This document shows, piece by piece, positions 1 to 64,000 of a stretch of 64,000 nucleotides of DNA. The DNA is taken from positions 640,391-704,390 of the forward strand of contig PMTM01000006.1 in the NCBI GenBank assembly GCA_003167365.1, in the 5' to 3' direction. The translations under genes and the position numbers were made by a program. Origin of the DNA: Spartobacteria bacterium. Its GTDB lineage: Bacteria; Verrucomicrobiota; Verrucomicrobiia; Chthoniobacterales; UBA10450. Under the pieces are notes generated by a model. It searched no databases. It saw only the letters and a list, made by a program, of their open reading frames with translations, and was not told the origin of the DNA. Each line of letters starts with the position of its first letter. The stretch's first letter is position 1.

Positions 1-527
1 ATGAACTCCGGCACTTGTTCCGGCGTGACTTCGAGTTGGCCGTTGGGTTTGTTCATCTCGCTTGCGATCTTCGCGATCAGTTTGTTCGGACCGATCCCCG
101 CGGACGAAGTGAGTTTCGTTTTGCGAAAGATCATTCCGCGTATCACCTGTGCGAGGGGCGCCGGCGCGCCGGGGTGTTCGCTCACATCGAGATACGCTTC
201 GTCGAGCGAGAGCGGTTCAACCAATGACGTGAAACGGTGCAGCATTTCGCGAATGACTGCGGCTTCGCGCCGGTAAACGTCGAACCGCGTCGGCAACACG
301 ATCAGGTCCGGGCAGCGTTGCAGCGCCATGAAAGTGGGCATAGCCGAGCGCACCCCGAACTTGCGCGCTTCGTAGTTGCACGTGGTCAGGACGCCGCGCC
401 GATCGCGCGCGCCGCCCACGCCCACCGGTTTACCGCGTAACGACGGGCGGTCGCGCACCTCGATCGCCGCGTAAAAGCAATCCATATCGAGATGGATGAT
501 GGCGCGGGACTTCGCTTCATTGTGCAC
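1..527 (-). CDS. dinB: DNA polymerase IV (Y-family), 5' part only
   Basis: Translesion DNA polymerase. The reverse strand reads about 175 residues that continue past the window edge, so the C-terminal fingers and little-finger regions are not visible. The palm motif LDMDCFYAAIE (Asp14, Asp16) and the SLDEAYLD motif (Asp109, Glu110) supply the metal-binding acidic residues of Y-family polymerases; SSAGIGPNKLIAKIAS is the start of the helix-hairpin-helix region. I chose a GTG start at 527, which places the catalytic motif about 13 residues in, as usual for DinB; a second in-frame GTG at 542 is the alternative. It is divergent from the dehydratase gene at 668, so the 140-bp gap should hold both promoters. 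Family assignment is firm; the exact start is not. Confidence 0.93.
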   Translation of the reverse strand, partial: MHNEAKSRAIIHLDMDCFYAAIEVRDRPSLRGKPVGVGGARDRRGVLTTCNYEARKFGVRSAMPTFMALQRCPDLIVLPTRFDVYRREAAVIREMLHRFTSLVEPLSLDEAYLDVSEHPGAPAPLAQVIRGMIFRKTKLTSSAGIGPNKLIAKIASEMNKPNGQLEVTPEQVPEF

Positions 528-667
528 ACTGAAATCTTGCACAACGCAGGTGGATCGTCCGCTTTTGGGGCGATGTTATTCTAAACAACGCGCTCTGATG
601 CAGATTGCATCAGTGTCCGTATTCTGGAACATAGCCGAAGCGCATTTGCGCCTTAAGAGAAACCAAT

Positions 668-1636
668 ATGCCTACAACGCTCGAGGCCGTTCGTCCGATC
701 GAACTGGCCGATATACAACAAGCGCGGAAGAGAATCGCACAAACCATCTTGCGAACGCCGCTGGTCCGTCTTGAACTAGGACCGGACTTTCCCGACATCC
801 GCCTCAAACTCGAGAACCTGCAGCCGATCAACGCTTACAAACTGCGCGGCGCCGCCAATGCAGTGGCGATGTTGTCCGAGTCCGAGCGCAAGCGCGGGGT
901 ATGGACGATCAGCGCGGGAAATGCGGGACAGGGCGTCGCCTACGCGGCAAGACAAGCCGGCATTCCGTGCAGTGTTGTAGTGATCGAGACCGCGCCGGCG
1001 TCGAAGATCGAGCGGATGCGCGCGCTTGGAGCGAAACTCATCCTGGTGCCGTACGAAGTTGCATGGAAGGCACTTCAGGATCGTTCGTTTCCGGATGTTG
1101 ATGGCACATTTGTGCATCCATTTGATGATCATAATTTCATCGCCGGTCATGCCACCATGGGTCTTGAGATTCTGGAAGATGCGCCCGACACGGTTGCGGT
1201 CATCGCGAGCATTGGCGGCGGCGGACTCATCGCCGGCGTTGGCAGCGCAATCAAAGCGCTTAGGCCGGAGATCAAGATTTGGGGCGCCGAACCGGAAACG
1301 GCCGCGCCCGCCGCGCTCTCGTTTGCCAAAGGATCACCGCAAGAGTTCAAGGATTGGAAAGCATCATTCGTTGATGGCGCCGGTGGCCGCAGCGTTTTCC
1401 CGCGCATGTGGGAGCGAATGAAACCAATCGTGGATGGCTACATCGTCGTCAGTTTGGACGAGACGAAAAAAGCGATGCGTTTGATGGCGGAAAAAACGCG
1501 AATCATTTCCGAAGGCGCGGGCGCGTTGCCGCTTGCCGCCGCCTTGACCGGTAAAGCCGGCCAAGGTCCGATCGTGTGCGTCGTTTCCGGCGGCAACCTT
1601 GATCTGAAGAAATTCTGCGAGCTTATCGCGACCTGA
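668..1636 (+). CDS. PLP-dependent threonine/serine dehydratase family enzyme
   Basis: Fold-type II pyridoxal-phosphate enzyme, 322 residues, catalytic domain only. The PLP lysine is Lys58 in NAYKLRGAAN. The glycine loop that holds the cofactor phosphate is GGGGLIAG (183-190), and the C-terminal SGGNLD (about 307) contacts the pyridine ring. There is no C-terminal ACT regulatory domain, so it resembles the short catabolic dehydratases (TdcB, serine racemase, ectoine-type dehydratase) more than biosynthetic IlvA. The conserved SF before the PLP lysine is AY here, a variant that leaves the substrate open. Likely reaction: amino-acid deamination to a 2-oxo acid in the cytoplasm. The gene stands alone, facing the MATE gene across a repeat-filled spacer. 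Confidence 0.85.
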   Translation: MPTTLEAVRPIELADIQQARKRIAQTILRTPLVRLELGPDFPDIRLKLENLQPINAYKLRGAANAVAMLSESERKRGVWTISAGNAGQGVAYAARQAGIPCSVVVIETAPASKIERMRALGAKLILVPYEVAWKALQDRSFPDVDGTFVHPFDDHNFIAGHATMGLEILEDAPDTVAVIASIGGGGLIAGVGSAIKALRPEIKIWGAEPETAAPAALSFAKGSPQEFKDWKASFVDGAGGRSVFPRMWERMKPIVDGYIVVSLDETKKAMRLMAEKTRIISEGAGALPLAAALTGKAGQGPIVCVVSGGNLDLKKFCELIAT

Positions 1637-1637
1637 G

Positions 1638-1718
1638 ACGAAATCGGAAAGCTGAAAACGGAAATCCGTTGTCGTCTCAACCTGCTCTCAGTTGTCCGCT
1701 GTCAGTTTTCAGCTTTTC
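1638..1718. repeat. Word-array spacer with inverted arms
   Basis: The spacer between two convergent genes carries GGAAAGCTGAAAACGGAAA near 1646 and the opposite orientation GTCAGTTTTCAGCTTTTCC near 1703, so the two arms can pair as an imperfect hairpin. CTCAAC words lie between them. It is a member of the AGCGGAAA/CTCAAC family and may act as a bidirectional terminator. Confidence 0.7.
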
Positions 1719-3146
1719 CTAAATGGCGGTCGCGCTCCCTTGGACAAAACTTTCAGTTTCATCAAAGTTTAGTTTCTTGCGCAACTCGTGGCGCAGGAGC
1801 CAGAGATTGACGCACATCTGAATCAACTGCGATACGACCGACAAATACCAGAGCTGCTTTAGTTGGAATCCGGGGGTACGAGCAAGCAGAATGGCGGGAA
1901 GGGCGAAAAGGCCCAGGCGCGTCATCGAACTGAAAAGTGGCGGCCAGGTATTGCCGATTCCCTGGAAAATGCTCGAGCTCGTGAAGACAATTCCCGCCGC
2001 CACAAAGTTGAGCGCGACGATTCTGAGATATTCGCTACCGAAAGCAATAACCTGCGGATCGCTGGAGAATGGCCAGATCAATACGGCCGGCGCCAAGTAG
2101 GTAATGAGCGCCAGAACAAACATCATTGCCGCCGCGATCTTGAGCGCGGAATAAACGGTTTGCCGGACGCGATCGGCGCGACGACCGCCAAAATTTTGGC
2201 CGACTATCGGACTCACGGCGAAACTGAGCGCAATCACCGGCAGAAAGAGTGCCTGCATCACGCGCGCGCCCACTCCGAATCCGGCTTGGGCGGCTGGTCC
2301 AAAGTTCCGGATAATGCCGTAAACGATCAGGATGTAGAAAAAGAGCAGAATGAATTCCGTGCCCGCCGGCACACCGATGCGCAGCATTTTTCCCCAGGTT
2401 TCGATCTGTGGACGCATGAGCGAAAAACGAAAACGGAGATAATGATATTTCTTTTCGAAATACATTAACATCAGCACGTTGGCGACGAGGATGGCGATAA
2501 AGCTGGCGAGGGCCGCCCCAGGCACGCCCAGGCGTGGAATAGAAACAAAGATCGCAAGAATCCTGCGGATCCCATCGAATATCGGCCAGGGTTGGGTCCC
2601 AAAAATGAGCACAGGCGCGAGGACGATGTTGAGTGCAATGCTGAGCACTTGCAAAACCATGGTCGGCTTCATGATTCCATTCGCCCGCAAGGCTGATCCG
2701 AGCGCTCCCATGGGAAACTGCAACAAGAGCGCGGGGAGAAACCAGTTAAAGTAACTCTTGGCCAATGCCGCCGTCTTGATATCCGCGCTTAACGAATTGC
2801 AATAGACGTCGCGCAACTCGAATCCGATCACGGCCAGGACTAGCGCCACTAGAATCGACATCACGAATGATTGATTGAAGACGAGCTCGGCGCGTTTCTG
2901 ATCTTTTTGTCCCGCCGCGTGTGAAATTAGCGTCGTCGTTCCCACCCCGAGCATCTGGGTCAGGGCCAGGACGATCATCGTGAGGCTCCCGGCTATACCA
3001 AGCGCGGCGATTGCTTCCTTGCCGAGCGACCCCACCCAATAAAGATCAATCAGGAGATAGAGCGTCTGCACGAACATGCCCACGGCCATGAACGCCGTCA
3101 TGCTCAGCAAGTGTTTCGCTACCGATCCTTGGGTCAAATCTTTCAT
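1719..3146 (-). CDS. MATE family efflux transporter
   Basis: Multidrug and toxin extrusion protein of the inner membrane, normally a Na+ or H+ antiporter for organic cations and drugs. The 475 residues are close to the family norm and show about twelve hydrophobic segments in two similar halves. The N-terminus MKDLTQGSVAKHLLSMTAFM is typical of bacterial MATE proteins, as is the QNFGGRRADRVRQT loop in the middle of the chain. It lies alone, divergent from the potassium channel gene. The substrate cannot be read from the sequence. The C-terminal tail after the last membrane segment is short and polar. Confidence 0.92.
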   Translation of the reverse strand: MKDLTQGSVAKHLLSMTAFMAVGMFVQTLYLLIDLYWVGSLGKEAIAALGIAGSLTMIVLALTQMLGVGTTTLISHAAGQKDQKRAELVFNQSFVMSILVALVLAVIGFELRDVYCNSLSADIKTAALAKSYFNWFLPALLLQFPMGALGSALRANGIMKPTMVLQVLSIALNIVLAPVLIFGTQPWPIFDGIRRILAIFVSIPRLGVPGAALASFIAILVANVLMLMYFEKKYHYLRFRFSLMRPQIETWGKMLRIGVPAGTEFILLFFYILIVYGIIRNFGPAAQAGFGVGARVMQALFLPVIALSFAVSPIVGQNFGGRRADRVRQTVYSALKIAAAMMFVLALITYLAPAVLIWPFSSDPQVIAFGSEYLRIVALNFVAAGIVFTSSSIFQGIGNTWPPLFSSMTRLGLFALPAILLARTPGFQLKQLWYLSVVSQLIQMCVNLWLLRHELRKKLNFDETESFVQGSATAI

Positions 3147-3378
3147 CTGCTTTTAGATGTGCTCTGTCTTGCTCAATCTTTCAACCGCTTCATGGCTCAA
3201 CTTCTTTCTTTATCCTGTCCGCCCGACGGTGACATAAGCAACCAGATTGCGATACGGAATTTTGCCGCCCGGAATTTGCAAGCGTGCGTCTTTACAGGCG
3301 TCGCCGAATCGATCGTCAACGCTGCGCAGAATCCAGGTTGACGAGAATCGCCCAGTCGGAGCAGGCTGCACTGATTTC

Positions 3379-4254
3379 ATGGCCAAGCCAGTATCAGTTC
3401 GTGCCGGTCGGATCGAGTTCCTCAAGGTCAACACTGGGAAGTGGGAATGGCGCGACGCGTATCACTGGGTCCTGGCCCTAAACTGGCCACGGTTTATCGC
3501 GCTTATTCTCGGCGTTTACATCACCATCAACCTTCTCTTCGCTGCGCTCTACCGCGTTGGCGGCGATTGCATCGCCGGGATGACCCGAGGTTCATTTCTC
3601 GACGCTTTCTTTTTCAGCGTGCAAACGCTGGCCACCGTCGGCTACGGCCACATGTATCCGCAGACGCTCTATGGTCACGTCGTCACCATCATTGAAATCA
3701 TCTCCGGCATGTTCTGGCTCGCCGTGATCACCGGTCTCATTTTCGTCCGGTTCTCGCGACCGACCGCGCGAATCTTGTTTAGCGAATCAATGGTGATCGC
3801 GCCGTTCAATGGCCAGCCGACGCTGATGTTGCGAGTGGCCAATCTCCGGCACCACAGCATGGTCGAAGCCGAATTTCGTATCATCTTCACGCGGGACGAA
3901 CCGACGCTGGAGGGTGACATTTTTCGACGTTTTTATCCGCTCAAGCTCGACTTCGATCGGTTAATTATTTTTCCCGTCGCGTTGACCCTGCGCCACTTCA
4001 TCGATGAACAAAGTCCGCTTTATGGCGCAACGCCCGAATCGCTGGAAGCATGCGATGCATTTTTTCTCGCTTCCGTCGTCTGCGTGGAAACGGTCATCCC
4101 GGCCGCGGTCCAGATCCAAAAAGATTATACCTGGGACGAGATTCGTTTTGGCGAACGTTTTGTCGAAATCTACCACGAGCTCGACGACGGCAGACTGAGT
4201 GTCGATTACGACCGCATCCACCACACCGAACCGGTGCCCAATGCGCAGATGTAG
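3379..4254 (+). CDS. Inward-rectifier type potassium channel (KirBac-like)
   Basis: Two-transmembrane K+ channel subunit of 291 residues, expected to form a tetramer in the inner membrane. An amphipathic slide helix (about 26-36) precedes TM1 (about 38-60), the pore helix and the selectivity filter TVGYG (86-90), TM2 (about 97-124), and a C-terminal beta-rich cytoplasmic Kir domain with the family pattern around FSRPTARILFSE. An upstream in-frame ATG at 3247 would add 44 residues with no Kir similarity, so I use the ATG at 3379. The overall length and the single pore fit KirBac proteins. Gating ligand unknown. Just downstream the NYN gene converges on it. Confidence 0.92.
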   Translation: MAKPVSVRAGRIEFLKVNTGKWEWRDAYHWVLALNWPRFIALILGVYITINLLFAALYRVGGDCIAGMTRGSFLDAFFFSVQTLATVGYGHMYPQTLYGHVVTIIEIISGMFWLAVITGLIFVRFSRPTARILFSESMVIAPFNGQPTLMLRVANLRHHSMVEAEFRIIFTRDEPTLEGDIFRRFYPLKLDFDRLIIFPVALTLRHFIDEQSPLYGATPESLEACDAFFLASVVCVETVIPAAVQIQKDYTWDEIRFGERFVEIYHELDDGRLSVDYDRIHHTEPVPNAQM

Positions 4255-4256
4255 TC

Positions 4257-4312
4257 ACGTCTCTCAACATCTCAACCGTTGTCCGCTGTCAGTGTCTCCG
4301 CTTTTCTTTTGG
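4257..4312. repeat. Word-array between convergent genes, overlapping a gene end
   Basis: CTCAACATCTCAACC followed by TTGTCCGCTGTCAGTGTCTCCGC, in pyrimidine orientation on the + strand. The stop and last codons of the NYN gene at 4289 lie inside the array, so the C-terminus KEKRRH is partly repeat-encoded. Confidence 0.7.
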
Positions 4313-4873
4313 CGGATCCTGAATCTTCATCATCTCGAACGTCCGAAAGAGTGGGGCCAGATCGATCACTGCGTTGGCCGCTGATTTCAATGTGCCGCCG
4401 AGATTGGCTTCGACTGAAGCGACTTCGACGCGAATCCCGCGCCGCCTCAACTGCAAAGCCAGATAAGAAAAATCGGCGTCGCCCGTTACCAGAATGACAA
4501 CATCGGGCCGCATCTCGACCGAAAGCTCGACCGCATCGATCGCCATCATCACGTCCACGTTCGCCTTGTAATGGCCTTCTTCGGCGGGCGATCCATCTTT
4601 GGTTACGACGAGGAATCCATTGGAGTGCAGCCAATGCATGAACTTGTTCTTCTTGTCCCGTTCCTCCTGCCAGATTGGAATCGGTGGCGGCAACCCGGCA
4701 TAAACCACCATCTCGATCAGCTCGCGGCCCGTGCTCTCGCCGGCGAGAAAGTCGCGAAGCTTCAGCCAATCGAGACCGCGCCCCGCGGTTCGCACCGAAC
4801 TGCCAACGTTCGATTCATCCACCAGCACCAACACTCTGGAACAATGTGATCCGTCGTGAGTTTTCTTTCGCAT
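4289..4873 (-). CDS. NYN domain protein (LabA/DUF88-like, PIN-fold RNase)
   Basis: 194-residue protein with the full set of NYN/PIN-like acidic residues: Asp19 in LVLVDESNV, Asp107 and Asp113 in ANVDVMMAIDAV, and Asp132/Asp134 in VTGDADFSYLA. Proteins of this family are metal-dependent RNases or RNA-binding regulators related to LabA and Limkain. It acts in the cytoplasm; no membrane segment or signal peptide is present. It converges with the potassium channel gene. The region 35-100 is a family-specific insert with no motif I recognise. Target RNA unknown. Confidence 0.85.
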   Translation of the reverse strand: MRKKTHDGSHCSRVLVLVDESNVGSSVRTAGRGLDWLKLRDFLAGESTGRELIEMVVYAGLPPPIPIWQEERDKKNKFMHWLHSNGFLVVTKDGSPAEEGHYKANVDVMMAIDAVELSVEMRPDVVILVTGDADFSYLALQLRRRGIRVEVASVEANLGGTLKSAANAVIDLAPLFRTFEMMKIQDPPKEKRRH

Positions 4874-4936
4874 CGTTAGATCTATAATAGACTAGGTCCG
4901 CACGCGGCGTGGCTACTCATTTCGGCGGCGTTGTAG

Positions 4937-4960
4937 AGGCGCTCGCCGCGGCGAGCGCCT
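4937..4960. repeat. GC-rich perfect hairpin
   Basis: AGGCGCTCGCC at 4937-4947, a 2-nt GC loop, and its exact complement at 4950-4960. It lies in the 149-bp gap between two genes on the minus strand and is preceded by TTGTAG, as in REP-like elements of this genome. It has no T-run on either side, so it is more REP-like than a rho-independent terminator. Confidence 0.65.
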
Positions 4961-5022
4961 GCATTTAGAGATTCGGTGCTTGATACAAACACCGCTACAA
5001 CTTCGGTCGCCTTCCGGCGCGG

Positions 5023-5931
5023 TTACTTTCCCGCGACGATGGACGTTTTCTTCGTCTTGTCCTCGACTTTGACGCTGATTGGCTTGCCGGCTTCGCCCGC
5101 GTCGTTCTTTTGATCGTAGGAAACTGACCAGGTGTTGTCTGTGGCAGCGTACTGCGCCTGCGGACGTTGATATGTGCCCAAATCATAGCCTTGCTTACGT
5201 GCTTCTGCGTCAGCCAACTCGATGACCTCCGCTGCGGTCAGGCCTGGATGAGCAGCTTCCGTCCGCAACAGGTGCGGGGGACCAATGAGTGCTTTTAGAG
5301 AATCGTCGACATCCTGAGTCGGCGTTCCTTTGACTGCGCGTACGGAAGGCTGCTGATTGGCCGGTTGAGCAGGCACGGGAGTCGGCCTCGAACCCTCTGG
5401 CGGCGCCTCCGCCATTGAGCGTTGGGCGTTGGGCGTTGGGCGTTCGGCGTTTCCCGCTTCCTTTGAGACCACATTTCGTTGATCAGCTTCCTTGTGTCGC
5501 TGATCAGTTACGCCGGTCCGGCTCGGACTTGAAGCCGGCCCGGCAACCCAGTCGCCGACTCTCCGTCCATTAGCAAACTTGCCGTGAAATGTTGCTCCGT
5601 TCTCGTCCACATTCACCACCGGTCCATCTAATTTGCCTCGGACCATGTTCCCGGAATAACGGATGACGGTGGTGTGCTTGACTGTTGGAAGATAGGACCC
5701 GGTCGCGTATTTTCGCTCCGTTATGTACCAAGTTAGCGTGCCGGATCCGGTGGCATATCCGTCTGCGTCTCGGTCGCCCGACCACGTCGCCGCATCGCCG
5801 GGCTGCGGGTAATTGTTCCAGACCCGTGTTTTTCTATCTTTCGCCTTCTGATAGGCACCACCAGCAAACGCACCATTGGCAAACAGCAGTAATAGCAACG
5901 CATAACAAACAAAAAACGATCGTGAGTTCAC
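5023..5931 (-). CDS. Secreted MORN-like repeat protein, hypothetical
   Basis: 302 residues. The N-terminus MNSRSFFVCYALLLLLFANGAFAGG is a clear Sec signal peptide. Residues of about 45-130 hold MORN-like blocks (YSGNMVRGKLDGPVVN, FHGKFANGRRVGDWVAG). A low-complexity stretch rich in Pro, Gln and Arg follows, then a C-terminal domain (about 215-300) ending in SVKVEDKTKKTSIVAGK. The C-terminal part does not match a family I can name. Exported to the periplasm or envelope. Function unknown; MORN repeats elsewhere bind lipids or act as scaffolds. Part of the middle linker is encoded by tandem GCGTTGGGC words near 5416-5445, which may be a slippage-prone tract. Confidence 0.75.
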   Translation of the reverse strand: MNSRSFFVCYALLLLLFANGAFAGGAYQKAKDRKTRVWNNYPQPGDAATWSGDRDADGYATGSGTLTWYITERKYATGSYLPTVKHTTVIRYSGNMVRGKLDGPVVNVDENGATFHGKFANGRRVGDWVAGPASSPSRTGVTDQRHKEADQRNVVSKEAGNAERPTPNAQRSMAEAPPEGSRPTPVPAQPANQQPSVRAVKGTPTQDVDDSLKALIGPPHLLRTEAAHPGLTAAEVIELADAEARKQGYDLGTYQRPQAQYAATDNTWSVSYDQKNDAGEAGKPISVKVEDKTKKTSIVAGK

Positions 5932-5987
5932 AACGGCGGAAAGTGTAGCGCACTCGGAAAGCGTCCGGCAACAGGAATCCGGAACCG

Positions 5988-6086
5988 AGAAAGTTGAGAG
6001 TTGATAGTTGAGGGTTGAGAGAAGCCAGCGTCTCCGCGAAGCTGTCCGCTTTCAACCTCTCCGCTCCTCAACCGCTCAACACAATT
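5988..6086. repeat. Word array with both orientations
   Basis: GTTGAGAGTTGATAGTTGAGGGTTGAGAG-type words (given here only as the GTTGAG hexamer unit) at about 5991-6022 face CTCAACC/CTCAACCGCTCAAC words at about 6053-6080, so the arms are inverted. The array ends only 6 bp before the ATG of the downstream lipoprotein. Confidence 0.7.
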
Positions 6087-7490
6087 ATGAAACCTGAAAC
6101 CACGCTGCCCCCCGGTGCTTGCCTCCTAACTCTTGCGACCATGCGGACCTGTTTGTTGGGATGCGTGCTCGTTTGCATTTCCGGGTGCGGACCGAAAAAC
6201 ACCGGCGAATCGATCAAAGGGCCGGCCACTGTCGAGCAAGCGGCGCGCATACTCGATCTCTCAACCTTCCCGCTGATCGACGGAGCGAAACCTCCATGGC
6301 CGCGCGGCGTCGCCAGCCTCTCCTACGCCGCCCCGGGCGACGTCAAAACGGCCTTCGAATTCCACCGCAAGAAACTCGCCGCGCAAGGGTGGAAGGAATT
6401 GCCGAATAGCTCCGTCACCGCTCAGGCCGCCAGCGGCATGTTCTCTCGCAACGGGTTCGTCGTTTCCGTTTCGGCCTATCCCAATGGCGAGCCGGGTGGT
6501 TTGATGGTCGCCCTTCAGAACCATGGCAACGTCAAGCCTGGCCAGTTACCCGTCCCTCCGGGTGTCAAGTCCGTCTATGTCGGCGACGCGACCGCCATGT
6601 ATGTGACCGAGGCCAACGTTACCGCGACCGTCGACGCCATTCGCAAGCTCCTGCTCTCGCAAGGCTGGGTGCCTTACGGCGCGGCCGGTGATTCCACTTG
6701 GTTCAAACAGAACGCCATCCGCGTTAGCGCCACTGTCTCGGTCGCACCCGCTCAGGGCGGGAAGACCATGATCTCCTACTCGAGCGAGCTGTTGTCAGCC
6801 GATCTTCCCGCGCCGCCGGACGCCGCGGAGTTGCGTTACACCGACCAGACCCAGGAACTAAACTTCGAGACCGCGGCGGACAAGAACGCCGCTATCGCCT
6901 ACTACCGGAAAACCCTGGCCACGACTGGATGGGAATCCACCCTCGATCATACCGTCCAGATCGATAACAAAGACGAAATGATCTTCCGGAATCCCACGAA
7001 GGACATGCTTACGCTAACGTTGTCCTCGGCGTCCGATGGCAAGCTTCCCGTCTCGCTTCTTTTTCAAAACGCAGCGGAAATCGCCGAGCTGGATCGAAAA
7101 GTAAAAGAGGAAGCTCCGGCCCGCAAAGCCGCCTTCGAAGCTAAGAAAGCAGAAGAAGCCGCGCAGGAGGCCGCCCAGGTGGCCGAAGCAAACAAGCCGC
7201 TGCCGAAACTCGCCGTCACCTTGCCCTCCGATGCGAAAGTCGTGGAGCAAACGAAGGACGAGATCAAGTTCACCGTCGCCAACGGGAAAGCCAACGCGGT
7301 CGTCGAGACGTTGCGAAGCCAGTTTCGTGAAGCAGGCTGGAAAGAAGACCTCGCCACGCTCGATGCCATGGCCGGCGGACTTTCCTTCTCAAAAGAAAAG
7401 CAGAGCCTCACCATCAGCTACACCGACACCGGCATGATGCCGGCCGAGATTAGCCTGTCGGCGATGGGAGCCGAACTGGAACGGCATTAG
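6087..7490 (+). CDS. Lipoprotein with four copies of a GW-containing domain
   Basis: 467 residues. The lipobox CISGCG puts the lipidated cysteine at residue 34; an internal ATG at 6141 would give a more ordinary 15-residue signal and is an alternative start. The mature protein has four related blocks, each with a helix of the form YYRKTLATTGW: the GW pairs are at about 101, 193, 281 and 417. Each block is followed by a beta-strand pair. Between the third and fourth blocks lies a charged Glu/Ala/Lys helix (about 330-370), probably a coiled coil. I do not recognise an enzyme. An envelope-facing lipoprotein of unknown role. The upstream spacer is a word array. Confidence 0.8.
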   Translation: MKPETTLPPGACLLTLATMRTCLLGCVLVCISGCGPKNTGESIKGPATVEQAARILDLSTFPLIDGAKPPWPRGVASLSYAAPGDVKTAFEFHRKKLAAQGWKELPNSSVTAQAASGMFSRNGFVVSVSAYPNGEPGGLMVALQNHGNVKPGQLPVPPGVKSVYVGDATAMYVTEANVTATVDAIRKLLLSQGWVPYGAAGDSTWFKQNAIRVSATVSVAPAQGGKTMISYSSELLSADLPAPPDAAELRYTDQTQELNFETAADKNAAIAYYRKTLATTGWESTLDHTVQIDNKDEMIFRNPTKDMLTLTLSSASDGKLPVSLLFQNAAEIAELDRKVKEEAPARKAAFEAKKAEEAAQEAAQVAEANKPLPKLAVTLPSDAKVVEQTKDEIKFTVANGKANAVVETLRSQFREAGWKEDLATLDAMAGGLSFSKEKQSLTISYTDTGMMPAEISLSAMGAELERH

Positions 7491-7521
7491 AAAATAACCG
7501 CGGCGAAATTTCGCAGTTGCC

Positions 7522-7582
7522 GTTCTTTCTTCGGTCCGCTGTCCGCGTTTCAGTTTTCAAGCCTCAACTTCCCCTTGAAAAG
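7522..7582. repeat. Word array downstream of the OsmC gene end
   Basis: GTCCGCTGTCCGCGTTTCAG, TTTTCAAGCCTCAACTTCCCC. Pyrimidine orientation. It sits between convergent gene ends, together with a perfect 12-bp palindrome GCGAAATTTCGC at 7503-7514. Confidence 0.65.
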
Positions 7583-8029
7583 CTAGACCGCGCGTGTCCG
7601 GATATTGATCTCCGAGGTGAGAGTCTGATGGACCGGGCAACGGTCGGCAATTTCCATTAACTTGGCGCGCTGTTCCGTCGTGAGCGCGCCCGTGAGTTCA
7701 ATCTCGCGCTCGATCCGGTCGATCTTTCCCACTTTGGTCTCGCACTCGGCGCAATCGGTCGCGTGAATTTTCCCGTGATGCAGCGAAACCGTGACCCTTT
7801 CCAGTGGCCAACTCTTGCGCCGGGCATAGAAGGCGATGGTCATCGACGTGCAAGTGCCGAGCGCGGCCAGAAGAAAATCGTACGGAGACGGCCCGGTATC
7901 CGTCCCGCCGACAGCGACCGGTTCATCGCCTTTGAGACGGTGCGGACCGATTTCAATTTGCTGGGCAAACCCCGCCGCGTCGCCGCGGACAATTACATGC
8001 GGAACACCGTTAGAAGGATTCGCTCCCAT
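7583..8029 (-). CDS. OsmC family peroxiredoxin-like protein
   Basis: 148-residue OsmC/Ohr-fold protein, expected to be a cytoplasmic dimer that reduces organic hydroperoxides with two cysteines. The two family cysteines are seen in [13 protein letters not shown] and in [10 protein letters not shown]. The motif [20 protein letters not shown] is the standard OsmC signature. Two extra cysteines (ATDCAEC) in the middle mark the YhfA/OsmC-like subgroup rather than Ohr. Start by ATG. It is a single-gene unit with repeat-filled spacers on both sides. Confidence 0.92.
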
Positions 8030-8055
8030 GGTGGAATCGTCTTAGATAACGCCTT

Positions 8056-8130
8056 CTTGTCAGCATTTCCGCTTTCCGTTGTCCGCTTTCAGTCCCTCTC
8101 AACTCCTCAACCGCTCACCTTTTCAACACG
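8056..8130. repeat. Word array
   Basis: TTTCCGCTTTCCGTTGTCCGC then CTCAACTCCTCAACCGCTC. Pyrimidine orientation on the + strand. It ends just short of the stop of the 35-residue gene at 8135. Confidence 0.7.
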
Positions 8131-8134
8131 AAGG

Positions 8135-8242
8135 CTATTTCGCCGGCGCCTTTTTGTTTTTCTTCGCGAGAGCGAGGCGCTCCGTCTTTTTGCGGCGGGA
8201 CGCGCGTTTCCTAACATTATCTCTGCCTTGGCTGTTTCCCAT
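8135..8242 (-). CDS. Short basic protein, 35 residues, conserved-looking
   Basis: An ATG-started frame reading MGNSQGRDNVRKRASRRKKT and ending in LALAKKNKKAPAK. More than a third of the residues are Lys or Arg, so nucleic-acid or ribosome binding is likely. I accept it as a gene because its 5' end exists a second time 297 bp upstream on the same strand (8501-8551) with conserved codons, and because its composition resembles short basic proteins of this lineage. No Shine-Dalgarno is obvious. Confidence 0.6.
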   Translation of the reverse strand: MGNSQGRDNVRKRASRRKKTERLALAKKNKKAPAK

Positions 8243-8371
8243 AAGGCTCAACACTCCACCACCTGTCACGCCGTAGCAATGGAGCGAATGGGATGAGCGA
8301 CATGGCCGGTAAAGCCGCGAGGTAGCGGTCGAGCGTGGGAGCAACCGAGATACAATACGAAGGAGGACATG

Positions 8372-8515
8372 GGACGTTGAGCGGTTGAGAAGTGGAGGCG
8401 TTGAGCAGTTGCTCTCAGCTTTCCCTCTCAACTTCTCAACCACTCAACTTCCCCTGTCAGCTGTCAGCTGTCCGCGTTTCAGTTTTCAGGCCTCAACCAC
8501 TCAACATTTTGGTCT
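8372..8515. repeat. Word array with both orientations
   Basis: GTTGAGCGGTTGAGAAG at about 8377-8393 faces CTCAACTTCTCAACC at about 8429-8443, followed by TTCCCCTGTCAGCTGTCAGC. The array ends directly on a broken copy of the 35-residue gene. The rest of 8243-8371 holds a diverged copy of the GGAGCGA..GAGCGACATG word family and no gene. Confidence 0.7.
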
Positions 8516-8551
8516 ATCTCTGCCTTGGCTGTGTCCCATAAGGCTTAACAC
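8501..8551 (-). pseudogene. Truncated 5' copy of the 35-residue basic gene
   Basis: From 8551 down to about 8516 the reverse strand matches the upstream region and first eight codons of the gene at 8242 almost exactly (MGHSQGRD against MGNSQGRD, ATG at 8539). Identity stops abruptly at about 8515, where the GTTGAGTGGTTGAGG word array begins, and the frame ends after 12 codons. Confidence 0.75.
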
Positions 8552-8564
8552 TCAATCGCTGAAA

Positions 8565-9758
8565 TCAGGCGGTTGGACTGCGCACATGCTCCGGCCTCAG
8601 ACCAAGGCCGACCAAGCGCGCTGTGAGAAATTGTAATGCCGGAAGCCACTGGAGAGCCTTAACGATCATGATTCTTGTGATGTTGTGGCGGTGAACCGAG
8701 CCTTGCATGGCCTGAGTCAGGCGCGTGGGCCATTCCCGGCGCTTTTGCACTGCGGCCAGGTCAGCAATCGAGACGGGCCCGGTTTTCAACTTTGCCGCGA
8801 GCAAGTTTCCGGCTGCAACCGCATCCTGGATCGCGAGATTGATTCCGACACCGGCAGCCGGGGACATCGCGTGGGCGGCATCGCCGATGCAAAGCAAGCC
8901 TTCCCGGCACCACTTGTGCAAACGATTGATCTGCACCGTCAGCAGTTTGATTTTCGACCAGTCGTCCAGTTCAGCGATGCGATCTTCAAGAAATGGCGCA
9001 AGCGAGACAATGTCGGCATGCAAAGCAGGTAGTCCGCGCTCTTTGATTTTGTCGATCCCTCCCTTTGGAATGACGAAGGCGGCCTGAAAATAGTCGCCAC
9101 GGTCGATCAATCCGAGTCCTTTGCCGCGCGCGAAGAAGCCGAATAATTGCTCCGGGTCGCGATCGCGTTTGGAAATATGCATCCAAAGGACATCGATGGG
9201 AACTCCGATCTCCTTAGTCTCAAGCTTCGCCAGCTGGCGGACAATGGAATTGCGGCCATCACAACCAACGACCAGATCGGCGCGCACTTCCAGGTCCCCC
9301 AGCGGCGTCTTGGCGCGCACTCCTGCGATCCGATCTCCGTCGTGCACGAGGTCGACAACCCTGGACTCCATCCGCAACTCGAAGGCCGGGAACTGCTTCG
9401 CCTGCTTCGCCAGAAAATTAAGAAACTCCCATTGCGGCATGAACCCCATGAATTTGCACTTTGTCGGCAGGCGGGAGAAATCGGCCATGCCCACGACATG
9501 ACCGTCGAAGATATATCTCATTCGCGTCGCCTCTTGATGCGGTAGCCGGAGGAACTGATCGAGCAAATCGAGTTCATGCATCAATTCGAAAGTGGATGGA
9601 TGGATGGTGTCGCCGCGAAAGTCGCGAAGAAAATCCGCGTGCTTCTCGAGAACGATGACGCGGACACCGGCGCGGGCGAGCAGGAACCCGAGCAGCATTC
9701 CGGCCGGTCCACCACCAATAATGACGCAGCGCGTCTCAACGATTGATGTTGTGGCCAT
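8565..9758 (-). CDS. FAD-dependent monooxygenase (PHBH/UbiH-like)
   Basis: 397-residue flavoprotein of the aromatic hydroxylase class. GGGPAG (15-20) is the N-terminal dinucleotide-binding loop, DLVVGCDGRNSIVR is the DG motif, and GDAAHAMSPAAGVGINLAIQDA is the GD motif that contacts FAD ribityl. I place the start at the ATG at 9758 because the upstream extension would overlap the UbiA-like gene. It is the last gene of a minus-strand group with UbiA-like and CruF-like proteins, so an isoprenoid, quinone or carotenoid substrate is likely. Without that context it could be any single-component hydroxylase. Confidence 0.88.
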   Translation of the reverse strand: MATTSIVETRCVIIGGGPAGMLLGFLLARAGVRVIVLEKHADFLRDFRGDTIHPSTFELMHELDLLDQFLRLPHQEATRMRYIFDGHVVGMADFSRLPTKCKFMGFMPQWEFLNFLAKQAKQFPAFELRMESRVVDLVHDGDRIAGVRAKTPLGDLEVRADLVVGCDGRNSIVRQLAKLETKEIGVPIDVLWMHISKRDRDPEQLFGFFARGKGLGLIDRGDYFQAAFVIPKGGIDKIKERGLPALHADIVSLAPFLEDRIAELDDWSKIKLLTVQINRLHKWCREGLLCIGDAAHAMSPAAGVGINLAIQDAVAAGNLLAAKLKTGPVSIADLAAVQKRREWPTRLTQAMQGSVHRHNITRIMIVKALQWLPALQFLTARLVGLGLRPEHVRSPTA

Positions 9759-9777
9759 GTTTAATCCTGTCGGCGTT

Positions 9778-10656
9778 CTAGAACTGCACGCCAAACAGAG
9801 CAAACAACATTCCGAGTCCGATGATGGCGTAGAGCAATCGATATCGAATCTGGAATCGACTGAGGCTATCCGGGTCGAGCCCATCTCGCAGCGCGCGGAC
9901 TGACCAAAAAATGTGGAGCGGATAAAGGAGAATCGGCAGAAGCGCCAGCGGGCGCGGCACGAACTCGCTTCTGGCCAGAATTAACAGCCAAACATATGCG
10001 AGAGTGAAAACGGCGAGACCCGCCACAAATGTCCGCCGTTTTCCGAACGCGACCGCGTTGGTCTTGAGACGGTTCTGTCGATCGACATCGAAATCACTCA
10101 CTTCATGGTTGAGGTGGCCGGCGGTAAACGTGAGCGCGAAAAATACTGCGATCAGGACGCCGCGTTGATCTAGTGGGCCAAAGAGCGTGTAGCCCAACAA
10201 AAAATGAAATAGCCCACCGAAAAAATGAGCCAGCGAACAAACGATCGGGATGCACTTCCCATTCAAGACCGGGTGCGAATAAAAAATCCCAAGCCCGGCC
10301 GTAATTACTGCCAGCACCAGCGTCGGTCGCGGCAGGAAAGCGAAAAGAATCACGCTCGCGAGCAGAAGCACTAACGAAGAGAGCAGCCGCCGCGGCGGAT
10401 TAGAGTCATCGTTGCCGGTCCGGGCCGTCGCGTTGTTCGAATCTTTTAGAGAACAGGTCTCGGCCCAGTCGTTGAAGGTAAAAATGTGAGCGACGAGCAG
10501 AAAACTGGCCACCACAAAAAGGAGAAACATTCTTAGCTTCTCCGTGGTGACGGCGCCAATCGAGAACGCGACCCCCATGAGAGGCGTTCCCTGGAGAACG
10601 AAAACTTCGTCGTATCGGATGAGTCGAAACAGCGAAATTCGGGGAGATCCGGACAT
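9778..10656 (-). CDS. UbiA-type prenyltransferase / lycopene-elongase-like membrane protein
   Basis: 292 residues with about eight hydrophobic segments. Two polar motifs of the UbiA family face the same pocket: NDWAETCSLKD (62-72) and DFDVDRQNRLKT (about 190). The first lacks the usual second NDxxD spacing, so the motif is a variant. UbiA proteins transfer a prenyl group in the inner membrane to an aromatic or carotenoid acceptor. The adjacent CruF-like gene points to the carotenoid elongase branch (LyeJ/CrtEb-like) more than to quinone synthesis, but this is inference. It lies 19 bp upstream of the FAD monooxygenase gene, probably in one transcript. Confidence 0.8.
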   Translation of the reverse strand: MSGSPRISLFRLIRYDEVFVLQGTPLMGVAFSIGAVTTEKLRMFLLFVVASFLLVAHIFTFNDWAETCSLKDSNNATARTGNDDSNPPRRLLSSLVLLLASVILFAFLPRPTLVLAVITAGLGIFYSHPVLNGKCIPIVCSLAHFFGGLFHFLLGYTLFGPLDQRGVLIAVFFALTFTAGHLNHEVSDFDVDRQNRLKTNAVAFGKRRTFVAGLAVFTLAYVWLLILARSEFVPRPLALLPILLYPLHIFWSVRALRDGLDPDSLSRFQIRYRLLYAIIGLGMLFALFGVQF

Positions 10657-10751
10657 TATTGCTTAAGATATTTTGCTAGGGCTTCGAGAACGACCGCGGT
10701 GGTAAGAGAACTCAACCCGCTTGACGGCTTCGATCTTCAAAATCTTTTCGT

Positions 10752-11618
10752 TTAGAGACGGTTGATCCCGCTGGTTTGGTCTGAGAGTCTCACCCACGCG
10801 ATCACAGCGAATGCGCCCATCACAAAAGCAGAGACCAACGCACAGGCACCGGTGATAGCGCTCACATTCCAAGGCGTGCCCATGGGATCGAAAACCACCG
10901 CTGACACGCGCTTGGGAAGAACAACGATTATGCCTCCCGCGGCGCATAACGCGTAAAAGATTATCGCCCAACGCCAGTAACCGGCAGGCAATGGATTGGC
11001 TGCCGGAAAGCGTCCACGCAAATAAATCGCGAACGACTGATGGACCAGGTAATATACCAAATACAAACCAAGAAAGTTGGTCAGCGGCACGCCAAAATAC
11101 GCTCCGCCCTCCTGCCATACCCATAGCCGATCGATGTTGGCCCAGACCGGATCATTGGCGAGATCCCATGCAATCATGATGAACGCTGCCACCAAAGGCA
11201 GCGTGATGACTCGCGTTCCAACAAGCGGAGATCGCAGATTTCCCAAGATCACCCGACCGAGCGTCCACGAAAGATAGCCCATCCACGCGTAGGCCAAACC
11301 GGCCAGAATCGGAACTTGAAAAAGTTTTGGCCCCATCGCGTCAGTGTAGTAAAAGCGGCCGAATGGGAAACCCGTCGCAACGCCCAAGTTCTCGAAAACG
11401 TTTCCTACGATGAAAGAGATTACAAAGAAGATCAGAATGCCGCGCCGGCCATAAAACATGGCACCATGAATCAGCGCGAAAACGAGCAGTGGAAGCACAT
11501 GGAGCGCGATCACTCCCGCAATAGGCAACTTGCCCGGCAGAATTTGGAGCACGCGTGCCACAGCATAAAGCGACCCCAACATTGCCACACCCGTAAGAGC
11601 CATGAGTCTCGTGTTCAT
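10752..11618 (-). CDS. Carotenoid hydratase-like membrane protein (CruF / DUF422)
   Basis: 288 residues, about seven membrane segments. The stretch FENLGVATGFPFGRFYYTD in the middle is the hallmark of the CruF/DUF422 family, which hydrates the terminal double bond of acyclic carotenoids (1,2-hydratase, bisanhydrobacterioruberin hydratase). The acidic and aromatic residues of that motif sit at a membrane boundary. It is the first gene of a three-gene minus-strand group with the UbiA-like and FAD genes, separated from the UbiA gene by 95 bp. No phytoene synthase or desaturase is in this window, so the backbone would have to be made elsewhere. Confidence 0.85.
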   Translation of the reverse strand: MNTRLMALTGVAMLGSLYAVARVLQILPGKLPIAGVIALHVLPLLVFALIHGAMFYGRRGILIFFVISFIVGNVFENLGVATGFPFGRFYYTDAMGPKLFQVPILAGLAYAWMGYLSWTLGRVILGNLRSPLVGTRVITLPLVAAFIMIAWDLANDPVWANIDRLWVWQEGGAYFGVPLTNFLGLYLVYYLVHQSFAIYLRGRFPAANPLPAGYWRWAIIFYALCAAGGIIVVLPKRVSAVVFDPMGTPWNVSAITGACALVSAFVMGAFAVIAWVRLSDQTSGINRL

Positions 11619-11681
11619 CCGTTTTCGAAATTTTAGCGGCTTTCGACTGCGATACGAGCGCCTGAGAAAACTCGGTTTGTG

Positions 11682-13328
11682 TTATTCGACAGGAGCTTGC
11701 GTGAGCTTCATTATAATGACGTTGTTATCGGAACCATCGATTGGGAGCCATTTGTAGCCCTCAACCAGAGGCAAACGTGCGTAATCCGGAGCGCGACCTT
11801 TCACGGGAGCAAAGAGACTGTAGTTAGGGCGTGAACTCCCCAGTCCATTACCTATGAGCTTAATAGCCTCAGAAGCTCCGTAATGCCAAATTCTGCTGTA
11901 ACGATAGTTATGGTTAGCGTCCAAAGGTGCGGCGACAAACTGGTTTGGCAGTAACGCATTTAGATAAACCGGATCAATATCTGAAAAGACATTTCCGGGC
12001 TCATTGCCGACGCGTTTTATCAACTCCTGTGCGGCAAAAAACTGCAATGATTGTTGCCCTTGTTTGTCAAAACTCAGTGCGTCCCATGCCTGAAACCGGC
12101 CTTTCTTAGGTTTGTAGCCGGACTGCGACGGATAACCAACACATGCAGCAACAGCCAAAACAAGGATAACCACAACGGCTAACCAGTGCTTCCTCGCCGC
12201 TCTTATCTGTCTGAGCGCCCACTCGACCGGAAGGACAGCGACAGCGACCGATAGAAAGAGAATGGGAACATAAAAACGAAGATCGGCGAAGACATACATT
12301 GTGGCCGCCGTACAGAAAGTAAGAGCCGCCAGGAGAGCACAAATTGCGAATCGATCCCTCCGAATGAACGGCAATCCGATGACAACCAACAAAGCAAACG
12401 GGGGAACAAAGTGAGTCCCGGTCCCAAATATATTGGCCGGGCGATAGTGCTGCCATTGGAGACTAAATTCGTTCCAGATCGTTGTAAGGTGATTTGGAAT
12501 GTTGCGCGGAGAAAAGACCATGCTCATCTCGATTGGCTTCCCTGCCCAAAAATGATGTCCAGTATTGAAGGGATGATGAAACTGCAATGTATTCAAAACA
12601 AAGAATGGGCTGGCCGCGATGGCAAAAACGATGACCGCTGAAGCGCAATGGAAAAGCCAACCAATAGGAGATCTTGTTCTTGGAAGCAGTGCCATGGCTA
12701 GAAGCAATGGACCGAAGAAGACAAGCGCCGTGCGGATGTTAAATGAGAGCCCCAAAAGGATACTTGCGGCGTAAATCGGCCAGCGACGGTTTGCTCGTAG
12801 TCCCAGATAGGCGAAGACGAACGCAAGTGCGACCAGGGCTGAGCCACTTACCTCGCTGAGCGAGGACCGGCAGAAGGTGAAAAATGCCGGAAGCGTAACA
12901 AGCAGGAGCGCGCCTATTCCACCCGAAAGGGGAACACCGACGTACGCGTAAGTCGTAAATACTGCCAGAATCAATAACAGTCCGATTGATTGATTTGTTC
13001 GAAAAGGCGCTAGAACCGCCTTCGCCTCCGGAAGAACCTTTAGCCACGGAAGCATGAGAATTGGATAACCGACGGGATATCGAGAAGGCAGCTTATCTAG
13101 GCCAATCTGAATATAAGGCCGACCCTCCCTCTCCAGCGCTCTGGCTTGCCCGAAATATTCAGTCGCGTCCGGATATGGGCCTAGATCGAGAAGCGAGGTC
13201 TTCTCGTAGTCAATCCTGAGCACCGAGAAGTAATAGAACGTTAGTGAACAGAGGAGTAACAGCAATCCAGTCACCAACTCGCCATGACTGTTGATGAGTG
13301 CCTTCCAGTTGTTTATGTACTGATTCAG
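11682..13328 (-). CDS. Polytopic membrane protein, glycosyltransferase-39-like topology
   Basis: About 548 residues: one N-terminal membrane segment, an extracytoplasmic loop (YPDATEYFGQARALEREGRPY), then about nine more segments and a C-terminal globular tail of about 150 residues. This matches GT-C/ArnT-like or dolichyl-mannosyl-type transferases in layout. An acidic motif in the first loop (YPDATEY) fits a GT-C site but is not diagnostic. The frame upstream of 13328 overlaps the small gene at 13490 and reads like non-coding sequence. There is no ATG, GTG or TTG near the first conserved residue; the best start is CTG at 13328 with AAGAGG nine bases before it. Confidence 0.7.
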   Translation of the reverse strand: MNQYINNWKALINSHGELVTGLLLLLCSLTFYYFSVLRIDYEKTSLLDLGPYPDATEYFGQARALEREGRPYIQIGLDKLPSRYPVGYPILMLPWLKVLPEAKAVLAPFRTNQSIGLLLILAVFTTYAYVGVPLSGGIGALLLVTLPAFFTFCRSSLSEVSGSALVALAFVFAYLGLRANRRWPIYAASILLGLSFNIRTALVFFGPLLLAMALLPRTRSPIGWLFHCASAVIVFAIAASPFFVLNTLQFHHPFNTGHHFWAGKPIEMSMVFSPRNIPNHLTTIWNEFSLQWQHYRPANIFGTGTHFVPPFALLVVIGLPFIRRDRFAICALLAALTFCTAATMYVFADLRFYVPILFLSVAVAVLPVEWALRQIRAARKHWLAVVVILVLAVAACVGYPSQSGYKPKKGRFQAWDALSFDKQGQQSLQFFAAQELIKRVGNEPGNVFSDIDPVYLNALLPNQFVAAPLDANHNYRYSRIWHYGASEAIKLIGNGLGSSRPNYSLFAPVKGRAPDYARLPLVEGYKWLPIDGSDNNVIIMKLTQAPVE

Positions 13329-13489
13329 CGTGAATGACCTCTTCGGCGAACGGACTAAGCTACTTTGGGTTGTTATTGGCGTTTCATTCTGCGGTGTTCT
13401 CTGGTGGTTTCGAGCTTTTTGTCTCGAGACCTGAAGATGTCGATGTGGTATCCGGCCAGCCGGTCGATGGGTCTTACTAAGCAGTTCCC

Positions 13490-13777
13490 TTAATACCACC
13501 CGCTCATGGCCCGAAGGAAAAAAATCAGCACGCCGATGGTCACGAGCGCGAGCGGGGCGCGCGCGAGAAACTTCGTTACCCCATCGAGACTCTGACCGCG
13601 CCGGGATTGCATGAACGCGATCAAGGCCAGAATAAGCCCGATGCCGTAACAGATCAGCGCCATCGTGGCCGCGGTGTCCGGGGTCCAGCCCGCCGTGGAG
13701 CGAGGAAGCGCCCCGCTCAATAAGCCGAGCCCAAGGAAGAGAAACGACGCGAGCCCAAGTTTGCGCAGGTGATTCAT
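13490..13777 (-). CDS. Small inner-membrane protein, hypothetical
   Basis: 95 residues starting MNHLRKLGLASFLFLG, with three hydrophobic segments (about 5-25, 36-56, 68-88) and short basic loops. The ATG at 13777 has AGGTG six bases upstream, better than the ATG at 13813. It lies 161 bp upstream of the polytopic membrane protein in the same direction, so they may be co-transcribed. I do not recognise the family. Confidence 0.7.
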   Translation of the reverse strand: MNHLRKLGLASFLFLGLGLLSGALPRSTAGWTPDTAATMALICYGIGLILALIAFMQSRRGQSLDGVTKFLARAPLALVTIGVLIFFLRAMSGWY

Positions 13778-13844
13778 GTTGCACCTGCTAAGCGATGCCG
13801 TCCATCCCGGCAAATCCGGCAGTGAGGCTTTCGGAGTTGAGACG

Positions 13845-14058
13845 CGACCCCAACTTCCCCTGTCCGCAGTCAGCGTTTCCGCTGTCAGCTTTCAGTGTTT
13901 CATTCGCTCAGCTCCCGCTTCGCTCTCCGCTACCCGCGCGGCGTTACCGTGCATGTCACTCACCCCACTCGCTCCATTCAGTTTTTTCTCTCAACCTCTC
14001 AACTCCTCAACCCCTCAACTTCTTTGGTCCGCAGTCAGCGTTTCCGCTGTCAGCTTTG
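13845..14058. repeat. Long word array, pyrimidine orientation
   Basis: Two blocks of the form GTCCGCAGTCAGCGTTTCCG are separated by a diverged copy of the CATTCGCTCAGCTCCCGC.. CTCACCCCACTCGCTCCATT element, the reverse of the 134-bp unit found at 37.3 and 38.0 kb. CTCAACCTCTCAACTCC words lie between. The spacer 13778-14060 contains nothing else. Confidence 0.75.
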
Positions 14059-14060
14059 TT

Positions 14061-14870
14061 TCAGATCCGAGCCTGCACGACAATGGCCCGCATCGGAGCA
14101 CGAATATCTGTTTCTCCGAACCGATCCGTGATCGCTTGAGCCACGGCCTTGGTGATGACCGGCAATAATGACGGGTCGCGCTCGGCGATCGCCACGGCCA
14201 CCGGATTCCCCTGCACCAAGCCTGTGGCTGCGTCTTCCGCCCGGCTTGCGGCACCGACTTTGGCGACGACTTCGGTCTTGATCTCTTGAAAGCCAGCTTC
14301 CTTGAGCACGCGTTTGATCTCGTCCTGATCATGATACGAAAACGGGACCTCGTAGAATGCCGGTGGATCTTTATCGAAGTAGCTGGCAATCGTTTGGTGT
14401 GCGAGTTGGCCCAGCTCGTTGTGCTCCATTGCGTCCCACACATTGAAGAGAAACAGGCCACCTGGTTTTAGAACGTGGCGAGCTTCGCGCGCGGCCAGCG
14501 CCTTGTCCGGCACGAACATGATTCCGAACTGGCATACGACGGCATCGAACATCCGGTCGCCAAAAGGCAAGCTACACGCGTCGGCCTGCAGCCATTGCAC
14601 GGCTTCGTCTTTACCGAACTTGGCCGCCGCATGTCGAAACATCGGTTCGTTCAAATCCGTCGCGGTCAGTTTCACCGTCGACGGCAGATGAGTCCGCAAG
14701 ACGCGCGTTAAGATGCCGGTGCCGCAGGCCAATTCCAAAACCGAACCGTTCTTCGCGACCTGTAAACGCGCCGCCAGATCCTCGGCGTACGGTTGGAACA
14801 ATATCGGCCCGAGGTAGCGATCATACGCCGCCGGGATGGATCCGGAAAATTGTGCGTGTTCGTCTTTCAT
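14061..14870 (-). CDS. Class I SAM-dependent methyltransferase
   Basis: 269 residues, Rossmann-type methyltransferase. Motif I is VLELACGTGILTRV (about 44-57), the acidic residue after strand 2 is in TATDLNEPM, and the motif II region is FDAVVCQFGIMFVPD. VLKPGGLFLFNVWD is motif III. This layout is that of small-molecule methyltransferases (UbiE/COQ5-like, methyltransferase type 11). Substrate unknown. Cytoplasmic. It lies upstream of a repeat-filled gap and downstream of the spike pair, without clear functional link to either. Confidence 0.88.
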   Translation of the reverse strand: MKDEHAQFSGSIPAAYDRYLGPILFQPYAEDLAARLQVAKNGSVLELACGTGILTRVLRTHLPSTVKLTATDLNEPMFRHAAAKFGKDEAVQWLQADACSLPFGDRMFDAVVCQFGIMFVPDKALAAREARHVLKPGGLFLFNVWDAMEHNELGQLAHQTIASYFDKDPPAFYEVPFSYHDQDEIKRVLKEAGFQEIKTEVVAKVGAASRAEDAATGLVQGNPVAVAIAERDPSLLPVITKAVAQAITDRFGETDIRAPMRAIVVQARI

Positions 14871-14905
14871 ATTGGCGCTTCCAATAACGAAGTTCGTTAA
14901 TTGCC

Positions 14906-15217
14906 TTACGCCGCGCTCACCCGCGTTTGAGTTTGCACGATGACCAGCGGAGTTCCGCTCGGCTCGCAGACCGACTCACTGTCGCGGAGAAGAACTGGCT
15001 GACCGTTCGCCGTGACGCGATTTGCCGCCGTCACGAAATGCGCCGTCTGACAACGGGCCTTGCCGCTCAGCGCGCAACCGGCGATCACAAAATCTGTGGA
15101 CAACGTCGCGATCGGTTGTCCGTCAATCGTGACCCGCGAATTAGGCTGGACCGGCGTGGCTGATCCACCGTGAGGACAAATCACGGTCGCGCCGGCGTGT
15201 AATAGAAATCCTGGCAT
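14906..15217 (-). CDS. PAAR-like spike tip protein
   Basis: 103 residues starting MPGFLLHAGATVICPHGGSA. The pattern of Cys/His pairs (ICPHGG, AGCALSGKARCQTAHF) and short beta repeats ending in glycine turns is that of DUF4280/PAAR-like proteins that cap a spike trimer with a metal ion. The ATG at 15217 is chosen because the frame from 15250 would overlap the upstream gene. It starts 11 bp after the gpV-like gene, which it probably tops in the assembled particle. Confidence 0.75.
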   Translation of the reverse strand: MPGFLLHAGATVICPHGGSATPVQPNSRVTIDGQPIATLSTDFVIAGCALSGKARCQTAHFVTAANRVTANGQPVLLRDSESVCEPSGTPLVIVQTQTRVSAA

Positions 15218-15227
15218 GATCGTTCCT

Positions 15228-15737
15228 CTAAATGATGGCCAGTGCGCCATTGTTGATGGTCACGGCTGGTCCGTTCATCGCGATGACCGCGCCTTTCCCA
15301 TTGGCGATAGTGATCCCGGCGTCATTGATCGACAGCATCGCGCCCGTGGCCGTTTTGATGTGGACGCCACCGGCCGGTCCGGGCGCGTCGCTGATGGAAA
15401 TAGAATTCTGTCCGGCCGTTTGCAAAACGATAGTTGAATTCGTCGAACCGGCTCCATGCGCCTGGGCCGGGACATCTGCGGAGCGCGCATACCAGCAACC
15501 GCTCCACACCGGTTTGGTTAGATCACCTTGTTCAAACTCAACCCACACGCCCGCGCCAATCGATGGCAACGCCCAGATTCCCATGTGCGGACCGGCGCAA
15601 GGAAAGCAGGGCATGGCCCACTCTGATGCAGTCAATTCGCTCACGTCTGGCACGCTCACTTGCAGCCGGCCGATGGCTATCGGATCGACATTGTGCAAGA
15701 CGGTCCCGCGATATTTCCCGAAGATTTTTTTGCTCAT
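15228..15737 (-). CDS. Baseplate spike protein gpV / VgrG-OB-like
   Basis: 169 residues. The N-terminal half (KYRGTVLHNVDPIAIGRLQVSVPDV ... GCWYA) is the gp5/gpV OB-fold of contractile tails. The stretch GVWVEFEQGDLTKPVWSGCWY is characteristic of it. The C-terminal half (about 100-169) has regular I/V-N-G-A strands (SISISDAPG, ITIANGKGAVIAMNGPAVTINNGALAII) that would form a triple beta-helix needle. Together with the PAAR-like gene it forms a complete spike, but no tube, sheath, baseplate or ATPase gene is present within the window. Confidence 0.82.
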   Translation of the reverse strand: MSKKIFGKYRGTVLHNVDPIAIGRLQVSVPDVSELTASEWAMPCFPCAGPHMGIWALPSIGAGVWVEFEQGDLTKPVWSGCWYARSADVPAQAHGAGSTNSTIVLQTAGQNSISISDAPGPAGGVHIKTATGAMLSINDAGITIANGKGAVIAMNGPAVTINNGALAII

Positions 15738-15875
15738 ACTGTCATCTCCATTTCGTTCTCACGTTCTTAGGCTTTCCGTATTTCACAAAAAGACAAGTGT
15801 GCAAAAATCGCCTTATCCGAAAACGGAGCGCGAGTGCCGACTTTGGTGTCTTAAGAGAATTGATTGCATTGAGGT

Positions 15876-16595
15876 GTGGGACGGCTTCATTGTGATCCGG
15901 TGCACAAGCGTGAACCCCATTACCTCAATACCGGCCTGTATACTGTACCGGAAGCGGCCAAGCTGACGCGAGTTTCGGCGGGTAAAATCCGGCGCTGGAT
16001 CAAAGGCTATGATTTTCGCAGCGGAAAATCGCTCCGTCATTCCGAAGCCGTTTGGCAGGGCGAAATTCAACCATTGGAAAATAAACTCGCGTTAAGTTTT
16101 AAGGACCTTCTCGAGTTGAGATTTGTCGACGCGTTCATCCGTGCGGGCGTGAGCTGGCGAACCATGCGTCGCGCCCACTCGAAAGCTCAAAATGAATTGG
16201 GAACGACACATCCGTTCTGCTCGAATCGTATTTCAACAGACGGCAAGAATATCCTCTTGCGGCAAGCCGAGGAAGACTCCGACGAAGCGCTCCTGAATCT
16301 AGTTACTCAGCAACGCGAGTTCACCAGAATCGTACAAGATTTTCTGAGAGAATTGGAGTTTTCTGGCGACGACGTTGTCTGGTGGCCCCTTGGCAAAAGC
16401 CGACAGATAGTGGTTGATCCTCGGCGGAACTTCGGGCAACCGACCGTTGCCATATCGGGTGTGCCGGCTACTGCGCTGGCGCGGAGCGTAAAAGCCAATT
16501 CTTCGGTCGACGTGGTAGCACGATGGTACGAAGTGCAACGAGATGAAGTCCGTGACGCCGTCGAATTCGAGGAATCACTCGCAAAAGCTGCTTGA
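15876..16595 (+). CDS. VapB45-like antitoxin with DUF433 domain
   Basis: 239 residues. The N-terminal part has a MerR-like helix-turn-helix (LYTVPEAAKLTRVSAGKIRRWIKGY). The C-terminal part (about 170-235) is a DUF433 domain (VVDPRRNFGQPTVAISGVPATALARS). It overlaps the PIN-like toxin gene by four bases (TTGA). The length matches the 239-residue M. tuberculosis VapB45 as I remember it. The start is GTG at 15876; a second GTG nine codons on is possible. It is expected to bind the toxin and repress the operon promoter in the 138-bp gap before it. Confidence 0.82.
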   Translation: MGRLHCDPVHKREPHYLNTGLYTVPEAAKLTRVSAGKIRRWIKGYDFRSGKSLRHSEAVWQGEIQPLENKLALSFKDLLELRFVDAFIRAGVSWRTMRRAHSKAQNELGTTHPFCSNRISTDGKNILLRQAEEDSDEALLNLVTQQREFTRIVQDFLRELEFSGDDVVWWPLGKSRQIVVDPRRNFGQPTVAISGVPATALARSVKANSSVDVVARWYEVQRDEVRDAVEFEESLAKAA

Positions 16596-16978
16596 GATTC
16601 TTCTTCGATAATAATCTGTCGCCAAAGCTGGCCAAGAGTTTGCACGTCTTAGTTGAGCCCGATCATCAGGTGGTCCATCTGAAAGATCGATTTGCAACGA
16701 ACACTCCCGACGAAACATGGATGGCTGAACTCGCGAAAGAGCGAGACTGGATAATCGTTTCCGGCGATTTGAGAATCAGAAAAAATCCGCATGAAGTCAA
16801 AGCTTGGGAGGCGGCGGGCCACACGACGTTCTTCCTCAAAACAGGTTGGATTAACCTGCCGTTTTGGACTCAAGCCTGGAAGTTCGTAAAATTTTTTCCG
16901 GAAATAGCCAGTTCTGCTACGCGGGCGAAAAGCGGAACGTTTTTTTCCGTGTCAACAATGGGTAAGATTCAGAAGTAA
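16592..16978 (+). CDS. PIN-like toxin (DUF5615 / VapC45-like)
   Basis: 128 residues starting at a TTG that overlaps the antitoxin stop. MRFFFDNNLSPKLAKSL is the first acidic strand (Asp6) of the DUF5615 PIN-like fold. DETWMAELAKERDWIIVSGDLRI supplies the second acidic cluster with the SGD motif. These residues would bind Mg2+ for RNA cleavage. The TTGA overlap implies translational coupling with the antitoxin. Target RNA unknown. Confidence 0.82.
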   Translation: MRFFFDNNLSPKLAKSLHVLVEPDHQVVHLKDRFATNTPDETWMAELAKERDWIIVSGDLRIRKNPHEVKAWEAAGHTTFFLKTGWINLPFWTQAWKFVKFFPEIASSATRAKSGTFFSVSTMGKIQK

Positions 16979-16979
16979 C

Positions 16980-17111
16980 GGTGCTTCTTAATTCCTCAAC
17001 ACCTCCGCCGCTCAACTTGCCGCTGTCCGCGTTTCCGTTTTCCCTCTCCACTCAACGCCTCAACTTCTCCTGTCGCGCCGTAGCCTCGGCGAAGGCGGAT
17101 CAACCGCTCAA
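16980..17111. repeat. Word array, pyrimidine orientation
   Basis: CTCAACACCTCCGCCGCTCAAC, then TGTCCGCGTTTCCG and CTCAACGCCTCAACTTC words (each given in short form), then CGCCGTAGCCTCGGCGAAGG, a phrase of a further word family, and CAACCGCTCAAT. It fills the whole spacer between the toxin and the next gene end. Confidence 0.7.
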
Positions 17112-17438
17112 TCAAGAGTGGATGCGAATCTTCGGCTTCTTTCCTTGCTTCATCTCTTTGAGCTTAATGCAGACGACGGTGAGCCAGGTGATATCGAAAG
17201 CGTTGCCGAGAGGCTCGTCATCCTGATGGCTCATGCGGCTGTAGGTGTCGTCGATGCCCACCGTCCAGATTTCTTCGCCCGCTTGCTTGAGTGCGATAAC
17301 GACATCCGCGCCGTCCATACCCTTAGCCAATTCCTGGAACAATTTCCAAAGCTTGTCCCGAAAAGGAGAAACAGAATCCCGGCGCCCTTTGGTCGATTTC
17401 TTCACCGCACACCCTCGCGCTTTGGATGTCACGTGCAA
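17112..17438 (-). CDS. Hypothetical protein, 108 residues
   Basis: A minus-strand frame with a lysine-rich N-terminus (CAVKKSTKGRRDS), a helix (DKLWKLFQELAKGMDGADVVIALKQAG), a strand with EEIWTVGIDDTYSRMSHQDDEP and a C-terminal helix ending in basic residues. The amphipathic pattern and absence of low complexity make this strand more likely than the two overlapping plus-strand frames. No family recognised. It may start at an internal codon near the KKS segment. Confidence 0.5.
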   Translation of the reverse strand: MHVTSKARGCAVKKSTKGRRDSVSPFRDKLWKLFQELAKGMDGADVVIALKQAGEEIWTVGIDDTYSRMSHQDDEPLGNAFDITWLTVVCIKLKEMKQGKKPKIRIHS

Positions 17439-17489
17439 GAATGTTCGAATTCCAAGGCGACATTTCTTACCCTGGCAAGACGCGACCCA

Positions 17490-17545
17490 TTCCCCCCTTT
17501 CAGCTGTCCGCGTTTCCGCTGTCCGCTTTCCGCTGTCGGAAGTAT
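17490..17545. repeat. Word array
   Basis: TTTCAGCTGTCCGCGTTTCC, GCTGTCCGCTTTCCGCTGTC. It lies 35 bp before the start of the outer-membrane barrel gene, so it is inside the 5' leader or promoter region. Confidence 0.65.
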
Positions 17546-17578
17546 TGACCGAACCAACCGGTTCATCTACACACAGCG

Positions 17579-18376
17579 ATGATGAAGAGGATTATCTGCA
17601 CTTTGATACTTGGTTTCTGTTTCGCGGCGGCGGCAACAGTTCACGCCGGCCCGGAAGCGATCTCCGATAAGGAAATGAAACAAGTCGTCCCGGCGCCTCC
17701 GGAGTGTCCGAATTGGAGCGGCTTTTATGTCGGCGGCTTCGGCGGATATGTGCGTAGCAACGTCGGCCGCGACCTGGCCCTGTTTGAGGGCTGGGGCAGC
17801 CCTCCACTAACGACGCCGGCCCTCACCGAGGGTTCGCGTAATCTCGATTTCGATGGCGGCGAAGCCGGCGGCCTTATTGGTTACAACTTCCAAATCAACC
17901 ATTGGGTACTCGGGGTCGAAGGCTCGGCCGCATATCTCTGGGCGCGCGATTCGCGCGTTGTCCCCGACGTTCCGTACGGCCCCATCACCTTCCAGATGAG
18001 CAGTTCGTTTAAAACCAATTACCTCGCCACCTTTGGACCGCGAATTGGTTACGCCTTTTGCCGCTGGCTGCCGTATGTCACCGGCGGACTTGCCGTCGCC
18101 AACCTCGATTACACGCAGGTGATTGCTTTTGCGCCAGCAGACCCGTCTGACGTCGAGGCCGGGCGCGCGGAGAAGACGAACGCCGGTTGGTTCGTCGGCG
18201 GCGGATTACAATATGCCCTAACCAATCATTGGAGCATCCGCGCCGACTACAAGTATGCCGATCTTGGCGATGTCGCATTTCGGGACGACTTCGGCAACGG
18301 CGGCGGCGCCCCAGCCTTCCAACGCGCCAAGCTGACCGAACACAACGCCACCGTCGCTATCATCTTCGGGTTCTAA
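17579..18376 (+). CDS. Outer-membrane beta-barrel protein (Omp25/opacity-like)
   Basis: 265 residues. Signal peptide MMKRIICTLILGFCFAAAAT-VHA, then a linker AISDKEMKQVVPAPPECPNW, then an eight-stranded barrel with alternating hydrophobic strands and many aromatic girdle residues (GFYVGGFGGYV, GYNFQINHWVLGVEGS, ADYKYADLGDV). It ends in phenylalanine (IIFGF), the BAM recognition signal. The linker closely matches that of the barrel gene at 34.7 kb although the barrels differ. Localisation: outer membrane. Function probably structural or adhesive. Confidence 0.85.
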   Translation: MMKRIICTLILGFCFAAAATVHAGPEAISDKEMKQVVPAPPECPNWSGFYVGGFGGYVRSNVGRDLALFEGWGSPPLTTPALTEGSRNLDFDGGEAGGLIGYNFQINHWVLGVEGSAAYLWARDSRVVPDVPYGPITFQMSSSFKTNYLATFGPRIGYAFCRWLPYVTGGLAVANLDYTQVIAFAPADPSDVEAGRAEKTNAGWFVGGGLQYALTNHWSIRADYKYADLGDVAFRDDFGNGGGAPAFQRAKLTEHNATVAIIFGF

Positions 18377-18427
18377 CGCGCTTAGGCCGATCGAAATCAT
18401 AGGCTCGAATATTTGCCGGACTCGGTT

Positions 18428-18472
18428 CCACTCAGCTGTCCGTTTCCGCTTTTAGCTTTCAGTTGTCAGTTT
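18428..18472. repeat. Word array
   Basis: TCAGCTGTCCGTTTCCGC, TTTTAGCTTTCAGTTGTCAG, pyrimidine orientation, in the spacer between the barrel and cupin genes. Confidence 0.6.
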
Positions 18473-18534
18473 TTATCCGTTTGCGCCTGGCACATTTGGC
18501 CTCAAATAAACTTAAGACATTTCAGCCACAAACG

Positions 18535-18951
18535 ATGAAAACAATTTTATCCATTCTCTTCCTGGTCCTTCTTCCGCTGGGACTTTTCGCGAAAGATAAA
18601 TCGGCTCCCACTACCGAAAAACTCGTGGTCGCGACGGAAGCCTGGACGGGCCAGAAGCTTCCGGCCTATCCCTCCGGCCAACCGGAGATCACCGTGTTAA
18701 AGATCACCATCCCGCCGGGCCAGCGTCTGCCCATGCACAAACATCCAGTCATCAATGCCGTCGTCGTCCTCAGGGGCGAACTGACGGTTACGACCGACAA
18801 AGGCAAGGTCCTCCACGTCAAAGCCGGCCAACCGATGATCGAAATCGTCAACGAATGGCACTACGGCGCGAACCATGGGACCGAACCGGTGGAAATGATC
18901 GTCTTCTACGCCGGCGTCAAAGGCACCCCAATCACCATTCTGCAGAAGTAG
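18535..18951 (+). CDS. Secreted cupin-domain protein
   Basis: 138 residues. The N-terminus MKTILSILFLVLLPLGLFAK is a signal peptide, and the ATG at 18535 is chosen over the frame start at 18463, whose added residues are array-encoded. The cupin core shows the first metal motif in LPMHKHPVINAVVVLRGEL and the second in GQPMIEIVNEWHYGANHG. Two histidines in the first and one in the second motif fit a small metal-binding cupin. Substrate unknown. Confidence 0.82.
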   Translation: MKTILSILFLVLLPLGLFAKDKSAPTTEKLVVATEAWTGQKLPAYPSGQPEITVLKITIPPGQRLPMHKHPVINAVVVLRGELTVTTDKGKVLHVKAGQPMIEIVNEWHYGANHGTEPVEMIVFYAGVKGTPITILQK

Positions 18952-19015
18952 CGGCTGCGGTCAGTAAGGCGAAATTTACTGCCGGCAATTTTCGACGGAT
19001 GGCGTTGCAGATTGG

Positions 19016-19166
19016 TTTCATAGGTAGGGACGCCGCGCTGCGGCGTCAGGTCTTCCCGCGCGGTCATCGCGGCGCGACGACTCAACCGCTCAACGACTCA
19101 ACGTCTTCCCTCCGCTGTCCCCGTTCAGCTCTCAGCTTTCCGTTGTCAGCTCTCAACTTCTCAACA
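19016..19166. repeat. Hairpin plus word array between convergent genes
   Basis: GACGCCGC (19029-19036), a GCT loop and the exact complement (19040-19047), then CTCAACCGCTCAACGACTC and TTTCCGTTGTCAGCTCTC words. Pyrimidine orientation. This is the last word array before the family disappears for about 12 kb. Confidence 0.7.
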
Positions 19167-19170
19167 CAAT

Positions 19171-20004
19171 TTATTTGGCCAACCCAAAGACGATCACCGC
19201 ATCCAGGATCGGTTTCACCGTTTTACCATGTGGCAGGCCGGGACCATCGGCTTCGTAATAACCTTTCATGTTTGCCTTGCCACTTTCATTAGTCACCACC
19301 AGGTCATCATCGATTGAAGTCAGAGTCACAGAGGTCGCTTTCATTTGCCGCGCCGGCTCGAGCAGCGGATTGCGCACGATAAAATCACTCTCTTCCGTTT
19401 CGTCACCCACCACCTCGATCCAATGACCCCCTTTGCGTGTATAACCATCGCCCTCTTTATAGTACCAGCCGATATTCAAGATCACGATCGCGTCTTCTTC
19501 TCGCGCCGCGTTCCGTACCCACCCGATGTCCGGCTTGGTGCCGATCTTGAATTTCTTGTTAGCCGCGGTGACCCCGCGCCACGTCTTCAATTCCAGCTTG
19601 CTTAACTTGTAACCTTTCGCACTCGCAAAAGTTTGCAGCCCGGTCAGGATTTTATCCGGGTTCGTCCCGCCAACGCTCGGATCGGTGTCGAAATCGACCG
19701 CCAGTTCCTTGATCAATTCGATTTGGTTGCCGTGCGAGAAACCCGCCACCAAGCCGGTCATTCCGTTGTGTTGGGCGAGATAAATCAATCCATCTGACAC
19801 CGCGGTCGGCGCGCAATGCATCAGGCCTTCATCTTCAAAGCCGGCTTCGGGATCGCGCTGCCAAAATGCCGGGGTCAGATCTGCCTTCGATCCCGCGGTC
19901 TGGGCCCATCCGCCCGTCTCCAGCGTGGTAACGAGAAGAGTAACCCACAAGCATGTGCTCATCTTCACCCGTCTGCCGAAATCGTAAGAAATGCGTAATG
20001 ACAA
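19171..20004 (-). CDS. Secreted C39-like papain-fold protein
   Basis: 277 residues. Signal peptide from MSTCLWVTLLVTTLETGGWA; a start at 19962 would make it shorter and more ordinary. A catalytic-type cysteine is present in GLMHCAPTAVSDGLIYLA and a histidine in RKGGHWIEVVGDETEE, followed by an Asn/Asp in DFIVRNPLLEP. This is the order Cys-His-Asn/Asp of C39-like peptidase-fold proteins. There is no transporter domain, so it is not a bacteriocin exporter. Role unknown, probably periplasmic or extracellular. Confidence 0.7.
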   Translation of the reverse strand: MSLRISYDFGRRVKMSTCLWVTLLVTTLETGGWAQTAGSKADLTPAFWQRDPEAGFEDEGLMHCAPTAVSDGLIYLAQHNGMTGLVAGFSHGNQIELIKELAVDFDTDPSVGGTNPDKILTGLQTFASAKGYKLSKLELKTWRGVTAANKKFKIGTKPDIGWVRNAAREEDAIVILNIGWYYKEGDGYTRKGGHWIEVVGDETEESDFIVRNPLLEPARQMKATSVTLTSIDDDLVVTNESGKANMKGYYEADGPGLPHGKTVKPILDAVIVFGLAK

Positions 20005-20114
20005 CTTGGCGGAATGAGACGGCGCGCATTTCCGCCTCTACTGCAGGTTCAATTCCATCGATCAAAAAAAAATTCAATTTCTCGTCGAAGAAAGGCTCGC
20101 GTGTAGCCCAACCC

Positions 20115-22823
20115 CTATCGATTGTACTCTTCCTGTGCCCGTTTTTGCGCCGGAAGCGTAACTCGAAACGAATCTTGCGTCTGCTGGGTTGGTAACGTAG
20201 TCCCAGATTGATTTCTCACCAGCGCGGTATCGCCAACGTTGATTAACCCGTCAGCGTTCACATCTTCTCGAAAATTGGCGGCTGTAAGATCGTTGCCTGC
20301 CTGCGATCTGGTCTGCACCGTGTCGCCCACATTCACAACCCCGTCGCCGTTCGTATCGCCGAGCAACACTCCAATTTGTTGTGAGATGCTCCCAGTATAG
20401 CTTCCAGTCGAGTCGATCACATTAGTTAGCGTAACCTTAATATACTGCGCGTTGCTTACACCGGTAAGGTTCACGACGTATCGATGGCTGTCGTTGCTGT
20501 CGATCGCGCTCGAGCTGACGCTTCCAAACCCGCTCGTTACGCTGGCGCCGCCAACGCTCACAAGATTAAGCCCGAAAGTAAAAACCATTGTGAAATTGCC
20601 GTTGGGCCCGCCGCTGCGACACTCAATCCCAGGCGTGCCGTCGAGCGGCAAGTCAACATTAAATGTGCCGGCACTGCCGTGTATTTTCGCCGATGCGACG
20701 CTAACTAGTTGCACTGCGGGAACACCATAGACCCTGACCGCAGTCGGAGTGATAAGTGCAAGGTAATGACCATCCTGGCTAGCGACTAATGTTCCAATGC
20801 CGATCGGTAATGCGCCACTGCTGACATTCTCGCCAATGTCGAACCGGAATCTTTCCGCAAAACTATTTGTGTCGTAGGCGACAATCTGGTCTTTCGAGCT
20901 GTTAACTCCGTAGAACGTGTCCTGGACCGCATCAAATGCGATGCCGCTGTCGAGATAATTGAAGTTATGGACAAAAACAAAATTAGGGGCGGCATCAAGA
21001 CGCGCATAGCTTGTATTGCGAAGGCGACTTCCTAGAAGCGTGCCGTCGCGGTTAACAGCTGAGCTGCTCAAATATCCCTCCTTTACCGCCACCGGCGCGA
21101 AAGTATTGGCCGAAGCGCTATACGTGAAAGCATAGAAGCCGTCAGTCTCTTGAAAATACAACCGCGTCCCATCCGCGCTGCGATGAACCTGCGTTTGTTG
21201 GTCCATTGTGCCACCACCCGAACCTGGGATATCGGTTCTCGTTGTAGTGGTATAATTTGAAAGATCAATTTGCCGGATAAGAGACACGTCTCCGATCGTA
21301 ACTGCATCAGTGGTCCCGAATCCCAAACCGTTCGAGGCAATCACAACATTCCATGCTCCCCATTCACCGGACCAGGTCCAGGCATTAAACATGCGGTGCG
21401 TGTAGTTAATATTTGTCACTGCGCCTGTCCCCAAATCGAGTTTCTCAAACGTTCCCTGCGCGATTCCGCTGTATCCCTGCGCGACCAGGAGAAACGAATC
21501 ATCTGCCGCTATATCGATACCATTCAGTAGGCCGCCCAAATTGTAAGGAGCGTCGAACGTCCCGCTGGAAAGATTATAAGGCCAAACCAATCCATCCGCC
21601 GTTGTGATGTAAAGATGCTGACCTGCATGATCAAAGACCATGTCGCGAGGTGTACCAAACGTCGGTGTTGGCGCCGGAACCGGCGTAACTGCAGAAATAT
21701 TGTAAACCCGAATGCCCGACGGAGTCTCGAGCGCAAGATAACGGCCATCAGCGCTAGCGATTAAGGTTCCAGTGCCAAATTGAGTTACTCCTGCACTGAT
21801 CGTTTCACCAATGTCGAAGCGGAACTTTTCCAAAAAGGTGTTTGTGTCGTAAGCGACAATTTGGCCGGCCGAATTGATAACCGTGTACAAGGTGTCGCTT
21901 TGCGCGTCGAACGCTACGCCACCGTCTGGTTGATTGAAGCTGCGGACAAAACTAAGGCTTGGTCCGGTGTCCAACGCGGCGCCATTACCTGTAAGTCGTG
22001 TCGCTATCAGTGAACCGTTGCGATTGACCGCCGCGCCGGCGCTGTCCGTGAAGATATTGGTGTCAACGGTAATACCGAATTTATCTGTGTTTGCGTCGTA
22101 GGTAAAAACCGGCCCACCTGAGTCATCGGGTCCTAAAAAGTAAAGGCGGCTTCCATCCGCGCTTCGGTGAATTTGGGTCCTAGTCCAGATCAGCGCACCA
22201 TTCGCGCCCTGAACATCGTTGCGTTGCGAGATAGCGTTGGTTGCGAGATCAATCTGACGGATAAATGCAATGGCCCCGGAGCCGCCCTGAAAGGCTGTGA
22301 CGAGTGCGAGCCCATTTGCACCAATCGCTACATCCCAGGCGCCCGTTGCACTTTCGAAATACAATGGGGTAAAGCCAATGTTTGTCACCGCGCCGTTGGT
22401 TAGGCTTAGTCGATGGATGATAATCTGCGAGGCTTGGAGATTGTTCTGTGCAATCAGTAGGAACGAATCATCCGGCGCAATGTCGACGCCATTTAGGGAA
22501 CCGCCGAGGTTGTAGCCAGTTTCTAATTGTCCGGTGGAAAAATTATAAGGGCGAACGAAGCCATCCGATGTCGTGATGTAAAGGTAGTTGCCCGCGTGGT
22601 CGAAGACCATGTCGCGCCGCGTTGTTAGTGGTATGAGCGTGCTTTGAGCACGCGCTCCTATAACGGACAAAAACAGAACCAGGCAAACTACGAGACTGAG
22701 AATGCGCGACCAAGTCGCGCCGAGTGCGAAATGCCGAATGCTAAAACGGGTCGTTCTGAGGAAGGATCTGATAGGGATCGCCGCGGTGACTATGAAGTGC
22801 GATTGAATTACGTCAAGTGTCAC
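20115..22823 (-). CDS. Secreted double beta-propeller protein with dockerin-like tail
   Basis: About 902 residues. Signal sequence SRILSLVVCLVLFLSVIGARA. Two related halves of about 310 residues each begin RDMVFDHAGNYLYITTSDG and RDMVFDHAGQHLYITTADG; they are YVTN/WD-like propellers and look like an internal duplication. A beta-sandwich of about 130 residues follows, then two EF-hand-like calcium loops (GDTNGDGVVNVGDT, DVNADGLINVGDT) that form a dockerin type I-like module. The long frame to 22892 starts with a TTG inside the terminator of the upstream gene, so I prefer the GTG at 22823; the exact start is uncertain. Confidence 0.82.
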   Translation of the reverse strand: MTLDVIQSHFIVTAAIPIRSFLRTTRFSIRHFALGATWSRILSLVVCLVLFLSVIGARAQSTLIPLTTRRDMVFDHAGNYLYITTSDGFVRPYNFSTGQLETGYNLGGSLNGVDIAPDDSFLLIAQNNLQASQIIIHRLSLTNGAVTNIGFTPLYFESATGAWDVAIGANGLALVTAFQGGSGAIAFIRQIDLATNAISQRNDVQGANGALIWTRTQIHRSADGSRLYFLGPDDSGGPVFTYDANTDKFGITVDTNIFTDSAGAAVNRNGSLIATRLTGNGAALDTGPSLSFVRSFNQPDGGVAFDAQSDTLYTVINSAGQIVAYDTNTFLEKFRFDIGETISAGVTQFGTGTLIASADGRYLALETPSGIRVYNISAVTPVPAPTPTFGTPRDMVFDHAGQHLYITTADGLVWPYNLSSGTFDAPYNLGGLLNGIDIAADDSFLLVAQGYSGIAQGTFEKLDLGTGAVTNINYTHRMFNAWTWSGEWGAWNVVIASNGLGFGTTDAVTIGDVSLIRQIDLSNYTTTTRTDIPGSGGGTMDQQTQVHRSADGTRLYFQETDGFYAFTYSASANTFAPVAVKEGYLSSSAVNRDGTLLGSRLRNTSYARLDAAPNFVFVHNFNYLDSGIAFDAVQDTFYGVNSSKDQIVAYDTNSFAERFRFDIGENVSSGALPIGIGTLVASQDGHYLALITPTAVRVYGVPAVQLVSVASAKIHGSAGTFNVDLPLDGTPGIECRSGGPNGNFTMVFTFGLNLVSVGGASVTSGFGSVSSSAIDSNDSHRYVVNLTGVSNAQYIKVTLTNVIDSTGSYTGSISQQIGVLLGDTNGDGVVNVGDTVQTRSQAGNDLTAANFREDVNADGLINVGDTALVRNQSGTTLPTQQTQDSFRVTLPAQKRAQEEYNR

Positions 22824-22890
22824 CGTCGCTCTGCTGTCGACGCAATCCGGAACGTCAAAACAGAAAGGGCGGGAGCGCTGCCCGCGCTCC

Positions 22891-22927
22891 AAAAAAACGG
22901 GCGAGACCCGTTGCCGAGTCTCGCCCG
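22891..22927 (-). terminator. Rho-independent terminator
   Basis: Read on the minus strand, a 10-bp perfect stem (CGGGCGAGAC paired with GTCTCGCCCG, 10-nt loop) is followed by seven T. It ends the FN3-like gene and separates it from the propeller gene downstream. Confidence 0.88.
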
Positions 22928-22955
22928 CCAGTTCCTTCCTGACCCCAGGAGATTA

Positions 22956-23567
22956 TTACGCAACCAGAACGGTGGCCGGATCGCTCCAGGCGCCGGGGCC
23001 GCTCGTTCCGACCGCGCGAAGTCGCGCCCAATAATCTTTGCTGCGGGTGAGGCCGGTTATGCCTATCCCGCGCGTACTGACGAATGTGCCGCCGTCGAGC
23101 CATGGACCAGCGTTTGGATCGAGCGTGTATTGCAGTTCGTAAGCCTGGGCGCGATCGACTGCCTCGCACAACACCTGTACCACACCGCTCACGCCCGTTT
23201 GTTTGATCCTGATATTGCCCGGCGCCGCAACGGTCCCACCCGAGAAGGCCGGCTGCTTACGCAATTCAAAGCCGCTCGTGGCCAGCATGGCATCGGTCAC
23301 ACCGGCGGTTAGCTCGAGGGTCCGCGCCAATTTGTCGAGCGACGTGCTTAAATCAGCCCGCGCCTCTTTTACTTGGGCGTCGCGCGGTGCGCCCGGGGGC
23401 AAAGCCAGCGCCGTTTGATAATCTTGTATCTCCGTTCCGAGCGCGGCCAGCGTGGCCACGGGCACGGAGAAGTTAGCGTTACCGGTTAAGGCCGCCAGGA
23501 TCGACTGCGCTGCGTTATCAAGATCTTCGTCTGGGAGTTTAGAAAAACCGCTATTTAACTTATTCAT
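22956..23567 (-). CDS. FN3-like protein, hypothetical
   Basis: 203 residues with ATG at 23567 and AGGAGG five bases upstream, the best Shine-Dalgarno in this part of the window. The N-terminal half is helical (LDNAAQSILAALTGNANFSVP ... VKEARADLSTSLDKLARTLEL). The C-terminal half resembles a fibronectin type III domain (AQAYELQYTLDPN ... STRGIGITGLTRSKDYWARLRAVGTSGPGAWSDP). No signal peptide is visible. This two-part design is recurrent in Verrucomicrobiota and often annotated hypothetical. Upstream lies the 21-bp repeat array. Confidence 0.75.
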   Translation of the reverse strand: MNKLNSGFSKLPDEDLDNAAQSILAALTGNANFSVPVATLAALGTEIQDYQTALALPPGAPRDAQVKEARADLSTSLDKLARTLELTAGVTDAMLATSGFELRKQPAFSGGTVAAPGNIRIKQTGVSGVVQVLCEAVDRAQAYELQYTLDPNAGPWLDGGTFVSTRGIGITGLTRSKDYWARLRAVGTSGPGAWSDPATVLVA

Positions 23568-23633
23568 ACTGCCTCCTACGAGAGCAGCAGAACAAAGTTC
23601 CCTGGAAAGTGCTTCAACCGAAATTAAGTGATC

Positions 23634-23994
23634 AACGATCCATACGGATCGTGCCATAATCCATATTGATCGCGGCACAATTGGCTTTGCGACCCATATG
23701 GATCGCAAAACGAATCATATGGATTAATTTTCGATCCGACCGTTTCACTTTCTGATCCATACGGACGGATTTTCAATCCATGCGGATGCGTTTTTCATCC
23801 ATACCGATCGATTTTCGATCCAACCGGATCAATTTCTGATCCATACCGATCATTTTGCGAAACGCCTCGATCGTTTTCCGATCCATACCGATTAAATTTT
23901 GATCCGTTGCGATCGATTTTTCATCCATACCGATCAGTTTTCGATCCGCATGGATCATTTTGCGATCCATCCCCGAAATTTGGCGATCGCAATC
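23634..23994. repeat. 21-bp GATC-rich tandem array, about 17 imperfect units
   Basis: Consecutive units of 21 bp with plus-strand consensus GATCCATACCGATCGATTTT plus C. Units vary at several positions but keep GATCC at the start and CGATC in the middle. One unit near 23678-23688 is short. On the minus strand most of the array is open in one frame as a seven-residue repeat of the form DRKSIGM, with an ATG at 24066 and a TGA at 23773; the same frame resumes after that stop. It sits between a gene with a strong Shine-Dalgarno and the DUF4268 gene. There is no CRISPR-type constant/variable alternation. Confidence 0.85.
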
Positions 23995-24033
23995 GTGCTT
24001 GAGAATGGAATCAGACTGAGTTTTGCTGCGGAT

Positions 24034-25008
24034 ATGGACAATTCCCCTCTCGGACGTCTTGAACAAGTGTCGCTTCGAAGCATTTGGGCGGATGAAGCAG
24101 GTGATTTCACACCATGGCTCGGGAAACCGGAAAACCTCAAGCTCCTAGGAGAGACATTGGGGATTGAGCTTGAACCCGACAGCGAAGAATTTCCGGTCGG
24201 CCCATATTCGGCAGACATTGTTTGTCGGGATACCGCGAGTAGCACATGGGTGTTGATCGAGAATCAAATCGAGAAAACGAATCACATTCATCTCGGTCAG
24301 ATTTTGACGTACGCGGCTGGGGTTGGTGCACAAACGCTTGTCTGGATCTCATCGAAGTTCACCGAAGAGCATCGCGCGGCGTTTGATTGGTTAAACGAGC
24401 ACACTAACGAAGATATATCTTTCTTTGGTCTCGAAATCGAGCTTTGGCGCATTGGCAATTCGTCACCAGCTCCGAAATTTAATATTGTCTCCAAACCAAA
24501 CGATTGGTCGAAGGCTGTTCGGCAGCAGGCTAGCGCAGGCGGTGATCGGCAGATCTCAGAACACAAACGTCTACAATTTGAATTCTGGACCGGGTTCAAA
24601 CCTTGGCTTGAAGAACATACGCGACTCCAGTCGCAAAAGCCTGGCTATCAACACTGGTTAAACGTCTTTCTAGGCAAAACGGGCTTTCACTTATCCTCCA
24701 TTGCCTCTTTGTGGAATACGGAAACGGAGAGTTATGGAGTTCCTGAGTTACGCGTAGAATTTATCTTAAACGGAGTAAGCGCCAAGGATCAGCTGGAGCT
24801 TCTTCGTCGGCGCAGCGAGGAATTTCGGAAACGGATTGATATTCCGCTAGTCTTTCACAACTCGGAGGGGAGCAAATCGTGCAAGGTATATGTCCGTCGC
24901 GATTTTGACTTTCGAGACAACAGTAAGTGGAATGAAGCGTTTGAATGGCTAACGAAGTATCTCCAACTATTTTCCGATACTTTTCGACCCATTATCAATG
25001 CGCTTTAA
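24034..25008 (+). CDS. DUF4268 protein, PD-(D/E)XK-like
   Basis: 324 residues. The ATG at 24034 gives the family N-terminus LGRLEQVSLRSIWADEAGDFTPWL; the longer frame from 23899 begins inside the tandem array and is rejected. Residues 60-78 (ADIVCRDTASSTWVLIENQ) have Asp61, Glu76 and Gln78 in the spacing of PD-(D/E)XK enzymes with Gln in place of Lys. The C-terminal half is the DUF4268 domain. The gene converges with hsdR with only 12 bp between stops. Location beside the type I system suggests a defence-related nuclease-like role, which is inference. Confidence 0.8.
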   Translation: MDNSPLGRLEQVSLRSIWADEAGDFTPWLGKPENLKLLGETLGIELEPDSEEFPVGPYSADIVCRDTASSTWVLIENQIEKTNHIHLGQILTYAAGVGAQTLVWISSKFTEEHRAAFDWLNEHTNEDISFFGLEIELWRIGNSSPAPKFNIVSKPNDWSKAVRQQASAGGDRQISEHKRLQFEFWTGFKPWLEEHTRLQSQKPGYQHWLNVFLGKTGFHLSSIASLWNTETESYGVPELRVEFILNGVSAKDQLELLRRRSEEFRKRIDIPLVFHNSEGSKSCKVYVRRDFDFRDNSKWNEAFEWLTKYLQLFSDTFRPIINAL

Positions 25009-25020
25009 AATCGAAGCAAT

Positions 25021-27327
25021 TTAGGCCGCGCGGTCATATAGATACTTTTGAAATTCGGCGAAAACTCTCCCGATTTCCTCGGGCTTCCCTAGATCAGCGA
25101 CCGCATCGGCGACGGAGTTATGGTACTTAAGGCGAAGCAACGGCGTAAGCTTTTCTTGCGCGAGTTCATCGACGCCGACCTTCACGTATTGCGAGAGAAC
25201 GAAGTCGAGGAAGACCTGTTGTTTGCTATTGAAGTGAGTGCTGATCTCAACCTTTGCCTTCGTCGCACGTTCCGCGCGGCTAAGTGGAGGCAGCGCGTAA
25301 GCCACATGTGCGAGCACATCGAAGAGGTCGCTGTTCTCTGCGTTGATGATCTTCTGCATCTCTGCCATCTGATCTCGGCCGAAGCCTTTTTCTGCAAGAC
25401 CGTGCAATAGCTGTGCGCGCGTGTCGGGCGCACTCCAGAGATTTCGGAGCTCGTCTTCGTTCTGAAAGAACTCGGGGAGCTTTCCAAAAAGCATTTCCAT
25501 GAACTGCTGAGCAGACATCGGTGTGCCGTCCGGATGCCAGAAGCTTGTCATCATCATGTGCTGAATGGTGCGTTCTTTGCCGTCGGCCAGCTTCACTTTG
25601 ATTTTAGTCTTCGGCGGCGGTGGCGGGTTGGGCCCGGGATCGGGCGCGATAGGTGGTCTCGGACCCGTCGGTTCTGGATCGAGCGGTTCGCCGTCCCATT
25701 CCGGATCGCTGAAATGAAGATGTGCCTTCACGAAATCGTAGATCGTGAAGTAATCCTTCCCGTCGTGAAGCCGCGTGCCGCGTCCGATGATCTGCTTGAA
25801 CTCAAGCATCGAGTTAATCGGACGCATCAGTACGATGTTCCGGATGTTGCGGGCGTCCACGCCGGTGGAGAGTTTTTGCGACGTGGTGAGAATGGTCGGG
25901 ATGGTTTTTTCGTTATCTTGAAAATCGCGCAGATGCTGCTCGCCCAGCGCGCCGTCGTCGGCGGTGACCCGTTGGCAGTAGTTCGGGTCTTTGCTCGTCT
26001 TCATCTGGTTGATTAGATCGCGCACGACCATCGCGTGAGCTTGATTCGCGCAGAACACTAACGTCTTCTCGTTCTGGTTAATCTGCCCCATGAAAATCTC
26101 GACGCGCTTCTTCTCCCGTTCCTTGATCTCGATGATTTTGTTGAAATCCGGCTCGTCGTAAAGTTTTCCGGCCTCTACTTCCCCCTCCACCACCGTGTCG
26201 TCCGGCGTATAGACGTAGTAATCCAGTGTGGTTTGAATCTGCTTCACCTTAAACGGCGTGAGGAAACCGTCGTTGATGCCTTCCTTGAGCGAATAGACAT
26301 ACACCGGCTCGCCGAAATAGCGGTAGGTGTCCACGTTCTCATCGCGCTTGGGCGTGGCCGTAAGACCGAGTTGCACGGCTGGCGCAAAATAATCCATGAT
26401 GCCGCGCCAGTTGCTTTCGTCATTCGCGCCGCCGCGATGACACTCATCAATGACGATGAAATCGAAAAAGTCGGGTGGATACTCGCCGAAGTAAGGCGAC
26501 GGTTTGCTATCCTTCGGCGGGCCGCTCATAAAGGTCTGGAAGATCGTGAAGAAGATACTTCCGTTGGTCGGAACGCGTTCCCTTCGCCGAATCTCATCTG
26601 GGGAAATCCGCACCAGCGCATCTTCTGGGAAAGCGGAAAAGGCGTTGTAAGCCTGATTCGCCAAAATATTCCGGTCGGCGAGAAATAAAATGCGCGGACG
26701 ACGTGAAGGCTCGCGGCTCAAGTTCCAGCGCGAGTGGAAAAGTTTCCACGCGATCTGAAACGCGATGAATGTCTTGCCTGTGCCGGTCGCGAGCGTGAGC
26801 AGAATCTTCTGACGATTCTCCGCAATGGCCTCCATTACTCGCTCGACGGCGATGTCTTGGTAGTAGCGACTCGGATGCGAACCGCCCTTGTCCTCAAATG
26901 GAATTGTGGCGAAGCGGTCGCGCCAAGCGTCAGCTTCGGCGAACGTCATTTTCCAGAGTTCGTCCGGCGTGGGGTAGCGCATGATGTCATCCCGCTCCTT
27001 GCCCGTCTCCATGTCTATGCCGTAGATGCCTTTTCCATTGGTGGAATAGGTAAAACGGACGGCGAGTTTTCCCGCGTAGTTCTTCGCCTGCGCCACGCCC
27101 TCGGAGACTTCTTCATCCCACGTCTTGGCTTCGACGACGGCGAGCTTGGTATTGCGATATTCAAGAACGTAATCCGCCGTGAGAGCTTTGCCGCGCTTGC
27201 CGTGGCCCTCGATGCGACCGGGCACAATCGAATACTCCCGCCGAATGCGACTGCCCTCGACGATGCCCCAGCCCGCCGCTTTCAGCGCGGGATCAATATG
27301 CTCGGCTCTGGTCTCGGCTTCGTTCAA
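25021..27327 (-). CDS. hsdR: Type I restriction enzyme R subunit
   Basis: 768 residues, the short EcoEI-like class. N-terminal nuclease core: Asp52, Glu66, Lys68 (ADYVLEYRNTKLAVVEAK). Superfamily 2 translocase: TGTGKT (181-186), DECH (294-297), and the motif VI region with IIGRGTRLHDGKDYF. The C-terminal region contains a proline-rich linker (about 570-585) followed by the HsdM/S-contacting domain. It uses ATP to pump DNA and cut at a distance from the target. It is the last gene of the minus-strand order hsdM, hsdS, HEPN-like, hsdR. No frameshift is visible, so the enzyme looks intact. Confidence 0.95.
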   Translation of the reverse strand: MNEAETRAEHIDPALKAAGWGIVEGSRIRREYSIVPGRIEGHGKRGKALTADYVLEYRNTKLAVVEAKTWDEEVSEGVAQAKNYAGKLAVRFTYSTNGKGIYGIDMETGKERDDIMRYPTPDELWKMTFAEADAWRDRFATIPFEDKGGSHPSRYYQDIAVERVMEAIAENRQKILLTLATGTGKTFIAFQIAWKLFHSRWNLSREPSRRPRILFLADRNILANQAYNAFSAFPEDALVRISPDEIRRRERVPTNGSIFFTIFQTFMSGPPKDSKPSPYFGEYPPDFFDFIVIDECHRGGANDESNWRGIMDYFAPAVQLGLTATPKRDENVDTYRYFGEPVYVYSLKEGINDGFLTPFKVKQIQTTLDYYVYTPDDTVVEGEVEAGKLYDEPDFNKIIEIKEREKKRVEIFMGQINQNEKTLVFCANQAHAMVVRDLINQMKTSKDPNYCQRVTADDGALGEQHLRDFQDNEKTIPTILTTSQKLSTGVDARNIRNIVLMRPINSMLEFKQIIGRGTRLHDGKDYFTIYDFVKAHLHFSDPEWDGEPLDPEPTGPRPPIAPDPGPNPPPPPKTKIKVKLADGKERTIQHMMMTSFWHPDGTPMSAQQFMEMLFGKLPEFFQNEDELRNLWSAPDTRAQLLHGLAEKGFGRDQMAEMQKIINAENSDLFDVLAHVAYALPPLSRAERATKAKVEISTHFNSKQQVFLDFVLSQYVKVGVDELAQEKLTPLLRLKYHNSVADAVADLGKPEEIGRVFAEFQKYLYDRAA

Positions 27328-27344
27328 GGGGTTAGTTTAAATAA

Positions 27345-28253
27345 TCACGACCAAGTAATGGTGGCCCAGCATGGGTGAACACCGAGCAACGATTCCAAAT
27401 CCTGCCTTTGCGCCGAGGGGACGGCGAGTCCTCGATTTGTGATACATTTTTGCAAGAAAGCGGCGGTCGCGCATGCGAGCCAGGTCGTAATTTCATTGGC
27501 CTCGGCACCGAGTATTCGAAAAACCGCAATACCTAGGTAATTCTTGGCTGGGTCAATCACTTCTCCTACGGCAATTTGAAACTTCAAGCGCTTGAACTTG
27601 GAGGCATCCCCTTCCGTAACTAGACCATTGTTGTGTGATAGCGTGTGCCTGATTTGAAAGATTGCGCGCAGCGCTTTGACCCGGTCGGCTACAGTCGATT
27701 TAGGCGCGTTCTGGTTGTAACGCCTGTCTTCCACAAGCATGTGCAAGCATTTGTCTACTGCTTCCAGGTCATGGAAGAGGCTTTGTTCAAACATCAATGC
27801 CGGTGCGCTGATCTGGCCAGCAGTCGACCACACCAACGGAGCATCAATCTTGATATCTCTGAACGCTTCTGGTTGAACGTAATCGCGAAGGAGTGTGCCG
27901 AGGCACACCAGGGTTTTTTTGTAAAACGACTCGAAGGCATTGATCGCTTCGAGCAGAACCAATTGCTCAGCATACCAGCGATACTTCACAAATGTTGCCT
28001 CCTTCGCACCAGTTGGTCCTTTGCCTTTGGATTGTTTTCCAAGACGGCGGACTTCGTTTTTGAGTTCGACAATTACCACGTGGCGCCGATCCACCCAGTC
28101 GAGAAAATTCTCCTGATGCTTCAATAAATCTCGAAACTCTTCAAGTGGACTGCCCTTAATGTTGGCAAGGTGACGAACCTCTTTGCTTGAACTTGTTTCA
28201 ACAGCGGTTCGCTTTTCAAATGAGACGAAGTTTTTAGCGCCTTTGGTTCTCAT
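27345..28253 (-). CDS. HEPN-like protein inside the type I R-M operon
   Basis: 302 residues, mostly helical, no membrane segment. The central helices LVLLEAINAFESFYKKTL and RVKALRAIFQIRHTLSHNNG contain Arg202 and His207, an R-x4-H motif of the kind that forms the active site of HEPN RNases. The segment after it (LVTEGDASKFKRLKF) fits a HEPN C-terminal helix. It lies 17 bp upstream of hsdR and 18 bp downstream of hsdS, so it is part of the transcript. PrrC and RloC are HEPN anticodon nucleases linked to type I systems, but this protein lacks their ATPase domain. Family assignment is moderate and rests on the motif and context. Confidence 0.6.
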   Translation of the reverse strand: MRTKGAKNFVSFEKRTAVETSSSKEVRHLANIKGSPLEEFRDLLKHQENFLDWVDRRHVVIVELKNEVRRLGKQSKGKGPTGAKEATFVKYRWYAEQLVLLEAINAFESFYKKTLVCLGTLLRDYVQPEAFRDIKIDAPLVWSTAGQISAPALMFEQSLFHDLEAVDKCLHMLVEDRRYNQNAPKSTVADRVKALRAIFQIRHTLSHNNGLVTEGDASKFKRLKFQIAVGEVIDPAKNYLGIAVFRILGAEANEITTWLACATAAFLQKCITNRGLAVPSAQRQDLESLLGVHPCWATITWS

Positions 28254-28271
28254 ACATTTCGATTGGTCGTT

Positions 28272-29510
28272 CTAGAGATTCCCGGTGAAGGCTTGGTGCA
28301 GTAGCGACTTTTTCAACGCCTCCAGCGCTGCGAGCTTGTGCTCGTAGAGGGTGGCGAGGCGTTGGCCATTCTCAAATAGACCATCGAGTGCCCCGATGAT
28401 CCGCTTCTGCTCATCAAGCGGCGGAATCACATGAAAGAATTCGCGCTGCTTCGTGATGGGCACCTGATTTCGCGTGGATTGCCGCATCACCTGCAAATAC
28501 TGCGTCTTAAACCCGAACGACCTCATGTAGTGGGCAAGATATTCCGGCAGAATGTGCTTTGGATTACAACGGTAGTAGGTAAGCGAAGTGCCGAGAATGA
28601 TCTTTTCTTCATCCGTGTGAAGAATGGCAACAGGACCGACGGTAGCGTTGTGTGCGAAGAGCACATCGTTGTCCTTGGCGATCCCCTTTCGAAGCAGCGC
28701 GGCTCGACTTAGTGAGAGATACTTTGCGCGAGACATGTCAACTCGCTCGTCGTCTAGGCAGTTCGCAGAAATGTAGGGAACGCCTTCACTGATGAACTCT
28801 TCCTTGCGGGGATAATCGCTTCCATGGTTGCCGTCCAAATGACTTTCAATCCATCCACGTTCCAAGAGTGTCTCCAGCGTTACTCGGTCCCATTCCTTCC
28901 CGCGCTGGGTGAACACGGATTGGAGGTGGCTTTCGAAGAGGGCACGGGCGTTTTGGAGGTTCTTTTCGGCGTTGATCTTGGCGGTGGCGATGCCGTCAAA
29001 CGCTTCGTCAATGATGCCGATGATCCGCTGCTGTTCAGGGAGGGGCGGGACGGGAATCGGGTAGCTTTCAATAAACTCCCTCGAGACACGCTTGTGCCCG
29101 ACAGCGCCCGACATCCTCGCCGCGCCTTCGACTAGGAAAGTTTCGCGCGATAAGTAATAGTAGAGCCATTCACTGCTGAGCATCTTGTCGGGGCGGAATA
29201 CGATGTATTCGCTAGACCCGAAGCCGATTCCATTGGTCAGCCCTTCAGCAATCCCAAGCTTTCCGTTTTCGAAGCAGGGCGTAATTTTCGCGAGAAGAAC
29301 ATCGCCATCTGCGAAGTAGGTGTAACTTCCTGCGACTGCGGATAGCGGCTTCGCTTGAATCGCTCGCACAAACTTCTCGCCGATGCCCATGTCTTCCATC
29401 GGCAGAAACGAGACCAGTTCATCAACGGAGACTCGGTCGCGAGCTTCGCTTTTCGGCGGCTTAATCTGGCACGCTTTGTCCAGCGTCTGCGATTGCCACC
29501 CTTTTTTCAT
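28272..29510 (-). CDS. hsdS: Type I restriction-modification specificity subunit
   Basis: 412 residues with two target recognition domains. Each is followed by the conserved helix: PLPEQQRIIGIIDEAFDGIA (about 155-175) and PLDEQKRIIGALDGLFENGQ near the end. This gives the usual TRD1-spacer-TRD2-spacer layout recognising a bipartite site. The start ATG overlaps the hsdM stop by four bases (ATGA). The recognition sequence cannot be inferred. Confidence 0.95.
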   Translation of the reverse strand: MKKGWQSQTLDKACQIKPPKSEARDRVSVDELVSFLPMEDMGIGEKFVRAIQAKPLSAVAGSYTYFADGDVLLAKITPCFENGKLGIAEGLTNGIGFGSSEYIVFRPDKMLSSEWLYYYLSRETFLVEGAARMSGAVGHKRVSREFIESYPIPVPPLPEQQRIIGIIDEAFDGIATAKINAEKNLQNARALFESHLQSVFTQRGKEWDRVTLETLLERGWIESHLDGNHGSDYPRKEEFISEGVPYISANCLDDERVDMSRAKYLSLSRAALLRKGIAKDNDVLFAHNATVGPVAILHTDEEKIILGTSLTYYRCNPKHILPEYLAHYMRSFGFKTQYLQVMRQSTRNQVPITKQREFFHVIPPLDEQKRIIGALDGLFENGQRLATLYEHKLAALEALKKSLLHQAFTGNL

Positions 29511-30964
29511 AGCAGCGCTTTGATGTTCACAAGCACTTCAGCGCTCTCGGCGTCCAGCGCTGCGATTTCGACCATGATTGTTTCCGGGCTGCGGTGTGCG
29601 ATTTCCCGGCCGCCGTTCGGATTTTTCACGCCGAGGTCGAAGGTCGTCTGGTCAATACTCTTGGTGGCCACGCTCCAGCTCTTGGGCGAGTCGGCGTAGG
29701 TTGCGTGCAGCTTTACGAACTCGGCAAGGTCGGCGTCATTGAGTGGCTTGGTTTTGCCGAGGTTGCGGCCGGGGTCGAGTTGGTAGAACCAAACTTTACG
29801 TGTGGGTGCGCCTTTCTCGAAGAAGAGCACTACGGTTTGCACGCCGGCACCGGTGAATGTCATCCTGGGGCAGTCGAGCACGGTGTGCAGGTTGCAGCTT
29901 TCCAGGAGGAGCTTGCGCAGGCTCACGGAGGCGTTGTCGGTGTTGGAGAGGAAAGTGTTCTTGATGATCACGCCGCCACGCCCGCCGGCCTTGAGAATTC
30001 TTATAAAGTGCTGGAGGAACAGGAAGGCGGTCTCGCCGGTGCGGATGGGAAAATTTTGCTGCACTTCTTTGCGTTCCTTACCGCCGAAGGGCGGATTGGC
30101 TAGCACCACGTCGTAGCGGTCCTTTTCCTGAATGTCGGCGAGGTTTTCGGTGAGCGTGTTGGTGTGGATGATGTTTGGCGCTTCGATGCCATGCAGGATC
30201 ATGTTCATGATCGCGATGACATAGGCGAGTGGCTTCTTTTCCTTGCCGTAGAAGGTGCGCTCTTGCAGGGTCTTATCCTGCTTCGTGGTGCGGTCCGGGT
30301 TTCTCTTCCGCAGATAATCGAAGGATTCGCAAAGGAAACCGGCGGAGCCGCAAGCGCCGTCGTAGATTCGCTCGCCAAGTTTTGGCTGCACGACCTGGAT
30401 GATCGCGCGAATCAGCGGACGCGGAGTGTAATACTCGCCGCCGTTGCGACCGGCGTTTCCCATCCGCTTAATTTTGTCTTCGTAAAGTTGCGAGAGTTCG
30501 TGCTTCTCGGTTTGCGAACGAAACTGCAACTCGTCGATGTGGTCGATGATCTCGCGAAGATTGTAGCCGCTCTGAATCTTGTTCTTAATCTCGCCAAAGA
30601 TTTCGCCGATTTTGTATTCGATTGTATTTGGTCCAGTCGCCTTTTGTTTGAAGGCATGGAGATAGGTGAAAAGCTTCTGATTAACAAAATCCCGGAGATC
30701 GTCGCCGGTCATCGCCTTGTTGTGATCAAGTTTCCCGTCTTTGCCTTTCGGCGCGGCCCACTTCTCCCAGCGATACGGCTCTTCGAGAATGAAGTTGTAT
30801 TTGCGACCTTCTAGCTTCGCTTCAGTCGCGCGATCCTCCTCTAATCCGTCGAGGTACTTCAGAAAGAGCAGCCAGGAACTCTGTTCGACGTAGTCCAGCT
30901 CAGTAGTGCAGCCGGCTTCTTTCCGAAGAACGTCGTCGATGTTCTTAAAAGCTTGTTCAAACAT
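29507..30964 (-). CDS. hsdM: Type I restriction-modification methyltransferase subunit
   Basis: 485 residues. N-terminal helical HsdM domain (1-140), then a SAM-binding N6-adenine methyltransferase core: DGACGSAGFLCESF (motif I, about 206-219) and VVLANPPFGGKE (motif IV, NPPF type, about 288-299). It modifies one adenine in each half of the HsdS site. First gene of the operon; the leader 30965-31142 is a word array. Confidence 0.96.
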   Translation of the reverse strand: MFEQAFKNIDDVLRKEAGCTTELDYVEQSSWLLFLKYLDGLEEDRATEAKLEGRKYNFILEEPYRWEKWAAPKGKDGKLDHNKAMTGDDLRDFVNQKLFTYLHAFKQKATGPNTIEYKIGEIFGEIKNKIQSGYNLREIIDHIDELQFRSQTEKHELSQLYEDKIKRMGNAGRNGGEYYTPRPLIRAIIQVVQPKLGERIYDGACGSAGFLCESFDYLRKRNPDRTTKQDKTLQERTFYGKEKKPLAYVIAIMNMILHGIEAPNIIHTNTLTENLADIQEKDRYDVVLANPPFGGKERKEVQQNFPIRTGETAFLFLQHFIRILKAGGRGGVIIKNTFLSNTDNASVSLRKLLLESCNLHTVLDCPRMTFTGAGVQTVVLFFEKGAPTRKVWFYQLDPGRNLGKTKPLNDADLAEFVKLHATYADSPKSWSVATKSIDQTTFDLGVKNPNGGREIAHRSPETIMVEIAALDAESAEVLVNIKALL

Positions 30965-31142
30965 GAGAGGAGGAAGGCGGAGGAGAAGCTAACCGAGGAG
31001 AGGGAAAGTTCGAAGGAGGAATTAAGATTTATGAATTAGGAAGGCAAAGCTGACAGCTGACAGCGGACAACTGAAAGAAGAAGTTGAGGCGGTGAGTTGT
31101 TGAGAGGAGAACTGAAAACTGAAATGGGAAAGAGCGAAGAAA
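30965..31142. repeat. Word array upstream of hsdM, purine orientation
   Basis: GGAGGAAGGCGGAGGAG, TTAAGATTTATGAATTAGG, ACAGCTGACAGCGGAC, GAAGTTGAGGCGGTGAG and AAGAAATTAGGAAGG words. It is the first array after the 12-kb gap, and here the purine-rich strand is the + strand, the reverse of the arrays left of 19.2 kb. Confidence 0.75.
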
Positions 31143-31694
31143 TTAGGAAGGCTTAAATCCAATGCGAGGCTTGGGCGGCGGAAGCGGCACAGCCGGCGGA
31201 TCAATGACATCCATTACGCGTTGAAGAATCGTGACGATGGTCGCTTCATGCACGTTGAGTCGTTGTTTTAATTCTTTTTCCAAGGCGGCAAGTTTTTTTG
31301 CCAGTTCCCCTTTGTCACCGAGCAATGCTCGCATTTTCAGAAACGCTCGAACGACGAAAACCGACATCTGCACCGCCCGTCGGCTGTTGAGGACGTTGGC
31401 GGCCATGATCGCGCCGTGTTCGGTGAAAACGTAAGGCCGTTTGCGCCGCCCGCCGTGGCGCGAACTTGATATCGCAAATTGCGATATCAAGTGGGTGAAT
31501 TCCTCACGCGTAAGCTGGAACATGAAGTCTTTGGGGAAACGTTCGCGATTGCGTTTGACGGCCTCGTTGAATCGAAACGTGGGAATGCCGTAGATCGCGG
31601 CCAGGTCGGAATCTAACATGACGCGTTGACCGCGGATTTCGTATATGAGTCGGCCGAGGGAATCGGTGGTGAGCTTGTTCGGGGGTGTTGCCAT
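31143..31694 (-). CDS. ORF6N domain DNA-binding protein
   Basis: 183 residues. The N-terminal ORF6N domain is clear: LIYEIRGQRVMLDSDLAAIY, FPKDFMFQLTREEF, then a conserved GRRKRPYVFTEHGAIMAANVLNS. The C-terminal helix (ALLGDKGELAKKLAALEKEL) may dimerise. Such proteins are phage- or plasmid-derived regulators. The codons for SQFAIS fall in a 29-base palindrome at 31465-31493. The gene is bracketed by word arrays with ATTAGGAAGG units on both sides, like the four-helix genes. Confidence 0.85.
   Translation of the reverse strand: MATPPNKLTTDSLGRLIYEIRGQRVMLDSDLAAIYGIPTFRFNEAVKRNRERFPKDFMFQLTREEFTHLISQFAISSSRHGGRRKRPYVFTEHGAIMAANVLNSRRAVQMSVFVVRAFLKMRALLGDKGELAKKLAALEKELKQRLNVHEATIVTILQRVMDVIDPPAVPLPPPKPRIGFKPS
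31465..31493. repeat. Perfect palindrome inside the ORF6N gene
   Basis: Two 14-base arms flank a single central A, with core TCGCAAATTGCGA. The same core recurs in a palindrome at 40221-40243 next to a four-helix remnant. Confidence 0.8.
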
Positions 31695-31957
31695 TCGGGG
31701 GGAGGAAGTTAACCGAGGGGGAGGGAAGTGAGAAGTAAGAGTTATGAATTAGGAATTATGAAGGCAAAGCTGATAGCGGAAACGCGGATAGAGGAAGTTG
31801 AGGCGTTGAGGGGCTTAGGGGAAAAGCAGACAACGGAAATCGGAAAGCGGAAATGGGACGGGGCGAAGAAGTTAGGAAATAAGGGAGCGGACGAGGCGCA
31901 AAAGGCTTGATTTATTGATGCGGTCCTTGGTAATTTTTAGCCCTCCTTATTAAGGCG
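31695..31957. repeat. Word array, purine orientation
   Basis: GAGAAGTAAGAGTTATGAAT, TAGGAATTATGAAGG, AAGCTGATAGCGGAAACGCG, AAGTTGAGGCGTTGAGG, GAAATCGGAAAGCGGAAATG. A 60-codon frame runs through it but has word-array composition and is not a gene. The leader of the PEP-CTERM gene begins after about 31910. Confidence 0.75.
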
Positions 31958-32635
31958 ATGAAAACGGTGAAATTGTTAAGGGGGTTGCTCCCGGCTTTAT
32001 TATTACTTCCTCTGGCCCAAGTGTGGCCGGCCGATATGCCGCCGGGAACTATCGGTACTACTCCAGATACTCTTACGGTGAATCCTTCGGCCGTTCTTTT
32101 GGCCAGCGTGAGCGGGACGCTCAATTCCGGAACTTTTACCGCTTCTTATATAGAGAACGTTTATCGGGATCCGACGAATCAATTCGGAGCAAACGACCTG
32201 GATTTTGTCATCCAACTCACGGATAACGGGGCCGTTAACGGTTCCGGCGGCGCCAGCGGCATCATCGAGCATATGACTTCATCTTCTTTCACCGGTTTCT
32301 TGACTGATATCGGGATCAATTTAACCGGGGCGCCGGGCTTGGCTGCTTCGGGAACGAGTATTCCGAATACGGTTGATCACAGCGTGAACGGTGATGTGGT
32401 GACTTGGGATTTTACCGGCTCCGGCAATAATACTCTAAACGGCGGGAACACGACCGTGCTGCTGGAAGTTCAGACGAATACGATGAGCTTTGGGCCAGGT
32501 TCGATTGGCGCAATTGACGGAGCGGGAGCGTTCGCCAACGGCTATGCTCCGGTGGTGCCTGAGCCCGGCTCAATGGCGTTGTTTGGCCTCGGGACGATCG
32601 CGATGTTCGTCTATCGCCGGGCGCGGCGCGCCTAA
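31958..32635 (+). CDS. PEP-CTERM sorted secreted protein
   Basis: 225 residues. Signal peptide MKTVKLLRGLLPALLLLPLA, a Ser/Thr/Gly/Asn-rich beta body with repeated G-S-G-T motifs, and the C-terminal sorting signal VPEPGSMALFGLGTIAMFVY followed by the basic tail RRARRA. Such proteins are cleaved by an exosortase and usually accompany an extracellular polysaccharide system. No exosortase is in this window. The body matches no enzyme and looks like a matrix or coat protein. Confidence 0.85.
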   Translation: MKTVKLLRGLLPALLLLPLAQVWPADMPPGTIGTTPDTLTVNPSAVLLASVSGTLNSGTFTASYIENVYRDPTNQFGANDLDFVIQLTDNGAVNGSGGASGIIEHMTSSSFTGFLTDIGINLTGAPGLAASGTSIPNTVDHSVNGDVVTWDFTGSGNNTLNGGNTTVLLEVQTNTMSFGPGSIGAIDGAGAFANGYAPVVPEPGSMALFGLGTIAMFVYRRARRA

Positions 32636-33129
32636 CTGAAACGCGGACAGCGAAAAGAGGTTGAGGCGTGGAGGCAAGCGGAAACATGGGGCTCCGCATT
32701 TCGCTTAATGAAGCGCGTTACATCTTGGAAGTTTGAATTGATTCGTTCACTCCCGTTTGCTCACCCGCTGCCCTCACGGGTTGGGACCATCTACCCGCCA
32801 GATTCCCATCATGTCGTGTTCTAGCGGTTGATCACTCGGTCTCCCGACCTCGCGTCAGCTACCCATAGCTGCGTTACCGCCTACCAGAAGTCTACCCAGT
32901 CTTCGTGTTGAGGAGTTGAGGGGAAAAAGTGACAGATCTTGCGCGTGAGACACGCGCCACTACACCGGGACTCGATTTAAGAGGTAGGATCTGATTTTTT
33001 ACCGCGGATTACCCGCCACGGCGGGCAGGCAGCGGATAGCACGGATGTCTACGAGGTCAGAAGCAAAGAAGGCAGACGGGTAGCGGCGCTCGAATAGATC
33101 GCGCGCGTCCTACGACTAAGGATATTAAT
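32636..33129. repeat. Gene-free spacer with several word families
   Basis: CTGAAACGCGGACAGCG at 32636, then a long stretch (about 32745-32890) of the family that includes GCGTTACCGCCTACC and GAAGTCTACCCAGTCTTCG, a GTTGAGGAGTTGAGG block at about 32908, and a CCGCGGATTACCCG word at about 33003. No open frame with coding character was found on either strand. Confidence 0.7.
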
Positions 33130-34158
33130 ATGATGAAAAAGTTTACGAGCTTACTGATAGGCTGTTCGCTGGCGCTGGCTGGAGCCGCGATGGCGCAACA
33201 GCCAGACGAACAGTCGACACCAAAAGAGAAGCAGGAGAAAACGCACAGGGCCGAAGCAAAGCCTGCTAACACGGCGAAACCTGAGGCCACAATCGCGAGG
33301 GAGCACGGAGCGAAGGCGCTGAAGACTGAGGCGACGCCGAAATCTACCGGTACGGAGACGAAGGTTTCCGGTGAACCAGCCGCCAGTGCGACTCCTAGCG
33401 CAAAGGAGCACATGGCTAGAAAAGGGATGAAGTCACCTGGCGAAAACGCGAAGACATCGGCTACTCCGGCAACAGCGGCCGGTACTGCTACTCCCGTCAA
33501 GGGAGCTAAGAAGACTGCTACTCCGGTGACCGCAGCGGCGAGTGCCACTCCGGCGGCATCGGCAAGCGCAGCTCCAACAGTTGCGGCAACCGGCAAGCAA
33601 AACGCGCAGGCTAATACGGGAGCCGCGGCGAAGAAGCCGGATCCGCAGCAGGTGCAGCAGATCAAATCGCAGCACGAGAATTTCAAAGCGCAGCCGAGGC
33701 CGGACAAGGTTCCGACGGTCACGTTCAGCGCGAGCTATCGGATTCAAGGAAGCGATCAGTGGCAGGGTCCGCAATACGAAGTATACCGCTCGTATCATCC
33801 GGAACGGCACGATCAGGGCTGGTACCGGTCGCATTACAACCGCGTGGAGCTGATCGGTGGCGGTTACTACTACTGGAACAATGGCTATTGGTATCCGGCG
33901 TGGGGCTACGATAATTCGGCCGAGTATTATGCCTACGATGCCCCAATCTATGTGGGTCAACATGCTGAGCCGCCGGACCGCGTGATCGCGGACGTGCAAA
34001 CCGCGCTTCAGGACATGGGTTACTACAAAGGTGATGTGGATGGATTGCTCGGGCCGATGACCCGAGAGGCGCTCACCGGCTACCAGGCCGATCAGGGGAT
34101 CGCTCCGACGGCGGTGATCGACGAGCCGACGCTCGATTCCCTCGGGATGGGATCATAG
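33130..34158 (+). CDS. Secreted low-complexity protein with peptidoglycan-binding domain
   Basis: 342 residues. Signal peptide MKKFTSLLIGCSLALAGAAM, then about 175 residues of Ala/Thr/Lys/Pro-rich low complexity. A Tyr/Trp-rich block follows (YYYWNNGYWYPAWGYDN), and finally a PG_binding_1 domain (about 282-338: VIADVQTALQDMGYYKGDVDG, LGPMTREALTGYQADQGI). The last domain binds the peptidoglycan; the first half is probably a flexible spacer across the envelope. The low-complexity half is internally repetitive (ATPATAA-type units). Followed by a strong terminator. Confidence 0.85.
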   Translation: MMKKFTSLLIGCSLALAGAAMAQQPDEQSTPKEKQEKTHRAEAKPANTAKPEATIAREHGAKALKTEATPKSTGTETKVSGEPAASATPSAKEHMARKGMKSPGENAKTSATPATAAGTATPVKGAKKTATPVTAAASATPAASASAAPTVAATGKQNAQANTGAAAKKPDPQQVQQIKSQHENFKAQPRPDKVPTVTFSASYRIQGSDQWQGPQYEVYRSYHPERHDQGWYRSHYNRVELIGGGYYYWNNGYWYPAWGYDNSAEYYAYDAPIYVGQHAEPPDRVIADVQTALQDMGYYKGDVDGLLGPMTREALTGYQADQGIAPTAVIDEPTLDSLGMGS

Positions 34159-34203
34159 GAAAGTAAGAAGTAAGATTTAAGAAGTAAGAAAGTTAATTTC
34201 GAG

Positions 34204-34239
34204 AAGCCGCCGGGGATTCCTCGGCGGCTTTTCTGTTTT
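34204..34239 (+). terminator. Rho-independent terminator
   Basis: AAGCCGCCG at 34204-34212 pairs with CGGCGGCTT at 34222-34230, followed by TTCTGTTTT. It ends the peptidoglycan-binding gene and abuts the stop of the convergent four-helix gene at 34238. Confidence 0.85.
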
Positions 34240-34594
34240 AGGATTCTCTCGATCGTTTGACGATAGTTACAAAAATGGCGGTCAGTTCGTCGCATTCTTG
34301 TCGAATGGATGAAAGCGCTTGGGGCGACATGATGTTCGCGTCGACGAGGAGTTCGAGCCAGTAAGCGGTTTCTTCCAGCTCGCGCAGCGAATCGCCACAC
34401 TTGGCGATAAATTCCGCCTTGCTTCGGCCACGAAACGCCTCGCGGTAGTTCGCTCCTACAGAAGTACCCGAGCGCAGGAGCTGTTTCGCCAAGACTTGGG
34501 CTTCGGTTGTCTTCGACGCGGTTGAAAACAGCCGGATAATCTGCAGCGCGAAATCTTTTGTTCGGTCCTTTAAGTCTCTTTCCGCTCTCTGCAT
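34238..34594 (-). CDS. Four-helix-bundle protein (23S rRNA IVP/Avd-like)
   Basis: 118 residues with start ATG at 34594. Four amphipathic helices with the signature LRSGTSVGANYREAFRGRSK and CGDSLRELEETAYWLELL. This family includes proteins encoded in 23S rRNA intervening sequences and the Avd accessory subunit of diversity-generating retroelements; stand-alone members have no established function. The upstream frame (to 34630) is encoded by TTGGAATTAGGAAGTAGG words and is excluded. About 82% identical by eye to the protein at 38855 in its core. Flanked on the far side by AAGTAAGAAGTAAGATT words (34163-34192), inverted relative to the near side. Confidence 0.88.
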   Translation of the reverse strand: MQRAERDLKDRTKDFALQIIRLFSTASKTTEAQVLAKQLLRSGTSVGANYREAFRGRSKAEFIAKCGDSLRELEETAYWLELLVDANIMSPQALSSIRQECDELTAIFVTIVKRSRES

Positions 34595-34681
34595 TCTGGG
34601 GGCTTCTTCATTCCTACTTCCTAATTCCAACTTGCTTCGCGCAGCACCGCAGTCAGTCGATACAGTTTCTAGCGTCCGCGA

Positions 34682-35371
34682 TTAGAACGCGAAATTGATT
34701 CCGCTGCGGACCATTCCGAAGTCGCTGTTATCGCGCGCGATGAAGTTCCAGCTGAAATCGTTGGTCAAGCCAATGTGGCGGGTGAGCCGGACTTCGAATC
34801 CGGCCCCGACCTGCCCGGCAAATTTGGCTTCGCTGTCGTGATGAATCGTGTCGACGATGGGGAGTCCTTGAATATTGCCGGTCACGACGACGTCGTCTCT
34901 TTCGCCGCCGCCAAAAACCGCGCCGGCCCCGCCCCAAACATAGGGCGCAAAGCGGGAACATTGAAGGGGATAGCGGAAGGTGAATGTGCCGAGGGTCGAA
35001 CCCACCATCCTGTTTTCATGGTGGCTATTGTCGATAAAGCCAAAAATTCCGGAAACATCGGTCTCGAACCGGCGCGCGTCGGCGACCCAACCTTCGACGC
35101 CAATGCCGAAGTAGCGGTGAAAGAAATATTTTAGATCGAGACCGCCGCCCCAGGCGTGGTCGGCCTCGATGTATTTATCCGCGTCCCAGTCTTCGGCCGT
35201 GAAAAGATAGGTGCCCCAGGCACCGATGTCCCATTCGTTGTCGGCATACCATTCCGGGCATGGCGGCGGAACAACCTGTTTCATTTCTTTTCCGGAATAT
35301 TGCTCAGGGCCGGCGTGGGCTAGAATCGTGCAGACGAAAAAAGTAGTGAGGGTTAAGGCGAGCTTCTTCAT
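34682..35371 (-). CDS. Outer-membrane beta-barrel protein
   Basis: 229 residues. Signal peptide MKKLALTLTTFFVCTILAHA, then GPEQYSGKEMKQVVPPPCPEW, a linker nearly identical to that of the barrel at 17579. The barrel strands alternate and end in phenylalanine (GINFAF). Aromatic and glycine residues fit an eight-stranded barrel. Likely an outer-membrane protein of unknown ligand. Confidence 0.85.
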   Translation of the reverse strand: MKKLALTLTTFFVCTILAHAGPEQYSGKEMKQVVPPPCPEWYADNEWDIGAWGTYLFTAEDWDADKYIEADHAWGGGLDLKYFFHRYFGIGVEGWVADARRFETDVSGIFGFIDNSHHENRMVGSTLGTFTFRYPLQCSRFAPYVWGGAGAVFGGGERDDVVVTGNIQGLPIVDTIHHDSEAKFAGQVGAGFEVRLTRHIGLTNDFSWNFIARDNSDFGMVRSGINFAF

Positions 35372-35404
35372 GCCCGAGTTGTAGCAGAAGGAAAAAGGGA
35401 GATC

Positions 35405-35690
35405 AACTATTAATCAGGCGGTGGATGGAAGAAGTTGAGGGGAGAGATGGGTTGAGCTAAAAAGCGGACAGCGGAAAGCGGAAACGCGGACAGAGGAAGT
35501 TGAGGCGTTGAGGGAAAAGCTGGAAGCGGAAAGCGGAAAGCGGAAATAGGGAAGTGGAGCTGTTTAGGAGTTGAGGAGAGAGAGCGGAAACACTGAAAGC
35601 GGAAATGGGGGAAGCGGACAACTGACAGCGGAAAGCGGAAAAAGAAACAACTGAGAGCTGAAAGCTGAAAGAAGAAGGGGGACCGTTCGA
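35405..35690. repeat. Largest word array, purine orientation
   Basis: About 285 bp built almost only of AGCGGACAGCGGAAAGCGG, GAAGTTGAGGCGTTGAGG, AGCTGAAAGCTGAAAG and GGAAGCGGACAACTGACAG-type words without a fixed period. No part looks coding. The order of word types repeats several times. Confidence 0.85.
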
Positions 35691-35731
35691 TGTCTCGACG
35701 CGTTGGTGCTCTATATATATAAAGTTCGAAT

Positions 35732-36097
35732 ATGAGCGTTCCTTCGAACTTCGTTAGTATTCACCCGTACTTTAAAGCGCATCCAGGAAAACTCCCGGCG
35801 ATCAAAGCCGCGTTCCCGGCCTTTATCGAGAAGACGGCGACCGAGGCGAGAAATCTTTTCTATGGCTTCACCGTCAATGGCGACGAAATCTTCTGCCGTG
35901 AAGGTTATGCCGGAGCTGAGGGAGTTCTCGCGCATCTGGACAACGTCGGCGCACTGCTCGCGGAAGTGCTCAAGATTTCTGACCTGATCCGATTAGAAGT
36001 GCACGGCCCCGCGGAAGAACTCGACAAACTGAAGGAACCTCTCGCGCACCTTAAGCCGGCGTGGTTCGTGGCCGAAGAAAGCTTTTACGGAAGCTGA
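35732..36097 (+). CDS. ABM-like small protein
   Basis: 121 residues starting MSVPSNFVSIHPYFKAHPGK. The fold reads as one ferredoxin-like alpha-beta unit (FVSIHPYFKAHPGKLPAIKA ... FYGFTVNGDEIFCREGYAGAEGVLAHLDNV) typical of antibiotic biosynthesis monooxygenase-type domains. Catalytic residues are not diagnostic. Cytoplasmic. An AT-rich stretch TATATATATAAAG lies 13 bp upstream and may be part of a promoter. Confidence 0.7.
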   Translation: MSVPSNFVSIHPYFKAHPGKLPAIKAAFPAFIEKTATEARNLFYGFTVNGDEIFCREGYAGAEGVLAHLDNVGALLAEVLKISDLIRLEVHGPAEELDKLKEPLAHLKPAWFVAEESFYGS

Positions 36098-36200
36098 AAC
36101 GCGGACAGCTGAAAGCGGAAAGAAGAGGTTGAGGCGGGGAGTTGTTGAGGGGTTGAGCTGAAAGCGGACAGCGGAAACCTGAAATGGGAAAGGCGGAGAT
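36096..36200. repeat. Word array, purine orientation
   Basis: CTGAAACGCGGACAGC, AAGAAGAGGTTGAGGC, GTTGTTGAGGGGTTGAGC, GGACAGCGGAAACC. It starts directly at the stop codon of the ABM-like gene. Confidence 0.7.
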
Positions 36201-36203
36201 AAC

Positions 36204-36419
36204 TTGTCAGAAAAAGCTTACCCATGGCAAACTCGTATTATGTCAGATGATCAGGCGATCCAAGATGCGTATGCCGATAAGCTGAAGGCGCTCTATATCA
36301 TTTTGGCGGATGCGTTCATTACAGGCGAAAACAAAGCCGACGCCGAAAAACGGTTTCAGCGCGGAGTAATTCTGGCGCGCGAAGCACGGGATATCGCGGT
36401 CCAATTACTACCTAAATAA
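36204..36419 (+). CDS. Small hypothetical protein
   Basis: 71 residues from a TTG start, or 59 from the ATG at 36240. One long amphipathic helical region (IQDAYADKLKALYIILADAFITG ... RFQRGVILAREARDIAVQLLP) with no motif recognised. It is kept because its composition is unlike the word arrays and helical periodicity is regular. Start uncertain. Confidence 0.5.
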   Translation: MSEKAYPWQTRIMSDDQAIQDAYADKLKALYIILADAFITGENKADAEKRFQRGVILAREARDIAVQLLPK

Positions 36420-36433
36420 GAGAGTCGAGATTT

Positions 36434-36730
36434 TTAGGGGATGATTTTGCCGGTGACGCCGTCGACCTGGACCTGGGTCTCGGTCGAGACGCCCCGTGCC
36501 ACTACGCTCACAGCCCAGTTGGGATGATCTTTCCCATTGACCACTTTGGAGCTTTCGATCGTGCCGCCGGGATAGGCAAAGCGCACGACCTGTTCCGCAT
36601 CATGCTTGGTGATCTTGGGTTCCGTGGCCGGTTTCGGTTTAGCTTCGGGTTTGCCCGCGAGGCTGATCGAGGAAATACCAAAGATGAATACGGCGGCGAT
36701 GGAAAAGATGAGATAGAATGATCGTTTCAT
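36434..36730 (-). CDS. Secreted PepSY-like protein
   Basis: 98 residues. Signal peptide MKRSFYLIFSIAAVFIFGIS. A single PepSY-type unit (ITKHDAEQVVRFAYPGGTIESSKVV ... VQVDGVTGKIIP) ends the chain. PepSY units are thought to bind or inhibit peptidases. Paralogous to the next gene; the two are consecutive on the minus strand. The ATG at 36730 leaves a normal signal peptide. Confidence 0.8.
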   Translation of the reverse strand: MKRSFYLIFSIAAVFIFGISSISLAGKPEAKPKPATEPKITKHDAEQVVRFAYPGGTIESSKVVNGKDHPNWAVSVVARGVSTETQVQVDGVTGKIIP

Positions 36731-36764
36731 AGACCGGCAGATTAGCGGGTGAAGAGAAAAGGCC

Positions 36765-36896
36765 AAGGAGAAAACGGAAAGCGGACAGCGGAGCAGAGTT
36801 GAGTCGAGAGGGGAACTGAGACCGCCGATTCTCAGTGTTTCCGTTCCCAGTGTTTCCCGTCCACCCTCAACAACTCCACGCTCAACTTCTCTTATA
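36765..36896. repeat. Word array with both orientations
   Basis: GAAAACGGAAAGCGGACAGC at 36770 faces CTCAACAACTCCACGCTCAAC at about 36867-36887, with TTTCCGTTCCCAGTG between. Inverted arms, in the gap between the two PepSY genes. Confidence 0.7.
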
Positions 36897-36904
36897 TGAC
36901 AGCG

Positions 36905-37195
36905 CTACGGCGTGATTTTTCCGGTCAGGCCGTCGACCTGAACTTTCGCGACAGTTTTGTCGCCGGCTTTCGTTAGGCTGACGACCCAGACAGAATGACC
37001 GTTAATCATTTTCAAGTCACAGTTTTTGATGGTGGCGTCGGGAAATTGCTTGAGCACTAAATGTTGTGCTTCGTTCTTGGTGATCTTGCCTTCCTGTAGC
37101 CGCTCATTTTCACGCGATCCTGCGGAGAGGACGCCAGTGGCGGCGAAGATTGAAACCAAAGCAACCGAGAGGAGGCGATAAAAGGAGGTCTTCAT
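36905..37195 (-). CDS. Secreted PepSY-like protein, paralogue
   Basis: 96 residues starting MKTSFYRLLSVALVSIFAAT at 37195. The PepSY unit (ITKNEAQHLVLKQFPDATIKNC ... KVQVDGLTGKITP) has the same DG-x-TGKI end as the neighbour. Gene duplication is likely. Same direction as the neighbour but separated by a word array. Confidence 0.8.
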   Translation of the reverse strand: MKTSFYRLLSVALVSIFAATGVLSAGSRENERLQEGKITKNEAQHLVLKQFPDATIKNCDLKMINGHSVWVVSLTKAGDKTVAKVQVDGLTGKITP

Positions 37196-37224
37196 TGCTA
37201 AAATAGAACGCAAAACCGTCGATG

Positions 37225-37515
37225 CGGAAAGGAAAAGAAGAAGTTGAGGGGTTGAGATGGTGAGTTGTTGAGGAGAGAGAATTGAATGGAGCGAGTGGGG
37301 TGAGCGACATGCTCGCCACGGGACGAGTCCGTCCGACTGGCGGACACGGTAAAGCCGCGCGGGGAGCGGAGAACGAGGCGGGAGCTGAGCGAATTAAAAC
37401 TGAAACGCGGACAGCGGAAAGCGGAAAGGAAGTTGAGGAGTTGAGATGTCTATGTCGCTCGCGTCGCCGCGGCTCCATTCCCGAAGTCTTCCCAGGCTTC
37501 GTGTTGAGGAGACCC
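37225..37515. repeat. Word arrays around the first copy of the 134-bp unit
   Basis: GAAGAAGTTGAGGGG and AGTTGTTGAGG words lead into the 134-bp unit (37261-37394), then AACGCGGACAGCGGAAAGC, GAAGTTGAGGAGTTGAG and CGAAGTCTTCCCAGGCTTCG, the last shared with 32886. No gene is seen in 37196-37583. Confidence 0.75.
37261..37394. repeat. 134-bp direct repeat, copy 1
   Basis: Identical over 134 bp to 38019-38152 except for one T/C difference. Contains GGAGCGAGTGGGGTGAGCG and GTCCGTCCGACTGGCGGAC. Confidence 0.95.
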
Positions 37516-37529
37516 GCCTTGCGTGACGG

Positions 37530-37563
37530 GAAAAGGGAAACGCCGGCTCGTGAGCCGGCGTTT
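37530..37563 (-). terminator. Rho-independent terminator
   Basis: A 12-bp perfect stem (AAACGCCGGCTC with its complement, 2-nt loop) at 37538-37563. Read on the minus strand it is followed by CCCTTTTCCC. It ends the His-rich gene at 37584. Confidence 0.75.
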
Positions 37564-37583
37564 CAGACAACTGCGTTATCGCC

Positions 37584-37859
37584 TTATTTATGGGGTTCGT
37601 TGTCGTGATGATCATCATGGCTTTGGTTCGAGTCGTGCTGGCGGTGTTGCCCGCGAGTGTACTGGCCGTGAACCCAATGATTCCCGCGGCCCATGTGCCC
37701 GGGAGCCCAAACCATTTCATAGTCGTTGTCCCAATAGCGTGCGCCATGGTTGTAGAATGGCTTGTCGCCAACCTGGATTTCGATATCCGCTCGAACGGCG
37801 GCAGGAATAAGAATGCTCGTCGCAATAATGGCAGCGAGCAGAAGTTTACGTTTGGTCAT
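37584..37859 (-). CDS. Small secreted His-rich protein
   Basis: 91 residues with start ATG at 37859; the longer frame upstream runs through word arrays. Signal peptide TKRKLLLAAIIATSILIPAA, mature region with aromatic and Gly residues, and a C-terminus rich in His, Asp and Asn (HQYTRGQ-like, then SNQSHDDHHDNEPH). The tail could bind metal. No family recognised. It lies between the two copies of the 134-bp repeat. Confidence 0.7.
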   Translation of the reverse strand: MTKRKLLLAAIIATSILIPAAVRADIEIQVGDKPFYNHGARYWDNDYEMVWAPGHMGRGNHWVHGQYTRGQHRQHDSNQSHDDHHDNEPHK

Positions 37860-37904
37860 TGTATTATTGATTCGGGCGCGCACCGCTCGAAACATGGGTT
37901 TATC

Positions 37905-38250
37905 TCGAAAGAAAGCGGAAAGAAATTGAGACGTGGAGAAGTTGAGATGTGGAGTTGTGGAGTTGTTGAAGAAGAAAGCTGAAAACTGAAACACGGACAG
38001 CGGAAAGAAGTTAAGGAGTGAGTTGTTGAGGAGAGAGAACTGAATGGAGCGAGTGGGGTGAGCGACATGCTCGCCACGGGACGAGTCCGTCCGACTGGCG
38101 GACACGGTAAAGCCGCGCGGGGAGCGGAGAACGAGGCGGGAGCTGAGCGAATGAAAGCTGAAACGCGGAAAGCGGAAAGAAGAAGTTGAGACGTGGAGCT
38201 GTTGAGAAGTTGAGAGAAAAGTTGAAACGCGGACAGCGGAAGGCTTAAGA
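37905..38250. repeat. Word arrays around the second copy of the 134-bp unit
   Basis: AAGCGGAAAGAAATTGAG, ACGTGGAGAAGTTGAGATG, then the 134-bp unit (38019-38152), then AACGCGGAAAGCGGAAAG and GTTGAGAAGTTGAGAG, ending at 38250 next to the stop of the following gene. Purine orientation. The spacer 37860-38254 holds no gene. Confidence 0.8.
38019..38152. repeat. 134-bp direct repeat, copy 2
   Basis: Second copy, 758 bp from the first, same orientation. Together they enclose the His-rich gene and its terminator. Confidence 0.95.
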
Positions 38251-38254
38251 AATC

Positions 38255-38737
38255 TTACTTCGCAACCAAATCAGCTGCGCAGATTTCGCGAGCAATTCCC
38301 CGCGCTTCGTTTTCGAAAGAGCCGATGGTAAAATTCGCGCAGGTGTGCCGGTCGCAAAGATATTCGCGAAGATACGGCTCGAGGCCGCCACTTCGTTCGC
38401 ATTGAGCAACATGTGCGAGTTGGTGCACGATCAACTCGCGATCGCCCCAGCAATCGGCGCGAATGATAATGCCATGGCCGATGGTGACGGCGCGGGAAGT
38501 GTCGGTAATGATGTCGGTACGCCGCGCGGCCTCAGCCAACTCTTTATTGTCAGGCAGAGGAATTCGATCTACCACCAGTACTTTGACACGGGAAACATCC
38601 TGAACGCCGGCTCGGCGCGCGTCGACGGTGTGCCCTGGCCCTAACGAGGCGCCGCGCGCGAGAATGAATTGCTCCCGGGCTTTCGCCCACTCATAAGCGA
38701 GCGGCACTAGGTATTGGAATGTTTCCTGATCAATCAT
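38255..38737 (-). CDS. Zincin-like hypothetical protein with altered active site
   Basis: 160 residues starting MIDQETFQYLVPLAYEWAKA at 38737. The helix ELIVHQLAHVAQCERSGGLE has the form of the HExxH metallopeptidase helix (compare HELVHVAQ in related proteins), with His105 and His109 but Gln106 (codon CAA) where the catalytic Glu belongs. The following EPYLREYL and the cysteines in LCDRHTCANF are family-like. It could bind zinc yet lack peptidase activity. No signal peptide. Confidence 0.7.
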   Translation of the reverse strand: MIDQETFQYLVPLAYEWAKAREQFILARGASLGPGHTVDARRAGVQDVSRVKVLVVDRIPLPDNKELAEAARRTDIITDTSRAVTIGHGIIIRADCWGDRELIVHQLAHVAQCERSGGLEPYLREYLCDRHTCANFTIGSFENEARGIAREICAADLVAK

Positions 38738-38795
38738 GGGCGCGCTGGGGAGATTTGGACGAGCCAGAACAAGCAAGAGGCGTGCAAGGGGCAAG

Positions 38796-38819
38796 AAAAG
38801 TAAGAATTAAGAAGTAGGA
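38796..38819. repeat. Left flank word of four-helix cassette
   Basis: AAGTAAGAATTAAGAAGTAG then GAA, purine-rich. The inverse word lies at 39230-39262 on the other side of the four-helix gene. Confidence 0.7.
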
Positions 38820-38854
38820 AAAGTATTAACTATTTAAGCGGGAGCGCCCCCAGG

Positions 38855-39211
38855 ATGAACAAACACGCAAAGGATTTAAGAGATCGAACGAAGGATTTTG
38901 CTCTGCGCATTATTCAGATGTTTTCGGCGATGCCGAAGACGATAGAAGCCCAGGTTTTAGGAAAACAAGCATTACGCTCGGGCACTTCCGTCGGAGCGAA
39001 CTATCGCGAAGCGTTTCGCGGTCGTAGCAAAGCGGAATTTATCGCGAAGTGCGGCGATTCGCTCCGCGAGCTCGAAGAGACGACCTACTGGCTGGAACTT
39101 CTAGTCGATGCAAAAATCGTTACGCTAAAAAGACTCTCCGCCTTGCGAGAAGAATGTGATGAGCTTATCGCGATTTTTGTAACGATTTTAAAGAGAACGA
39201 AAGAACCATGA
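38855..39211 (+). CDS. Four-helix-bundle protein (23S rRNA IVP/Avd-like), paralogue
   Basis: 118 residues. Same family and length as the protein at 34238; the core LRSGTSVGANYREAFRGRSK is identical. Helices are separated by short turns at about 31, 61 and 88. It lies between inverted TTAAGAATTAGGAAG-like words, and a broken third copy of the 3' end is at 40245-40295. This points to spread of the gene as a cassette. Confidence 0.88.
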   Translation: MNKHAKDLRDRTKDFALRIIQMFSAMPKTIEAQVLGKQALRSGTSVGANYREAFRGRSKAEFIAKCGDSLRELEETTYWLELLVDAKIVTLKRLSALREECDELIAIFVTILKRTKEP

Positions 39212-39229
39212 ATCACCTGATCACTCGCG

Positions 39230-39262
39230 AGTTCTTAATTCTTCCTTCCTAATTCTAACTTT
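39230..39262. repeat. Right flank word of four-helix cassette
   Basis: AGTTCTTAATTCTTCC then TTCCTAATTCTAACTT, the inverse of the left-hand word. It follows GAATCACCTGATCACTCGCG (39210-39229), which is also found after the remnant at 40.3 kb. Confidence 0.7.
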
Positions 39263-39265
39263 CTT

Positions 39266-39484
39266 TTAGCTGAGACCGTAACGGCACATCAACTGTTGGC
39301 GCACTTCGGTTTGAAGCACGGGATTTAGGCGCAGGAGCAACTTCTCGCGATCTTCGCGTTCCATCGCAGCCAATTGCGCCAGGTATTTGTCGCGCGTTTT
39401 CTTTTTTTCGTAACGGCTCCATCCAATGCCGGCGGCAAACACGGCGCTGACCGTCCAAACAACAATCGAAGTTCCGGTGATCAT
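39266..39484 (-). CDS. Small membrane-anchored protein
   Basis: 72 residues: one N-terminal membrane segment (GTSIVVWTVSAVFAAGIGW), then a charged helix (RYEKKKTRDKYLAQLAAMER) and a short C-terminus. Single-span inner-membrane topology with the helix in the cytoplasm. No family recognised. Its ATG follows a word array. Confidence 0.55.
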   Translation of the reverse strand: MITGTSIVVWTVSAVFAAGIGWSRYEKKKTRDKYLAQLAAMEREDREKLLLRLNPVLQTEVRQQLMCRYGLS

Positions 39485-39589
39485 TGGGACGTTGAGGAGT
39501 AGAGAGGTAGAGAGGTTGAGACGTCGAGGGAAAAAGCTGAGAGCGGAGAGCTGAAAACGGAAAAGAGGAAAAGGAGTTGAGGAAGTTGA
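39480..39589. repeat. Word array, purine orientation
   Basis: GTTGAGGAGTAGAGAGG, AGGTTGAGACGTCGAGG, AAGCTGAGAGCGGAGAGC, GGAAAAGGAGTTGAGG. It fills the gap between two short minus-strand genes. Confidence 0.7.
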
Positions 39590-39736
39590 TCACTCTCGAA
39601 ACTTGCTCGAAGCACGTCGGACCGGAGCATTGTGGGCCAGTTCTTTGCGCTGCTTTGCGGAAACGTTTCCCGGTCGCCGCGTTTCCGACTTTGACTTCGA
39701 CACCGCGCGGCTGGAACCGATCTTCTGTTTGGGCAT
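39590..39736 (-). CDS. Short basic protein, 48 residues
   Basis: MPKQKIGSSRAVSKSKSETR at the start, ending NAPVRRASSKFRE. Strongly basic, no hydrophobic core. The clean frame without array words, its ATG and its resemblance in character to the 35-residue gene at 8135 suggest a real small gene, perhaps nucleic-acid-binding. Overlapping longer frames on this strand have array composition. Confidence limited by length. Confidence 0.55.
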   Translation of the reverse strand: MPKQKIGSSRAVSKSKSETRRPGNVSAKQRKELAHNAPVRRASSKFRE

Positions 39737-39879
39737 AGTTTAACATCGGCGCTTCGCGGACACTGGCGAGGCATTTCGCGCTAGTTGAGAAGTTGAGAGG
39801 ACTGAAAGCGGACACGCGGACAGCGCAAGAACGACCGGCGAGCGACCCAATGACGAAATATGTATATATATGTATATAT

Positions 39880-40095
39880 ATGAGGTACTATTTCTTTGTG
39901 GCGGGGACGGGCGCACTCGCGTTCGCCGCATTAACGTTTACCGGCTGCGCCAATCAGGGGACGACGACTGCGTCAGAAGGCGCTGATCCGGGCAAGAGCA
40001 CTTACAGTCAACACGATCTCGAAAGGACGGGTCAGGCCCAAACCGGCCCGGCATTGGAATCAGCCGACCCGTCGATTCAGGGGCCGCGCAGATGA
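39880..40095 (+). CDS. Small lipoprotein
   Basis: 71 residues from the ATG at 39880. MRYYFFVAGTGALAFAALTF precedes the lipobox FTGCANQG (Cys about residue 23). The rest is polar and probably unstructured. Upstream lies TATATATGTATATATATG, an alternating AT tract that may be a promoter or a slippage site; a longer frame through it (from 39793) starts in a word array. Confidence 0.7.
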   Translation: MRYYFFVAGTGALAFAALTFTGCANQGTTTASEGADPGKSTYSQHDLERTGQAQTGPALESADPSIQGPRR

Positions 40096-40104
40096 TAGCA
40101 AGGG

Positions 40105-40160
40105 CCGCGGACAGCCGAAGAGCGGCAAAGTTGAGTCGTTGAGGAGTTGAGAGGTCGCTT
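40105..40160. repeat. Word array
   Basis: CGCGGACAGCCGAAGAGCGG, AAGTTGAGTCGTTGAGGAG. Purine orientation, directly left of the four-helix remnant region. Confidence 0.65.
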
Positions 40161-40220
40161 ACCGGTTGCCGCTGGACTCGGGCGGTTTCACATTGAAAAA
40201 CGTTGGCCGCGACCAGTCCA

Positions 40221-40295
40221 TAAGGTCGCAATTTGCGACCTTAAGACGAGATGATTGCCATTTTCGTCGCGATTCTGAAGCGATCGAAAGAATAG
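40221..40295 (+). pseudogene. Palindrome fused to a truncated four-helix-bundle 3' end
   Basis: A 23-base palindrome at 40221-40243 (core TCGCAAATTGCGA, reading SQFAT as in ORF6N genes) is joined to codons for DEMIAIFVAILKRSKE and a stop at 40295. The latter matches the last 16 codons of the four-helix gene at 38855 (DELIAIFVTILKRTKE). The N-terminal 100 codons are missing. Confidence 0.8.
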
Positions 40296-40316
40296 GGAAT
40301 CACTTGGTCACTCGCG

Positions 40317-40387
40317 CGCCCGCGCTCGCGCCAGTCCGCCGCGGCGGATTGCGTTACCGCCTACCCGCGCGGCTCCCACTCACGCGT
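40317..40387. repeat. Word-family insertion in the four-helix remnant
   Basis: GAATCAC..TCACTCGCG at 40297-40316 and TTCTTAATTCTCCC from 40389 are contiguous downstream of the intact gene (39210-39245) but here are separated by about 70 bp including GCGTTACCGCCTACCCGCG. TCACTCGCG and CTCACGCG border it like an imperfect target duplication. Confidence 0.7.
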
Positions 40388-40409
40388 GTTCTTAATTCTC
40401 CCTTCTACC

Positions 40410-40889
40410 TTATTTTGTCTCGAGCATGGTGCCGCGGCAATTTGAAGCACCACAACAGCATCTGGATTCCTCTTTGACTTCGCTGGTGATCGGCTCGTCC
40501 ACTTCAAGCTGGTAATCGTAAAAAAGTTCTTCGCCCGGCTGCAGATCGCGGAGTGCGTCGATGAAGATTCGTTCGTCGTCCTCCTCGATCGCTTCGCAGT
40601 TTGGGTCGCAGGAATGATTGATCCAGCGTGATTCGTTCCCACCGATCTCCGGGTCGATCACGTCTTTTCCGTTATCGAGGCCGAAAAGGAATGTGCGCGG
40701 GTCGTCGAGATTTTCCGGCACATCTTCCCACAAAATTCGTGTTCCGGTGTACTCAATGATTCGTGTGCCTTTGGCGATCGGTTGGGTCGCGTACACTCCG
40801 CGCCCGTGCACGCCGGATGCGCGGACCTCCACGAGAGGTGAGGGCTGAAAAAGTTGAGACGTTGAGGCGTTGAGAACTTGAGAAGTCAT
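40410..40889 (-). CDS. SET-domain lysine methyltransferase-like protein
   Basis: 159 residues from the ATG, or 140 from the GTG at 40832. The SET core shows SGVHGRGVYATQPIAKGTRI, the catalytic loop RWINHSCDPNCEA (Asn91, His92) and GEELFYDYQ (Tyr124, Tyr126), followed by a post-SET cysteine cluster (Cys144-146, Cys151) that would bind zinc with the SET cysteine. Substrate unknown, presumably a protein lysine. The first 15 residues (QVLNASTSQLF) are encoded by CTCAAC words, so the array has either supplied the N-terminus or the true start is the GTG. Confidence 0.85.
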   Translation of the reverse strand: MTSQVLNASTSQLFQPSPLVEVRASGVHGRGVYATQPIAKGTRIIEYTGTRILWEDVPENLDDPRTFLFGLDNGKDVIDPEIGGNESRWINHSCDPNCEAIEEDDERIFIDALRDLQPGEELFYDYQLEVDEPITSEVKEESRCCCGASNCRGTMLETK

Positions 40890-40890
40890 G
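40850..40890. repeat. Last word array of the window, overlapping the SET gene start
   Basis: AAGTTGAGACGTTGAGGC, GTTGAGAACTTGAGAAG. Purine orientation. No clear array is found to the right of this point. Confidence 0.75.
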
Positions 40891-41035
40891 AATTAAAAAC
40901 GGAAAGGAATTTCGCGGACCGAATAGGACTCCGAGTATTTCGCGAGCAACCGGATGCGAAGAGGTTGAGAAGGTCGGGCAAAATCGGGACTTGGCAACTT
41001 TCTGGGTAAGCGGAAAGACGAAGTCGCAACGAAAA

Positions 41036-41770
41036 TCACTTCATCTTGCGCCAGACTACGTCTTCGTTGTTCCGGCGATCGATGAGGGCTTCGACTTTGT
41101 CGCGATCGTTATGACGAAACAGGATTCGGCCTTCCACGCCTTTGCGAAAGAACAGCTCGGATGTTTCGGGAAGGAGTTCTTCTTTCTTGCCTTTTCGTTC
41201 AATGAATAACTTATCGCCGTCAGCGAAAACGGTCCGGGTTTGGCCGGGCCCGAGCTCGTAGGATCCAGTGAAATCGGCGAACTTTCTCGGATCGAACTTA
41301 CCGATAGCCGGATCTTCATAATAGCGATGGGCCTGGCTGGCGATGATCTGCCAGGCGCTGTTGCGTCGGAGCCAGGTGTCGGTAGTGTGATAACGCGCGG
41401 TAAGATTTTGGCCGAAGATCGTTTCGGTTTCGTTGAGATCGTAACTCAGAACCGCAGTGTCGGCATAAATGCGACTTTTCGCATTTACGACCTTGATCGT
41501 GCCGGAATATCCGTCCGGCATCGGCGTGATGTCCGCGACCAGCGCGGCCTTGTCCATGGTGCGGCCTTTCTCGTCGGCAAAAATGCAATCGTCGGCGAAA
41601 TATTTTTTCCATGGCTCCTGGTTTCCCGGAGCGACCGCGTCACACAAATCTTGGGTGCGACGGACCAGTTCGTCCTGCGTGATTGTATCGCCGGCCGCAT
41701 CTGCCGACGCGACATTAGAAATAAGGAGAATGACCGCGAGTAGCGGAGTGGAGTTTGAGAGAAGTTTCAT
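41036..41770 (-). CDS. Secreted NTF2/SnoaL-like protein (DUF4440 type)
   Basis: 244 residues. Signal peptide MKLLSNSTPLLAVILLISNV. The mature N-terminal half is a cone-shaped NTF2 fold of DUF4440 type (ELVRRTQDLCDAVAPGNQEPWKKYFADDCIFADEKG ... RYHTTDTWLRRNSAWQIIASQ). The C-terminal part (about 160-244) adds a small beta domain. Enzymatic role unknown. The ATG at 41770 is used; the upstream extension is not coding. Confidence 0.82.
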   Translation of the reverse strand: MKLLSNSTPLLAVILLISNVASADAAGDTITQDELVRRTQDLCDAVAPGNQEPWKKYFADDCIFADEKGRTMDKAALVADITPMPDGYSGTIKVVNAKSRIYADTAVLSYDLNETETIFGQNLTARYHTTDTWLRRNSAWQIIASQAHRYYEDPAIGKFDPRKFADFTGSYELGPGQTRTVFADGDKLFIERKGKKEELLPETSELFFRKGVEGRILFRHNDRDKVEALIDRRNNEDVVWRKMK

Positions 41771-41882
41771 ATTTGTATCTGAGGCCCGATAGAAACGGAG
41801 AAACGTCCAACGTTCAACGCTGAAAGCCTTCGCGAACCTCACGGCGGCTGCAATGCAGCTGAGACAGCCGTCGCTACATCAA

Positions 41883-42398
41883 CTACCGTGGCGTTACGGT
41901 CTCGCCGAAATGTTTGCCAAGATCGACCAGGTGCTCGTCCATGTGTTTGGCCGGGCCGAAGATTTTGACCATCAGCCGGAAGACCGGATTCTTAAACGTC
42001 GCTTCCTCTGTGAGTACAACTTGAGAGCCATCCGATGCAGGCGAAATCTCGTACGTCCATGAACCGACCATCGGCCCGCCGGCATCGCTCATTTCGCGAA
42101 CGAGATGAGTAGGCGGCGAACTTTCCGCGGTGACGATCGTCATGGTCATGCCGCCTTTGAAAGTCTGTTTGGTCGTTTCTTTGCCATCGACCGGCGGCAA
42201 CATTTCCACCTTCTCCATGTTGTGATTCCACTCCGGCATTTTTTAGACATCGGCGAGCGCGGCGAAGACAGCATCGGGCGTTTGTTTAAGGTCGATCGTG
42301 CGGGTGAGCTTGTGATGTGCAGGGATCGAGTAGCCGATGGCGAGCGCCAGCACGACGAGGATGACGATGAAGGAAAGGATGCGAAGGAGCCATTTCAT
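41883..42398 (-). pseudogene. SRPBCC-family gene interrupted by an in-frame stop
   Basis: Two frames are really one. MKWLLRILSFIVILVVLALA (membrane anchor) continues to TPDAVFAALADV, then TAA at 42243, then KMPEWNHNMEKVEMLPPVDG and the rest of the SRPBCC fold in the same frame. In the family this point usually reads D-x-x-KMPEW, so a codon such as GAA has become TAA. Downstream an ATG at 42239 could reinitiate and give a 118-residue anchorless protein. Either a recent nonsense mutation, a sequencing error or a regulated readthrough. Confidence 0.8.
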
Positions 42399-42484
42399 GC
42401 GGCGCAGAGTGGCGGAATTGCGACGGCGAAACGAGAACAATTTCACGCTCGCCTTGGTCGAATCGACCTGTTGAGATTGCGCCT

Positions 42485-42778
42485 ATGGAGAATGAAATCC
42501 TCTATCGGCGGGCGGCGGCGCGCGTGGAAGCACGGCTCGCATTTTATCGGCACGCGATGATCTACGTCCTGGTGAATTCTTTTCTGGTGATCCTGAATCT
42601 GATCCGCAGCCCCGATCATTTCTGGTCTAAGTGGTCGATATTTGGTTGGGGCATTGGTCTGCTCGCGCACGGGCTGAGCGTCTATTCGTATCGTTGGCGG
42701 GAGGGGAGCAGGGAACGAATGATTCAATGTGAAATGGAACGGCAAGCGCGCATGAGCCGGCCGCCGCCGTCGTTGTAA
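42485..42778 (+). CDS. 2TM domain protein
   Basis: 97 residues with two membrane helices (FYRHAMIYVLVNSFLVILNL and WSIFGWGIGLLAHGLSVYSY) between charged ends; the pattern is the 2TM domain family, small integral proteins often fused to histidine kinases. This one has no partner domain. It lies divergent from the SRPBCC gene and 94 bp before ctaD. Confidence 0.85.
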   Translation: MENEILYRRAAARVEARLAFYRHAMIYVLVNSFLVILNLIRSPDHFWSKWSIFGWGIGLLAHGLSVYSYRWREGSRERMIQCEMERQARMSRPPPSL

Positions 42779-42872
42779 TCAAGATCGATATTTCGCTTTC
42801 GAATTTTTCCGAATTTCGGGCTTTGCAAGCGCGGTTTGGCTCTGGATATTGAAACGATAATTTTCTCCTGAA

Positions 42873-44756
42873 ATGGACTCATCCACTTCTCTCGAAACGC
42901 ATCACGATACGCACCATCGCGCCGCCGCCCACGAGGAGCATAAGCTCGGTTGGTGGCGAACATATATTTTCTCGACCGATCACAAGATGATCGGCATTCA
43001 ATACGGTCTCTGCGGTCTGATCTTTTTGTTCTTCGGCTTTTCGCTGATGATGCTGATGCGATGGCAACTGGCTTTCCCGGGCCAGGCGCTGCCGGTGATC
43101 GGTAACGCACTCGGACATTTGTTCGGGCCGGGCAGCATGCCGGACGGGAAAATGACGCCCGAGTTTTATAATTCACTCGGCGCGATGCATGGAACAATCA
43201 TGATTTTCCTCGGCATCGTGCCGGTGGCGTTCGCGGCCTTCGGCAATTTTGTCGTGCCGCTGCAAATCGGCGCGCCGGACATGACGTTTCCGAAGATCAA
43301 CGCGGCAAGCTTCTGGGCGTTCGGGGTTGGCGGCGTCATCATGTTGACGAGCTTTTTCGTGCCGGGCGGCGCGGCCAAAGGCGGTTGGACGTCGTATGCA
43401 CCGCTCTCGGTCGTGGCGGATACAGGTCCGACGTTTCATCCATTTTGGAATGGCCAGACGCTCTGGCTCTTCGGATTTGTTTTTCTGATCACTTCATCCT
43501 TGCTCGGAGCGATCAATTTCATCACGACGATCATTCAGTTGCGCGCCAAAGGGCTGACCTGGATGCGCCTGCCGTTTTTCGTATGGACGCAATTTGTCAC
43601 TGCGTTTCTTCTCGTCCTCGCGTTTCCGCCGCTGGAAGCAGCGATCATCATGCAGATCATGGATCGCGTGGCGGCGACTAGTTTTTTCATGCCGACTGGG
43701 ATGATCGTCAACGGAGCGCCATTGCACATCAGCGGCGGCGGCAGTCCGCTTTTGTGGCAGCACCTGTTCTGGTTCCTCGGGCACCCGGAAGTTTACGTGT
43801 TGATTCTACCGGCCATGGGCATCACCGCCGAAATCCTAGCCAACAATTCGCGCAAACCGCTTTGGGGTTACAAATCGCTCGTTTTTTCCGTCCTCGTGCT
43901 TGGATTCTTGTCGTTCATCGTTTGGGCGCACCACATGTGGCTTACCGGGATGGGCTCGACCGTGAGCGCGTTTTTCCAAACCACCACGTTGCTCATCTCG
44001 ATTCCGTCCGTCATTATTTTGAGCGCGTTTTTCATCTCGCTTTGGGGCGGCTCGATTCGCTTCAACGTGCCGATGCTTTTTGCGACCGCGTTCCTCCCGA
44101 TGTTTGGAATCGGCGGTCTCACCGGCATTCCGCTCGCGTTCAACTCGGCCGATCTCTACCTGCACGACACCTACTATGTGATCGCGCATTTCCATTATAT
44201 CGTCGCGCCGGGAACGATCTTCGCCCTCTTCGCCGGCATCTATTATTGGTTTCCAAAAGCGACCGGCCGAATGATGAACGAGTTCTGGGGAAAAGTGCAT
44301 TTCTGGCCGTCGCTGATCTGTATGAACGTGATTTTTCTGCCGATGTTTTTGCAGGGAATGCTCGGCATGCATCGGCGCTGGTATGACGGCGGCCAGGGTT
44401 GGAACGTCGCGGGCGAGACGGTGTGGGGCCAAACCGGATTTCAGTGGAACACGTGGATCTCGAGCGCAGCCTGGATCATGGGCCTGGCGCAAATTCCGTT
44501 CATCATCAATTTTTTCTGGAGCATCCGGCACGGTAAGAAAGCGAAAGAAAATCCATGGGACGCGACCACGCTGGAGTGGACTGCGCCATCGCCGCCGCCG
44601 CATGGGAATTTCCTTTCCGCGCCGGTGGCGTATCGCGGACCGTACGAATACAGCCTGCCGGGCCGCGACGTCGATTTCACGATGCAAAGCGAACCGATCC
44701 AGCCAACCGAGCATGTTCGTCGCACCGAGCCGGAGCCGGAGCCGGTGCACGCTTAA
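42873..44756 (+). CDS. ctaD: Cytochrome c oxidase subunit I
   Basis: 627 residues, twelve membrane helices. The heme-copper center is shown by HPEVYVLILPAMG (Cu_B His and the cross-linked Tyr) and by HDTYYVIAHFHYIVAPG (heme a3 and a ligands). TFPRINAxSFW-like and the K-channel elements are present. It is the catalytic subunit of a proton-pumping terminal oxidase in the inner membrane. First gene of a nine-gene group ctaD-III-IV-two small proteins-II-ctaA-ctaB-SCO. Length is slightly above the norm because of a hydrophilic C-terminal tail. Confidence 0.96.
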   Translation: MDSSTSLETHHDTHHRAAAHEEHKLGWWRTYIFSTDHKMIGIQYGLCGLIFLFFGFSLMMLMRWQLAFPGQALPVIGNALGHLFGPGSMPDGKMTPEFYNSLGAMHGTIMIFLGIVPVAFAAFGNFVVPLQIGAPDMTFPKINAASFWAFGVGGVIMLTSFFVPGGAAKGGWTSYAPLSVVADTGPTFHPFWNGQTLWLFGFVFLITSSLLGAINFITTIIQLRAKGLTWMRLPFFVWTQFVTAFLLVLAFPPLEAAIIMQIMDRVAATSFFMPTGMIVNGAPLHISGGGSPLLWQHLFWFLGHPEVYVLILPAMGITAEILANNSRKPLWGYKSLVFSVLVLGFLSFIVWAHHMWLTGMGSTVSAFFQTTTLLISIPSVIILSAFFISLWGGSIRFNVPMLFATAFLPMFGIGGLTGIPLAFNSADLYLHDTYYVIAHFHYIVAPGTIFALFAGIYYWFPKATGRMMNEFWGKVHFWPSLICMNVIFLPMFLQGMLGMHRRWYDGGQGWNVAGETVWGQTGFQWNTWISSAAWIMGLAQIPFIINFFWSIRHGKKAKENPWDATTLEWTAPSPPPHGNFLSAPVAYRGPYEYSLPGRDVDFTMQSEPIQPTEHVRRTEPEPEPVHA

Positions 44757-44778
44757 TCTAAGTCTTTAACGAATCGCG

Positions 44779-45654
44779 ATGGAAATTCCGTACACCGTTA
44801 ACACAAGGCCGGACACCGGACTTTGGAACGCGAAGGTTGGCATCTGGCTCTTTCTGGCCTCGGAAGTGATGCTCTTCGGCGGCCTCTTTTCCGCTTATAT
44901 TTTTCTGCGGCTCGACGCCGAGCCGGGAATGTGGCCACACGGGCTCTTGAACGTTCCCGTCGGCACAATGAACACCGCCATTCTTATCGCCTCGTCCGTC
45001 ACGGTCGTGCTCGCCTGGGCGTCGCTCAAGATGCGGCGCTTCTGGGCCTACTGGTGGTACATGTTAATAACGATTTTGTGCGGCATAACCTTTCTCACGG
45101 TCAAACTCGTTTACGAATGGCCGCAGAAGTTCGACCACTTCGGCGCATTTATTAAGCAGGAGGCGCTGGAAAAATACGAACCGTATCTTGGTAATCACCA
45201 CCTCGAAGAAAAAGGCCTCGCGCCGCGCCGCGAGATCACTGGCCACTTGCACAACAAAGCAGCCCTGAGCGATCCAAACATCAAGGAGTACGACATCGCC
45301 CTCGATCCAGTAAATGCCGATCCAACCAACCCGGCAAACGATCGGCCGCATTTCCTTTATCAGCCCTCGACCGACAAGATCGCTAAAATCGAAAAGGAAG
45401 ACGTCGAATACGCGAGCATGTTTGAGCCGAGGCACAGCGCGTATTTCGCGAGTTATTTCACCATCACGGGCCTGCACGGTTTGCACGTCCTCGGCGGCGT
45501 AATCGTCTTCACTTATTTTTGGCTGCCGATCGGATCGAAACTTTACAAACGCAACCCCGAACACCTGGCCAACCGCGTGGAGGTGGTCGGCTTGTTCTGG
45601 CATTTTGTCGATCTGGTCTGGATTTTTGTTTTTCCTCTCTTTTATTTGCTCTAA
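44779..45654 (+). CDS. ctaE: Cytochrome c oxidase subunit III, with internal insert
   Basis: 291 residues. The helix pattern of subunit III is clear (GIWLFLASEVMLFGGLFSAY, GLHGLHVLGGVIVF, WHFVDLVWIFVFPLFYLL). Between about 120 and 215 lies a hydrophilic stretch with many Asp, Asn and Pro residues that ordinary bacterial subunit III of about 200 residues lacks. It lies in a loop between the third and fourth helix, on the side where an extra subunit could bind. 22 bp after ctaD. Confidence 0.9.
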   Translation: MEIPYTVNTRPDTGLWNAKVGIWLFLASEVMLFGGLFSAYIFLRLDAEPGMWPHGLLNVPVGTMNTAILIASSVTVVLAWASLKMRRFWAYWWYMLITILCGITFLTVKLVYEWPQKFDHFGAFIKQEALEKYEPYLGNHHLEEKGLAPRREITGHLHNKAALSDPNIKEYDIALDPVNADPTNPANDRPHFLYQPSTDKIAKIEKEDVEYASMFEPRHSAYFASYFTITGLHGLHVLGGVIVFTYFWLPIGSKLYKRNPEHLANRVEVVGLFWHFVDLVWIFVFPLFYLL

Positions 45655-45658
45655 GCCG

Positions 45659-46003
45659 ATGAACAATCCGCCTGACGTTTCACCCGACCCGGCCGAGCAC
45701 GAGGAGTACGCGCACAACGTAGCCAAGCACGTTAAGGGATACTTAATCGTCGGCGCTATCTTGCTCGCTGGGACTGCTCTTACAGTTGCGCTTTCCTACG
45801 TCGACTTCGGAAACTCGAAAACCAACATTGCTGTCGCCATGCTGGTCGCCGCCATTAAGGTCAGTTTTGTCGGTGCCATCTTTATGCACCTCGCCGCGGA
45901 AAAACGACTGATCTATCGCGTCTTGATCTTTACTGGAGTTTTTGTCTGCGCACTTTTTTGGCTCACCTATCTTGCCTGGTACAATCCCATTGTTCGCCAC
46001 TAA
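45659..46003 (+). CDS. Cytochrome c oxidase subunit IV (CaaD-like)
   Basis: 114 residues from the ATG at 45659. After a short polar N-terminus (NNPPDVSPDPAEHEEY) come three membrane helices with NIAVAMLVAAIKVSFVGAIFMHL, the conserved stretch of prokaryotic subunit IV. It begins four bases after the subunit III stop. It stabilises the oxidase complex. Confidence 0.88.
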   Translation: MNNPPDVSPDPAEHEEYAHNVAKHVKGYLIVGAILLAGTALTVALSYVDFGNSKTNIAVAMLVAAIKVSFVGAIFMHLAAEKRLIYRVLIFTGVFVCALFWLTYLAWYNPIVRH

Positions 46004-46213
46004 ATGTCCTTGAGAGGTTTCCACATAGTTTTCATTGTTTTCTCGACGCTCCTCGCGCTCGGCACCGGCGCCTGGTGCATCTGGGTCGATCTGGTGGAGG
46101 GCGCACCGGTTTTCCTTGCCGGCGCAGTTGGCTCTTTCGTCGCCGCGATCGGTTTGATCGTTTACGGCGTCTGGTTCTATCGAAAAATGAAACGGCTTAG
46201 GCTCATCACATGA
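46004..46213 (+). CDS. Small membrane protein in the oxidase operon
   Basis: 69 residues, two hydrophobic helices separated by a short loop with Asp and Glu. Directly abuts the subunit IV stop. No family recognised; its conserved position within oxidase clusters of this phylum, if confirmed, would point to an assembly or accessory role. Confidence 0.75.
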   Translation: MSLRGFHIVFIVFSTLLALGTGAWCIWVDLVEGAPVFLAGAVGSFVAAIGLIVYGVWFYRKMKRLRLIT

Positions 46214-46470
46214 GAGCGAAACTTTTGTCGATCCTGCTCTTGTCGATCTTGTTGCCTCTGAGCGAGGCGATGGCCTGCCCGTTTTGTTACGGCGCCAAGG
46301 ACGGGAAATCGACCGAGCACATGGCGGTTGCGATTTGGTTTCTTCTCGGAGCGATCATGGCCGTGATGGGCGGCATCGGCGCATTCAGTCTTCATCTTTA
46401 CCGTCAGGGACGCACACCGCTCGAGCCGCATCAACAGCTGACCGAAGAGGACTTGGACAAATATGTTTAG
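46210..46470 (+). CDS. Small membrane protein with CPFC motif
   Basis: 86 residues. Signal-like MRAKLLSILLLSILLPLSEA, then MACPFCYGAKDG with a C-x-x-C pair, one more membrane helix (FLLGAIMAVMGGIGAFSLHL) and a charged tail. It overlaps the preceding stop by four bases and the subunit II start by eight. The CxxC could handle copper or thiols during Cu_A or Cu_B assembly, which is inference. Confidence 0.78.
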   Translation: MRAKLLSILLLSILLPLSEAMACPFCYGAKDGKSTEHMAVAIWFLLGAIMAVMGGIGAFSLHLYRQGRTPLEPHQQLTEEDLDKYV

Positions 46471-47323
46471 CCTCGCGCTGATCAACGAGTTTCTCGGTCA
46501 GCCGCCGAATGCTTCCGAGCACGGTTATCAGATCGATCACATTCTGGAGTTCTGCCATTGGTTCATGGGTGCGCTCTTCGTCGGCTGGTCCGCCTATTTT
46601 ATTTATGTGTTGATTCGCTTCCGAAAACGCCGGCATCCCACCGCAGATTATCACGGGGTCAAATCGGGAATTTCAACGCACCTCGAGTTTTCCGTCGTTC
46701 TCATCGAAGCCGTGCTGCTCATTGGCTTCGCCATTCCGCTCTGGGCCAAGCGCGTCAATCAATTTCCAGAAACCAAGGATGCAATTCTGGTGCACGCCAT
46801 CGGTCAGCAGTTTAACTGGAACTTTCACTTGCCGGGACCAGATGGCCAATTTGGCCGTCGCGACGTTCATCTCGTGACGAACTCGAATCCGCTCGGCCTC
46901 GACTATAACGATCCGGCGAGCAAGGATGACATCGTCACGATGAACGAGCTGCATGTCCCGGTCAATCGGCCGGTAATTATCGAACTCTCCTCCAAGGATG
47001 TGATCCATAATTTCGCACTCGTGCATATGCGCATTGCGCAGGATGCGATTCCTGGTTCGCTCATTCCGATGTGGTTCAAACCGATCAAAACCGGGACCTA
47101 CGAGATAATCTGCGGTCAGCTTTGTGGGCTCGGTCATTACGGAATGAAGGGAACGCTGGTTGTCGATTCGCCGGCCGATTATCAGGCGTGGTTGAAGGAA
47201 CGCGCGGAGCTTTCCGGAACGCAGGCCGCGGCGCCGGCAGCGCCGAAGACCGCGAATCCAAGCGGCCAACCCGAGGGGAAACCGGGCGAGCCAGCTCAAT
47301 CGCCGAGTCCGAGCGGTCTGTAG
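46463..47323 (+). CDS. ctaC: Cytochrome c oxidase subunit II
   Basis: 286 residues. Two N-terminal membrane helices (about 34-52 and 76-96), then the cupredoxin domain with the Cu_A site: His182, Cys217, Cys221, His225 and Met228 (CGQLCGLGHYGM). The usual CxExC is CGQLC, so the backbone ligand residue is Gln instead of Glu. No cytochrome c domain follows; the C-terminal tail is Pro/Ala rich. A small hairpin with GCTTCGC stems lies just after the stop (47326-47342). Confidence 0.94.
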   Translation: MFSLALINEFLGQPPNASEHGYQIDHILEFCHWFMGALFVGWSAYFIYVLIRFRKRRHPTADYHGVKSGISTHLEFSVVLIEAVLLIGFAIPLWAKRVNQFPETKDAILVHAIGQQFNWNFHLPGPDGQFGRRDVHLVTNSNPLGLDYNDPASKDDIVTMNELHVPVNRPVIIELSSKDVIHNFALVHMRIAQDAIPGSLIPMWFKPIKTGTYEIICGQLCGLGHYGMKGTLVVDSPADYQAWLKERAELSGTQAAAPAAPKTANPSGQPEGKPGEPAQSPSPSGL

Positions 47324-47433
47324 CCGCTTCGCTTTGCGAAGCTGACGTTGTACGTCGAACGGTTTCGCTGTTGCCCAGAGGCGACGGGAAGTTTATCTGC
47401 GAAATCCGCGCAATCCGCGGTTAATCTGATTCG

Positions 47434-48450
47434 ATGTCTTCTGTAAGATCGACAACGTGGTTCAACCGCTTTGCGTGGCTCACGTGCGTCGCCACACTTT
47501 TTCTCATCTGTAGCGGTGGAATGGTCACGAGCAAAGGCGTCGGTCTCGCCGTCCCCGATTGGCCGACCACTTTCGGTTACAACATGTTTTTGTTTCCGGT
47601 TTCAAAATGGGTCGGTGGAATATTCTTCGAGCACACGCATCGGCTCATTGCCTCGACCGTCGGATTCATGACCATCATTCTCGCCGTATGGTTGCGACTT
47701 ACCGAGGATCGCCGATGGGTGCGCAACCTCGGATACCTCGCGCTCGTTGCCGTAATTTTGCAGGGCGTTCTCGGCGGTCTGCGCGTGACGATGTTGAAAG
47801 ATGAAATTGGAATCTTTCACGCCTGTCTCGCACAAGCGTTTCTTGGCTTGCTCGTCGTCATCGCGCTTGCGACCACGAAATTTTGGCAAACGATCTCAAG
47901 TGAAGATGTCGATCTTGCAAAACTCGCGCCGATCAAATCGATTGCGGTTTTCACCACGGTGTTGATTTACATTCAACTCGCGCTCGGTGCGACCATGCGA
48001 CATCAGCATCGCGATCTGGCCATCCTCGATTTCCCGACCGCATATCGCCAATGGATTCCGGATACGAGCGCAAATGCGATTGCGACCATCAACGCGTGGC
48101 GCGACGCGCACGCTTTATCCGACGTCACCGCGTTTCAAATTTGGCTACAAATGGCGCACCGCTTTCTCGCTGCAGTTATCACGGTTGCCGTGATCGCGCT
48201 TTGTCTTCGGGTTTGGAGAGACGCGTGGCAGATAACTTCGCTCAGACGATTGTCGATCTTGTGGGTCGCACTTTTGTTGGGTCAGGTCACGCTCGGCGCC
48301 TGGACGATTTGGAGCAACAAAGCCGCCGATATCGCGACCGCTCATGTCGCGACAGGCGCGACCATGCTATCATTAGGCGTGAGTATTTGTGCGATTCTCT
48401 GGCGAATCTTGCGGTCGCAACCGATGGAAAAGGGAGTATTTGTCGCGTGA
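47434..48450 (+). CDS. ctaA: Heme A synthase
   Basis: 338 residues, eight membrane helices in two homologous halves. The histidines FEHTHRLIASTVGF and MAHRFLAAVITV bind heme, and the conserved GGMVTSKGVGLAVPDWPTTF opens the first half. Converts heme O to heme A for the oxidase upstream. The ctaB gene starts inside its stop codon (GTGA). Confidence 0.94.
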   Translation: MSSVRSTTWFNRFAWLTCVATLFLICSGGMVTSKGVGLAVPDWPTTFGYNMFLFPVSKWVGGIFFEHTHRLIASTVGFMTIILAVWLRLTEDRRWVRNLGYLALVAVILQGVLGGLRVTMLKDEIGIFHACLAQAFLGLLVVIALATTKFWQTISSEDVDLAKLAPIKSIAVFTTVLIYIQLALGATMRHQHRDLAILDFPTAYRQWIPDTSANAIATINAWRDAHALSDVTAFQIWLQMAHRFLAAVITVAVIALCLRVWRDAWQITSLRRLSILWVALLLGQVTLGAWTIWSNKAADIATAHVATGATMLSLGVSICAILWRILRSQPMEKGVFVA

Positions 48451-49331
48451 AGGGTGTCGCGATCGAGGGAGAAACCGCGAACGTGGCGACGGATTTTGCC
48501 GAGCTGGTCAAAGCGCGTCTCACCTTACTCGTTCTGCTTACCACCGCCGTCGGTTTTTATGTCGGTGCGCAAGGTCCGGTTAGTTATCTCGCGCTTTTTC
48601 ATGTTGTCTTTGGAACCGCTGCGGCCGCGGCCGGCGCAGCTGCACTCAATCAATGGTGGGAACGAAAGCCCGATGCGCTGATGAATCGCACCAAGACGCG
48701 CCCGGTCCCGGCCGGACGCATGCGGCCAATCGAAGCACTCGTGATCGGCGGCGCGCTTTCTCTTTTCGGAATAGTTTATCTCGCCGTCGCCTGCAATGCA
48801 TTGAGCGCCGTCCTGGCCGCGGTCACGATTGCGATTTACATCTTCGCTTACACGCCCCTGAAACGTGTCAGCACAACGAACACGATCGTCGGCGCGATTC
48901 CGGGAGCGCTGCCGCCAGTGATCGGTTGGGCAGCCGCGCGCGGAAGAATCGACGCCGGAGCATGGAGTCTCTTCGCCATCCTCGTTCTGTGGCAGCTGCC
49001 GCATTTCTTCGCGATTTCGTGGATGTATCGCGACGATTATTCGCGCGCCGGGTTCCGAATGATTTCGGGCGACGATCGCAGCGGCGAACGCAGCGCCAGC
49101 CAAAGCGTGTTCTTCTGCATTTTACTTCTCGTCATCGCAGGCCTCCCCGCTTTTCTCCAAGTCGCCACATGGGTTTATCTTCCCATCGAACTTGCCCTCG
49201 GCGGCTGGTTCATCGCCGTCGCCATGCGTTTTTTGCGACTGCGCACGGCGTCGGCCGCACGCACATTGTTCATTACTTCTATTATTTATTTGCCCCTGCT
49301 GTTGGGCGCACTCGTTTTGACCAAATCATGA
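48447..49331 (+). CDS. ctaB: Heme O synthase (protoheme IX farnesyltransferase)
   Basis: 294 residues from the GTG at 48447. UbiA-fold enzyme with the two aspartate-rich sites NQWWERKPDALMNRTKTRP (D-x3-N type) and YRDDYSRAGFRM. Nine membrane helices. Attaches farnesyl to protoheme. Overlaps ctaA by four bases and is followed by the SCO gene with an ATGA overlap, so translation is coupled along the operon. Confidence 0.94.
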   Translation: MKGVAIEGETANVATDFAELVKARLTLLVLLTTAVGFYVGAQGPVSYLALFHVVFGTAAAAAGAAALNQWWERKPDALMNRTKTRPVPAGRMRPIEALVIGGALSLFGIVYLAVACNALSAVLAAVTIAIYIFAYTPLKRVSTTNTIVGAIPGALPPVIGWAAARGRIDAGAWSLFAILVLWQLPHFFAISWMYRDDYSRAGFRMISGDDRSGERSASQSVFFCILLLVIAGLPAFLQVATWVYLPIELALGGWFIAVAMRFLRLRTASAARTLFITSIIYLPLLLGALVLTKS

Positions 49332-49981
49332 ATACGACCTCACTGCCGATTGAACGCGCGCCGTCCGCAAGCGCGACCGCCTGGAAAGTGACGCTGCTTG
49401 GAATTCCTCTCGTTATCGCGACCGTCTTTTTCTTTGTCTGGCAAAGTAAAGTGAACGATCTGCGCAATCGAACAATTCAATCCTATGGAACGGTTCCGAA
49501 TTTTCAGCTCACCAATCAAAACGGGCAGCCATTCGGGTCCGCGCAACTCCTCGGCAAGATTTGGATCGCGGATTTTATTTTCACTAGTTGCTCGGGACCG
49601 TGTCCCATGATCAGCAGCCGAATGAGCGAGTTGCAAAAACCTCTGCAGAAAACTGATGTTCATCTTGTTTCGTTCACGGTCGATCCGGAGAAGGACACGC
49701 CGGAAATCTTGCGTGGTTATGCAGAGAAATTGCAGGCGCAGCCGGCGCGCTGGGATTTTCTAACCGGATCCAAATTCGCGATCTATGATCTTTCCAAAAA
49801 CGGATTCAAGCTGGCGGCAGCGGACGGAACCGAAGATGCCGGAGTTCCGGTGCACAGCACGCGGTTCGTGCTGGTAGATCGACACGGTGAAATTCGCGGC
49901 TATTACGACGCGACCGCGCCGGACGCGGTGACAAAGTTGCTTGCCGATACGAGCCATCTGCTGCGCGAGCAGCCCAAGTAA
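49328..49981 (+). CDS. SCO1/SenC copper chaperone
   Basis: 217 residues. One membrane anchor (about 20-38), then a thioredoxin fold facing the periplasm. The copper ligands are Cys88 and Cys92 in FTSCSGPCPM and the histidine in VPVHSTRFVLVD. It delivers copper to the Cu_A site of subunit II. Last gene of the oxidase operon. Confidence 0.94.
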   Translation: MNTTSLPIERAPSASATAWKVTLLGIPLVIATVFFFVWQSKVNDLRNRTIQSYGTVPNFQLTNQNGQPFGSAQLLGKIWIADFIFTSCSGPCPMISSRMSELQKPLQKTDVHLVSFTVDPEKDTPEILRGYAEKLQAQPARWDFLTGSKFAIYDLSKNGFKLAAADGTEDAGVPVHSTRFVLVDRHGEIRGYYDATAPDAVTKLLADTSHLLREQPK

Positions 49982-49982
49982 A

Positions 49983-50042
49983 TTGTAGCGGCGCTTTATA
50001 AGCGCCGAATCCGATAAATGGCGGTCATAGACCGCCGCTACA
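49983..50042. repeat. Palindromic REP-like element between convergent genes
   Basis: Outer arms TGTAGCGGCG and CGCCGCTACA enclose two inner hairpins, GGCGCTT-TAT-AAGCGCC and GGCGGTC-ATA-GACCGCC. It lies between the SCO and rfbA stops and probably stops transcription from both sides. Confidence 0.8.
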
Positions 50043-50055
50043 GGAAGAAACGTGA

Positions 50056-50937
50056 TTAGCCCGTCGCCGGCCCCTCATCACAAACCATGCGGAGGTAGTC
50101 GCGATACTCGCCTTTCGGCAACCGATCGATGATGGCGTTGAGGTCTGTTTGCTTTATGAAGCCCATGCGAAACGCGGCTTCTTCGAGACACGCGACTTTC
50201 AATCCCTGTCGATGTTCGATCGTGGCGATGTAATTGCCGGCTTCGAGCAAACTGGTTTGTGTGCCGGTATCGAGCCAGGCCATACCGCGGCTGAGCAATT
50301 TTACGTGCAGTTCCTTCCGCTTGAGATAAAGCAAATTTAGGTCGGTGATCTCGAGTTCGCCGCGCGCTGAGGGCCGCAACGTTCGGCAAAGATCGACAAC
50401 CTGCCCATCGTAAACATACAAACCGGGCACGGCGAAATGGCTTTTCGGTTTCTCAGGTTTTTCCTCCAGACTGATCGCTTTGCCGGTCGCATCGAATTCG
50501 ACTACTCCATAACGCTCCGGATCGCGCACTTGATAACCGAAAACACAGGCGCCGTGGTCGAGCGCGAGCGCTTCGCGATAGAAGTCGAGTTTCCCGTAGA
50601 AAATGTTGTCACCGAGAATCAGCGAAGCCCCCGAGTCGCCGATGAATTTAGCACCAATCAGGAAAGCCTGCGCGATGCCGTCCGGCTTCGCTTGCTCCGC
50701 GTATTCGATGCGAATGCCGAGATGCGCGCCGTCGCCCAGGTAATCGCGAAGCATCGGCAAATCTTTCGGCGTTGAGATGATCAGGACTTCGCGCAATCCG
50801 CCGAGCATGAGGGTGGCGAGCGGGTAACAGATCATCGGCTTGTCGTAAACCGGCAAAAGTTGTTTGCAGACAATCTTGGTAATCGGATAAAGACGGGTGC
50901 CAGCGCCGCCCGCAAGGAGAATAGCCTTTTTCTTCAT
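50056..50937 (-). CDS. rfbA: Glucose-1-phosphate thymidylyltransferase
   Basis: 293 residues, the size of RmlA. GGAGTRLYPIT at the N-terminus binds the nucleotide, LGDNIFYG is the second signature, and EEKPEKPKS and WLDTGT complete the family. Makes dTDP-glucose, the first step to dTDP-rhamnose. The other rml genes are not in the window. It lies 21 bp after the glycosyltransferase gene in the same direction, which fits a surface polysaccharide function. Confidence 0.95.
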   Translation of the reverse strand: MKKKAILLAGGAGTRLYPITKIVCKQLLPVYDKPMICYPLATLMLGGLREVLIISTPKDLPMLRDYLGDGAHLGIRIEYAEQAKPDGIAQAFLIGAKFIGDSGASLILGDNIFYGKLDFYREALALDHGACVFGYQVRDPERYGVVEFDATGKAISLEEKPEKPKSHFAVPGLYVYDGQVVDLCRTLRPSARGELEITDLNLLYLKRKELHVKLLSRGMAWLDTGTQTSLLEAGNYIATIEHRQGLKVACLEEAAFRMGFIKQTDLNAIIDRLPKGEYRDYLRMVCDEGPATG

Positions 50938-50958
50938 TGGTGATTGTCGATCTAAGTT

Positions 50959-52869
50959 TTATTCGGGGCGTTCCCGGCTCCATCGCACGAGCAATTCCGA
51001 CCATTCTTGCCAGAAATTTTTGTACCCGCTGGATTCGATTCCCATTTTTTCTTGAAATGATTGCAGTAAACCTTTCTTAGACGCCACTTTATCAAACAAG
51101 AAAGAACTGCCGCGACGACGAATCAACCTACGATCGCTCAATCGCCCGCCGAGGCATCTGCGAAGAGCCCCTTTGGTCCAATCTAGCGGCACGGCCGGAC
51201 ACGGTTCGATTGTCGCGCTGATCGTAAGATCGACAATTTGTTGCAGGATGATCGCGCAGACGAACGCACGAGCGCTCGTGGCGTGGACGTGCGAAATGTT
51301 GTTTTCAACGAGCAGATTGCGCAACGTCAACGCGAAGCGAGATTGACGAAGAAAAACGGCGGCGGGCGCGCGCTCTTCCGCGCTCGCGCGTTCGTCTTCC
51401 AATCTTTGCGCGAGGGTTTGTTGCGCTTTCCATGTCGCCTCAATCACCATGGCGTCGGGAAGGAATTCGAGGGTTAGCGCAATCGCCTCCTGTTCCGGAG
51501 TAAGGTCTCGCTCGGAATTAAACTCGCAGACGATCGGAAGAATCGAGATGTTGCGTCGCCTCATTTCGTTCAGTTCCCTTTCAAGCAACGGCAGGGCGTT
51601 GTCCGGCCAGTGATCGATTAAATAGGCAATCTGCTTTACTTGGTGGCGCTGCGGAAGTTTCTCTCGCGCGACCGCAGACGCTTGCAGAAGCTGCATCAAC
51701 GGCGTGATCGTTTTGTCGATCGCGAAGTTTTGCTCAACCTGCGCGCGTCCGGCGTTTCCGTACTGCTGCCGCAAAACGGGATCAACCATCAATCGCGCGA
51801 GCGCTTCGGTGAATGCGGTTGTGTTGGATGGCGGCACAAGCATTCCCGTTTCACCGTGCACGACGGATTCTGGAATGCCCGCGAGTTGGGTCGAGACAAC
51901 CGGGCGCGCTGCCGCCATCGCTTCCAGGATGACCGTGGGAAAAACATCGCTGGCGCCGTTGCGATCGACCATGGAAGCGAGCGCGAAAATGTCGCAAGCG
52001 CGCATCTTTTCAAAAACAGCTTCGCGCGGCAATGAACCCAGCAACGCGACGCGAGATTTCAATTGGTGACTATCGATTTTGGTTTGAAGCCGATCGCGTT
52101 CCGGTCCGTCGCCGACAATCTCACACGTGAAATCAAGATTGCGTCGCACGAGTTCGGCACAGGCATCAATTAGTTGATCGAATCCTTTGAAAGGCACGAG
52201 CCGGCCAACACTGAGAATTCGCGCCGGTCCGTGGTGCGGGGACGGAACAGGCGCCGGAAAGTCTTCCAAATCGATTCCATTGAATACGCGATAAATCTTG
52301 GATACGGAATCCGGGCATCGCTGAGCGAGCAACTGGCCGCTGTAGTCTGTTTCCACGGCAATGAACTGCGCGGCCGCGCAAATTTCACGCAGGAGATCGT
52401 CATTGCCGAGATCGACCATGAAATCCTGGCCATGCGCGGTCATGCTGAATGGAATTCCTGAAATCTGTTTTAGAAACAAGGCCGTGTGTGCGGCCCGATT
52501 GGCGAAATGGACGTGAAAATGATCGACTCCGGCCTGGCTGAATAGTTCCGCGAAATAAAGGGCGTTGCGGGCACGCTGCGCGGGCTTGTAGCGCCAGCCG
52601 TACTTTTCTTCGTGAAGATCGACCAGCGACCCTGGCCACGTACCCCGCATCTTTGCATTTTTCTCCCAAACCCGGAGCACTTGTTGCGGCGGCGCGTAAC
52701 GGATCGGCGCGCGCAGTTGCGAAGCATACGCATGCCGTAGGCTTGAGAGCGGTGGATAGATCGAGCCGATTTCGAGCGAGAAACCCAACTTCTCCAGCGC
52801 CAGCATCTCGGCATCGCAAAAAGTCTGCGAGATTACCGGATATCGCGAGTAAAGATAACCAAGTCGCAC
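50959..52869 (-). CDS. Glycosyltransferase family 4 fused to a second GT-B-like half
   Basis: 636 residues. The first 395 residues are a normal GT4 enzyme: MRLGYLYSRYPVISQTFCDAE at the start, ILSVGRLVPFKGFDQLI, and the E-x7-E motif around PTVILEAMAAARPVV. From about 410 a second segment begins like the start of another GT-B fold (QIAYLIDHWPDNALPLLERE) and runs to the end, but lacks a second nucleotide-binding half. It may be a degenerate partner domain for acceptor binding. Role: export polysaccharide assembly with rfbA. Confidence 0.85.
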   Translation of the reverse strand: MRLGYLYSRYPVISQTFCDAEMLALEKLGFSLEIGSIYPPLSSLRHAYASQLRAPIRYAPPQQVLRVWEKNAKMRGTWPGSLVDLHEEKYGWRYKPAQRARNALYFAELFSQAGVDHFHVHFANRAAHTALFLKQISGIPFSMTAHGQDFMVDLGNDDLLREICAAAQFIAVETDYSGQLLAQRCPDSVSKIYRVFNGIDLEDFPAPVPSPHHGPARILSVGRLVPFKGFDQLIDACAELVRRNLDFTCEIVGDGPERDRLQTKIDSHQLKSRVALLGSLPREAVFEKMRACDIFALASMVDRNGASDVFPTVILEAMAAARPVVSTQLAGIPESVVHGETGMLVPPSNTTAFTEALARLMVDPVLRQQYGNAGRAQVEQNFAIDKTITPLMQLLQASAVAREKLPQRHQVKQIAYLIDHWPDNALPLLERELNEMRRRNISILPIVCEFNSERDLTPEQEAIALTLEFLPDAMVIEATWKAQQTLAQRLEDERASAEERAPAAVFLRQSRFALTLRNLLVENNISHVHATSARAFVCAIILQQIVDLTISATIEPCPAVPLDWTKGALRRCLGGRLSDRRLIRRRGSSFLFDKVASKKGLLQSFQEKMGIESSGYKNFWQEWSELLVRWSRERPE

Positions 52870-52979
52870 GTTAGAATTTCGTATATGTGAAACTGGATAC
52901 CGGAGAGCAAAGCATCGAGTCTTGCCGACCTGTGATCACTGCGGAAATCTTTCCGAAATCCGGTATCCGCAATCTGAAA

Positions 52980-53297
52980 TTACGAAAATCGAACGTCTTT
53001 GCCGGGGTCCATTTCGAAATCCAGGCTGAGCGAGTCCGAGATATTGGGTTTGATCACTTCCTCGTTGAATTTCACGAAGATAGGATCCTCGCGAAACATG
53101 GCGAATTTGTCCATCGACTCGAAATCGATCGCGATAAAGAACGGCCACGGTATTTCCGGATCGATCCGTTTCCCGCATTTGATGGTCTGGACTTCCGGAA
53201 TCTTCAGGAGCTGCATGCGCGCGTTCATCATCATCTCCTCGATGCGGGCGGGAGTCACCTCCGGCTTGAGTTTGTAAAGGACAACATGATGAATCAT
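52980..53297 (-). CDS. Dabb (stress-responsive A/B barrel) protein
   Basis: 105 residues with the Dabb start MIHHVVLYKLKPEVTPARIE, a central helix and FVKFNEEVIKPNISDS. Ferredoxin-like dimer-forming domain. Function of bacterial members mostly unknown. Stands alone. Confidence 0.85.
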   Translation of the reverse strand: MIHHVVLYKLKPEVTPARIEEMMMNARMQLLKIPEVQTIKCGKRIDPEIPWPFFIAIDFESMDKFAMFREDPIFVKFNEEVIKPNISDSLSLDFEMDPGKDVRFS

Positions 53298-53387
53298 GAG
53301 AGCTAATGCTATTAGGCGGTTACAGCGGGCCGCGCAAGTGCGAAACCAGCGATAATCGACGAGGTCAATCTTGCGCGCGCTTCGCGC

Positions 53388-53759
53388 TTATTTCTTCCAG
53401 TCGAGCGCGCCTTTTTTCAGCGCGTAAACGTAGCCCACCATCAAGATCGAGATGAAGCTGAGCATGCTCCAGAGAATCAGCGTGCTGTGCCCAATTGTTT
53501 CTTTGTAAACCACAGCCCACGGATACATGAACACGATCTCGAGATCGAACAGGATGAAGAGCATGGCCACGAGGTAAAATTTCACGCCGAAGCGCGGCTG
53601 AGCTTCACCCTGCGGCACCATGCCGCACTCATAGGCGGTATCTTTGACCCGCGTGCGCCGGCCGGACTTGCCGACAATAACACTGACAATCAAGACCGCG
53701 GCGGCAAAACCAACCGCTACGATGATTTGCAGCAGGACGGGCAAGTATTCTCGAATCAT
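53388..53759 (-). CDS. nuoA: NADH-quinone oxidoreductase subunit A
   Basis: 123 residues, three membrane helices. The conserved loop YECGMVPQGEAQPRFGVKFYL and FDLEIVFMYPWAV identify subunit A of complex I. No other nuo gene is in the window to the left of its stop, so it is either a lone copy or separated from the main operon. Confidence 0.94.
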   Translation of the reverse strand: MIREYLPVLLQIIVAVGFAAAVLIVSVIVGKSGRRTRVKDTAYECGMVPQGEAQPRFGVKFYLVAMLFILFDLEIVFMYPWAVVYKETIGHSTLILWSMLSFISILMVGYVYALKKGALDWKK

Positions 53760-53797
53760 GCGCCTACACGCGTCCTAAACAGCGATTAACTCGCCAG

Positions 53798-54112
53798 CTA
53801 TCGAACAGCGACCGGAATGTGGCCGTTCTGAGGAGCGATCGCAGCCGCCAAGGCAGAAGGCAATCCCTTGTATTTTTTGCCATTCTTTTTGACCGCGCCG
53901 CGCGCCACGAGATTTTGCAGTTTCTCATAGGCTCGGAGCCGCAACATTTCCTCGCCGCCGCTGGCTGCATTGCGGGCTCGCAGGTTCTCGTGCACGATGT
54001 CGAAGAGCTGCTTGAATTCAAACGATGCACGCCGCGAAAGTATCGCAACCAGTTCCTCGGTCACCAGATCGGGAACTCGGCGGGAAAATGCGTTTTTCTT
54101 AAGAATAGCCAT
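53798..54112 (-). CDS. Small helical hypothetical protein
   Basis: 104 residues from the ATG at 54112. Mostly helical and basic (VTEELVAILSRRASFEFKQLFDIVHENLRAR ... LQNLVARGAVKKNGKKYKGLP), with the form of a winged-helix-like or TFIIE-alpha-like unit: a helix pair, then a K-N-G-K-K-Y turn. DNA binding is possible. Not recognised. Confidence 0.65.
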   Translation of the reverse strand: MAILKKNAFSRRVPDLVTEELVAILSRRASFEFKQLFDIVHENLRARNAASGGEEMLRLRAYEKLQNLVARGAVKKNGKKYKGLPSALAAAIAPQNGHIPVAVR

Positions 54113-54219
54113 AGAACAAAAAGAATAACACATTTCCGCCGAATGGCAGTAGTTTTCTCTCTCCCGCCTGTCCGGTTGCGAAACAGCGCCGAAATGTCGC
54201 AGACCGGAGTAGGATTCTG

Positions 54220-56061
54220 CTATGGCGCGCCCGTCGGAGTTGGCGACGGTGAATTGCGAGGTTTGTAGCCTTTTCCTGTCCCACTTCCAGGAGATGTTGT
54301 GGGTATTGACTTTGAAGGAGGGACAGGAACAAAGCCATTCATTTTCGGAGCGGCGGATTCGCGTTGGTAAACGAGCGTGCCGAGTGCGCCAAGCGCGAGC
54401 AGACCGGCGCCGGATTGGTTCAAGGTAATGGAACCCACCGACTCAGCGACATAACCGTCGCCGTCATATCGTTGTGAAGAAACAATCGGGCTCAGGTGTT
54501 TCGTAACAACGTCCGCCGCCGGCAGCTTGTTCACATCGACATAATTGGCCACCCAAGGGACGAAGACGGTCATAAACAACATCGGTCGCAGCGTGGAGTC
54601 GAGGCGGGTGTAAAGAAGGGGCAAGTCGATGTAGGTGAAGAAATTCGTCGGCGCCGGCACGGACCGGGCTGCATTTTCATAGCCCGCCGAATTCCCCAGC
54701 TCCGAAGTGCCGGCTACGCTGCGTTGAACGGCCGCTTCGACCGAAACCGGGTCAAGACCCCCAATCACGATCCGATTCGACAAGGCAATCGTCGGCGTAA
54801 TCGCGATTAAACTTGCCGACGAGACCATCGAGAAATAGCGCACTCCGTCTTTCTCGGTTTGCGTCCAATTGGCGCCGTCTGGGTTCGAAACCGTGAGCGA
54901 TTCAATAGCTTTCCCGGCTTTGGCCGCGTCCTTAACCGGAAACGTAACGAAAACCCCGGGCGACCGAGCGCTCTCGGGCCAATCAGCCACCGCTCCCAGC
55001 TCGACTCCGAATGCCGCCTTCCAATCATCCGCGCTTACGCTGCTCCTTGCGAAAGCCTGCAATGCCCTTTGCCATCCGGCTCCGACCGCTGCGCTTCCGG
55101 TCGCTTGGTTGATGGCGTCGAACTTTTGTCCCAAGTTCAACAGCATCGCGAGATAGAGAAAGGTGTCCTTCGTGCCGAGCGTGAGCGATGATCGGGTAAG
55201 TTTCGCATCCTCCAGTTTTGGCATGCCCACGAATGAAACGTCGTGGATTTTTCCCCGCTCAAAGCGCGTCGCAACGCAAATACTGCGCATTTGCTCGACT
55301 ATGGTGCGCTGATCGGGTGGGACATTCCTTCCATCCCCGGCGCGAAACGAAGCGATCTTGTCGGCAAAAAATTTTGGCTGCAGATAAAAGGAGGCCGCGT
55401 AATCCAACGGCATATGGGCCGTGGCCGCGCGAAAATTCTTATCGGCATCGAGCGTCGATTCTTTCATTCGATGATCGACGCGGTCTAGAACGCTTTTCAA
55501 TTCCGCGAGATCGTTTGAAGCAAAGAACCATTCACCGTCGAATACGGTCGCCAGGACGAAAGGCGTAACTGTGATCGTGTCGATCTGGTGCTGTCCGTGT
55601 TGCAACTTCTCGCGTTTCGCGGCTGGATTGTTCGTCAGCAGTTTTGATCGCCACCGTTCGATAATGTTTTCCGCGTCAGCCGGGCTGCCGCGAAAACGAA
55701 AACCGCCAACTAGTTTCGGATTGTTATTGTCAATCTTGGTTACGGCGGCAAATGCGTCTTTTGCATCCAGTTGTTCGATTTCGCGAAGCGTCGCCACGGT
55801 CGCGTTCCTCTTCGGTAACCTGGCCAATGGCTTGCGCAAAAACTCCTGTACGCTCGGCTCGCAATAGAGTTGGTAAATGTCCGACTGATGCCACTGACCT
55901 CGGGTTTGATTGAAATTTGGAAGATGCACGAAAGCGATCGTCTCCTGTGGCAGAAATGCGGCGGCGGTTGCGCTCCGGGATTTTTCGGAAATACGGAGGG
56001 CGTACCAGATGGCGAACGCGGCGCCAGCGCTGATAATCACGAGCAAAAGAGGTCGTCTCAT
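54220..56061 (-). CDS. Membrane-anchored large hypothetical protein (DUF3352-like)
   Basis: 613 residues. One N-terminal anchor (RRPLLLVIISAGAAFAIWYA), then a long periplasmic part of alternating helices and strands with internal repetition of units like FVHLPNFNQTRG and SLTVSNPDGANW. It resembles DUF3352 proteins in length and in the phrase AAFLPQETIAFVHLPN near the start. A second hydrophobic segment occurs near 550. The tail is Pro/Gly/Ser rich. Function unknown. Confidence 0.7.
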   Translation of the reverse strand: MRRPLLLVIISAGAAFAIWYALRISEKSRSATAAAFLPQETIAFVHLPNFNQTRGQWHQSDIYQLYCEPSVQEFLRKPLARLPKRNATVATLREIEQLDAKDAFAAVTKIDNNNPKLVGGFRFRGSPADAENIIERWRSKLLTNNPAAKREKLQHGQHQIDTITVTPFVLATVFDGEWFFASNDLAELKSVLDRVDHRMKESTLDADKNFRAATAHMPLDYAASFYLQPKFFADKIASFRAGDGRNVPPDQRTIVEQMRSICVATRFERGKIHDVSFVGMPKLEDAKLTRSSLTLGTKDTFLYLAMLLNLGQKFDAINQATGSAAVGAGWQRALQAFARSSVSADDWKAAFGVELGAVADWPESARSPGVFVTFPVKDAAKAGKAIESLTVSNPDGANWTQTEKDGVRYFSMVSSASLIAITPTIALSNRIVIGGLDPVSVEAAVQRSVAGTSELGNSAGYENAARSVPAPTNFFTYIDLPLLYTRLDSTLRPMLFMTVFVPWVANYVDVNKLPAADVVTKHLSPIVSSQRYDGDGYVAESVGSITLNQSGAGLLALGALGTLVYQRESAAPKMNGFVPVPPSKSIPTTSPGSGTGKGYKPRNSPSPTPTGAP

Positions 56062-56087
56062 ACGAAGAAAGTTTGAAGTCCGAGATG

Positions 56088-57014
56088 CTACGCGCGCGGA
56101 TGGAATTGTCGATGTACGGCTTTGAGGCGCTGTTGATCGACATGGGTGTAAACCTGAGTTGTTGAGATATCGGCGTGGCCGAGCATTTCCTGGATGATGC
56201 GCAGATCGGCGCCGTTGCCGAGCAGATGCGTGGCGAAGCTGTGACGCAGCAAGTGCGGATAAATGTTTGTTTCCAACCCCGAATGCTTGGCGTGCTTCTT
56301 CACGATCTGCCAGATGCGCGCGGTGGTTAACTTGGTTCCGCGCTCGGACAAGAAAATTTCGCTGCCGCTATGGCGTTTCAGCAGCTTTGGCCGTTCCGTC
56401 GATAAGTAAGCGGCAAGTGCTTCGCACGCTTTCCGTCCAACCGGAACGAGCCGAGTCTTGTTTCCTTTGCCAGTGACGCGCAGGATTCGGTCTTCGACCG
56501 AGAAATTTTCCAGGCGCGCATTGGCCAACTCAGAAGTGCGCAGTCCGCTGGCGTAAAGCAATTCGATCATGGCCCGGTCGCGTAGACCGAGAGAAACTTT
56601 TGTGTCGATGCTGTCGATCAACTGCTCGACCTGCATCTCGTTCAACGTTTCCGGCAAATATCTTTCGATGCGCGGCAGAGTAAGCGCTTCGCTTGGATTG
56701 CGCGCGACCGCGCCTTTGCTTGCGAGGAAGCGAAAAAAAATCTTCAGCGCCACCACGATCAATTTGATCGATGAAGCGGAAAGCCCGGAACGCTTCCGGT
56801 CGGCGAGATACTCGCTGATGAGCGGAAGGGAAACGTGGGAGCAATTATCGATCTTATGTTTTTTGGCGCACCAGTCCGCGAATTCCGAGAGCGAGCGTTG
56901 GGTGGACAGTTGGTAATTCTCGGAAAGGCCGCGTTCGACCGCTAAGAAGCGGATGAACGAGTCGATCGCCTGGTCCACGCGCGAAAGACTCCGCGAAAAG
57001 CCCTTCGTTGGCAA
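56088..57014 (-). CDS. xerD: Tyrosine recombinase, XerD-like
   Basis: 308 residues. N-terminal SAM-like DNA-binding domain (about 10-100), then the catalytic domain with all six residues: Arg159, Lys183, His254, Arg257, His280 and Tyr289. The motif HLLRHSFATHLLGNGADLRIIQEMLGH is diagnostic. The size and lack of phage context fit a chromosome-dimer-resolution recombinase acting at dif, but no dif-like site was found by eye. The gene is followed by no other recombination gene. Confidence 0.9.
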   Translation of the reverse strand: MPTKGFSRSLSRVDQAIDSFIRFLAVERGLSENYQLSTQRSLSEFADWCAKKHKIDNCSHVSLPLISEYLADRKRSGLSASSIKLIVVALKIFFRFLASKGAVARNPSEALTLPRIERYLPETLNEMQVEQLIDSIDTKVSLGLRDRAMIELLYASGLRTSELANARLENFSVEDRILRVTGKGNKTRLVPVGRKACEALAAYLSTERPKLLKRHSGSEIFLSERGTKLTTARIWQIVKKHAKHSGLETNIYPHLLRHSFATHLLGNGADLRIIQEMLGHADISTTQVYTHVDQQRLKAVHRQFHPRA

Positions 57015-57443
57015 TCAGTCGCAGCCGCTATGCGAGCCGACGGAGCCGACCGAAGGACCCATTGATTTGCCGCGTACAAGTACGCCGTAGCCCGCGGAGA
57101 TCACACGCCGCGCCGCTTCGCCAGTCTTGGGGTCGACGCGGAGCGCGTCGTCGTGAACACTTTGCTTCACCTCGAAGGATCGTATCGGCTTACTGGTGTC
57201 GGTAGTTTCGTAAATGTAAATTGGCACCCGAGAATCTACTCCGAAACGTGCCGGCTCGCATGTTGTTTCGGGATCAGAAGCTTCGATTGCGTGAATAGCG
57301 TTAGGTGATGCGCGTTTGTGAACGTAGATTGGCGATTCGCCTTCGAAGACGCGCAAACGGGGTAACCAGAGCGTTTCGAACGACTTACCCCGTCCGTGAT
57401 GCACAGACCGATTCTGATGGAAGTACGTCGCCCAATTAGACAT
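57015..57443 (-). CDS. Hypothetical protein, 142 residues
   Basis: From the ATG at 57443 (the longer frame upstream overlaps the UVR gene and is not coding). Beta-rich and charged: LWLPRLRVFEGESPIYVHKR, FGVDSRVPIYIYETTDTSKP, KQSVHDDALRVDPKTGEAARRV, ending SVGSHSGCD. No signal peptide. The stop touches the xerD start, so they may be co-transcribed. Family not recognised. Confidence 0.65.
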   Translation of the reverse strand: MSNWATYFHQNRSVHHGRGKSFETLWLPRLRVFEGESPIYVHKRASPNAIHAIEASDPETTCEPARFGVDSRVPIYIYETTDTSKPIRSFEVKQSVHDDALRVDPKTGEAARRVISAGYGVLVRGKSMGPSVGSVGSHSGCD

Positions 57444-57528
57444 GCGACGCTGCGGCGAAAAGTTCTTAATTGGCAAACTCACGACCCTTATTGACAAAGG
57501 AAGGCCAAATATCGGATTATTTCTCTCG

Positions 57529-58287
57529 ATGAGCTTGGATTTGAACACGATTTTGAAGGATTGGCCGCATGAGGGAGGCGCGATCAAGGTGCGCAAGATT
57601 CTGGGGCTCGATGGACGTGAGAAATTGCAATTGCGAATCGATCTCGGCATTTTGCAAATGGAGACGACTGGCCGGCCCGATGGCCAGCGACCGCATGGTT
57701 GCGAGTCGCTGCTCATTTATCATCAACTGCGCGCGGCACGGGTTGAGGAAAAGGGAGAGAATTACGAGCTGACCCCGGAACAATGCGCTGAGCTGCAGCA
57801 GGAAGGCATCCAGTATTATCATCGTTACCTGAGTTTGTTTCAGCTCAATGATTTCGCCGGCGTGGTGCGCGACACGCAACGCAATCTCGATCTTTTTTCC
57901 TTCGTGACCGAGCACACCGATCGCGAGGAGGTTGCGTGGAGCCTGCAACAGTTCCGGCCTTACGTGCTGATGATGAACACGCGGGCCAAGTCGTCCATTC
58001 TGCTCGCGCAGGGAAAGTTTGCCGATGCCATGGCGGAGATTCAGCACGGGCGCGACTCCATTATGGAATTCTTCCAACGCTCAAATTTTCCGGAACTGGC
58101 GGCGAAAAGTTCTGAGATCGCGTTTCTTGACGAATGGATGGACGAAGTGCGCGCGAAACGTCCGTTGTCGAAACTAGAAATCATGGAGCGCGAAATGGAA
58201 CATGCGGTTACAAGAGAGATGTACGAGCGCGCCGCGGAATTGCGCGATGCGATCAGGTTGCTGAAGGCAAGCGAGCAGAGAGTCTAG
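57529..58287 (+). CDS. UVR-motif protein
   Basis: 252 residues. The last 35 residues (LEIMEREMEHAVTREMYERAAELRDAIRLL) are a UVR helical hairpin, the UvrB-UvrC contact motif also found in McsA and ClpC. The body (1-215) is all-helical without a nuclease or zinc motif. A role in protein quality control or DNA repair is only a guess. The ATG at 57529 is used as it leaves a compact N-terminus. Confidence 0.75.
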   Translation: MSLDLNTILKDWPHEGGAIKVRKILGLDGREKLQLRIDLGILQMETTGRPDGQRPHGCESLLIYHQLRAARVEEKGENYELTPEQCAELQQEGIQYYHRYLSLFQLNDFAGVVRDTQRNLDLFSFVTEHTDREEVAWSLQQFRPYVLMMNTRAKSSILLAQGKFADAMAEIQHGRDSIMEFFQRSNFPELAAKSSEIAFLDEWMDEVRAKRPLSKLEIMEREMEHAVTREMYERAAELRDAIRLLKASEQRV

Positions 58288-58299
58288 TTCAACTCTCGA

Positions 58300-60372
58300 C
58301 TACTCGAAAACAGCTTCCAGTTGTTGGTCGATCACTTCCCCGGTGAAACGGTCGATTGCGATGTGAAGCCAATAACGCTTCTCGCCGCGCACGATAAAGT
58401 CAGCCAAACTTGAAGCGTTCGGTCGATATCGTCCCGATTGCGCGATCACGTCGATCATCAATCCCCAGGTCCTAGTCTGCGCTACTTCGGCAAGTGCGCG
58501 GGCGACCGTTTCATTAGTTTCCTCGTTTGTTGAGAACGGAGCAGTGATAACTGAACCGGCGAGGCGAGCGATGTCTTGGCGACCCAGTGCCGGCTGCATC
58601 GTGGTTGCGTTAACAATAGTAGCCGCCGCGGCGGTCGCGTCGGACTCAGTGACTCCTGCTGTTGAGGAGTCAGTTGGAAGCGCTCCCTTTATCACAGCGG
58701 CTAGTACCGGGACATTGCGCGTGTTGAGATTGACAATGCCAGAGCGGGGACTCGCCGTGTTATAGGTAAAAAGATCGAGCAACGGAGCGTCGGGGCTGGT
58801 TGCAGTCCGGAAATTGAGACTGGTGGAGGCATTTCGATAAGCGTATCCGATCTCCCCGACATTCCTGAACTCGTGGTTGAGGACAATTACCGTGGCGGGT
58901 CGAGGAGGAGCATCCGCTTCCGTAGATGCATCTCTATCCACTCCAAAAGCCCTCTGCGGCGGTAATGAGGAATCAGCAGCGGCGAATTCAATCCACGTTG
59001 TGGCATTATTCCCGTCACGTTGATCGATCAACGAAGCCCCAATTGAAAGAGTCTCGCCAATGGACGTCCCGCTTGGCAACGCGTACTGAAGCAAGGGGAA
59101 CAAGTCTGGGTTTTGATTGTTGCCGCTAACTGAAGGGATCGCCGGTAGTGGGTTAACGCCTGAAGTCCCGCAGTATCGCCAATGTTCCGCAGAAGATCCG
59201 GATGCGGCGACATAGACCAAACCAAAATATTGCTGGATAGCGGCAGGATTGGCGGGAGGAGTGGTCGCGAAGAGATCGAAGCGACTTAGCGGGAATCTGG
59301 CAGCCAGTTGAGTGTCGGAATTGCTCCAGGTCGGATGATTCGACTCTCGCGAAAAAGTGCCAAGATATTGCATCGCACCCTGTGAAGCGGTGAGCGTTCG
59401 GCGAAGCTCCAATAATTCTGTTCGATTGATCAGACTTTGATCGATGCGACTGCCGGTCGAATAAGTTGCCGGCGTTGCTGTAGTTCCAAAATCGCGGCTG
59501 GTATCGAGAAAATAGGTTACAAAATTCGTTGGATTAGATGGGAAACCGAAAGTGCTATAACCCCCGGTCGGCTGCGCCGTGAAATAATTTCTCCATCCGA
59601 TTATGTTGTCGATCGCGCCGTAACTCGCGCCGGTAACGGTAAGATCGGCGAAAGCAAGAACTCCCTTCCGCCCGATGTTGCGTAGATACGCGGCATGGGT
59701 TGAGTTTGCAGACGGAAAACCGGCCACATTAAGATCAAGCAGGCCTCCTTCGTCGTAGACCGCATAGGCGTAGCGGCCCATCACTGACGAATCGGGAGCC
59801 GTCATCACACTTGGGCCGAGATTACTTACCAAAACCCAGTCGGGTGCGACAAAGTCGCTTACAGGATCGGTGTAAATGGTAGTCGTTGTTTCCCCCGATC
59901 CGGGAGGCCGGCGCGGAATCAAATAATGTTTGTTCCAACGCGCGGTGGTGACGGAGCGTCCATTGACGGAGATATCGGTTGCTGAATTGACGGCCGACGC
60001 GCGGCTTGGAACGGCGGGCGAGTTGAGTCCATCGGAGCGAACGCTGCGTCGAATTAAGTTTGGCACATCGAATGAGTCGCCGCTGCGTCTCGGTACGACG
60101 TCTGCGTTACTGTTTGGCGTATGGATCGTAGAACCGGTCGAGCCATTGACGATTTCCTGTTTGAAATCGCCGACTATGATATCAAGCGCGCTCCTGCCCA
60201 GCAGATCCGCGGCGGTATTATCAAAGCTTGATCTCGCGAGCTGCCGATCGGTCGTTGTTCGGGAAAGATAAGCGACGATCAATCCGCTCAAGAGCACGAC
60301 AAATGCGAGAACGATGATCAAGGCCGCGCCGCTCTCCAGCGGTTTCTTAAGCCAAAGGTTTTGACCAGGCAT
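58300..60372 (-). CDS. Verru_Chthon cassette protein A-like (pilus assembly, PilX/GspK-type)
   Basis: 690 residues. Short cytoplasmic basic N-terminus, one membrane helix (AALIIVLAFVVLLSGLIVAYL), then a long Ser/Thr/Asn-rich periplasmic part and a C-terminal domain with LMIDVIAQSGRYRPN. This is the large member of the four-gene Verru_Chthon cassette and resembles minor pseudopilin GspK or PilX in topology. Two bases separate it from the C protein gene. It probably caps or nucleates a pilus-like filament. Confidence 0.82.
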   Translation of the reverse strand: MPGQNLWLKKPLESGAALIIVLAFVVLLSGLIVAYLSRTTTDRQLARSSFDNTAADLLGRSALDIIVGDFKQEIVNGSTGSTIHTPNSNADVVPRRSGDSFDVPNLIRRSVRSDGLNSPAVPSRASAVNSATDISVNGRSVTTARWNKHYLIPRRPPGSGETTTTIYTDPVSDFVAPDWVLVSNLGPSVMTAPDSSVMGRYAYAVYDEGGLLDLNVAGFPSANSTHAAYLRNIGRKGVLAFADLTVTGASYGAIDNIIGWRNYFTAQPTGGYSTFGFPSNPTNFVTYFLDTSRDFGTTATPATYSTGSRIDQSLINRTELLELRRTLTASQGAMQYLGTFSRESNHPTWSNSDTQLAARFPLSRFDLFATTPPANPAAIQQYFGLVYVAASGSSAEHWRYCGTSGVNPLPAIPSVSGNNQNPDLFPLLQYALPSGTSIGETLSIGASLIDQRDGNNATTWIEFAAADSSLPPQRAFGVDRDASTEADAPPRPATVIVLNHEFRNVGEIGYAYRNASTSLNFRTATSPDAPLLDLFTYNTASPRSGIVNLNTRNVPVLAAVIKGALPTDSSTAGVTESDATAAAATIVNATTMQPALGRQDIARLAGSVITAPFSTNEETNETVARALAEVAQTRTWGLMIDVIAQSGRYRPNASSLADFIVRGEKRYWLHIAIDRFTGEVIDQQLEAVFE

Positions 60373-60374
60373 GA

Positions 60375-61283
60375 TTATTGGCGTGTCGGCGCAAGATAAA
60401 AGTAACGCTCATAAAAGCGGATGCCCGAAATCGCGGGACGCGGCATCGCCGTAATCTGTGAATCGGTATCCAGTTTGTCCTGCCATTGCGCCAAGAGCTG
60501 ACCCGGTCCTGCGCCGGAAGCGTAATCAGGCAGCGCTCCCGCAATTGTTGCGACTCTCGCGTTGTCGAGAAGCACGCGACTTCTCGGGTCGATAGTCGCG
60601 ATCGTGACAACAACCGCCGCGACATCGCGCATTCCAGCGGCGTCAATATGACCGAGTGCAGTATCCCAGGGTGTCGCCGAAACATTGCCGGTGGTGAGCA
60701 GGTAACAATATTCAAACCGAAACACCTGCGGCCCCACCAGTTCGTATTTGGCGTCGAAAGTTGCGTTGCTTCCGATGCTCGGCCAAATCGACTCGATCGT
60801 TGTTGGTCCAAAGACAAGGGGACCATCGGTAATAGACGAAGAGTCGCCATTCATAAGCAATCCTCTCGACATGCGTTGCATTCGGGTATTAGAGGCGGCG
60901 TTCGCAGCAGCGGTGCTCGAGTTAACTCGATAGGCAACGAGAGAGAACGGGCTTTGTGAACCGGTCGAGGGATAGTCCCCGGGCACTGTGCTGTAGAATG
61001 CGATCCGATCGTTATTAGTGCTGGCTGTCGTCCCCGTCATCGGGATTACCGGCGACTTCAAGTAGCATTGCACGTCGTTCCTCTTCACCATTTGCGCGAA
61101 ATCGATCGCCATGCGATCGAGCAGCGGTCTTGCCTGCGCATCGGCGTCCATGTGCTTGCCGCTTAAGGTTGTAATAATGGCCGCGCTATTAACGAGGCGA
61201 GCGATCAGAAGAGTAAGCAATGTTAGGACTGCGATACTGATCAGCAATTCCGCGAGAGTGAATGCGTGGGCTGATTTTCGCAC
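60375..61283 (-). CDS. Verru_Chthon cassette protein C-like pseudopilin
   Basis: 302 residues from the GTG at 61283. AHAFTLAELLISIAVLTLLT is a type IV pilin-like N-terminus with a Phe after the prepilin peptidase site and the Glu at +5. A long globular domain follows. It shares gene order D-B-C-A with the other members. The ATG at 61340 overlaps the preceding gene and would give an unlikely leader. Confidence 0.85.
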   Translation of the reverse strand: MRKSAHAFTLAELLISIAVLTLLTLLIARLVNSAAIITTLSGKHMDADAQARPLLDRMAIDFAQMVKRNDVQCYLKSPVIPMTGTTASTNNDRIAFYSTVPGDYPSTGSQSPFSLVAYRVNSSTAAANAASNTRMQRMSRGLLMNGDSSSITDGPLVFGPTTIESIWPSIGSNATFDAKYELVGPQVFRFEYCYLLTTGNVSATPWDTALGHIDAAGMRDVAAVVVTIATIDPRSRVLLDNARVATIAGALPDYASGAGPGQLLAQWQDKLDTDSQITAMPRPAISGIRFYERYFYLAPTRQ

Positions 61284-61293
61284 GGTGGAATAG

Positions 61294-61743
61294 TCAGCGA
61301 CGGTCAAACGCTGCGAATACCTCGCTCGATCCCAGAGCATTTTCGGGCGCGGCCGCTGCCGGCCAGGTAACTTTCAGATCGGCAAAGGTGGCAGCGGTCG
61401 TTCCTGATCCGTTGCTCGGAAATCTAATTTTTAGTTGATAACGCGAGTTAGGACGGAGCGAAGATGAGGGTTTGCCTTCGTTGTCGAAATACAATGTCGT
61501 TTCAGTGCCGAAAGTAATGCCGAACTGGACGGATGAAGATGCGCTCTTGGGTGTCGCGCGCATGTCGGCAATAACGGCCGAGAGAATGCTTGCTGCGGCA
61601 GTTTGCGAGATCGAGTTCTGGTTTGCTTTTAAACCAACGGGAAGCAACCCGAACACGGCGACCAGACAAAACGCTGTGACACCCAGGGCCACGGTCACTT
61701 CAACCAGGGAAAACGAATTGGAAGCGGAAGAACAACGCTTCAC
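61294..61743 (-). CDS. Verru_Chthon cassette protein B-like pseudopilin
   Basis: 149 residues. GTG start at 61743 overlaps the D stop (GTGA). SNSFSLVEVTVALGVTAFCL is the pilin-type helix (Phe at the cleavage site, Glu at +5). The C-terminal globular part is short. The frame from 61794 would overlap the D gene by 55 bp and is rejected. Confidence 0.85.
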   Translation of the reverse strand: MKRCSSASNSFSLVEVTVALGVTAFCLVAVFGLLPVGLKANQNSISQTAAASILSAVIADMRATPKSASSSVQFGITFGTETTLYFDNEGKPSSSLRPNSRYQLKIRFPSNGSGTTAATFADLKVTWPAAAAPENALGSSEVFAAFDRR

Positions 61744-62501
61744 GGCTGATAGATTTTGATGTTCCCGCCGAACCCCGTGAGTTGGACGGCGCAATTTTTA
61801 CTGTTATCCAAGACCGTCCCGCGCACGGGCTGAAAACCGACTTCGATGAGTGGTCGAACTGTGTAGTTGTTATTATTAACGCGGCACTCGCCGCGCGGGC
61901 TAAACTCAATGACTTTGCTAAATGTGTACTGTGCCGGCGTGGATGAACCTTCGATGGGATGTTGAAAAGGTCTTAGAGAATCCGGCGGGCTGGTGTCACC
62001 TATCTTGGCGTTATCCGGCAGATTACCCGGAATCGGGGGCCTGGTTGGAAAGGTATCGCTACCACTGCCACCGCCGTTCGGGAAGGTCCGCAGATGAACA
62101 TTATCGAGTCTCACAAGCTTAGTGACCCGAACCAATCTTGCCGAATCCATGGGAGTGGCAGGACTGACGACCGGCTGTTTGTAAGCGATTGTTCCGTCTT
62201 TCGATGCCACGGTCGAGATTACGACTCGGCCCATTCCGGCCGTGGCTGGACTGTTTGAAGCTGTCGATCCGTCTTCTTCAAAGAACCCGACCCACGCGTA
62301 AGTGTTATTTATCAGTGCATAATTTCGCGCCTGTTCCAGAACGCCTTTTATCGTATATGCCGCACTGGTGATGTCGGTAGCATGTTTAATGTTCGTGAAC
62401 GCAGGCGCAACCAACACGGTGAGAACGACGATGATGCCGATTACGGCGACCAACTCGATTAGCGTAAAGGCCTGACGAGCCGCGCTGCGTGGGGGAAACA
62501 C
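61740..62501 (-). CDS. Verru_Chthon cassette protein D-like pseudopilin
   Basis: 253 residues from a GTG. ARQAFTLIELVAVIGIIVVL is the pilin N-terminus with cleavage before Phe. The rest has long Ser/Pro-rich stretches. First gene of the cassette; its promoter must lie in the 170-bp gap shared with the TPR gene at 62672. Confidence 0.85.
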   Translation of the reverse strand: MFPPRSAARQAFTLIELVAVIGIIVVLTVLVAPAFTNIKHATDITSAAYTIKGVLEQARNYALINNTYAWVGFFEEDGSTASNSPATAGMGRVVISTVASKDGTIAYKQPVVSPATPMDSARLVRVTKLVRLDNVHLRTFPNGGGSGSDTFPTRPPIPGNLPDNAKIGDTSPPDSLRPFQHPIEGSSTPAQYTFSKVIEFSPRGECRVNNNNYTVRPLIEVGFQPVRGTVLDNSKNCAVQLTGFGGNIKIYQP

Positions 62502-62671
62502 GGCGCGATTATAAGGCCGAAGATCTCAAACCGGGAAGCTGAAATGAAGGAGGGATGGGGCCGGTTTGGCGCATATCGCCATGGCTAAGGGGTTGGGAAA
62601 TCTGCAACTTTAACGGGAATTGGACGGTTTCGCCCCGCGTAGGGGCACGCTTCTAGCTTTTTACACTGGAC

Positions 62672-63583
62672 GTGCTGGAACACACCCTGTCAGACGAGGA
62701 GCATAGTCAGATTCTCCAGACCATCGAGATGTTTGAGGCCATTACTCAAACACAACCCGATGATTACCAGTCTTTGGAGATACTGAAGGAAGCCTACCAA
62801 AAGGTCGGGCGACACGAGGATTCGTTGAAAGCTTCGCGCAAACTGGCGGAGGCGTATTTCAACGCCGGCTCCTACACGCCGGCCATGCAGGAGTGTGAGG
62901 TGATTCTGGTGAAGGAACCAAACGCGCCGGAGATCCTGGCCATGCTGGGTGAGATCGAGGCGCGGTTGCAAGCGTCCGGCGCTGCGATCGCGAGCACTGG
63001 CGGACAGGCCGGCTTGACTGCGAATCCCGCGCAAGCCAGTAAGGGCGAAGGTTCGCTTATCGACATGGCCGGCGCCCGCGGCGGCGATACGGGGAAGATC
63101 GCAAATCTAGCCGAGCGCGGCGACGATCATCTCGCGAAATTTTTGATCGTGCAGCAACTCTTTCCTGAAGAGGAGGTGTTGACTGCTCTCGAATCGACGA
63201 AGCAACTGAACAAAGATTTGAACGGGCAGGCACTCGCGGTCTCGCTCCTGGACAGTCTTTGCAAGGGTAATGTCGATCGTCTCGACCTGGTGCTCTCGGC
63301 CTTGATCGACCGGACGAAGTTCGCCTATGTGCCGCTCGAATATTACGACACCGATCGGCAGATCGCGCCGATGTTGCCGGATTATCTTACGCTCGGCCGA
63401 CTGTTTGTGCCGTTCGATCTCGTTAGCCGCACCATGATGGTGGCGTGCTGCAATCCTTTTGACGCGACCGGCCGCGAAGCCGTGCAGCAATCGCTCGATT
63501 ACACCGTGGCCTGGTATCTCGCCCGGCCTTCATCAATCGTAAAAAATTTGCAGTCGATCTACCGGCTGGAGACACGCGCTTAA
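62672..63583 (+). CDS. TPR plus MshEN-type (GspE N-terminal) protein
   Basis: 303 residues. The N-terminal 110 residues are TPR-like (YQSLEILKEAYQKVGRHEDS, AYFNAGSYTPAMQECEVILV). The C-terminal half is a GspE-N/MshEN-like domain (LTALESTKQLNKDLNGQALAV ... YVPLEYYDTDRQIAPMLPDY) as found at the front of PilB/GspE ATPases, where it can bind c-di-GMP. It has no ATPase domain. It lies 13 bp before the next gene, which starts with the same kind of domain, so the two probably act together on the secretion or pilus motor. Confidence 0.8.
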   Translation: MLEHTLSDEEHSQILQTIEMFEAITQTQPDDYQSLEILKEAYQKVGRHEDSLKASRKLAEAYFNAGSYTPAMQECEVILVKEPNAPEILAMLGEIEARLQASGAAIASTGGQAGLTANPAQASKGEGSLIDMAGARGGDTGKIANLAERGDDHLAKFLIVQQLFPEEEVLTALESTKQLNKDLNGQALAVSLLDSLCKGNVDRLDLVLSALIDRTKFAYVPLEYYDTDRQIAPMLPDYLTLGRLFVPFDLVSRTMMVACCNPFDATGREAVQQSLDYTVAWYLARPSSIVKNLQSIYRLETRA

Positions 63584-63596
63584 CGGCCAGATCGAC

Positions 63597-64000
63597 ATGA
63601 GCAGAAGCAAATCTTTCGGAGAACGCATCGCCGATGTCCTGATCGAGGACGGCCTCCTGCTTCCCAATCAGCTCGAAGAAGCGGTTGGCATTCAGAAAAT
63701 CGAAGGCGGCCGTTTGCTCAAAATTTTGACCGACAAACGGTTCGTCACCGAGCAGGACATGACGTTCAGCATGGGGCGCTGTCTGAACACGCCGCCGATC
63801 AATCTTTCAAAATTACGCGTCCCCGAAGACATTATGTCGATCGTGCCACGCGACATGGCCAAAGCGAACAAGCTCGTACCGATCGCGCGCCTAAACGGGA
63901 AGCTTTTCGTGGCGATGTCCGACCCGACGAATGTGCTCGCGTTAGACGATCTGAAGCGGCGCGTGCAGCTCGAGATTGTTCCAATGATCGCGACCGAACG
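63597..64000 (+). CDS. GspE/PilB-type ATPase, N-terminal part
   Basis: 134 residues visible; the gene runs off the right edge. The ATG at 63597 opens SFGERIADVLIEDGLLLPNQ, the MshEN domain of type II secretion and type IV pilus motor ATPases, with IVPRDMAKANKLVPIARLNG, VAMSDPTNVLALDDLKRRV as the second subdomain. The nucleotide-binding domain would follow outside the window. It would power the pseudopilin system encoded divergently. Confidence 0.88.
   Translation, partial: MSRSKSFGERIADVLIEDGLLLPNQLEEAVGIQKIEGGRLLKILTDKRFVTEQDMTFSMGRCLNTPPINLSKLRVPEDIMSIVPRDMAKANKLVPIARLNGKLFVAMSDPTNVLALDDLKRRVQLEIVPMIATE

Follow-up and report, generated by a model that had tools for sequence, protein, structure and literature searches.

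Type I restriction-modification (R-M) operons sometimes carry a further gene between hsdS and hsdR, and the locus studied here raises the question of what such a gene encodes and whether it works under the control of the restriction enzyme around it. An earlier note on the window (the whole 64,000-nucleotide stretch of DNA analysed) had proposed that the extra gene, here called X, encodes a HEPN-like RNase acting as an abortive-infection effector, silenced by the type I enzyme and released when restriction is inhibited. We examined the gene, its predicted fold, its relatives and the equivalent position in related operons.

Gene X lies within an EcoAI-type restriction operon

The operon is a type I R-M system in which hsdM, hsdS and hsdR are all intact. 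It forms a minus-strand run of four genes (hsdM, hsdS, X, hsdR), flanked on both sides by candidate defence genes:

31143..31694, minus strand, ORF6N-domain gene, PADLOC candidate PDC-S05, upstream of hsdM
29507..30964, minus strand, hsdM, N6 adenine methyltransferase subunit (PF02384, 5.9e-61; HsdM_N)
28272..29510, minus strand, hsdS, specificity subunit (PF01420, 4.4e-19; PADLOC Specificity_I)
27345..28253, minus strand, gene X, 302-residue HEPN-like protein, 302 codons from ATG, third gene of the operon
25021..27327, minus strand, hsdR, EcoAI/FtnUII-type restriction subunit (NF046051, 828 bits against a cut-off of 550)
24034..25008, plus strand, DUF4268 gene, PADLOC candidate PDC-S11

X is an intact open reading frame, placed between hsdS and hsdR as the earlier note had it. 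Its ATG start is backed by relatives whose N-termini read MPRTxGAxN, and the possibility that X is an antisense artefact was ruled out, as the relatives confirm the minus-strand frame. The gaps on either side are short (18 bp from hsdS to X and 17 bp from X to hsdR), which suggests that X is co-transcribed with the restriction genes. Its GC content of 49.6%, against 54-56% for hsdM, hsdS and hsdR, is consistent with an arrival separate from theirs. Residues 1-32 (window positions 28158-28253) contain a conserved R-x2-G-x2-N-x3-F-x2-R segment, predicted to be disordered (pLDDT < 50), that resembles basic RPKGSKN-type nucleic-acid-binding tails.

The surroundings bear out part of the suggestion that this region is a layered defence island, with the type I genes, X, the PDC-S11 candidate and the ORF6N/PDC-S05 gene gathered within about 8 kb. 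The DUF4268 gene does adjoin hsdR, as had been described, but is encoded on the plus strand and convergent with it. Its likely start is the ATG at 24034 rather than the mechanical open reading frame start at 23899, because similarity to the PADLOC models begins near residue 49. An imperfect tandem array with a period of 21 bp (42, 63 and 84 bp also scored) occupies positions 23722-23970, upstream of and overlapping that mechanical start. The array is probably intergenic; read on the minus strand, it would give a GMDxKxI-like heptapeptide repeat.

X carries two conserved HEPN-type motifs

HEPN proteins are defined by an Rx4-6H motif with N, D or H following the arginine, often accompanied by an upstream Ex3[KR] motif, within an architecture of two helical hairpins and an insert between the second and third helices (PMC3710099). 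X has both sequence features:

27918..27932, minus strand, codons of E108-x3-K112, matching the second HEPN motif Ex3[KR], invariant in 7/7 sequences
27633..27650, minus strand, codons of R202-H203-T204-L205-S206-H207 (RHTLSH), the R-x4-H motif, R in 7/7 and H207 in 6/7 sequences

The R-x4-H motif thus lies at residues 202 and 207, where it had been reported, and the prediction that this pair would be conserved among homologues held in an alignment of X with six full-length relatives (n = 7). R202, H203, T204, L205, S206, N208 and G210 were invariant, and position 207 was histidine in all but one sequence, a relative from a virus contig (L003) with asparagine. The two most conserved stretches of the protein were residues 201-210, which hold the R-H motif and form the top ten-residue block (column entropy 0.23 bits), and residues 101-110, which hold E108 (0.26 bits); most other stretches ranged from 0.9 to 1.6 bits. 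Some R-x4-H motif also appeared in 42% of shuffles of X, and one with a polar N, D or H after the arginine in 5%. A bare motif is explicable by chance, and it is conservation that makes the 202/207 motif meaningful. A second motif in X, R-D-x3-H at residue 41, was unconserved.

The predicted helix order fits a HEPN fold

An AlphaFold2 model built from six sequences (pLDDT 71.7, pTM 0.71) was almost wholly helical, in agreement with the earlier description, and was best defined over residues 190-302, where ten-residue mean pLDDT was 83-91. Its predicted long helices are H1 (36-71), H2 (81-125, holding E108), H3 (189-208) and H4 (237-274), with short helices filling the insert between H2 and H3. 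At this level of model confidence (pLDDT 72), the order matches the canonical HEPN arrangement, and the R-H motif lies at the end of the last but one of the four long core helices (H3), as had been proposed.

Fold searches against the PDB returned generic helical-bundle matches for both this model and a weaker first model built from three sequences (pLDDT 57), and Foldseek found no significant PDB match. HI0074 (1jog) matched the weaker model only, at a level that chance can produce for helical bundles (Z 7.7, rmsd 3.7, 114 residues), and the match did not recur with the better model. No HEPN entry appeared among the VIA-align matches listed for the better model, a silence that is not evidence of absence. 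Among BFVD entries, matches were to the uncharacterised phage proteins A0A8S5NVI2 (E 9.9e-4) and A0A8S5LJP3 (E 0.053).

Scans of Pfam, NCBIfam, PADLOC and PHROGs gave no model matching X. When all seven family members were compared with Pfam and PADLOC at E 10, only weak unrelated families appeared, each for one member, and the Pfam HEPN models matched none of the seven. PDB sequence searches with the X protein and with a four-member profile gave no match, nor did a profile comparison of the X family with HEPN_RiboL-PSP, represented by just three divergent proteins. Divergent HEPN families often escape sequence and profile searches (PMC3710099). Judged on its motifs and modelled helix order, X probably belongs to the HEPN superfamily; the assignment is unproven, since the fold searches gave no confirmation. 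Of the earlier case for a HEPN-like RNase and a HEPN fold, motif conservation, the E-x3-K motif and helix order stood up, and an independent fold match did not materialise.

Relatives of X occur outside type I operons

The six full-length relatives share 40-44% identity in the alignment and occupy varied contexts. L001, from Halorhodospira abdelmalekii, is preceded by genes for a ThsB-type TIR protein and for a small hydrophobic one; downstream lie an OLD-like ATPase-TOPRIM gene and then genes for a DNA methylase and for a ResIII helicase, in an arrangement like that of type III mod/res. L003, L004 and L013 are on virus contigs. The first lies between apparent structural and terminase genes of a 37-kb contig; L004 stands alone on a contig that by eye carries integrase, repressor and phage-like recombination genes; and L013 is near an apparent prophage edge with an ATPase gene alongside (by eye). 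The two genomes carrying L011 and L012 belong to the phylum of the L001 genome. Also by eye, L011 lies in an island that has an IS30-like transposase, and L012 lies next to dnaE. None of the six was surrounded by a type I operon.

Two neighbouring proteins were noted in passing. The R-x4-N relative (L003, 5995-6885) is followed by a 260-residue protein that has no family match and looks nuclease-like by eye, and near L011 a 192-residue protein (10338-10916) contains a further R-x4-H motif, RNALAHN, and matched nothing in Pfam at E 0.01.

The family is rare. In 387 genomes of the phylum and 197 of the order, X turned up in the genome described here alone, and three of 398 genomes carried it in a second phylum, that of L001, whose own genome is included. 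Neither X nor the L004 relative had a match in plasmid and phage records.

The slot before hsdR holds variable cargo

A set of HsdR orthologues covering 174 genomes of the phylum was assembled. In nine genomes with close orthologues, we inspected what precedes hsdR:

G122 (HsdR identity 77%), Bro-N gene
G155 (73%) and G014 (70%), zinc-ribbon protein, weakly similar to the 23S rRNA-IVP bundle
G098 (73%), DUF429 and RhuM
G082 (72%), TPR protein and NucS/PD-(D/E)XK-like nuclease
G086 (71%), HTH-ImmA and PIN/DUF4411, with an apparent RhuM fragment before them
G205 (63%), G210 (58%) and G123 (52%), empty between hsdS and hsdR

X was found in none of these nine slots (0/9), a decayed copy was sought in the G122 slot and not found, and no hsdS was seen on the G086 contig. 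The expectation that the same gene would recur between hsdS and hsdR elsewhere was therefore not realised, either among the six relatives or in the nine genomes with close hsdR orthologues. Variable slot contents have been described before: enteropathogenic E. coli (EPEC) carries darTG2 between hsdS and hsdR, four other genomes carry another gene pair there, and the slot has been proposed as a potential recombination hotspot (PMC12255303). Further genes were seen by eye at the hsdM-hsdS junction of three relatives, KilA-N-like in L046, DUF1016-like in L052 and encoding a 190-residue helical protein in L045, suggesting that cargo is accepted at both operon junctions.

X as a probable RNase effector carried by the operon

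We consider X to be probably a stand-alone HEPN-type RNase, with a likely anti-phage role, carried as cargo in the known hsdS-hsdR insertion hotspot. X would be a metal-independent endoribonuclease, probably dimeric, whose active site would comprise R202, H203 and H207, helped by E108 and K112. It may stay latent until infection relieves that latency, whereupon cellular or phage RNA would be cut and growth arrested. The gene would move as single-gene cargo that settled in the slot of an EcoAI-type operon and came to be co-transcribed with the restriction genes, so that its position would amount to co-expression with restriction.

That X is instead a helical protein, HEPN-like or other, that binds nucleic acids but is devoid of RNase activity, such as a regulator or accessory subunit, appears fairly unlikely. 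The outcome of the fold searches, the R-x4-N of L003 and the conserved, predictedly disordered N-terminal R-x2-G-x2-N segment would fit such a protein; against it, six of seven sequences have the histidine and no block is more conserved than the motif, as is typical of an active site.

We also judge it unlikely that X is a PrrC-like guard, an RNase silenced by the HsdMSR complex and freed by a phage anti-restriction protein that disrupts restriction. X shares the hsdMSR operon with short gaps, PrrC sits in and is held by a type IC operon (PMC3874165), and similar control has been suggested for further HEPN genes linked to R-M systems (PMC3710099); gating of this kind is conceivable for X on these precedents. 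Against it, the relatives lie outside type I operons, several of them alone in phage-like contigs, the slots of close hsdR orthologues hold other genes or nothing, and X has no NTPase sensor. The occurrence of relatives without type I genes, and of related type I systems without X, disfavours a dedicated partnership, and the released-effector model of the earlier note loses ground on both counts. With a sample as small as six relatives, a guard role at this one locus retains some chance. The simpler reading is nevertheless that X acts autonomously and is carried as cargo.

A more specific version, in which X is a minimal, NTPase-less HEPN RNase gated by the type I complex and firing on restriction inhibition, its relatives being wired to TIR, OLD or type III sensors, seems distinctly unlikely. 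Were X gated by HsdMSR, it would be the PrrC principle in its simplest form. It is highly improbable that X is a phage-derived gene with a phage function (counter-defence or host takeover) captured by the operon: three of six relatives are in phage-like contigs, but one lies in the TIR/OLD/type III cluster, X itself is inside a host restriction operon, and defence genes on prophages are common (PMC9122126).

HEPN genes in R-M operons are already known, having been catalogued in 2013 in at least 16 clades (PMC3710099), and toxin-type cargo between hsdS and hsdR has likewise been published. The new element here is a rare family of sequences with no model in Pfam, NCBIfam, PADLOC or PHROGs. With X, the known candidates for RNase effectors gain an unannotated, HEPN-like family of single genes, and the cargo slot before hsdR is now seen in another lineage, with RhuM, PIN/ImmA, Bro-N, nuclease/TPR and zinc-ribbon contents.

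Comparison with known systems

The MNT-associated HEPN protein HI0074 bears a weak structural resemblance to the first model of X only and differs in context, as no nucleotidyltransferase gene adjoins X. The gene for PrrC is likewise placed between hsdS and hsdR. The prrC gene of the EcoprrI type IC locus also resembles X in combining a HEPN-type R-H active-site motif with a location inside a type I operon (PMC3874165, PMC3710099). PrrC differs in its N-terminal ABC NTPase, which senses nucleotides, and in being a documented partner of its R-M enzyme, whereas relatives of X were not found in type I operons. We ruled out X as a member of the PrrC/RloC group, since no N-terminal ABC-type NTPase domain was found; the earlier note was correct on this point, and 302 helical residues leave no space for one.

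Solo HEPN genes of R-M operons include ApeA, AbiU2, AbiJ solos, pEK499_p136 and Abi2/AbiF/AbiD (PMC3710099). These resemble X as stand-alone helical proteins with an Rx4-6H motif in R-M operons or islands; X matches none of their Pfam models and is, as far as tested, a separate sequence family. The darTG2 module in the type I operon of EPEC (PMC12255303) is a two-gene toxin-antitoxin pair with another chemistry, whereas X is a single gene without a visible antitoxin; it is nonetheless a toxin-type defence module that shares with X the slot between hsdS and hsdR.
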